From: a virus
Strand: one strand, 5' to 3'
IMG/VR virus record: IMGVR_UViG_3300031975_000657
Location: 1 to 23,371 of that record
DNA length: 23,371 nucleotides
In this document: one piece after another, positions 1 to 23,371 of the stretch
Position numbering within the stretch: position 1 is the stretch's first letter
Layout: every line of letters begins with the position of its first letter
Notes under the pieces: model-generated
What the model saw: only the letters and a program-made list of their open reading frames with translations
Database searches by the model: none
Told to the model about the DNA's origin: nothing
Translations under genes and position numbers: made by a program

Positions 1-170
1 TTAAAACTATTAGATTTGGAGAGCAAGGAGCTAGCACTGCTGGTAAACCTAAGGCTGGAGAGTCTAAAAGAATGAAAATGAAACGTAAGTCTTTCAAGGC
101 TAGACATAGAAAGAATATAGCTAAGGGTAAGATGAGCGCTGCGTATTGGGCTGATAAGGTTAAGTGGTAG
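1..170 (+). CDS. Partial small basic phage protein (C-terminal end only)
   Basis: The frame is open from the window edge and stops at 168-170, so only the last 55 residues are visible. The readable end is rich in Lys/Arg and Gly, with RFGEQGAS near its start, a central KSFKARHRKNIAKGKM stretch and the ending AYWADKVKW. I recall this ending from a small conserved protein common in environmental tailed phages (DUF6321-like), but that is from memory and its function is unknown. The stop is followed directly by the ATG of the next gene (TAGATG), which suggests translational coupling. The true start lies outside the window. Confidence 0.75.
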   Translation, partial: KTIRFGEQGASTAGKPKAGESKRMKMKRKSFKARHRKNIAKGKMSAAYWADKVKW

Positions 171-641
171 ATGAACCCTAAAAGAAAAGAAATGCCTTGG
201 TATACCAAGTCTTTAATATCTCTACTAGGAAAAGGTCAGAGGGTTGAAGGCAGTGTATATTCACATAGCCCAGAATCTGTAAATATAATTTACAATATGT
301 TTTCAGACGAACTTGGATTTGAACCTTCTATGGTTAACAGATTAAACATACTTACTAGAGCTTTACCTAAAGAAATAGCTTCTTATGTTAAAACTGGAGA
401 CGTAAGTAAGGGATTGCAAGACGTAAGAAATCCTTTGTTGGATATATATCTAAACAAAGACAGTCAATCTCAATCTGATTTTTTGAGAGCCATATTAAAG
501 TACGATGAAGACAATAATCTTTATACCGACAAGGGTAGAAAATTTGTACAAAAAGTTACAGAATCAGGATTATTAAACGAGGAAACTATTAGAGATTTAT
601 ACTTTAAAAAATATAAAGATAAATATCCTCTTAAGGATTAG
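171..641 (+). CDS. Hypothetical protein, 156 aa
   Basis: A complete frame starts immediately after the preceding stop and ends three bases before the next small gene, so it sits in a tightly coupled rightward set. The protein is soluble-looking, basic at the N-terminus (KRKEMPWYTKS), and mixed helical afterwards; I see no signal peptide, membrane segment, cysteine motif or known catalytic signature. Codon use (AGA, TTA, ATA rich) matches the neighbouring genes, which supports it being coding. I do not recognise the family. From its position with other small genes at the end of a rightward block it could be a late accessory or virion-associated protein, but that is only inference. Confidence 0.7.
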   Translation: MNPKRKEMPWYTKSLISLLGKGQRVEGSVYSHSPESVNIIYNMFSDELGFEPSMVNRLNILTRALPKEIASYVKTGDVSKGLQDVRNPLLDIYLNKDSQSQSDFLRAILKYDEDNNLYTDKGRKFVQKVTESGLLNEETIRDLYFKKYKDKYPLKD

Positions 642-644
642 ATA

Positions 645-758
645 ATGCCTAATAAAAAAGCCAAAGAAAGAAAGCGTAGAAAAAGAAAACTTACGATTGA
701 AAATAAATCTATTAAGAGATTAATAAAAAAGAAAAAGAAAGAACAAAGAGATGGATAA
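645..758 (+). CDS. Very short Lys/Arg-rich protein, 37 aa
   Basis: An ATG at 645 opens a 37-codon frame ending at TAA 756-758 and overlapping the next gene by 8 bases. The product starts MPNKKAKERKRRKRK and ends KKKKKEQRDG; about half of its residues are Lys or Arg, so it is strongly cationic and likely to bind nucleic acid or acidic protein surfaces. Small PNKKAKxRKR-type proteins recur in environmental phages in my recollection, which supports it being a real gene. It fills the gap between two coding frames exactly, with the start just after the upstream stop and the stop inside the downstream start region. No specific role can be assigned. Confidence 0.6.
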   Translation: MPNKKAKERKRRKRKLTIENKSIKRLIKKKKKEQRDG

Positions 759-1254
759 TAAACAATTATTTGCACTAATAGACTCTCTGACAAAAGGTCA
801 AGGAGAAATGTCTAAAACTCCTATGGGTAGAGAGGTGCTTTATGTTACAAGTCCTAGTATGAATAAGACAGGAACAAGTGCTCCAGAAGGAGTTGATATA
901 CAAGAGTTAATTAGAGGTATGATTAGAAGCAATTCTCCTATAAAAAGTCAGTTTTCTAGTATGCTGGGAAGAAATCAATTAACAAATAAACCAGAAGCTG
1001 CTAAGTCAATAGATGATATTTTGAGACAGTCTGATATATCAGAGTTTTTATCAAAAGTTGTTTCTGACAAAACAAATGTGGATGTAAACGAAGATACTCA
1101 GGTTATTCCAAGCAATGTAGGTAGAATGAATAGAGAAACCTTGCAAGAAATATTAAAAATGCAAGAGCCAGTACCTCAAGGGCCTGAAATGAATATAGAA
1201 ACTTTAATGAGATTACTTTCTCCACAAATGCAGGAGCCTATTCCTCCTAGATAA
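751..1254 (+). CDS. Hypothetical protein, 167 aa
   Basis: The ATG lies inside the end of the 37-aa gene, giving an 8-base overlap, and the frame runs to TAA at 1252-1254. It is the last rightward gene before the convergent hairpin. The protein is polar, low in aromatic residues, and its C-terminal third repeats short Met/Gln/Glu/Pro patterns (LQEILKMQEPVPQ, LMRLLSPQMQEPIPPR), suggesting a flexible tail with short repeated helices. There is no membrane segment or recognisable catalytic motif. It is probably a phage-specific late or virion-associated protein judged only by operon position; I do not recognise it. Confidence 0.65.
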   Translation: MDNKQLFALIDSLTKGQGEMSKTPMGREVLYVTSPSMNKTGTSAPEGVDIQELIRGMIRSNSPIKSQFSSMLGRNQLTNKPEAAKSIDDILRQSDISEFLSKVVSDKTNVDVNEDTQVIPSNVGRMNRETLQEILKMQEPVPQGPEMNIETLMRLLSPQMQEPIPPR

Positions 1255-1258
1255 AATT

Positions 1259-1293
1259 TAGGGGTGCAGAAAATAGATAAAACTACACCCCTA
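1259..1293. terminator. Hairpin between converging transcription units, candidate bidirectional terminator
   Basis: TAGGGGTG (1259-1266) pairs perfectly with CACCCCTA (1286-1293), an 8-bp GC-containing stem with a 19-base loop. It lies 4 bases after the last rightward gene and 15 bases beyond the stop of the leftward bS21 gene. A T-rich stretch (1307-1318) follows on the plus strand at a distance, and four T residues follow directly on the minus strand. The loop is long for an intrinsic terminator, so termination is inferred mostly from position. Confidence 0.5.
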
Positions 1294-1308
1294 GGAGCAC
1301 AATAAATT

Positions 1309-1485
1309 TTATTTTTTTCTATCTCTTTTAATCTTTTTCTCTCTCTCCCTCCTAAGCTGGGAGGGCTTAGTGTAAAACCTTCGCTCTTCCAGCTCTAGTA
1401 ATATACTATTCTCTCTAACTTTCTTTTTAAATTCAGAAAGCATCTTAGATAAAGGTTTATTTTTTGTCTTTCTTACTAATATCAT
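1309..1485 (-). CDS. rpsU: Phage-encoded 30S ribosomal protein bS21
   Basis: The 58-residue frame begins MILVRKTKNKPLSKMLSEFK and continues VRENSILLELEERRFYTKPSQLRRERE before a Lys/Arg-rich tail. This is the bS21 pattern: an N-terminal beta-like VRxxE/NxP start, a helix with FKKKVRENxILxE, the RRxFYxKPSxxRRRxR signature, and a basic C-terminus. Cellular bS21 is usually about 57-71 residues, so the length is right. bS21 sits near the 30S platform by the anti-Shine-Dalgarno region and helps initiation. Phage-borne bS21 is known from marine and other viruses, where it is proposed to replace the host copy on ribosomes. The ATG overlaps the stop of the upstream gene (ATGA), so it is translationally coupled and is the last gene of the leftward block. 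Identification rests on sequence pattern alone. Confidence 0.88.
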   Translation of the reverse strand: MILVRKTKNKPLSKMLSEFKKKVRENSILLELEERRFYTKPSQLRREREKKIKRDRKK

Positions 1486-1763
1486 TCAGTCTCCATATGA
1501 TCAATCATATATCTTGTTCTATCGTAAGCCCCATATCCTTCATAAAATTCATCATACCAATCAAGATTGGGTCTTCGAGTTTGTTTATCCCTGCTATTAC
1601 TTGGCGAAAAATCTGTGGATAGAGTAATATACTCACTACCTTGACTATAAGGAGATGGTTTTAATCTAGGCTTACAATAAGAAAACCACCACTGAGTGTA
1701 TCTTTTCCATCTTTCATGCGCTCTTAGATAAGGATGTTTTTGTCTCATTCCCACGTAGTGCAT
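1482..1763 (-). CDS. Hypothetical aromatic-rich basic protein, 93 aa
   Basis: The frame starts within the upstream metallopeptidase gene (about 50 bases of overlap; an internal Met at residue 6 would shorten this to 35) and stops at an ATGA junction with bS21. The protein is unusually rich in Tyr, Trp, Arg and His (for example ERWKRYTQWWFSYCKPRLKP and DWYDEFYEGYGAYDRTRY). I see no membrane segment and no paired-cysteine motif. High Trp/Tyr/Arg content may suggest RNA or protein binding, and the position between a metallopeptidase and bS21 is suggestive but not diagnostic. I do not recognise the family. The neat junction with bS21 favours it being real. Confidence 0.6.
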   Translation of the reverse strand: MHYVGMRQKHPYLRAHERWKRYTQWWFSYCKPRLKPSPYSQGSEYITLSTDFSPSNSRDKQTRRPNLDWYDEFYEGYGAYDRTRYMIDHMETE

Positions 1764-2148
1764 TTAAACTCTCTTTCTCTTCTTTACTAATATCATTACT
1801 TCTCCAGTTACTATAAAACTCTTTTCTAGCCCACTTCTCTGCACTTATCTCCCACTTATTGTCATCGTGAGGGTCTCTGCCGCAATGTACAGCCATAGTA
1901 CCAGCTTGACAGTATTTTCTAACGAACTTTTTGACACCCATTCTTCTAGCATCCAGAGCGTGTTTACATTCGTGTAAAATAGTTAGCATAAAGTCTTCAG
2001 CGTCTCCCTCTTTCATCTCCATATCTCTAATAACCATTTTATCTTCTTCTGGTATATACATAGCCTTGACATCTAAATTTTTATCCATAACTATTGTAGG
2101 ATATATATCGTATGAATGTACTATTGACCTTACAACTAAACTACGCAA
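1714..2148 (-). CDS. Putative zinc metallopeptidase (HExxH)
   Basis: Residues 55-63 read LTILHECKH, a consensus HExxH zinc-binding and catalytic site preceded by the hydrophobic residues typical of minimal metallopeptidases, and EISAE at about 100-104 supplies a plausible third glutamate ligand. At 144 residues it resembles compact SprT/ImmA-like phage domains, though no exact family can be named. The start is TTG at 2148: an in-frame stop lies just upstream, and AGAAG is placed about 9 bases before the TTG; the next ATG would remove 20 residues. It overlaps the end of the DnaB gene by 8 bases. No signal peptide is visible, so it likely acts in the cytoplasm, perhaps on a host or phage regulator. 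Substrate unknown. Confidence 0.65.
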   Translation of the reverse strand: MRSLVVRSIVHSYDIYPTIVMDKNLDVKAMYIPEEDKMVIRDMEMKEGDAEDFMLTILHECKHALDARRMGVKKFVRKYCQAGTMAVHCGRDPHDDNKWEISAEKWARKEFYSNWRSNDISKEEKESLNALRGNETKTSLSKSA

Positions 2149-3481
2149 ATGTTAAATCTTCTTTCTTTCTTTTCTCGTGATCACTAGCCTCTACTATAGT
2201 GTTAAATAGTTTACAACTATCTCCAGAGTATCCCATCTCTACAGAACCAGGAGTACCATATCTATTCTTAGATACTATCAACATCATCTCGTTTGGCATC
2301 CATATCCTACCATTAGAATCTTCTTCTCCATATCTAGAAACATAAGGATAGTGCGTGAACACTACCATTTCCGCATCCTGTTCTAACGAACCAGACTCCG
2401 CTAAATCCGATAACCTTGGGGTCGCATCTATCCTATGTTCTATGTTTCTATTAAGCTGCGAAACTAATATTACGCACATATCATCACCCTTTGCAAGCCA
2501 TTTATATCGCATAGTAGTTTCACGTATCTTGTGTCTTAAGTCTCTATTGTCTCTAGATGGGTATTCAATAAGACCTATGTGGTCATCTATCACTACATCT
2601 GGATTAATCTTCTTTATCTCATTGAAAGTCTCTTGCATATCTCTAACATTGTCATACATAAAAAGTTTGTCTTTGTAGTTTTTCTTTATGAAGTCCATAA
2701 CTCTGTGTATTTCTGGCATAGATTCTTTTGTTCCGTGTCTTAAGCCCTTGTAAGATAAGCTATCAGACTCCATAGCAATAAACTTCTTCATCATTTCTGT
2801 GTTAGGCATTTCCCTGTTAAACATAACTACCTTTTTACCAGAGAGAACAAGCGATCTAGCTATATTAGCAGCCACAGTTGTCTTGCCGTTAGCTGGTCTT
2901 CCAGCTATAATTGTTATCTCTCCTCTTGTCATTCCATGTATAACAGAATCTAATTTTTCTAAGCCAGTTTTTATTATACCTCTACTATTAAATATAGAGT
3001 CATTGGTGTCGTGTAAAAGTTGATTAATATCAAACTCATTGTTAGAAGGTCTAAGGTTTATAAGATTTGAAGAGTCATTGTTTAGTTTGTTTATAAGAGA
3101 ATCTAGGTCTACAGAATTATCTTCAGCAGTCTTTATTATATTGTGAGAATGATTAATCATTCTTCTTCGTAGCCAATGCTCGTGTATTAACTTAGCATAG
3201 TTCTCTGCTTGTGCATAGCTAGGTTCTTTTGTAGCTATCCCACTTATATCATAAGCAATACTTTTATTGCTATGTTTTTTAGATGGAAAATTGTGGACTA
3301 TAGAGACAGCATCTATTGTCTCTCCATTCTTGTGCATTTTCTTTATAGTTCTCCATAGGTCTTTATTAAAACTATTATAAAATACATCGTCATCTTCAAT
3401 CCATTTAGATACTTTTACTATACTACTTGGCTTGTTTATCAGACAACATAACAGAGATTCTTCTGTTTGTGTATTGTGCAT
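2141..3481 (-). CDS. dnaB: DnaB-family replicative DNA helicase
   Basis: This 446-residue protein unwinds DNA at the phage replication fork as a hexameric ATPase. An N-terminal helical DnaB-N-like region (residues 1-105, starting TEESLLCCLI) is followed by a linker and a RecA-like domain. Visible motifs are Walker A GRPANGKT (194-201), the FNREMP segment with the expected glutamate (about 224), Walker B VVIDDH (296-301), the SQLNR motif (341-345), the LAESGSLEQDA loop (about 360-370) and the C-terminal KNRYGTPG arginine-finger segment (405-412). Length is close to bacterial DnaB (about 470). It starts at ATG 3481, close behind the zinc-ribbon gene and ahead of the metallopeptidase. No primase domain is fused, and none is seen elsewhere in the window, so host primase or an unseen phage primase is needed. 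Confidence 0.93.
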   Translation of the reverse strand: MHNTQTEESLLCCLINKPSSIVKVSKWIEDDDVFYNSFNKDLWRTIKKMHKNGETIDAVSIVHNFPSKKHSNKSIAYDISGIATKEPSYAQAENYAKLIHEHWLRRRMINHSHNIIKTAEDNSVDLDSLINKLNNDSSNLINLRPSNNEFDINQLLHDTNDSIFNSRGIIKTGLEKLDSVIHGMTRGEITIIAGRPANGKTTVAANIARSLVLSGKKVVMFNREMPNTEMMKKFIAMESDSLSYKGLRHGTKESMPEIHRVMDFIKKNYKDKLFMYDNVRDMQETFNEIKKINPDVVIDDHIGLIEYPSRDNRDLRHKIRETTMRYKWLAKGDDMCVILVSQLNRNIEHRIDATPRLSDLAESGSLEQDAEMVVFTHYPYVSRYGEEDSNGRIWMPNEMMLIVSKNRYGTPGSVEMGYSGDSCKLFNTIVEASDHEKRKKEDLTFA

Positions 3482-3487
3482 ATAACC

Positions 3488-3868
3488 TCAATCTATTTTA
3501 GGTGGTACTCTATCCATAGTAAGAAACTCATTTCTTTTCTTAGCTGTCTTACTAGAATTATTATTTTTTATAATGGCAGTAAGGTATTTTAACCCCTTGC
3601 CTTCTTGTGGTGAGTTAGCCTTTATAAAGTTATTGATTGCCATAATTACCATATCTGAATCACAGCTTTTTATCTCAGAAAGAAATCCATATATATCTAC
3701 CTCTGTTAATTTTATATTTCTGCTGCTATCAATTTGATTTGCAACATGATCAATAAGATTAAGACATTCTTTACTGTAAGACATTCTCATGCTCTCTATT
3801 TGTTTAGTGTACTTTTGTTTCTTTACCTGTCCTCCACAAGTGGGACATCTTTCTGTTTTTCTAGGCAA
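3488..3868 (-). CDS. Zinc-ribbon protein beside DnaB, possible helicase loader or replication organiser
   Basis: The protein begins with ERCPTCGGQ (one CxxC knuckle near the N-terminus), followed by an all-helical body ending in GLKYLTAIIKN. A short GLxYLxAIIxN-like element occurs near the C-terminus of several replication organiser or loader proteins, and the gene lies 6 bases upstream of dnaB, so a role in loading the helicase is a reasonable but unproven guess. Start choice: the longest frame starts at GTG 3877, but an AAAGGAG sequence overlaps that codon, and the in-frame TTG at 3868 has the correct 8-base spacing; 3868 gives 126 residues. The upstream neighbour overlaps by 46 bases in another frame. 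Only one CxxC pair is seen, so zinc binding might need dimerisation. Confidence 0.6.
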   Translation of the reverse strand: MPRKTERCPTCGGQVKKQKYTKQIESMRMSYSKECLNLIDHVANQIDSSRNIKLTEVDIYGFLSEIKSCDSDMVIMAINNFIKANSPQEGKGLKYLTAIIKNNNSSKTAKKRNEFLTMDRVPPKID

Positions 3869-4305
3869 TTTAAACACTCCTTTTTTTCTAGCGGCATATT
3901 AGCAAAAACCTCTGGGTCTAGGTATTCTGATTCAATCTCTCCAGTCCATTTTTTAATTATCTGATAAGCTTTTTTACAGTCAATACATCTCATAGGTTTG
4001 TTAGACATAGCTGTTTTTAGTCTATTTTGACTCCCCTTAGATTTGTTATGAGATTGTAATCCGTCAAAGTCAAACCATTCGTCATCAAAGTAGTGAAGAA
4101 ATGTTTCTATTTGTGCATAATTTTTTACTAAAGCGTCTTTAGAATAATCAGCAGTATTAGACCTAGTTTCTCTTACTCTTTTGTATCCGCTTGAGATAGA
4201 GAGCTCACCATCTCTAACCATTCTTCGTACCTCTGGATTACGTAAATCTGACTTCTGTCCTCTTTTACTAGCTGTATGTCCACTTCTTCTGTCGGTTTCA
4301 ACCAT
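3823..4305 (-). CDS. Hypothetical protein with C-terminal zinc knuckles, 160 aa
   Basis: The C-terminal part holds two cysteine pairs, CIDC (about 107-110) and CLNC (about 143-146), which can form one zinc site; the N-terminal part (NPEVRRMVRDGELSISSGYK) resembles the helix spacing after HTH domains in ParB-like and replication proteins. ATG 4305 is the longest start but overlaps the nuclease gene by 133 bases. ATG 4221 (residue 29) has AGAGG 8 bases upstream and reduces the overlap to 49, yet it would remove the NPEVRR element; I keep the longer form with doubt. It probably belongs to the replication/recombination group by context, but the function is unrecognised. Confidence 0.55.
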   Translation of the reverse strand: MVETDRRSGHTASKRGQKSDLRNPEVRRMVRDGELSISSGYKRVRETRSNTADYSKDALVKNYAQIETFLHYFDDEWFDFDGLQSHNKSKGSQNRLKTAMSNKPMRCIDCKKAYQIIKKWTGEIESEYLDPEVFANMPLEKKECLNCLEKQKDVPLVEDR

Positions 4306-4493
4306 TTAGCTACTCTCTTTCTTACTTTACATTGAACTTTATATTCCTCAATCATTAGGTCTACTTGCTCATTTTGCCCCATAGACCTTCCGTCAGAACC
4401 CCATGCTCTTTTGGAAGTTAGTCCTTTTTTAGTGGCAATGTCAACACATTCTCGTTCAAACCTATTGCCTTTTTGTTTACTTTTGCTTGCCAT
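4173..4493 (-). CDS. PD-(D/E)XK nuclease, Holliday-junction-resolvase-like
   Basis: The 106-residue protein has the compact Hjc-like layout: KGNRFERECV (N-terminal glutamate at about 13), a Gly/Ser-rich loop (WGSDGRSMG), VDLMI (Asp about 45), then YKVQCKVRK, where Gln54-x-Lys56 replaces the usual ExK. A resolvase of this kind would cut branched recombination or replication intermediates before packaging, and a partner SSAP/exonuclease cassette lies upstream in the same leftward block. The Q in place of E occurs in some active families but must be checked. It starts at ATG 4493, 13 bases after the previous stop. Alternatives are other small VRR-NUC or RecB-like nucleases. Confidence 0.7.
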   Translation of the reverse strand: MASKSKQKGNRFERECVDIATKKGLTSKRAWGSDGRSMGQNEQVDLMIEEYKVQCKVRKRVAKWLKPTEEVDIQLVKEDRSQIYVIQRYEEWLEMVSSLSQADTKE

Positions 4494-4506
4494 TATATAT
4501 CATACC

Positions 4507-4755
4507 TCACGAGCAAGAACCTCCCTTGTTTAAATTTCTTTCTATCCAGAACCTATAGTTAGCCTCAGCTTTATCGTAATAGTCATAGCAATGACCACAT
4601 AGAATATAATTCTTGTTAGTCTGTATTGCATTACTCTCACATAAAAGCAATGGAACCCACCTATCACTATCTTCTGCGCTGCACAGAGAACAGTTACTAG
4701 GTAGCTTGCTCGCTATCTCCTTCTTCAGCCATACGTGTATTTTCTTCGACTTCAT
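4507..4755 (-). CDS. Small zinc-binding hypothetical protein, 82 aa
   Basis: Two cysteine pairs, CSLC (residues 22-25) and CGHC (53-56), are separated by 27 residues, the geometry of a zinc ribbon or an HNH-like treble clef without the obvious catalytic histidines. The Lys-rich start (KSKKIHVWLKKEI) and the NYRFWIERN tail suggest nucleic-acid contact. It overlaps the preceding gene by 59 bases, and ATG 4755 is the only in-frame ATG. It could be a degraded or minimal HNH-type protein, but I see no clear H-N-H triad, so I leave it unassigned. Confidence 0.6.
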   Translation of the reverse strand: MKSKKIHVWLKKEIASKLPSNCSLCSAEDSDRWVPLLLCESNAIQTNKNYILCGHCYDYYDKAEANYRFWIERNLNKGGSCS

Positions 4756-4945
4756 TTTTTAATTTCTCCGTTTTGGCTTCCATATATTTAGCCAGTTTCT
4801 CTGTTTCTTTTTTCATTTCTAGATAGTTTTCTATTAACATTCTCAACGTATCTGTTGTGTAGTTTATAGAGCTTACTATATTAAAAAGAGTTTGCAAGTC
4901 TTTTTGCATCTCTTTGATTGTTGGTTTTTTTGTTTTTCTTTTCAT
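4697..4945 (-). CDS. Hypothetical coiled-coil protein, 82 aa
   Basis: From ATG 4945 the protein starts MKRKTKKPTIKEM and continues as a long charged helix (LEMKKETEKLAKYMEAKTEKLKNEVEEN) likely to form a coiled coil, ending in an acidic tail. The frame could also open at TTG 4984, adding 13 residues, but ATG 4945 gives the normal basic phage-like start; neither has a strong SD. The gene has no cysteine motif or membrane segment. A weak hairpin with a T-run lies just upstream (5024-5034), which may separate it from the preceding genes. Function unknown. Confidence 0.55.
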   Translation of the reverse strand: MKRKTKKPTIKEMQKDLQTLFNIVSSINYTTDTLRMLIENYLEMKKETEKLAKYMEAKTEKLKNEVEENTRMAEEGDSEQAT

Positions 4946-5020
4946 AATATTTTTGGTAGAGAGCAAGCGCCAGCCCTTTATCAAATGCCAACTTTATTAA
5001 CTAAGTAGTTTTTTTAAAAT

Positions 5021-5034
5021 AAAAACCACGGGTT
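5021..5034 (-). terminator. Weak candidate intrinsic terminator, minus strand
   Basis: On the minus strand AACC, a 3-base loop and GGTT form a short stem directly followed by TTTTTATTTT. The stem is only 4 bp (somewhat longer if a bulge is allowed), so it is weak. It falls in the 60-base gap between two leftward genes (5049 and 4945). Confidence 0.3.
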
Positions 5035-5048
5035 ATTTAAGTTTTAAT

Positions 5049-5243
5049 TTAATATCTCTCTACCAATTCTCTTAACTCGTCAACTAGATATTGTTTCATA
5101 CCCATTGAGGTTTGTATCTCTTGACTCCTTAAACCTTTCGTATCTTTTTCTAAGCTTGTACAGTAATACTTTATCTTCTCTTCTAGTGAGATCGTAGATT
5201 GCTGTTCCTGGAGAGACTTCTCTTTTTGCGTCAACCATTTCAT
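5049..5243 (-). CDS. Alternative overlapping frame, 64 aa, uncertain
   Basis: This frame begins at an ATGA junction with the stop of the 73-aa gene upstream, as neat phage coupling would predict, and its last 18 residues (MGMKQYLVDELRELVERY) look like a natural helical C-terminus. Its first two thirds, however, overlap the 77-aa frame at 5080-5313, which has the better codon pattern (purine-rich first positions, frequent AGA). Only one is likely to be the main product, unless a frameshift joins the first part of one with the end of the other. I list it with low confidence so the ambiguity is not lost. Confidence 0.3.
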   Translation of the reverse strand: MKWLTQKEKSLQEQQSTISLEEKIKYYCTSLEKDTKGLRSQEIQTSMGMKQYLVDELRELVERY

Positions 5244-5313
5244 CTAGAGCTCTCTTCCACCCCATAAGATTTGACATTCTCTCCTCTATTTCTACCCACT
5301 TCTCTACTTTCAT
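5080..5313 (-). CDS. Hypothetical helical protein, 77 aa
   Basis: ATG 5313 is preceded by AGAGAGG at a spacing of about 6 bases, and the frame shows strong phage-like codon use. The protein is charged and helical (ALDEMVDAKREV, then KLRKRYERFKES), with SPGTAIYDLTRREDK in the middle; no catalytic motif is recognised. It overlaps the upstream 73-aa gene by 74 bases and competes with another frame at 5049-5243. The early part reads as a genuine small phage protein; whether it ends at 5080 or shifts frame is open. Confidence 0.5.
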   Translation of the reverse strand: MKVEKWVEIEERMSNLMGWKRALDEMVDAKREVSPGTAIYDLTRREDKVLLYKLRKRYERFKESRDTNLNGYETISS

Positions 5314-5461
5314 TTACATCCTCTCTAAATTTTACCATTAGACCTCTTTTCTCTGCTTGAGTCCATATAAATCTAATGAAGTTATCTATGTCTTCTTGTG
5401 TATTACTATTTCCTTTTTCTATAATTAAAGACTCTAAGTCTTCTACTATTTGAAACTTCAT
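5240..5461 (-). CDS. Hypothetical protein, 73 aa
   Basis: The ATG overlaps the stop of the methyltransferase gene (ATGA), so the two are translationally coupled. The first 48 residues form a coherent charged helical region (VEDLESLIIEKGNSNTQEDI then FIRFIWTQAEKRG); the remainder, overlapping the downstream 77-aa gene, is Arg/Glu/Asn-rich and less protein-like. There is no cysteine pair, membrane segment or known motif. The role is unknown; being attached to a DNA methyltransferase is not enough to infer one. Confidence 0.6.
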   Translation of the reverse strand: MKFQIVEDLESLIIEKGNSNTQEDIDNFIRFIWTQAEKRGLMVKFREDVNESREVGRNRGENVKSYGVEESSR

Positions 5462-6567
5462 AAATACATCCTTTTAATTACTTCATAAACTACGTTAGTA
5501 GTTACTGCATTTCCAAGAGCTTTATATCTTTGTGTATCAGATATTCCCTCTGTCCATCCATCTGGAAATCCTTGCAGCCTCTCACATTCTACTGGAGTAA
5601 GTCTCCTTATACTATCTTTCTGTAGTGTATATTGATTCATTCCAGTATCCAATGTTTGAGCTACACCTCTACCTACTCTACCTCTTCTAGTCTTAGAGTT
5701 AGGTACAGATAAATTGATAGAGTCTCCTTCTGTGGCTACGGCATAGCCTTTCTTAGTAGCCTCTTTGACTTTTATCTTGGTAGCACCAGTTCTTTGTCCC
5801 ATATTATCAAATCCCTTGTAGTAGTTTGCATCTAAACAAGTAGATGTATCGCTGATAACAACCTCTCCTTTTCTAAACCTAGCACCTACATTGTACAATC
5901 CAGTCTTCGCACCTATACCACCACCTTCAGACTTTAGTGTTGTAGATATTCCGTTCTGATCATAGACACGATATGCTTGAGCTACGTTCTTAGTAATCTC
6001 TATCGGTTTGTTCTCTCTAGAATCCTGTTGAATGATTTGCCTGATAGGTAATACTTGTCCTCTACCTTGTCCTCTAAGATGTCCGACAATATACACTCTC
6101 TCCCTATTCTGAGGGACTCCGAAGTTCTTACTATTAAGTAGTTCCCATTGCACCATATACCCAAGGTCGGAGAGAATCCTAATGATTGTCTGGAAAGTTC
6201 TTCCAGAGTCATGAGAAAATAGACCTCGTACATTTTCGAGTATAATATGTTTTGGTTTCTTGTACTTAAGAATCCTTGCGATATCAAAAAAGAGCGTACC
6301 TCTTGTGTCTTCAAATCCTTTTCTCTTTCCAGCAATGCTGAAAGCTTGACAAGGAAATCCTCCAACGAGTAAGTCGAAGTCTGGTAACTCTCTTTCATTA
6401 ATTTCTGTTGCACTCCCATAGTTTCTAACACCTTTAAAACTCCTTTCATATATTTTAATGGCATGTTTATCTATCTCAGAATAACCTACAAACTTAGCAT
6501 CTGGGATAGCTCTTTTTATTCCTAGCTCGAATCCTCCGATTCCTGAGAACATTGAAAATACTCTCAT
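5458..6567 (-). CDS. dcm: DNA (cytosine-5-)-methyltransferase
   Basis: This 369-residue enzyme transfers a methyl group from S-adenosylmethionine to C5 of cytosine in a specific DNA site. All core motifs are seen in order: motif I FSMFSGIGGFELG (4-16), motif IV GGFPCQAFSIAGK with catalytic Cys73, motif VI ENVRG (111-115), motif VIII QNRERVYIVG (153-162), then a target-recognition region of about 160 residues, motif IX RRLTPVECERLQGFP (321-335) and motif X ALGNAV (350-355). It starts at ATG 6567 with AAGGAGG 5 bases upstream. No cognate restriction enzyme is adjacent, so an orphan role, protecting phage DNA from host restriction, is the likely use. The target sequence cannot be read from the protein. 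Confidence 0.95.
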   Translation of the reverse strand: MRVFSMFSGIGGFELGIKRAIPDAKFVGYSEIDKHAIKIYERSFKGVRNYGSATEINERELPDFDLLVGGFPCQAFSIAGKRKGFEDTRGTLFFDIARILKYKKPKHIILENVRGLFSHDSGRTFQTIIRILSDLGYMVQWELLNSKNFGVPQNRERVYIVGHLRGQGRGQVLPIRQIIQQDSRENKPIEITKNVAQAYRVYDQNGISTTLKSEGGGIGAKTGLYNVGARFRKGEVVISDTSTCLDANYYKGFDNMGQRTGATKIKVKEATKKGYAVATEGDSINLSVPNSKTRRGRVGRGVAQTLDTGMNQYTLQKDSIRRLTPVECERLQGFPDGWTEGISDTQRYKALGNAVTTNVVYEVIKRMYL

Positions 6568-6580
6568 TGAGCCTCCTTTT

Positions 6581-6772
6581 CTATTTTATACACCTTGATT
6601 CTCTACTATCATGATGTATTGTTACTTCAAAGGTAACAACTCTATCTAAATGGTCTACAAAAGATATCATGTCTATTGTACCCTTTCTATAGAGCTCTAC
6701 TTTTTTTACCTTTTTAATATCTCTATTTTTTAAAAAAAGTCTTACTGCTTGTATTAAATTTTTATCATCCAT
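6581..6772 (-). CDS. Hypothetical protein, 63 aa
   Basis: ATG 6772 is preceded by GAGGA at a spacing of 7 bases, and the gene ends 13 bases before the methyltransferase start. The sequence has a basic N-terminal helix (RLFLKNRDIKKVKKVELYRKG) and a beta-like end (MISFVDHLDRVVTFEVTIHH). No domain is recognised. An 11-bp perfect stem lies just upstream, so its expression might be set separately from the SSB-like gene. The context suggests an accessory protein in the recombination/modification block. Confidence 0.6.
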   Translation of the reverse strand: MDDKNLIQAVRLFLKNRDIKKVKKVELYRKGTIDMISFVDHLDRVVTFEVTIHHDSRESRCIK

Positions 6773-6788
6773 AAAGTATCCTCATTGT

Positions 6789-6820
6789 AGAGGGTGCACG
6801 AAACGGATAGTGCACCCTCT
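6789..6820. terminator. Perfect 11-bp stem-loop between co-directional genes
   Basis: AGAGGGTGCAC (6789-6799) pairs without mismatch to GTGCACCCTCT (6810-6820) around a 10-base loop. The plus-strand copy is followed by TTTCTC, as in a terminator of rightward RNA; the minus strand, which carries the flanking genes, has no T-run. For leftward mRNA it is therefore more likely an attenuator, a partial terminator or an RNA-stabilising end for the SSB-like transcript. Confidence 0.6.
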
Positions 6821-6838
6821 TTTCTCGTACTATGACAA

Positions 6839-7411
6839 CTAGAAAGGTAAATCTTCTTCCTTCTTTTTCTGTCCATCCCATACGTATATAGCACCAGCTC
6901 TAGGAGTATTTCTATCTTTTCCTTCATTGTCTACCCATTTACTATGGTAAACATCTATAAGTACTGGCATACCAGCTATGTCGCTCTCGTTTACACTGGG
7001 TAGAAAGAATCTCCCTTCACTATCTTCTTCTAAGCTTACACTAAAAGATTCTACTAACTCTTTATAAGATTTATTAGAGCCACTGTTTTCTTCTAGACCT
7101 GGGTATGTGGAAGGGTCAGGCTTTTTAAATCTAAAGAATCCTTTAGATTTTACTTTCTTACCTACAAAAGCTTTTCCATTAATCTCTTTACCATCTACTT
7201 CATAGGTCTCCCTACTGTTTTCTTCGGCTACTTCAAATGTAACTTCGTAAACATCTGCTAGGTATTTATTTTTTATTACTAAGTCCTCTTTTACTATTAA
7301 CTCAGTAGCGTAGGCTTTATACGTACCCTCTGGCATAACTCCAGAAAAGTCTGCTGCTGGGTCGTAATAAGCCTCTGACTTTGAATCTAGTATAGTATCT
7401 ACACTACTCAT
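6839..7411 (-). CDS. Probable single-stranded DNA-binding protein
   Basis: The 190-residue protein ends in KKKEEDLPF. An acidic tail closing in D-(I/L)-P-F is the protein-docking tip of SSB proteins, and this ending is the main evidence. The body has alternating beta-like segments consistent with an OB fold (KAYATELIVKEDLV, YEVTFEVAEEN, KSKGFFRFKKP, PVLIDVYHSKW), but no sequence signature proves it. The ATG overlaps the stop of the annealing-protein gene by 8 bases, giving an exonuclease-annealase-SSB order that is typical for phage recombination cassettes. It would coat ssDNA and hand it to the annealase. Alternatives are another recombination accessory of the DUF669/DUF2815 sort. Confidence 0.65.
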   Translation of the reverse strand: MSSVDTILDSKSEAYYDPAADFSGVMPEGTYKAYATELIVKEDLVIKNKYLADVYEVTFEVAEENSRETYEVDGKEINGKAFVGKKVKSKGFFRFKKPDPSTYPGLEENSGSNKSYKELVESFSVSLEEDSEGRFFLPSVNESDIAGMPVLIDVYHSKWVDNEGKDRNTPRAGAIYVWDGQKKKEEDLPF

Positions 7412-7973
7412 CTACGTTCTCCTTGTTTTTTAGTAATCCTTTTAAGCTACTAAGAGCTTTAGAGTAATTACCTTTGTTTAAATTACCAGATCCTAGAGCG
7501 TTCTCTACTCTCTCTTTTTCTTCTTTTCCAACTTTCGTAGCTAAATCAAGAATACTATTTTTTTCTTCTTCACTTAAGCTTACATCTGGCAAATCTTCTC
7601 CAGCAAATATATATAACCCTAAACCATGTAGGGCAATAGCTTTTGCTAAGCATCTTTGTATAGATGTATTCACTTGGAAAGCATCTGGTGTTTTAATAGG
7701 TTTGTTTCTATTATCTAGAACTGGGTGTACTTGTTCTCTAGTAACTCCATTGACAGTTACAGATACTTTTACGAAGCAACCAGCTTCTGTCTGCATATAG
7801 GGTTGTCTACTTCCCTCTATGCCCCACTCGTGTACTTCCCAGGTAGCGTCTGGAGCTACTCTCAATAACTCTCTAACTGCCCAAGCCCAACTTAGATATG
7901 TAAACATACCTTTCTTTTCGGACTTTGCAGAGACATCTACTTTATCTAGAACTTGAAATACATTATTTTCCAT
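7404..7973 (-). CDS. Single-strand annealing protein, DUF1071 (Sak3-like)
   Basis: The 189-residue protein contains the features I associate with DUF1071/Sak3 annealases: YLSWAWAVRELL (26-37), a WEVHEWG segment, a beta hairpin with VSVTVNG (70-76), then HPVLDNRNKPIK and the conserved helix QRCLAKAIALHGLGLYIF (106-123) followed by GEDLP. Such proteins pair complementary ssDNA during phage recombination and end processing. It follows a Cas4/RecB-like nuclease by 15 bases and overlaps the SSB-like gene, giving a complete three-gene recombination set. The Lys-rich C-terminal tail is variable in this family. The SD is AAGGAG with 11-base spacing. Confidence 0.85.
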   Translation of the reverse strand: MENNVFQVLDKVDVSAKSEKKGMFTYLSWAWAVRELLRVAPDATWEVHEWGIEGSRQPYMQTEAGCFVKVSVTVNGVTREQVHPVLDNRNKPIKTPDAFQVNTSIQRCLAKAIALHGLGLYIFAGEDLPDVSLSEEEKNSILDLATKVGKEEKERVENALGSGNLNKGNYSKALSSLKGLLKNKENVDE

Positions 7974-7988
7974 AAGTATTTATTCTCC

Positions 7989-8852
7989 TTAAACCCAAGG
8001 ACAGGAGTGTCTAACATCGCAGAAACGCTGACACTTTATTCCATCCCAAGTTTCTTTATCGTTGCATTTAGTAGGCACTGTCTTACTCTCTAGAGCTTCT
8101 AGTAACCTATCTCTTTTCTCTTTAAAGAAGTCTAACAAGTGGTCGTTATGTATCTTTGGTACTTCAACTAAATATATGTTCCTCTCTATGCCTCTATCTC
8201 TAGCAGCTACTAATCCACCATCTCTAACTGTCATTTGTACATACATCTTTTCTACTTGTTTTCCAGTAGACTCTATCATAAATCTATACATATTTATTTG
8301 TAGAGCCCAATCACCCATATCTGCTTTCTCTGGATTCTGGAAATACCTCTTTACTTTTTTCGGAGTACCAGCCTTTCCCCATCTACCACTTCTCTTATAA
8401 ATTGCACCACTAGGATCATCTTCTAAATAGAACTCCATTCCTAGTACTTGTGATGCTTTATAAGAGCCAGTATTTTTGTAGTCAATAAGGGCTTTAGATT
8501 TACTATCGTATAAGTCTACGATTCCAGTAATATCTATACCCTCTAGGGAGACTTCAGACTCTTCTTCGCTTGCATTGTTCTCTAGTATTCTATGATGCAT
8601 AGTTCCAGCTAGAGAGAATGCATACTCTTGAGGGTCTATATAATACTCCACAGTTCTCTGTAAATAAGCTTGGCAAGTACCATTAAGTAACTCTGTTACA
8701 GACGGCTTTCTGTCTGGGTCTCTCTGTTTAGCCATCTCCTCTAGAGCTGTAATGTATACTCCCATTCTTTCTACATCCAACTTTCTATCTTCTAGAGCAT
8801 CCTGGAAAGAGATTGTGTCTCCCTCTGGATACTTAAAACCGATTGCTGGCAT
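7989..8852 (-). CDS. RecB/Cas4-like PD-(D/E)XK exonuclease with probable Fe-S cluster
   Basis: Residues carry the RecB-family nuclease series: GTMHHRILE (His about 86), GIVDLYD (Asp113), ALIDYKNTG (Asp124-x-Lys126) and QINMY (Gln185...Tyr189). Cysteines at 60, 274, 278 and 284 (with another at 263) repeat the split arrangement, one early plus three late, seen in the 4Fe-4S domains of Cas4 and AddB. The enzyme probably degrades one strand of linear duplex DNA to feed the annealing protein encoded next. It is the first gene of the leftward recombination/replication block, with AAAGGA upstream and a promoter at 8878-8906. It is not associated with a CRISPR array here; Cas4 resemblance is at the fold level only. 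Confidence 0.85.
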   Translation of the reverse strand: MPAIGFKYPEGDTISFQDALEDRKLDVERMGVYITALEEMAKQRDPDRKPSVTELLNGTCQAYLQRTVEYYIDPQEYAFSLAGTMHHRILENNASEEESEVSLEGIDITGIVDLYDSKSKALIDYKNTGSYKASQVLGMEFYLEDDPSGAIYKRSGRWGKAGTPKKVKRYFQNPEKADMGDWALQINMYRFMIESTGKQVEKMYVQMTVRDGGLVAARDRGIERNIYLVEVPKIHNDHLLDFFKEKRDRLLEALESKTVPTKCNDKETWDGIKCQRFCDVRHSCPWV

Positions 8853-8877
8853 TATTTACATTCCTTTTTCATGATTG

Positions 8878-8906
8878 AATATAAGCATAATAATATTTTA
8901 TTACAA
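8878..8906 (-). promoter_or_regulatory. Leftward promoter for the recombination/replication block
   Basis: Minus strand TTGTAA (8906-8901), a 17-bp spacer and TATATT (8883-8878), preceded by GCT as in the rightward late promoters. It lies about 25 bases before the ATG at 8852, leaving a short leader with AAAGGA. Confidence 0.6.
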
Positions 8907-8918
8907 TAATTATATTTT

Positions 8919-8957
8919 CTTGTTGACAAAACATTGATTAAGCTATATATTGTAAGT
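8919..8957. repeat. 39-bp inverted copy of the early promoter arm (copy 1)
   Basis: The minus strand from 8957 to 8919 matches the plus strand 15233-15271 at 32 of 39 positions by my hand alignment without gaps; the first 12 bases (ACTTACAATATA) and the last 13 (TTTTGTCAACAAG) are identical. Each copy contains a promoter (TTGACA/TATATT) on one strand and is followed by an AT tract. Confidence 0.8.
8923..8951 (+). promoter_or_regulatory. Rightward promoter facing antisense into the amidoligase gene
   Basis: TTGACA (8923-8928), a 17-bp spacer and TATATT (8946-8951): consensus at -35 and near consensus at -10. Downstream (8970-9003) is an AT-repeat tract and then the 3' end of the leftward gene at 9002-10297; no sense-strand gene follows. 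The -35 boxes of this and the leftward promoter are 16 bases apart. Confidence 0.6.
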
Positions 8958-9001
8958 ACGTAGGGCGTAATAATATATATAATATATATATAATATATAT
9001 A

Positions 9002-10297
9002 CTATACATTACTTCTTACGTAGCCCATAGCCTCATAATCCTCCTTCTTATTATAATCATAGAACTTAGCGATTCTTTTTAAGATATACTTCTGAGTATC
9101 TTCTTCTATATTTAGCAGCACAAAGAACTCTGAAAGAGTTAGGTCTCTGTTATGTATTATCCTATCTAGCTCTACATTATTAAAGTGGTCTAGGTTTACA
9201 GTTATATCTCTAGCCCTATCTACTATCGCAGTACATATTCTTATCCAATGCAAGAGTTTCTCTTTGTTAAGAGTGCCAGAATGGTATCTAAACTCTATAG
9301 AGCCGTGTAGTATTCTAGCGTGCATATTCATATTGCAATACCTAGAGTCATTGTACTTTTCCATAGAGGGGTCTACTCCCCAAGAGCTATACCAAGTATC
9401 TATAAAGTCTTGGTTAGATTCTATTCTATGTATACTAGCCCTAGATAATGGTATTTTTCTACACCATCTACTGTTCTCTCTTGAAGTTGGTAGCATCTTG
9501 TACAGAATGTTCTGAACAGACTTACCTAGAAAAAGTAGACTCCTAAGGTGTTGCCACTCTAAGTCTCTACCATCTACGTGTACGTGAACTCCACAGCTTC
9601 TATTAACTGCAAAATTAGTAGAGGTATAATCTGTTATATATTCTACGTCTTTCCATAGAGCATCTCCATTCTTAGGAACTCTAGATACAAACTCTACTGC
9701 TCTAGAACCCTCTCCGTGAGCCTCTATGCTGCCGTCGTGTACTGCTCTCCAGTTACCATCTACCTCAGTATCTCCATCCCAGTAGTTCCATCCATCAGAA
9801 TAGCACTCTAACTCTAGACCAACTAGTCTCTTTGATTTGATCGTCTTGAAAGTCTCTGAGCTAGAGTCCATCTCTCTTGTATGATAGCTATCTAAGTCTA
9901 CGTCTTCTCCGTCTCCAGGATAACATTCTTCGCAGTATGTATACCCAGTTCCTTCGTGATACATAGAGTAATCGTTGTGAGTCTCTGAATCACACTCTTC
10001 ACAACGCGAGAAAGTATCGTAGTAACAATCTCTACAGTAAGGGTCTCCATTCTCGCACCATGTAACGTCATCGCTATCCTCTGAATGGTGTTTATGACAA
10101 TTTTCACAAGCATAGACATTCTCCATACACTCTTCGCATACGTTCTCTTGAGCACTTCCATCTATATCTATGTCTGCTTCGTAGGCTGTACCTTCGTGTA
10201 CTTCATCGCACATATCGCATACGTAAGACTCTTCATTCTCTACAACTGGACTATCCTCACTAAGAGGCTCTAGCGAATTATCTCTATCAATAGGCAT
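9002..10297 (-). CDS. Amidoligase-family enzyme with N-terminal zinc-ribbon array
   Basis: Residues 25-125 contain CxxC pairs at about 27/30, 54/57, 64/67, 88/91, 99/102 and 122/125, plus Cys81, with acidic linkers: a string of small zinc ribbons. The C-terminal domain carries the Amidoligase_2 series: GLELE (160-164), HDGSIE (187-192) with EFVS (202-205), GVHVHVD (236-242) and HGSIEFRYHSGT (331-342). The family adopts a glutamine-synthetase/GCS-like ATP-dependent carboxylate-amine ligase fold and is predicted to form amide bonds on peptides or small molecules. A class-II amidotransferase two genes upstream could supply ammonia from glutamine. SD GAGGAGG precedes ATG 10297. The target is unknown; cell-wall peptide or protein tagging are options. 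The zinc array fused to the ligase is the unusual part. Confidence 0.85.
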   Translation of the reverse strand: MPIDRDNSLEPLSEDSPVVENEESYVCDMCDEVHEGTAYEADIDIDGSAQENVCEECMENVYACENCHKHHSEDSDDVTWCENGDPYCRDCYYDTFSRCEECDSETHNDYSMYHEGTGYTYCEECYPGDGEDVDLDSYHTREMDSSSETFKTIKSKRLVGLELECYSDGWNYWDGDTEVDGNWRAVHDGSIEAHGEGSRAVEFVSRVPKNGDALWKDVEYITDYTSTNFAVNRSCGVHVHVDGRDLEWQHLRSLLFLGKSVQNILYKMLPTSRENSRWCRKIPLSRASIHRIESNQDFIDTWYSSWGVDPSMEKYNDSRYCNMNMHARILHGSIEFRYHSGTLNKEKLLHWIRICTAIVDRARDITVNLDHFNNVELDRIIHNRDLTLSEFFVLLNIEEDTQKYILKRIAKFYDYNKKEDYEAMGYVRSNV

Positions 10298-10306
10298 ATA
10301 TCCTCC

Positions 10307-10630
10307 TCACGCTATTGCGTAGTTTGTAGTTATTACATAGAAAGCCATATAGTTAACTTCTCTGAGCCATCCTAGAGACTTGAGAGTCTTGTATATATCT
10401 TCTGCTTTATTGCTTTTAACCTTCACTCCTTCTACATCTTCTATCTGCTTAGCAATAAACTCTAGATAAGATTCAAAACTTTCAGTATCTACGAAAGGAT
10501 TTCTCTTAGCTTTATCGTATAGCTTTCTCATTACAAACATCTTAGAGCGTACTCTAATAGGATTAGATATACCAACTACGATAGCAGACTTCTTCTTTCT
10601 AATTCCAGAAATATCTTTGCCTGGTATCAT
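10307..10630 (-). CDS. Hypothetical protein between amidotransferase and amidoligase, 107 aa
   Basis: ATG 10630 has AAAGGAG 7 bases upstream and lies inside the end of the amidotransferase gene (32-base overlap); its stop is 9 bases before the amidoligase start region, so the three are a tight unit. The protein is basic and helical in its first two thirds (KSKMFVMRKLYDKAKRNPF, SYLEFIAKQIEDV, DIYKTLKSLGW) and ends in VNYMAFYVITTNYAIA. I see no cysteine pair or catalytic motif. Its conserved-looking position suggests an accessory or carrier role in the amidation system, which is inference only. Confidence 0.7.
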   Translation of the reverse strand: MIPGKDISGIRKKKSAIVVGISNPIRVRSKMFVMRKLYDKAKRNPFVDTESFESYLEFIAKQIEDVEGVKVKSNKAEDIYKTLKSLGWLREVNYMAFYVITTNYAIA

Positions 10631-11720
10631 CTTCAGTCTCCTTTGGTTTATTATTATATGGTCTACTGTAATTATATTTATTACAATCTTCGCATATATA
10701 ATGGTTATCTAATTTAACAGAGACACCACACCAATCTCCACACCAATCACATTCTATTCCGTGGTCTAACTCTGTATCTCCTTCTTCATACTCGCAATCT
10801 ATACAAACGAACTTGTTCTCTTTATCGTACCAGATTAAGTCCCACCAGTCTGCCATAGTCTTACAAGAAGAACACTCTTCTTGACTAGCTACTTCTCTAC
10901 CTCCGATAGAGCAGCTTGGTTGGTCATAGTCTGTTACGTAGTAGTTAGGTTCAATGACATTTGTCTCATACTTCTTTTTACTCCAGTTGATTTTATCAGA
11001 CAACTTGTCTGTATCTAGAGCATACAAAGTGTCTACCTTTGTCTCATGTATAAGAACATTTGCTTCTACTGTGTAACGGCTACCCTTTACTCTTTTATTT
11101 ACAACTCCCAATAGAGACTTTTCTAGTATCTCTTTGGTTGATGCATAGAATAAAGTTCTAGCTTCTTTCCAATAGGCAAAGGCAGTAGGTCTACCATTCT
11201 CTCTGAGTAAGTTCAATATATTATTATTGTCCTTAACCCAGGATAAAGCGTAGTCTCCATACAGCTCGTCTAGACATTCTTGAAGATTGTCGTTCTCATC
11301 GAACAGAGCAAATACAGATTGAGAATCTACCTCGTAAGACTTGCTTACAGATACATCTTCGTGATTATATATTACTCCATTATGAGTGCCAACGATAGAG
11401 CCTATCCTAAAAGGATGAGCATTCTCCAGAGATATCTTGCCGTGGGTAGCATATCTAGTATGCCCCAAAACAATATTAGTCTCTGGGGTTAGCTGTTCTC
11501 TGATCGTATTCCAGTCTTTACTCTTTACTAAGTCGCTAGACTTTTTAAGAGATTTAAAGACAATAGGATTACTATCTTTTCTAAAGAACGCTAAGCCAGT
11601 AGAGTGTTCACCTCTAATCTCTGACTCTCTGGTCAGATTAGTTAGGACTCTATCTATCTTCTTCATCTGAGACTTTGTCTGTGCATTCTGCTTCTTTGCC
11701 ATTCCGTATATCGCACACAT
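10599..11720 (-). CDS. Class-II (Ntn) glutamine amidotransferase with C-terminal zinc ribbons
   Basis: The protein starts MCAIYG, placing the catalytic nucleophile Cys at position 2, exposed after Met removal. It continues with EIRGEHSTGLAF, LGHTRYATHG (85-94), GTHNGVIYN (111-119) and VDSQSVFALF (131-140), all typical of the GATase-II domain of GlmS, PurF and AsnB relatives. These hydrolyse glutamine to release ammonia for a partner synthetase. Instead of a sugar-isomerase or synthetase domain, residues 283-346 carry CxxC pairs (283/286, 306/309, 324/327, 343/346), very like the ribbons of the downstream amidoligase. Ammonia is therefore probably passed to that ligase in trans. The SD AGGAG precedes ATG 11720. 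No ASN- or SIS-domain sequence follows. Confidence 0.88.
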   Translation of the reverse strand: MCAIYGMAKKQNAQTKSQMKKIDRVLTNLTRESEIRGEHSTGLAFFRKDSNPIVFKSLKKSSDLVKSKDWNTIREQLTPETNIVLGHTRYATHGKISLENAHPFRIGSIVGTHNGVIYNHEDVSVSKSYEVDSQSVFALFDENDNLQECLDELYGDYALSWVKDNNNILNLLRENGRPTAFAYWKEARTLFYASTKEILEKSLLGVVNKRVKGSRYTVEANVLIHETKVDTLYALDTDKLSDKINWSKKKYETNVIEPNYYVTDYDQPSCSIGGREVASQEECSSCKTMADWWDLIWYDKENKFVCIDCEYEEGDTELDHGIECDWCGDWCGVSVKLDNHYICEDCNKYNYSRPYNNKPKETEDDTRQRYFWN

Positions 11721-11771
11721 CTATTTATTCTCCTGTTCTAGTTGTCGAGTATTATTACATCATAGGCTCTC

Positions 11772-12188
11772 CTATATCCAATAATACTCTAGGTTATCTG
11801 GTTCAGTCCAACCATAACTTGAATAGAACTTAAAGTCCTTTCTAAGTAGGTTGCTTCTATGAGAAGCATGTAGCTTCTCTTTACCGAGCCAGTGTGGCAT
11901 CTCTACATTTTCGGATATACCATACATTTCCATAGTATTGTTATACCCTCTAAGTATCCACTCCTCTATCATTTTATTTTTGTAGAGAAGCAGAGCCTCT
12001 TCGTAGCCTTGCCACATAGTTACAGCTGGATGATTTTTCCAGCCTTTGTACTCTCTACCAGTCTTCGTAGGTACGCCTGTTAAAGCGTTGAAGATTTGTA
12101 GAGCTTCCACTCTTTGTTTACCTAGCCTTCTGTAGTCTAGGCATTGTGCAGAGAGCGTAAAGTCTTTATATGGTAAAAATGTCTGCAT
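11772..12188 (-). CDS. Pyrimidine-dimer DNA glycosylase-family protein (MSMEG_6728/Pyr_excise type)
   Basis: The sequence follows this small family closely: QTFLPYKDFTLSAQCLDYRR at the start, then LGKQRVEALQI, GWKNHPAVTMWQGYEEAL (49-66), PHWLG and HASHRSNLLRKD (107-118), ending YGWTEPDNLEYYWI. The family is related to the phage T4 endonuclease V (DenV) domain and is annotated as pyrimidine dimer DNA glycosylase, acting on UV-damaged DNA; activity of this subgroup is less well proven. UV repair fits a phage exposed to sunlit water, though that setting is an inference. ATG 12188 follows GGAG at a spacing of about 8 bases and overlaps no gene except the end region of the next small one. Confidence 0.8.
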   Translation of the reverse strand: MQTFLPYKDFTLSAQCLDYRRLGKQRVEALQIFNALTGVPTKTGREYKGWKNHPAVTMWQGYEEALLLYKNKMIEEWILRGYNNTMEMYGISENVEMPHWLGKEKLHASHRSNLLRKDFKFYSSYGWTEPDNLEYYWI

Positions 12189-12194
12189 TAATTA

Positions 12195-12347
12195 TTATCT
12201 CCAGAACTTATCCTCTATCCAGGATACTATGTACTTTGCTAGTAGAGTAATGTTTACTACTATAAAAGATACATATATATACACATGATGTGTAAAACCG
12301 TGTGGTTCTCCACACAAACCGAGTAGATGTTTAAGAGTCTCTAACAT
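12195..12347 (-). CDS. Small single-pass membrane protein, 50 aa
   Basis: An ATG at 12347 overlaps the stop region of the upstream gene and opens a 50-codon frame ending at TAA 12195-12197. The start MLETLKHLLGLCGEPHG resembles a recurring tiny phage protein I recall with the MLxxLLxLLGLC pattern. A hydrophobic span (VYIYVSFIVVNITLLAKYIV, about residues 22-41) should cross the membrane, followed by a charged tail. It may be a holin-like, spanin-like or membrane-accessory protein, but nothing specific supports lysis. It fills an otherwise unexplained 150-base gap. Confidence 0.6.
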   Translation of the reverse strand: MLETLKHLLGLCGEPHGFTHHVYIYVSFIVVNITLLAKYIVSWIEDKFWR

Positions 12348-12748
12348 CCGCAGCTACCAGATTTACAGCTAGAATCCATTACTGCCTTATCAAACCACTG
12401 GTCTCCGACTCTTACTACTCTACCATCTTTTACATACTCTACAATGTAGCACCACTTTCTAGCTCTAGAGTTATAGCCTTTTAGCTTTACTTTACTACCA
12501 TTGAGAGTATATTCTTTCTCTACATCAAAGCATTTTATCTTTGCTAGTTGTAGTAAGTTTTCCCACTCTTTGGTAATAACTTCTCCATCTTCTGATATTA
12601 TATTTACTTTCATTTGGAAAGTAGCTTCGCTCTCTGAGTAACTACAATTACCCAGCTCTATCTTTACATTAAGCTTTTCTCCGACTGCTTTCAGAGCTTT
12701 GTTGCCTTGCTCTCTGATCGCCTTCAATGTCTCTCTATCTAGTGTCAT
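12341..12748 (-). CDS. Hypothetical protein with Cys-rich C-terminus, 135 aa
   Basis: The frame could start at ATG 12781, but ATG 12748 overlaps the stop of the upstream small gene (ATGACACTAGATAG), the usual arrangement here, so I choose 12748. The protein begins MTLDRETLKAIREQGNKAL, has alternating beta segments through residue 100 (FQMKVNIISEDG, KVKLKGYNSRARKWCYIVEY) and ends in SCKSGSCGC. The last cluster of three cysteines could bind metal or be oxidised. I recall similar LDRETLKAIRxxxxxAL starts in phage hypotheticals but no function. Confidence 0.65.
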   Translation of the reverse strand: MTLDRETLKAIREQGNKALKAVGEKLNVKIELGNCSYSESEATFQMKVNIISEDGEVITKEWENLLQLAKIKCFDVEKEYTLNGSKVKLKGYNSRARKWCYIVEYVKDGRVVRVGDQWFDKAVMDSSCKSGSCGC

Positions 12749-12908
12749 TAGCTTTGTCTTTCTCTCTATACCATATCGCATAGAGTTGTTTTTTGTTATA
12801 AGAGTTTGCTTTACTCTTGGTTATGTCAAATCTTTTCATAGCCCACTCTACGAGGTGCATCTTTCTAGTATGTGGACATCGAGAGTAGCTGTATTGTATA
12901 TTACTCAT
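12735..12908 (-). CDS. Hypothetical protein, 57 aa
   Basis: ATG 12908 overlaps the stop of the 59-aa gene upstream (ATGAGTAA), and its stop overlaps the start of the 135-aa gene downstream, a chain of short overlaps typical of coding tiling. The product begins MSNIQYSYSRCPHTRKMHLV and continues WAMKRFDITKSKANSYNKKQ, LYAIWYREKDKA: a helix-turn arrangement, basic, with a single Cys. It looks like a small helical DNA-binding-type protein, but no HTH can be asserted. It fits the coding tiling on both sides without leaving a gap. Confidence 0.6.
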   Translation of the reverse strand: MSNIQYSYSRCPHTRKMHLVEWAMKRFDITKSKANSYNKKQLYAIWYREKDKANDTR

Positions 12909-13080
12909 CAGTCTCTTTGTAGTCTGTTATAATAGAATCAAGACTCTGCAGCAATCTTTCGTCTGTCCAGCCATTACTCTCTTCATATAAATTTTTGTAG
13001 ACTTCGCATCTGATTAGCTCTGCAATCTCTGTGAGAGCGTTGAACTGCTCTAGATTAATTTCTCTTATTGGTTGTGCCAT
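12901..13080 (-). CDS. Hypothetical acidic protein, 59 aa
   Basis: ATG 13080 has AAGGAG at a 5-6 base spacing, a strong SD, and the frame runs to TAA at 12901-12903. The product (MAQPIREINLEQFNALTEIA at its start, ending DSIITDYKETDE) is acidic and predicted helical throughout, without cysteine pairs or membrane segments. It starts 9 bases after the preceding gene's stop and overlaps the next gene by 8. Function unknown. Small acidic early phage proteins often bind host regulators, but there is no direct evidence for that here. Confidence 0.65.
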   Translation of the reverse strand: MAQPIREINLEQFNALTEIAELIRCEVYKNLYEESNGWTDERLLQSLDSIITDYKETDE

Positions 13081-13089
13081 CTCTACTCC

Positions 13090-13332
13090 TTATCTGAGTC
13101 TAAAGAACTCTAGTACTCTATATATAAATGATTCTCTACAATAGTTTTTCCAGGCAGAAAATACTACGTCTCTCTTTATCTGTGCCTCTCCGTTTCTTAT
13201 TCTATCTTTACTTTTATTTGGAGAGTAAATATTTTTTCTCCATCCATTGTCGTAGTCTCTACAATCTTGCTGAAACTCATATGCTTTTATTACATCTCTA
13301 AATTCTTTTAGAGTGTTATTTGTTTTAGCCAT
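13090..13332 (-). CDS. Hypothetical basic protein, 80 aa
   Basis: A complete frame from ATG 13332 with a good fit in the leftward tiling. The protein is basic, with KEFRDVIKAYEFQQDCRDYD near the start and a hydrophobic/aromatic basic end (AWKNYCRESFIYRVLEFFRLR) that could form an amphipathic helix. Two isolated cysteines are far apart. It is not recognised. Based on location close to the leftward promoter region it is an early gene. Confidence 0.6.
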   Translation of the reverse strand: MAKTNNTLKEFRDVIKAYEFQQDCRDYDNGWRKNIYSPNKSKDRIRNGEAQIKRDVVFSAWKNYCRESFIYRVLEFFRLR

Positions 13333-13344
13333 ATTACTAGTCTC

Positions 13345-13515
13345 CTATTTGTTATTGTCTCTAAGTAATTTCTTCTCTAATAGTAATTCTTCTCTAAATT
13401 TCTTTGTAGCATCTACTTTGCTGTATCCGTAGTATACTCTTTTAAAGAGAGCATCATATCTCTCTATATACTCATAAAATAAATACGAGCCATCGCTCTG
13501 TCTATCGCTTATCAT
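13345..13515 (-). CDS. Hypothetical protein, 56 aa
   Basis: ATG 13515 lies one base after the stop of the 132-aa gene, and the frame ends at TAG 13345-13347, 12 bases before the next start; it fits the gap exactly. The sequence is MISDRQSDGSYLFYEYIERY followed by DALFKRVYYGYSKVDATKKF and a charged helical tail. Tyr and Lys content is high. It may contain an HTH-like turn (YYGYSKVDATKKFREE) but that is a weak guess. Likely an early accessory protein. Confidence 0.6.
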   Translation of the reverse strand: MISDRQSDGSYLFYEYIERYDALFKRVYYGYSKVDATKKFREELLLEKKLLRDNNK

Positions 13516-13516
13516 T

Positions 13517-13915
13517 CTACCAGGTTTTCTCCTCTCTGAGAATTGGTCTTAGCAGCTTGGGGTCTATCTTAGGGACTGGTTTCTCTTTAGGTATCGCTAG
13601 TAGTCTGTGCCGTCTGACTCTCTTGCGAAAATTATCTTTGTCTTTGATATTCTCTAAGCCTACAACTATTCTATGAATTTCTTTGTATCTAGTCTTTTTG
13701 TCTCTGTCGAATAGCTCTACGTCTTGGCATAGAGTATAGTGTACGTCTCTCATAGCTAGTAAGTAGTCTATAATACTATCTAGCGTAGAGAATACTAATC
13801 TCTTATTTTGTGGCGTATAGAGATGCCATTTGTTTATAGAGTGTTCAATCTCGTAGACTGCAATCTCTCTAGTCTTGAGCTTTGTCTCTCTATATTTGTC
13901 TATGTAGGTTTTCAT
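13517..13915 (-). CDS. Hypothetical basic protein, 132 aa
   Basis: The longest frame begins at TTG 13945, but ATG 13915 has AAGGA 5 bases upstream and lies past a stem-loop, so I choose it. The protein begins MKTYIDKYRETKLKTREIAV, has a central aromatic region (INKWHLYTPQNKRLVFSTLD) and ends with a basic, proline-rich tail (RRHRLLAIPKEKPVPKIDPK). No catalytic motif or cysteine cluster was found. Its basic C-terminus would suit nucleic-acid binding. The gene follows two stem-loops that may mark the start of a separate transcript or reduce readthrough from the upstream gene. Confidence 0.65.
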   Translation of the reverse strand: MKTYIDKYRETKLKTREIAVYEIEHSINKWHLYTPQNKRLVFSTLDSIIDYLLAMRDVHYTLCQDVELFDRDKKTRYKEIHRIVVGLENIKDKDNFRKRVRRHRLLAIPKEKPVPKIDPKLLRPILREEKTW

Positions 13916-13944
13916 AGTATCCTTAGTTAGTTCTATATAACACA

Positions 13945-13971
13945 AAGGGCTAGAGTGCTAGTCTAGCCCTT
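13945..13971. terminator. 10-bp GC-containing stem-loop after the 120-aa gene
   Basis: AAGGGCTAGA (13945-13954) pairs perfectly with TCTAGCCCTT (13962-13971), loop of 7. On the minus strand it follows the stop of the 13998-14360 gene by 27 bases, but only TTTGTG follows, so termination may be partial. Confidence 0.5.
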
Positions 13972-13979
13972 AGAAAATT

Positions 13980-14002
13980 AATAGAGTGTTCTAGGCTCTA
14001 TT
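13980..14002. terminator. Second short stem-loop overlapping the stop of the 120-aa gene
   Basis: AATAGAG (13980-13986) pairs with CTCTATT (13996-14002), loop of 9. On the plus strand it is followed by TTTT, on the minus strand by AATTTTC. With the stronger stem next to it, it could act as a tandem terminator. Confidence 0.35.
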
Positions 14003-14360
14003 TTTTCAGTGCTTCCTCTTTAGGTTTTTTCGCTCCATTAATTCGAATTATAGCATCTTCCTCGTCAAAATCGAAGTTTGAACCGTGTTCTAATACGAAC
14101 TTGCTTAGAGCGTGTTCGGGGTTTTTCTTCATAAATTTATTTAGAAGAGTTTCAGCTCTTGAACCTTTAGCGACTATTTCGCCAGACTCTATTCGCTTAA
14201 AAGTATCTATTAATTTCGGATTCTTTACAGCGATATTTTCAAGAGTTAAACCAGCGTCTTGAAGCATTTCAATAGACGATTTAATATCCTCTATTGCTTG
14301 TTCATCCCATCGAATTGGCTTGTCTTGAGTCTTGTTAAGAGTCTCTGTTGAATTTGTCAT
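13998..14360 (-). CDS. Hypothetical protein behind the operator cluster, 120 aa
   Basis: The open frame extends to ATG 14510, but the extra part is made of the operator-like repeats and has low-complexity Ser/Asn/Lys content; ATG 14360 has AGGA 9 bases upstream, so I choose it. The product begins MTNSTETLNKTQDKPIRWDE and is helical (IEDIKSSIEMLQDAGLTLEN, then IDTFKRIESGEIVAKGSRAE), ending in an acidic FDFDEEDAIIRING and a Lys-rich tail. No HTH or enzyme motif is visible. Codon use is less AGA/TCT-dominated than in nearby genes. Its own operators upstream and stem-loops downstream make it look like an independently controlled unit, such as a moron or regulator. Confidence 0.65.
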   Translation of the reverse strand: MTNSTETLNKTQDKPIRWDEQAIEDIKSSIEMLQDAGLTLENIAVKNPKLIDTFKRIESGEIVAKGSRAETLLNKFMKKNPEHALSKFVLEHGSNFDFDEEDAIIRINGAKKPKEEALKK

Positions 14361-14426
14361 AGTATTATATCCTATTCTCTTTGTGTTATTGTTCTCGATT
14401 TTAACCCCCTCACTACCAAGAGCCTC

Positions 14427-14446
14427 TTGAGACTGATTCTCATTAG
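14427..14446. promoter_or_regulatory. Operator-like inverted repeat, copy 1
   Basis: Plus strand TTGAGACTGATTCTCATTAG; arms TGAGA/TCTCA around a 5-base centre. Lies between ATG 14510 and ATG 14360, in the leader of the 120-aa gene. Confidence 0.6.
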
Positions 14447-14454
14447 AGAGCTTA

Positions 14455-14474
14455 TTGAGACTGAGTCTCATTAG
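14455..14474. promoter_or_regulatory. Operator-like inverted repeat, copy 2
   Basis: Plus strand TTGAGACTGAGTCTCATTAG, the most symmetrical copy (GAGACT-GA-GTCTC core). It begins 28 bases after the start of copy 1. Confidence 0.6.
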
Positions 14475-14595
14475 CATTTTGTCACTCTTGGATTTATTGG
14501 GGGTTCTCATATATACGATAAGTTACATAGAATTTATATATAATGCAAGAAATTTATAGAGAAAATTTTTTTAGAGTTCGCCAGGCAGCTCTCTT

Positions 14596-14619
14596 GATAT
14601 TGAGACTCATTCTCATTAA
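14596..14619. promoter_or_regulatory. Operator-like inverted repeat, copy 3
   Basis: Shares 24 identical bases (GATATTGAGACTCATTCTCA then TTAA) with copy 4. Sits upstream of the 120-aa gene and its leader. Confidence 0.65.
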
Positions 14620-14639
14620 ATAGGCTTTTATGCTAGATC

Positions 14640-14663
14640 GATATTGAGACTCATTCTCATTAA
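14640..14663. promoter_or_regulatory. Operator-like inverted repeat, copy 4
   Basis: Identical to copy 3 across 24 bases, offset by 44 bases (about four helical turns). A degenerate fifth version lies at 14751-14770 (TTGCGACTCAGTATCAATAA). Confidence 0.65.
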
Positions 14664-14992
14664 GCATAATCCTGGATGTAGCACGTTACAAGTTACAAAA
14701 TTTTAACTATATAAAGCAAGTGTTTTAAAATGAGATTTTTTCAACTGAAATTGCGACTCAGTATCAATAAGCAGGGGAGGGGCTACGGCGGTAAAAAGAA
14801 ACGCACACAAAATGGTGCTATTTTTTACAATTTAGGAGTGTATTCTTGTAGTAGTATTAAAAGTAGGGTTACAATCAATAATAGATATAGCTCTATTTCG
14901 CTCAAATTTACCTCATTTTAGAGTTTTTTTAGTTTTTAGGTACATAACCATGCATATTAAAGTTTTGGGAGTAATTTAGGCGATCTACAAAT

Positions 14993-15142
14993 TTATATTT
15001 TTGACTTTTTTTCAACCTTTCTTTTTTTATCAAGTTGTATCTCTATATTATTACTGTTTATCCATTTCCCAAATATTTTTGTATAATTTTTTCTATACTT
15101 AGTATGGTTAGTTACTCTACTCTTGTCTCCTTTTCCGTTCAT
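14993..15142 (-). CDS. Small conserved phage protein of MNGKGDK type, 49 aa
   Basis: ATG 15142 has a strong GGAGG 5 bases upstream and the frame runs 49 codons to TAA 14993-14995. The product begins MNGKGDKSRVTNHTKYRKNY and continues TKIFGKW before a Lys-rich end. MNGKGDKxR...(Y/W)..IFG.K is a widely recurring small phage protein in my recollection; its function is unknown to me. It is the first gene behind the leftward early promoter (TSS about 15232), separated from it by an AT tract and a stem-loop leader. Strong SD, family-like start and position make it well supported despite its size. Confidence 0.75.
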   Translation of the reverse strand: MNGKGDKSRVTNHTKYRKNYTKIFGKWINSNNIEIQLDKKRKVEKKSKI

Positions 15143-15162
15143 AATGCCTCCAAATCTTTTTG

Positions 15163-15188
15163 CAAGTTATGTTAATAACTTGTTTTTT
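15163..15188 (+). terminator. Intrinsic-terminator-like stem-loop with T6, rightward
   Basis: CAAGTTAT (15163-15170), loop GTTA, ATAACTTG (15175-15182), then TTTTTT: a perfect 8-bp stem, 4-base loop and T-run on the plus strand. In the other direction it is a hairpin in the leader of the leftward early mRNA. The stem is AT-rich, so strength is moderate. Confidence 0.55.
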
Positions 15189-15218
15189 AATAATATATAT
15201 ATATATATATTATATATT
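15189..15218. repeat. AT-dinucleotide tract downstream of the leftward promoter
   Basis: Nearly pure TA/AT repeat. A comparable tract (8970-9003) lies at the matching place next to the other copy of the promoter arm. Confidence 0.6.
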
Positions 15219-15232
15219 TGACTAGTCTAGTT

Positions 15233-15271
15233 ACTTACAATATAAAGCTTATAAGGTCTTTTGTCAACAAG
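15233..15271. repeat. 39-bp promoter arm (copy 2, inverted relative to 8919-8957)
   Basis: 32 of 39 bases match the minus strand of 8957-8919 with no gap. Contains the leftward early promoter. Confidence 0.8.
15239..15267 (-). promoter_or_regulatory. Leftward early promoter
   Basis: Minus strand TTGACA (15267-15262), 17-bp spacer, TATATT (15244-15239), followed by GTAAGTA. Drives the 49-aa gene at 14993-15142 and probably genes beyond. Confidence 0.7.
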
Positions 15272-15282
15272 TATCTTACCAC

Positions 15283-15311
15283 TTGACAAGATTGTGTTTT
15301 AGAGTTATATT
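15283..15311 (+). promoter_or_regulatory. Rightward promoter giving a leaderless or nearly leaderless mRNA
   Basis: TTGACA (15283-15288), 17-bp spacer, TATATT (15306-15311). Only six bases separate the -10 box from ATG 15318, so the expected transcription start falls on or next to the start codon. Its -35 lies 15 bases from that of the divergent leftward promoter. Confidence 0.7.
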
Positions 15312-15317
15312 GAGTGT

Positions 15318-15512
15318 ATGGAAAATTATAAAAAGCAACACGCACGTCTACACTGTGCCAACTGGGATGCTGGTAAGTGTTTAGGTTGTGATATGAGGAC
15401 TGTAGAGAACAAGCTGGTATTACATATAGATTCTAAAAAAGAAAACAAAGACTGTGTTGTTGATAAAGGTTGTGGTTATTTTGATAGAGTAGTAATTCCA
15501 GGGATAGTATGA
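15318..15512 (+). CDS. Small cysteine-rich protein, 64 aa
   Basis: The product begins MENYKKQHARLHCANWDAGK and continues CLGCDMRTV, with further cysteines at about 46 and 52. The HCANWDxGxCLGC pattern recurs in small phage proteins as I recall and probably binds zinc. It is the first gene of the rightward unit, directly at its promoter, with no room for an SD, so translation may start on a leaderless mRNA. Its stop overlaps the next ATG (ATGA). Function unknown; a promoter-proximal metal-binding protein could be regulatory. Confidence 0.75.
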   Translation: MENYKKQHARLHCANWDAGKCLGCDMRTVENKLVLHIDSKKENKDCVVDKGCGYFDRVVIPGIV

Positions 15513-15724
15513 AAAAAGTAAACGCAAAGAAAATAAAGTTCCTAGAGAAAATAATAGACGATGTAATCGTTAGTTCCAATCGTTATAGAGGTTCTGGTAC
15601 GTATCATTCAGAGCCTATGTGGGGTTGGGGAAAGGAAGAGTCAAGTGAGAGAAAAAGAAGTGATCGATGCGATAGAGAAAGCATATCCAAAAATGATGAA
15701 GAGGTTCAACCAGATAACGGATGA
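15509..15724 (+). CDS. Hypothetical protein, 71 aa
   Basis: ATG 15509 is coupled to the previous stop by ATGA and has AGGGA upstream. The N-terminal part (MKKVNAKKIKFLEKIIDDVI) is a basic helix; a Gly/Trp-rich middle follows (RGSGTYHSEPMWGWGKEES), then a polar tail that shares its DNA with the start of the next gene (80-base overlap). The tail looks more like out-of-frame sequence than a folded domain. I see no known motif. It is real by coupling and spacing, but its C-terminus might be non-essential. Confidence 0.55.
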   Translation: MKKVNAKKIKFLEKIIDDVIVSSNRYRGSGTYHSEPMWGWGKEESSERKRSDRCDRESISKNDEEVQPDNG

Positions 15725-15995
15725 ACAATATAAATTATTCTGTAGAAAACAATATGACTATGGTAGCGGCAATATAACTTTAGGAGGAGACCTAGAGAGC
15801 GATGACGATAGAATGTTTGCTTTAACAGCTTTAGTTATAAGAATGAATGATAAAGTAAACAGATTAAAAAACATTATTGTAAAGCATAGAGGTAATAACG
15901 CTGTCGCAGATGAAACCTATCTAGACGCATTTCGTGATTTATCTATTTATGGTGTAATTGCTCAACTAGTATCTGAGAAAGAGTGGGGTAAATGA
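15645..15995 (+). CDS. DUF1599-like (Nmad1-type) protein, 116 aa
   Basis: GTG 15645 has AGGAAG about 7 bases upstream. The protein is all-helical with FCRKQYDYGSGNI, then FALTALVIRMNDKVNRLKNI and ETYLDAFRDLSIYGVIAQLV; the spacing of YG..NI, (I/L)R..DK..RL.N and D...DL..Y matches DUF1599, named nucleotide modification associated domain 1, as I know it. Members occur in phages and are predicted to act in nucleotide metabolism or modification, possibly with a MazG-like all-alpha fold, but biochemistry is thin. Neighbours (exonuclease, terminase) do not sharpen the role. Confidence 0.65.
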   Translation: MREKEVIDAIEKAYPKMMKRFNQITDEQYKLFCRKQYDYGSGNITLGGDLESDDDRMFALTALVIRMNDKVNRLKNIIVKHRGNNAVADETYLDAFRDLSIYGVIAQLVSEKEWGK

Positions 15996-16081
15996 GAAAG
16001 TTATACTATTTAGTGGAAGCCTTAATAATAAAAGGAATGTTAAAAATACTAAACATAGGTAAAAAAAATGAAATGGACTAA
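15992..16081 (+). CDS. Possible very short protein, 29 aa
   Basis: ATG 15992 overlaps the previous stop (ATGA) and the frame ends at TAA 16079-16081, inside the next gene by 14 bases. The product, beginning MRKLYYLVEALIIKGMLKIL, is hydrophobic and basic, compatible with a short membrane-associated helix. Coupling at both ends is the only support; it might be just a link for reinitiation. Confidence 0.35.
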   Translation: MRKLYYLVEALIIKGMLKILNIGKKNEMD

Positions 16082-17030
16082 TCAAGAAGTAAAAATACTT
16101 AAACAGTATTCAACTACTGCTAAAACTATGTCTGATATCCATAATGACTTGGCTGCTTTCGGTTACGACAGAACGTATAAGGCTGTAACTAGAAAAATAG
16201 AGTCAATGCGTTTAAACAAACCGTTTAAAAAGATGAATGTTGTTAACCTGCCTAAGATATTAATTTTAGATATTGAGACTACCCCTATAGCTGTGTGGGC
16301 TTGGAGCCTTGGAAAACAGTATGTTGGCCCGATGAGTATAATGAAAGACAAGAATAATAAGTCTATAGATTGGTATGTGCTTAGTTGGTCTGCAAAATGG
16401 TTGTATGATGATAAAGTTTTAAGCGATGTAGTAACACCTAAGGAAGCTAGGGATAGAGACGATAAAAGAATTATAAATTCTGTTTGGAAACTATTAGATC
16501 AAGCGGATATAGTAATTGCTCATAACGGAGACAAGTTTGATTTAAGAAAGTTAAAGGCAAGGTTTATTGCTAATGAAATGATACCACCTATGCCATATAA
16601 AACAATAGACACACTTAAAGTTGCAAGGAAAGAATTTGCATTTAGTTCTAATAAACAAGATTATATTACTAAGTTTTTAGGACTAGAAGAAAAGCTGGAT
16701 ACAGAGTTTCAACTTTGGTTGGATTGTATGAATGGAGATGAAAAGGCTTTGGAAAGAATGGAAAGATACAACAAAACAGATGTTATTGGTTTGGAAGAAA
16801 TGTATCTTAAGTTAAGACCATACATAAAAAATCATCCGAACATAGCTGTAATGATGGATGAAAATGTTTGCTCTGTTTGTGGTGGAGATTCTTTAATGGA
16901 GACTGGTAAATTCTATCATACTGGAGCAAGTAAATATCAAATATTTTACTGCGAAGGATGTATGTCTCCACATATTAGAAGTAAAAGTAATATGCTGCAA
17001 ACAAATGTTAACACTAGGTCTTCTTCTTGA
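16068..17030 (+). CDS. DEDD-type 3'-5' exonuclease with N-terminal DNA-binding and C-terminal zinc ribbon
   Basis: Residues 1-48 (WTNQEVKILKQYS... YKAVTRKIESM) resemble a Myb/GcrA-like HTH. The central RNase-H-fold nuclease shows ExoI LILDIETTP (Asp68, Glu70), ExoII IAHNGDKFDLRKL (Asp158) and ExoIII YNKTD (Tyr234, Asp238), so it is DEDDy. CSVC (268-271) and CEGC (295-298) form a C-terminal zinc ribbon. It could proofread or trim DNA ends; no DNA polymerase gene is seen in the window, so it may work with the host polymerase or recombination enzymes. The order HTH-DEDDy-ribbon suggests site or structure targeting. It precedes the terminase promoter. Confidence 0.85.
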   Translation: MKWTNQEVKILKQYSTTAKTMSDIHNDLAAFGYDRTYKAVTRKIESMRLNKPFKKMNVVNLPKILILDIETTPIAVWAWSLGKQYVGPMSIMKDKNNKSIDWYVLSWSAKWLYDDKVLSDVVTPKEARDRDDKRIINSVWKLLDQADIVIAHNGDKFDLRKLKARFIANEMIPPMPYKTIDTLKVARKEFAFSSNKQDYITKFLGLEEKLDTEFQLWLDCMNGDEKALERMERYNKTDVIGLEEMYLKLRPYIKNHPNIAVMMDENVCSVCGGDSLMETGKFYHTGASKYQIFYCEGCMSPHIRSKSNMLQTNVNTRSSS

Positions 17031-17055
17031 CTTTATGTGTAAAATCGCTTATATT
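17027..17055 (+). promoter_or_regulatory. Rightward promoter before the terminase genes
   Basis: TTGACT (17027-17032), 17-bp spacer ending ATCGCT, TATATT (17050-17055) followed by ATAT. The TCGCTTATATTATAT segment is identical to the promoter at 19943-19971. The transcript would begin right around ATG 17065. Confidence 0.7.
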
Positions 17056-17064
17056 ATATTATAG

Positions 17065-17832
17065 ATGATTACTCGTAAAATAAATAAGATTAATCATTTT
17101 ATATATAAAAATATAGAAGAGTTTAAGAGGTACAATCCCAATATAGATGTTAAATATAATTGGAGGGATGGTACCGAAGGTAACTGGGTAGTTTCAGATG
17201 ATGGTCAGGTTTGTCAAGTTCTGAAGCGAGGGAAGTTAAAAGCATCTGGGTCTGATAAAGTTATTAAAAATTATATCAGAGTACCTCTTGGAACTTTTGT
17301 GTGTACAGATAAAACTAAAATGGAAGGTGATCCTAGAAAAAATCTTTATTCGTTTGGATTGGCTGATACTAGTGCTTATAGACATAAGATTGAAAAAAAG
17401 AAAACTACTCAAAGAGAGTTTTTGTTTGCTCAATTTGTTGCAAAAGGTACTGATTTAGTAGACGCTTTTTTAAAAGCATATCCTACTGAAAATAAAAAGT
17501 ATGCTGAAAGTCAAGCTAAAATTTTATTAAAAGCAAAAAGGATACAAAAATTGATTAGAGAAGAAATAGATAAGGTTTTAGTGGATGCAGATATTACGCC
17601 TTTGTACTTGCTAGAGCAAATGAAATCAATAGTAGATGGTCAAGGCTCAAATGATAGAGATAAAATACAAGCTATTAAAACATTAATGCAAATAACTGGG
17701 ATGATGGATACTGAAAAAAGAACAGAGTCAGTAGCTGTATTCCAAGGTTTTACAAAGGAACAATTAGATGCCATCGGTTCAGGAGAAGTCAAACAAATTG
17801 CAAGCGCTGAAAGAGAAGTTGACATCAAGTAG
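17065..17832 (+). CDS. Terminase small subunit
   Basis: The 255-residue protein has a beta-rich N-terminal region (NWRDGTEGNWVVSDDGQVCQ and following) resembling an HNH/AP2-like or DNA-contact domain, then a helical segment TTQREFLFAQFVAKGTDLVD-AFLKAYP typical of small terminase HTH regions, and an oligomerisation-like helix region with ITPLYLLEQMKSIVDG and LMQITGMMD. It sits upstream of the large subunit, which supports recognition of the packaging site by this protein. ATG 17065 lies 10 bases after the promoter -10 box, so the leader is minimal. The N-terminal addition of about 110 residues is longer than usual. Confidence 0.8.
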   Translation: MITRKINKINHFIYKNIEEFKRYNPNIDVKYNWRDGTEGNWVVSDDGQVCQVLKRGKLKASGSDKVIKNYIRVPLGTFVCTDKTKMEGDPRKNLYSFGLADTSAYRHKIEKKKTTQREFLFAQFVAKGTDLVDAFLKAYPTENKKYAESQAKILLKAKRIQKLIREEIDKVLVDADITPLYLLEQMKSIVDGQGSNDRDKIQAIKTLMQITGMMDTEKRTESVAVFQGFTKEQLDAIGSGEVKQIASAEREVDIK

Positions 17833-17992
17833 CTGCAAACTTTGTGGGAATAGTTTATTTCCAAAATCTTACATAATACATAACTTAGAAAATAAAAAAT
17901 ACTACGTTGAATGTTTTAACTGTTTAACAGTTTATACACATAATTTAGAAATAAAGTACGTTGGTATGCCAGATGTTCACGGAGTAAGTTAA
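17768..17992 (+). CDS. Small zinc-ribbon protein, 74 aa
   Basis: Cysteine pairs CKLC and CFNC are separated by about 26 residues, giving a zinc ribbon in the second half (CKLCGNSLFPKSY... YYVECFNCLTVYTHNL). ATG 17768 puts 65 bases inside the small terminase gene; a TTG near 17818 would remove most of that overlap, but no convincing SD was seen for it. It ends just before the GGCT-like gene. It could modulate packaging or transcription; unassigned. Confidence 0.55.
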   Translation: MPSVQEKSNKLQALKEKLTSSSCKLCGNSLFPKSYIIHNLENKKYYVECFNCLTVYTHNLEIKYVGMPDVHGVS

Positions 17993-18026
17993 TTTGCTGT
18001 ATAACTATCAAAATCAAGAGGAAGCA

Positions 18027-18371
18027 ATGAAATTAGCTGTATATGGAACCCTTAGAGCTGGTTCTAAAAATACTGGTGTTGTAAAAAAATCTTCTTTGGT
18101 TTACCCAGGGCACGAAAGTTTTCCTGCGGTAATACAAAACGAAAAAGGTTCTGGAACTATAGTAGAAGTTCACGATGTGTCAGAAGAAGACTTAGTTAGA
18201 TATGATATGTATGAAGGAATAAGTTCTGGTCTATATAGAAGAGTTAAGGCTGAAGTAAGTATGGATGATGGTTCTAAAGAAAAAGCCTGGCTTTATGTAG
18301 CAGGAGACGAACTAATGCAAAGAAGTAATATGTTCAGAGTAATTCAAAGTGGGGATTGGTACAATAGATAA
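18027..18371 (+). CDS. Gamma-glutamylcyclotransferase-like (AIG2/GGCT fold) protein
   Basis: The frame is open from TTG 17994, but ATG 18027 has AAGAGGAAG 3-9 bases upstream and begins at the conserved start MKLAVYGTLRAGSKN, so I choose it (114 residues). YGTLR is the substrate-loop signature of the GGCT/AIG2 fold; RYDMYEG (about 58-64) holds the typical acid region, and KAWLYVAG forms the closing strand. The family breaks gamma-glutamyl amide links, releasing 5-oxoproline, or acts on related amines. In this phage, which also encodes an amidoligase and glutaminase, that chemistry is intriguing. It overlaps the large terminase start by 23 bases. Confidence 0.8.
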   Translation: MKLAVYGTLRAGSKNTGVVKKSSLVYPGHESFPAVIQNEKGSGTIVEVHDVSEEDLVRYDMYEGISSGLYRRVKAEVSMDDGSKEKAWLYVAGDELMQRSNMFRVIQSGDWYNR

Positions 18372-19935
18372 TTTTAATATAAACTCAAGCGGTCTTTCAG
18401 AAAAAGAAAGAGTTTTAAATATAGTATCAAAAGACTTAGTTGCTTTTGGTCAACTGTTTTTACCAGACGACTTTATGAAATCATCTCCAGCTCCATTTCA
18501 TTATGAAGTTGGAAATAAATTATTAGACAGAAGTCTTAGAAAATTGTGCGTTGTTTTACCTAGAGGTCATTCTAAGTCAACAATGGCTAAGGCTGCTTTA
18601 CTTCATAGAATTTATTTTAATCCACAAGGGAAAAAAGAATTTGCTGCTTGGGTATCAGAAGAACAAGGGCAAGCTGTTGATCATTTAAAATATATAAAAA
18701 ATCATATTGAATACAATAATGCTCTAAATTATTATTTTGGAGATATGGTAGGAGAAAAGTGGACTGAAAAAGAAATTACTACCAGCCGTGGGGATAGGAT
18801 AATTGCAAAAGGAACTAGTCAAAGATTGCGTGGTAGGTCTGAGCTTGGAACTAGATATACAAATATTATTTTAGATGACTTTGAGTCTGAGTTAAATACA
18901 AAAACTCCAGACAGAAGGCGTGAAATTAAAGAATGGTTGATGTCAACTGTCTATCCATCTTTAGAAGAATCAAAGGGCAACGAGGGATCCATCTGGTTAA
19001 TTGGCACTATCGTACATTACGATTCAGCATTACAGGCTATATACGATGGATATCTTGAAGCCCAAGAAAAAGATAGTAAATACACTTGGGATGTAATATT
19101 TCATAGAGTTTTAGAAGATGGAAAGCCTTTATGGGGTTCTTATTTTAGTAAAAACAAAATAAATGAAATACGAAAAGACTATGAAAATGTAGGGCAGCTT
19201 CACAAATTTGCTCAAGAGTATATGAATGATGCTAGAGATTTGGCTACTGCTAAATTTAAAATAGACAAACTACAGCATCATGATTATCAAGTGGTTTCTG
19301 GAAATAATCAAGTGTATTTAAAAGAAAAAAATACCATTATCCCAGTAAATGTTTACATCGGTGTTGACTTAGCTTATGAATCAAATGCTAATAACGACTA
19401 TCAAGTCATTATGGTTACTGCTGTTGATAGCGAAAAAAATTATTACATACTAGACTATTATCACGAACATTTGCCTTTGTATGAAATGCCGCAAAAAATA
19501 TTTGAATATGCAAAAATGTATTCTCCAGTTAGAAGAGTAAATGTTGAGCATGTAGGAGCGCAGGGAATAATAAAAGATTCAGTTAACAAGATGGGTGGAT
19601 TTGATAGAAAAATGGCTCCTGGTATTGCAAGAGGAGTTAGACCTCCTAATGGAATAAAAAAAGAAGATAGATTAGAATCTTTACTTTGCCCCATAGTAAA
19701 TAGAGGAAAATTGTTTCATAGAAAAATTCATCAAGAAATAGTAGATGAGATGTTTCACTTTCCAAAAGGTAAGAACGATGACCTATTAGATGGTCTTTGG
19801 TATTCAATAACTAATGCAAGGTCGCCACTAAGCGATAAGTTTGAATCTGATGATTTTAATGCAGATAATAGAAAAGAAATAAAGAAATCTAAAAAATCTG
19901 TACTAAGAAGTTGGGTTACTGGACAAAGATTATAA
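18349..19935 (+). CDS. terL: Terminase large subunit (DNA packaging motor)
   Basis: The 528-residue protein drives DNA into the capsid and cuts the concatemer. ATPase motifs: Walker A LPRGHSKST (70-78), Walker B IILDDFES (173-180, DD 176-177) and coupling segment IGTIVH (218-223). Nuclease: YIGVDLAYES (Asp340), VNVEHVG (Glu400) and GKNDDLLDG (Asp477/478), the RNase-H-like acid set. GTG 18349 lies inside the end of the GGCT-like gene; its SD is weak (CAGAG), so translation is probably coupled. No other in-frame ATG precedes conserved sequence. Walker A matches the P-R-G-x-(S/G)-K-S class found in many podo- and siphophages. Confidence 0.95.
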   Translation: MGIGTIDNFNINSSGLSEKERVLNIVSKDLVAFGQLFLPDDFMKSSPAPFHYEVGNKLLDRSLRKLCVVLPRGHSKSTMAKAALLHRIYFNPQGKKEFAAWVSEEQGQAVDHLKYIKNHIEYNNALNYYFGDMVGEKWTEKEITTSRGDRIIAKGTSQRLRGRSELGTRYTNIILDDFESELNTKTPDRRREIKEWLMSTVYPSLEESKGNEGSIWLIGTIVHYDSALQAIYDGYLEAQEKDSKYTWDVIFHRVLEDGKPLWGSYFSKNKINEIRKDYENVGQLHKFAQEYMNDARDLATAKFKIDKLQHHDYQVVSGNNQVYLKEKNTIIPVNVYIGVDLAYESNANNDYQVIMVTAVDSEKNYYILDYYHEHLPLYEMPQKIFEYAKMYSPVRRVNVEHVGAQGIIKDSVNKMGGFDRKMAPGIARGVRPPNGIKKEDRLESLLCPIVNRGKLFHRKIHQEIVDEMFHFPKGKNDDLLDGLWYSITNARSPLSDKFESDDFNADNRKEIKKSKKSVLRSWVTGQRL

Positions 19936-19942
19936 AAAACTC

Positions 19943-19971
19943 TTGACAAACAGTGCTATTTCGCTTATATT
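19943..19971 (+). promoter_or_regulatory. Rightward promoter before the portal gene
   Basis: TTGACA (19943-19948), 17-bp spacer ending TTCGCT, TATATT (19966-19971), then ATATATATAG. Shares TCGCTTATATTATAT with the 17027 promoter. Confidence 0.75.
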
Positions 19972-19987
19972 ATATATATAGATCTTA

Positions 19988-19993
19988 AAGGAG
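19988..19993 (+). promoter_or_regulatory. Shine-Dalgarno AAGGAG that sets an ATT start
   Basis: AAGGAG is 7 bases from ATT 20001. No ATG, GTG, TTG or CTG occurs in that frame between the upstream stop (19986-19988) and ATG 20289. Confidence 0.75.
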
Positions 19994-20000
19994 TCCTAAT

Positions 20001-22022
20001 ATTAACTACGTAGAAACTTTTGCTGAGCACGAAGAAGCTCAAAATAATAGAGATTTATGGAGGCGGTATAGAGACGCTAGAGCTAACTGGGAAACAGAAG
20101 CTAGAGATGCCATTGATTTTTCATTAGGTAATCACTATTCTACAGAAGAATCAGAAGTTCTTCAAGCAGTTGGTCAAGGCGATTTTATTATAGACAGAGT
20201 TTATGCTGCTGTAGATAAATTAAAATCTTTATTAACTTCTAGAAATCCAAAATTCTCTGCAGTTGCAAGAGAAGATTCTGACTATAAAATGTCTAACGTA
20301 TGGCGTACTATACTTGAGTACGTATGGGATATTTCTAATTGTAATACTCATTTTAAACAAGTAGTACATGATTACTCTACTACTGGATTAGGATATTTTT
20401 ATGTTTATGTTGACCCAGAATCAGACTATGGAAGAGGCGATGTTAAGATTACAAGTATTAACCCATTCCGTGTGTACGTTGATCCAGCTTCTAGGGATAG
20501 ACACTATGCGGATGCTTCTCATATTTTATTATCTACAATTCTTAGTAGAGACCAAATTCTTGGATTATATCCACAGCTAGAAGAAATAATTGATAATATA
20601 GAAAGTTCAACAGATGAAGAAGATTATCCATCTTCTACAAAAAAGAACTCATCTTCTTCTTTTACACCAGACGTAGTTAAAGATTATGATAGAGGTGGGT
20701 ATGAAAAATATAGAATTGTTGAAAGATTTGAAAAAGTAAAAGTTCCGTATTATAGATTATTTAACAAAGAAACTCAAGAAGAAAAAATAGTTGAGTTAGA
20801 AGCATTTAATAAAATTCTATCTGAAAACTCTCATTTGATAGAATCGGGGCTGGTCGAAGCGGTTGAAGTTCTGCAGACACGTATTCGCCATGTAGCTACA
20901 GTCGGTCAAGTTCTCCTTTATGAACAAGTTCTCAATACCGACGTTTATCCTATTGTGCCAGTCCCAAATATTTGGACAAACACACCATACCCAAAATCAG
21001 ATGTTACAAAAGTTAAAGACTCTCAAAGATTAATTAATAAATTATTTTCTTTGACTCTTAGCCATGCCCAGGCATCTGCTGGTTTAAAACTTTTAGTTCC
21101 AGAGGGTAGCGTTGATGATATAGGTCAACTAGAAAGAGACTGGGCAAATCCTAATGCTGTTATTGAGTACAATCCAGAGTTTGGAGAACCTCATTATCCA
21201 GCGCCACAACCACTTGCATCTGAGTTTTACGCTTTGATAAGCAGAGTAGAGACATATATTGATTTAAACTTTGGTATATCTGAGCTAATGCAAGGCTTTA
21301 GAAGTGGAGCTGCTGATACAGCTAGAGGAACATACTTACTTCAAGAAATGGGAGAAACTAGGGGTAGGTCAAAACTTAAAGATATAGAGGGAAGCCTAGA
21401 TGTTCTTGGAAAAGTTGTATATAATTTTTGTAAAGGACATTATGGATTTAAAAAGACTTTTAGAATCGTGCAACCAAATAATGATTTAACTGAATTTACC
21501 ATTAACAATAAAGTATATGATGACAAGACGAACGAGTTAATGAGTATTGACAACGATGTATCATTAGGTCAACACGATATTCGGATAGTATCAGGCTCAA
21601 CGCTACCATCTAATAGGATGGCTGAGTACAATATGTATTTAGACGCGTATAAGTTGGGCTTGGTAGATGATGTCGAGGTATTAAAGAAAACTGATATCTA
21701 TGACAAAGAAGGTGTTCTGCAAAGGAAAGGTGCGATGAATCAAATGCAATCGTACATAGGACAACTTGAACAAGAGGTTAAGAAACTGCGTGGTGATTTA
21801 CAAACTTCTGAGCGTGAAATGATAAACGCTAGAAAGCAAACTATCACACAGAAATTTAAAACAGGACTTGATTCAGTTCTTAGCGAAGTGAAAGACAAGG
21901 AAAGAAAAAATCTCAATAAGTTGGAAAATGTAATTGATAAAGCTGATTTGCAAGCCAAGTACGGTAATAAGCAAGGACAAGGCATACAGGGTGCCGAAGA
22001 AGGCGTTGAAGGTAATATATAG
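20001..22022 (+). CDS. Portal protein, apparent ATT start
   Basis: The portal ring forms the DNA gate at one capsid vertex. The frame is open from 19989 to 22022. Starting only at ATG 20289 would discard 96 well-formed residues (NYVETFAEHEEAQNNRDLWR and on, through AAVDKLKSLLTSRNPKFSAV) that look like the normal portal N-terminus, so I start at ATT 20001, which gives 673 residues, an ordinary portal length. The middle shows the typical portal features (RVYVDPASRDR, YPIVPVPNIWTNTPYPKSDV, ELMQGFRSGAADTARGTYLL), resembling P22-like portals. The C-terminal 100 residues are a charged coiled coil with SEREMINARKQT. AUU initiation is known but rare. Confidence 0.88.
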   Translation: MNYVETFAEHEEAQNNRDLWRRYRDARANWETEARDAIDFSLGNHYSTEESEVLQAVGQGDFIIDRVYAAVDKLKSLLTSRNPKFSAVAREDSDYKMSNVWRTILEYVWDISNCNTHFKQVVHDYSTTGLGYFYVYVDPESDYGRGDVKITSINPFRVYVDPASRDRHYADASHILLSTILSRDQILGLYPQLEEIIDNIESSTDEEDYPSSTKKNSSSSFTPDVVKDYDRGGYEKYRIVERFEKVKVPYYRLFNKETQEEKIVELEAFNKILSENSHLIESGLVEAVEVLQTRIRHVATVGQVLLYEQVLNTDVYPIVPVPNIWTNTPYPKSDVTKVKDSQRLINKLFSLTLSHAQASAGLKLLVPEGSVDDIGQLERDWANPNAVIEYNPEFGEPHYPAPQPLASEFYALISRVETYIDLNFGISELMQGFRSGAADTARGTYLLQEMGETRGRSKLKDIEGSLDVLGKVVYNFCKGHYGFKKTFRIVQPNNDLTEFTINNKVYDDKTNELMSIDNDVSLGQHDIRIVSGSTLPSNRMAEYNMYLDAYKLGLVDDVEVLKKTDIYDKEGVLQRKGAMNQMQSYIGQLEQEVKKLRGDLQTSEREMINARKQTITQKFKTGLDSVLSEVKDKERKNLNKLENVIDKADLQAKYGNKQGQGIQGAEEGVEGNI

Positions 22023-22074
22023 TAGAGTCAAGCTTTACCTAAAATATTAGAGTAAAGAGATTCGGAAAGGAAAT

Positions 22075-22953
22075 ATGGAAGACCAAGCAACAGAAAAAAA
22101 AGTAGGAAAAACTTATGAGGATAAGTTAGCTGATGAAAGGCAAGGTATTGATATATCAATGCCAGACGTTGAAATTGTAAGTAAAGAAGTTCCAGTTGAT
22201 GACAACATGGAACCTCAAGGTAAAGAAGTTAATAGAGCTCCTAGCGAAATTACAGCTGAAGGAAATGAAGAACAGATTAATTATGCTACTGATTGGGAAA
22301 ATGAAAGTAGAAAATTTCAATCTATGTATGATAAGCAAAAAGCTGATTATGACTCTTTACAGGGACAAGTTCAACAATTAGAACCTTTAAAACAGTTACA
22401 GTCCGTATTAGAATCTAGACCTGATGTTGTTCAAGCAATTCAGGAAAGATTAGAGGGAAAGCCTACTAGTAACAATGAAGCGCAATCTGCTGAAAATTCA
22501 GTAGATGAAAACTCATTTGACCCATGGGAAGCCTATTACAAACCTGACTCTCCATCGTACAAGTTACGTGTAGAGAAGGAAAGGGCTTTGGTTAATGAAG
22601 CAGTCTCTGAACAGATGGCTGGTATCCAAAGTCAAGTTGCTATGCAAAATCTTAAGAGTGAGCTTAAGTCAAAGTATAATATGACAGATGATAACGAAAT
22701 TGATCAATTTATTAATTTTGCTACGACACCAAGAGAACAGCTACCAGTTGATTTCTTAATTGATGTTTATAAGCAGTATTACAATAAAGGGACTAATGCT
22801 CCATCATCTGAGAATATTCAAGCTGTGAATGATGCTCAAGCTATGCCAAGGTCAGCTGGCGTTTTACAAGGGGGCGACCCTAAAGTAAAAAGCGAAGTTG
22901 ATGTTTCTTGGGATAGAATCTTAAAAGCTGGCAACGCTGGAAGATTACTATAA
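22075..22953 (+). CDS. Probable scaffolding protein
   Basis: The 292-residue protein lies between portal and major capsid, the usual place of a scaffold. It is acidic and helical: a disordered acidic start, a coiled coil (FQSMYDKQKADYDSLQGQVQ), a DPWEAYYKPDSPSY segment, helices ending near AVSEQMAGIQSQVAM and a short positively charged end (DRILKAGNAGRLL) that may touch coat protein. Gln/Glu/Lys/Asp richness without cysteine fits scaffolds, which chaperone coat assembly and are later released. ATG 22075 follows GGAAAGGA. No protease motif is seen. Assignment is by position and composition. Confidence 0.75.
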   Translation: MEDQATEKKVGKTYEDKLADERQGIDISMPDVEIVSKEVPVDDNMEPQGKEVNRAPSEITAEGNEEQINYATDWENESRKFQSMYDKQKADYDSLQGQVQQLEPLKQLQSVLESRPDVVQAIQERLEGKPTSNNEAQSAENSVDENSFDPWEAYYKPDSPSYKLRVEKERALVNEAVSEQMAGIQSQVAMQNLKSELKSKYNMTDDNEIDQFINFATTPREQLPVDFLIDVYKQYYNKGTNAPSSENIQAVNDAQAMPRSAGVLQGGDPKVKSEVDVSWDRILKAGNAGRLL

Positions 22954-22974
22954 AATAATTAATGGAGAAATAAA

Positions 22975-23371
22975 ATGTCTGTTACAAAAGGAATAAAACT
23001 CTCTAGCAACGTTACGGCTGCGGCTACTGACGCTGGTATTGGTCAAGCTCCTGATAGAAGACGGTTATACGATTTTAGTGATCGAGTTGCTGAACTAGCT
23101 CCCGAAGAATCACCCTTTTTCGTATACCTATCTCAAGTTGCTAAAACACCAACGGATGACTCAGTATTTCGTTATCTAGAGAATAGATCAAAAATCAACA
23201 TGACAACAAGGAACTTCCTAATGGCTGCTCAAGTCAATGGTGGTTCTGCTGTTGCTGCTAATAGCTCATATACTTTTACAGTAGATGCTGATACAGCTAC
23301 TGGAGGAGTTGCCTCTGGTGGTGCTGCAGTTGATTTTTTAATTAAAGGAATGGTATTTGTTGTTAATACAA
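22975..23371 (+). CDS. Major capsid protein, N-terminal part (truncated by window end)
   Basis: ATG 22975 follows GGAGAAATAAA; the frame stays open to the window edge, so 132 residues are seen. The start MSVTKGIKLSSNVTAAATDA and the segment DFSDRVAELAPEESPFFVYL, with KTPTDDSVFRYLENRSK, match the N-arm and E-loop-like regions of HK97-fold coat proteins found in marine phages. It follows a scaffold-like gene directly, as expected. The high Ala/Gly/Thr content and low Cys are typical. The rest of the protein lies outside the window. Confidence 0.85.
   Translation, partial: MSVTKGIKLSSNVTAAATDAGIGQAPDRRRLYDFSDRVAELAPEESPFFVYLSQVAKTPTDDSVFRYLENRSKINMTTRNFLMAAQVNGGSAVAANSSYTFTVDADTATGGVASGGAAVDFLIKGMVFVVNT

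Follow-up and report, generated by a model that had tools for sequence, protein, structure and literature searches.

A conserved variant of the phage amidotransferase–amidoligase system with predicted zinc-binding arms on both enzymes and a small protein encoded between them

Phage gene clusters encoding amidoligases are widespread, and in the literature examined their product has only been predicted. The closest described examples, of the type carried by phages LUZ24, UFV-P2 and phiEco32, combine a COOH-NH2 ligase (COOH-NH2_lig), an Amidoligase_2 enzyme, a glutamine amidotransferase (GATase), a RimK-type ATP-grasp enzyme and an AIG2 protein. A cluster with the COOH-NH2 ligase and the ATP-grasp enzyme is annotated in the LUZ24 record and is tabulated for UFV-P2 in PMC3890496. 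For phiEco32, amidation of cell-wall peptides as a defence against superinfection has been suggested, as cited in PMC10580990, and PMC10945688 proposes a role in nitrogen metabolism for phage ZRK32. The pairing of a class-II GATase with an amidoligase, which the initial annotation of the locus studied here had called an already recognised one, is indeed known from LUZ24/phiEco32-type phages.

The locus lies in a DNA stretch of 23,371 nucleotides (hereafter the window), an IMG/VR virus record that also carries genes for a terminase large subunit and a portal protein. It has in common with the clusters above an Amidoligase_2 enzyme, a class-II GATase and a GGACT-family enzyme. C-terminal CxxC ribbons on the GATase are likewise shared by 8 of the 13 annotated phage records in which both genes are paired, at least one of which (MW202615) is environmental rather than an isolate. 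In contrast, the amidoligase of the window and its relatives carries a LIM-like zinc array that is present in 0 of those 13 records. Members of this group of uncultured phages also differ from the LUZ24/phiEco32 type by a 107-aa protein (called mid) encoded between the two enzymes, by a doubled amidoligase, and in that COOH-NH2_lig and RimK were not found. In the part of the literature searched, we found no description of an arrayed amidoligase combined with a ribboned GATase, of a constant mid gene, of the lack of COOH-NH2_lig and RimK or of the doubled amidoligase. We regard the module as genuine and as a conserved variant of the phage GATase/amidoligase/GGACT system already known.

Gene layout and catalytic domains

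The boundaries first assigned to the module, 9002–11720, proved exact, with all three genes on the minus strand (Table 1). The tight overlaps described for these genes hold for the GATase and mid genes, which overlap by 32 nt, but not for mid and the amidoligase gene, which are separated by 9 nt. Each of the three start codons is preceded by GGAG (AGGAG for the GATase), and the order GATase–mid–amidoligase recurs in 61 viral loci. In 48 of these 61 mid loci, a second amidoligase open reading frame (ORF), usually of 450–680 aa and with its own array, is found just before the GATase gene. The presence of acidic, predicted zinc-binding arms on both enzymes, together with a small protein encoded between them, suggests a protein assembly.

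Table 1 Positions of the module genes, the predicted zinc-binding regions and the GGACT gene in the window
Feature	Position	Strand	Basis
Class-II GATase, 373 aa, Cys2 nucleophile, C-terminal zinc-ribbon region	10599..11720	-	Pfam GATase_6
GATase ribbon region, residues 283-346	10683..10874	-	CxxC pairs 283/306 and 324/343
107-aa basic protein (mid)	10307..10630	-	Kept in viral loci of the same module
Amidoligase_2 enzyme, 431 aa	9002..10297	-	Pfam Amidoligase_2
Amidoligase N-terminal LIM-like array, residues 27-125, three CxxC..CxxC units	9923..10219	-	CxxC pairs
Gamma-glutamyl (amine) cyclotransferase, AIG2/GGACT family, adjoining the terminase large subunit gene	17994..18371	+	Pfam GGACT

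Pfam searches place both enzymes above the family cut-offs, as had been anticipated: GATase_6 with E 2.4e-14 (53.9 bits, cut-off 27) and Amidoligase_2 (PF12224) with E 5.8e-20 (72.7 bits, cut-off 22). The GATase begins with MCAIYG, which identifies Cys2 as the nucleophile, and its profile matches GlmS and PurF chains. Residues C2, R36, R89, T92, N114, G115 and D132 are invariant in 47 aligned rows, comprising the window, 44 viral sequences and 2 Omnitrophica sequences. For the amidoligase, an alignment of 13 sequences that includes two close relatives reveals invariant G160, E162 and E164 (the GxExE motif), H238, H240, E335 and R337. Hence, of the GxExE and HxHxD residues by which the initial annotation proposed to judge the ligase, the former and both His of the latter are shared by all 13 sequences, whereas the Asp (D242 in the window) is missing from some of them.

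The predicted structure of the amidoligase has a mean pLDDT of 86.2, and its array is folded, with pLDDT values mostly of 75–93. The catalytic part of the model most closely resembles 1tt4, a predicted Salmonella glutathione synthase (Z 12.7, rmsd 4.9, 237 residues aligned), YbdK (1r8g; Z 12.4, rmsd 3.8, 228 residues aligned) and plant glutamate–cysteine ligase (Z 12.0). Glutamine synthetases, many of them with Z values near 10, and Dop and PafA (Z 9.6–9.8) rank lower.

The cyclotransferase encoded beside the terminase gene matches GGACT (PF06094) with E 1.4e-14 (55.1 bits, cut-off 22.8), and this family occurs in 40 of the 47 records searched, which represent part of the group. This enzyme is probably a distant member of the module's pathway. 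COOH-NH2_lig (PF14395) and RimK-type ATP-grasp (PF08443) were each found in 0 of the same 47 records, some of which may be fragments, versus both of two control phages (with one of the RimK matches below the cut-off). Given the GlmS/PurF match, the ligase fold and the GGACT gene, the chemistry of the module is probably glutamine hydrolysis and ATP-dependent amide formation, with possible reversal of gamma-glutamyl amides.

Predicted zinc-binding arms and the middle protein

The arrangement originally noted, in which a Cys2 GATase bears C-terminal CxxC ribbons and the amidoligase bears N-terminal ones, is borne out, with two and three CxxC..CxxC pairs, respectively. The GATase pairs are spaced by 23 and 19 residues. 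All 47 rows retain C283, C286, C306 and C309 of the first pair, just as they do the nucleophile Cys2, and the second pair is not universal among these rows. The amidoligase pairs (27/54, 64/88 and 99/122) are spaced by 27, 24 and 23 residues, and C64, C67, C88, C91, C99, C102 and C122, all but one of the eight Cys in units 2 and 3, are invariant in 47 rows. Among 70 other ORFs of 300–700 aa from the surveyed loci, six contain at least one CxxC unit and none contains two, which argues that the arrays are not a product of chance.

A profile of the array family, which has tandem CxxC zinc units in common with LIM domains, matches LIM structures (PINCH, FHL and paxillin chains) with a best E of 3.6e-5, although this match may come from the Cys pattern. 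The Pfam LIM family scores 29.8 bits for the relative L053 (cut-off 22.9) and 20.5 bits, below the cut-off, for L104; the array of the window amidoligase has no Pfam LIM match. LIM domains are protein-interaction modules. When used alone to query phages, the array yielded no match, and the GATase ribbon yielded one weak match only (E 7) in the phage collection.

The initial annotation considered the two enzymes to carry matching zinc arrays. These arrays are indeed conserved and co-occurring, and their profiles align at 67–91% by hhalign, but one set of controls comes near these values, such that kinship is suggested only. Specifically, five control sets of other CxxC units from the surveyed loci, each of 1 to 6 different sequences, were compared with the ribbon profiles. 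Four of the five reach at most 52%, whereas the fifth reaches 59–70% with amidoligase unit 1 and 74–78% with unit 3, as well as 85–90% with unit 1 of the large amidoligase. Residue similarity exceeds that of shuffled sequences only slightly, both for amidoligase versus GATase units (−8.4 versus −10.0) and for amidoligase versus control units (−15.5 versus −16.7). Judged from these sequence comparisons, the GATase and amidoligase ribbons likely share one ribbon type, and their common descent is suggested.

Both arms are acidic. The array and the GATase ribbon region each have a median pI of 4.05 (47 rows each), and the catalytic parts are nearer neutral. In seven of the eight annotated phages with ribbons, the GATase ribbon is near neutral or weakly acidic. 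Binding of nucleic acids by the ribbons was ranked low because of their acidity.

The mid protein is mostly basic, with a median pI of 9.37 and values above 7 in 33 of 38 rows and below 7 in 5 of 38. Its net charge per residue (median 0.05) is only moderately higher than that of the remaining conserved small ORFs in these loci (0.02). Mid and array charges are inversely related (rho −0.45, n 32, p 0.009), and this relationship fades on dereplication (rho −0.37, n 16, p 0.16); a correlation with the charge of the GATase ribbon vanishes after dereplication. The mid model (mean pLDDT 70.5) has three confident helices and falls below 50 at both ends. The C-terminal tail is conserved, and almost all of 51 distinct sequences end within one alignment column; the last residue is V in 27, A in 17, S in 3, G in 2 and T in 2. 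Ends that are conserved and yet modelled without confidence would suit a protein that takes up its fold upon binding partners.

No Pfam family matches mid above its cut-off. A match to JetA of Wadjet (E 0.0017) is below the cut-off, does not recur in the L003 homologue or in L053, and was taken as chance; other weak Pfam matches of mid relatives also fall short of the cut-off and vary between rows. Fold searches started from the mid model yielded no reliable match (best E 1.2, best Z 3.1), which has no bearing on whether the fold is new. Mid was found neither by two queries of the phage collection nor by sequence among solved structures. The sister group's amidoligases contain no mid-like domain in their C-terminal extension, and the large amidoligases contain none in their N-terminal 190 residues.

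Co-occurrence in viruses and bacteria

The survey covered 82 sequences: 2 loci from Omnitrophica, 79 from viruses and the window itself. As the viral set comes from the top of the match list (best 80 of 475), it leans towards the window. An amidoligase with at least two CxxC units is present in 64 of the 82. The GATase carries at least one unit in 63 of these 64 loci, the exception (L080) being cut by a contig end, and mid is present in 61, being absent from L080, L104 and L105. The remaining 18 loci have an amidoligase without an array, 17 of them with no GATase found and one with a GATase that lacks a ribbon. When the survey was seeded with mid, 66 of 67 loci had all three genes; the remaining one (L290) starts within mid, where its contig ends. 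Thus, the co-occurrence of the three genes that had been put forward as a check is found, and the 107-aa gene, initially a candidate third component, is constant in the viral group.

The surveyed loci are not independent: at 70% identity their GATases collapse into 28 clusters, and at 50% into 10; the 61 mid loci contain 54 distinct GATases. A further survey was seeded with the GATase and covered the best 80 of 210 loci. Here, all three genes are present in 64 loci, with mid and the ribbon together, whereas 15 loci have an arrayed amidoligase with no CxxC unit on the GATase and no mid, although three of these 15 GATases keep a lone CxxC; L323 is a fragment of 1367 bases. A GATase tree of 63 rows requires five changes for the ribbon, two for the array and two for mid, and offers only two independent contrasts on well supported branches, which are too few for a test of association among the three features. 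Their co-occurrence mostly reflects one lineage.

Among bacteria, Amidoligase_2 was found in 6 of 145 Omnitrophota genomes. Seven of eight Omnitrophota loci combine the array with the ribbon in the absence of mid, and at the eighth (L192) the sequence stops at the amidoligase. This pair resembles that of the window in having an array on the amidoligase and a ribbon on the GATase, but has the reverse gene order, no mid and three to four array units. One of the Omnitrophota loci, L105, adjoins conjugation-like genes.

A different combination is observed in Firmicutes, in the family of a Flavonifractor genome, and recurs in the fecal record MT839723 (L184). As in the window, a triple CxxC array precedes the amidoligase domain and a GATase gene adjoins; unlike in the window, the GATase has no ribbon, there is no mid match and the gene order is reversed. 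The L184 protein is matched in 10 of 101 Firmicutes genomes, in two of which the match covers just the array. All nine intact loci, from six genomes, pair the array with a GATase devoid of CxxC. Frames are broken in L205 and L210/L215, and the remaining loci are fragments or have no GATase. In 78 further genome-contig loci (L106–L183), an arrayed amidoligase is present only in L183, with no GATase on the 7.3-kb contig, and a GATase match lies beside an array-less amidoligase in five loci. The seven phage loci L015–L021 also have no array on any amidoligase.

Neither arm thus requires the other, since the array occurs without the ribbon (Firmicutes and 15 of 80 viral loci) and the ribbon without the array (8 of 13 phage records). 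Likewise, ribbons do not require mid, which is missing from the Omnitrophota loci and, within the collection, from the ribboned annotated phages. In phages, Omnitrophota and Firmicutes alike, LIM-like tandem zinc arrays are attached to members of a single ligase family.

Possible roles of the arms and the middle protein

With more doubt than confidence, we propose that the locus encodes a phage amidation or gamma-glutamylation module whose acidic zinc arms dock and for which mid is the adaptor. The GATase, from its family and residues, would hydrolyse glutamine, and the amidoligase, which has the YbdK/glutamate–cysteine ligase fold, would couple a carboxylate to ammonia or some other amine at the expense of ATP. 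The GGACT enzyme, judging from its family, could undo gamma-glutamyl amides. The acidic zinc arms may be protein-docking rather than catalytic modules. As a small, mostly basic protein exclusive to the module, mid would be the likeliest adaptor, binding the arms and either holding the enzymes together or presenting the substrate. This role is favoured by the restriction of mid to this module (66 of 67 loci when seeded with mid), by its association with the ribbon (64 loci with both and 15 with neither among the best 80 of 210 seeded with the GATase), by the contrast in median pI between mid and the arms and by the likeness of the array to LIM domains. It is disfavoured by ribbons that lack mid, by the 5 of 38 mid proteins with a pI below 7, by the modest charge excess of mid over other small ORFs, by the fading charge correlation, by the near-neutral or weakly acidic ribbons of seven of eight annotated phages and by the few events in which mid and the ribbon have changed together.

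The initial annotation had the zinc arrays docking either together or on a shared target. Direct docking of the arrays on each other would account for their joint presence in 63 of 64 loci and in seven Omnitrophota loci, and for ribbon profiles that match at 67–91%. However, two acidic arms make mutual docking unlikely and a basic adaptor a better partner, and each arm occurs on its own: the array in 9 intact Firmicutes loci and in 15 of 80 GATase-seeded viral loci (the best 80 of 210), and the ribbon in 8 of 13 annotated phage records. The shared target fits better, and the docking idea is a reasonable one that is better recast around a third partner. A rather unlikely, though by no means negligible, alternative is that the enzymes serve auxiliary metabolism in a small-molecule nitrogen or gamma-glutamyl amine pathway, wherein the arms only stabilize the enzymes and mid has a separate function in the operon. 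Consistent with such a pathway are the GGACT gene in 40 of 47 records, the independent coming and going of array and ribbon, and the similar reading offered for phage ZRK32 in PMC10945688. It leaves unexplained why mid should accompany the module in 66 of 67 loci, and the invariant non-catalytic Cys also argue, if weakly, for a use beyond stability.

Amidation of cell-wall peptides against superinfection would draw on the same enzyme classes and has the precedent suggested for phiEco32, as cited in PMC10580990. We consider it improbable for the window, as Pfam scans of the module proteins reveal no wall-directed domain and the COOH-NH2_lig and RimK partners were not found (0 of 47 records). 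It is also quite doubtful that mid is itself the substrate, a dedicated carrier or tag akin to Pup or LysW. Such a protein would be captured by the acidic LIM-like arms of both enzymes and modified at its conserved tail, with the ligase joining an amine or amino acid to the C-terminal carboxylate and the GATase and GGACT enzyme processing the adduct. A conserved tail with a fixed end in nearly all of 51 sequences, left unconfident in the model, and a ligase fold common to Dop and PafA (Z 9.6–9.8) point in this direction. Nevertheless, the C-terminal residue of Pup is Glu or Gln, whereas mid ends in V, A, S, G or T (n = 51). Moreover, the fold is no closer to PafA and Dop than to glutamine synthetases, and mid is missing from Omnitrophota and from the sister group. 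This compact variant, with its defined third protein and recognisable putative docking arms, turns the question of what such clusters modify into a three-protein reconstitution.

Arrayed amidoligases in related loci

Among the best 80 of 210 matches of a GATase-seeded search, a sister group of 15 viral loci (L324, L340, L341, L345, L348, L352, L355, L356, L359, L361, L362, L363, L366, L369 and L370) encodes amidoligases that carry CxxC arrays and span 452–757 aa when complete. The accompanying GATases lack a CxxC unit, and the middle gene was not found in any of these 15 loci. Scanning the C-terminal extension in six of the amidoligases returned no Pfam family above the cut-off.

On the Syntrophomonadaceae contig (L183), one amidoligase bears a four-unit array and the other a single ribbon; no GATase was found on this contig. 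Triple CxxC arrays also occur as stand-alone proteins. The one at L207 adjoins a gene that we take to encode a single-strand binding protein, and the one at L208 has nearby genes that are presumably phage-like.

Coordinates of the features discussed
Feature	Location	Strand	Remark
GGACT (AIG2-type cyclotransferase) gene	window 17994-18371	+	overlaps start of terminase large subunit ORF
Gene of the Pyr_excise family (pyrimidine dimer DNA glycosylase)	window 11772-12188	-	Pfam E 1.1e-24
Two amidoligases, Syntrophomonadaceae contig	L183 620-3115		
Stand-alone triple CxxC array	L207 1415-1765	-	116 aa
Stand-alone triple CxxC array	L208 1483-1800	-	105 aa
Omnitrophica amidoligase–GATase pair	L105 1509-3365		
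Presumed PP-loop ATPase-like gene	L003 11780-12556		precedes cytosine methyltransferase-like gene

Possible genomic vehicles

The neighbourhood of GGACT and terminase large subunit genes occurs twice in each of two contigs. G004 (locus L067; 63,940 bases) holds two terminase large subunit genes, two GGACT genes and four amidoligases, and G255 (L024; 80,282 bases) holds two of each. Because the terminase and GGACT genes are doubled, each record probably comprises two related phage genomes.

Near the Omnitrophica pair, one gene presumably encodes a coupling protein of the TraG/VirD4 type and another is presumably RadC-like. The amidoligase–GATase pair may therefore also move on conjugative elements.

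Other genes in the window and in L003

The presumed PP-loop ATPase-like ORF of the relative L003 has no counterpart at the corresponding place in the window ORF list. In the window, the Pyr_excise family gene lies immediately upstream of the GATase gene.
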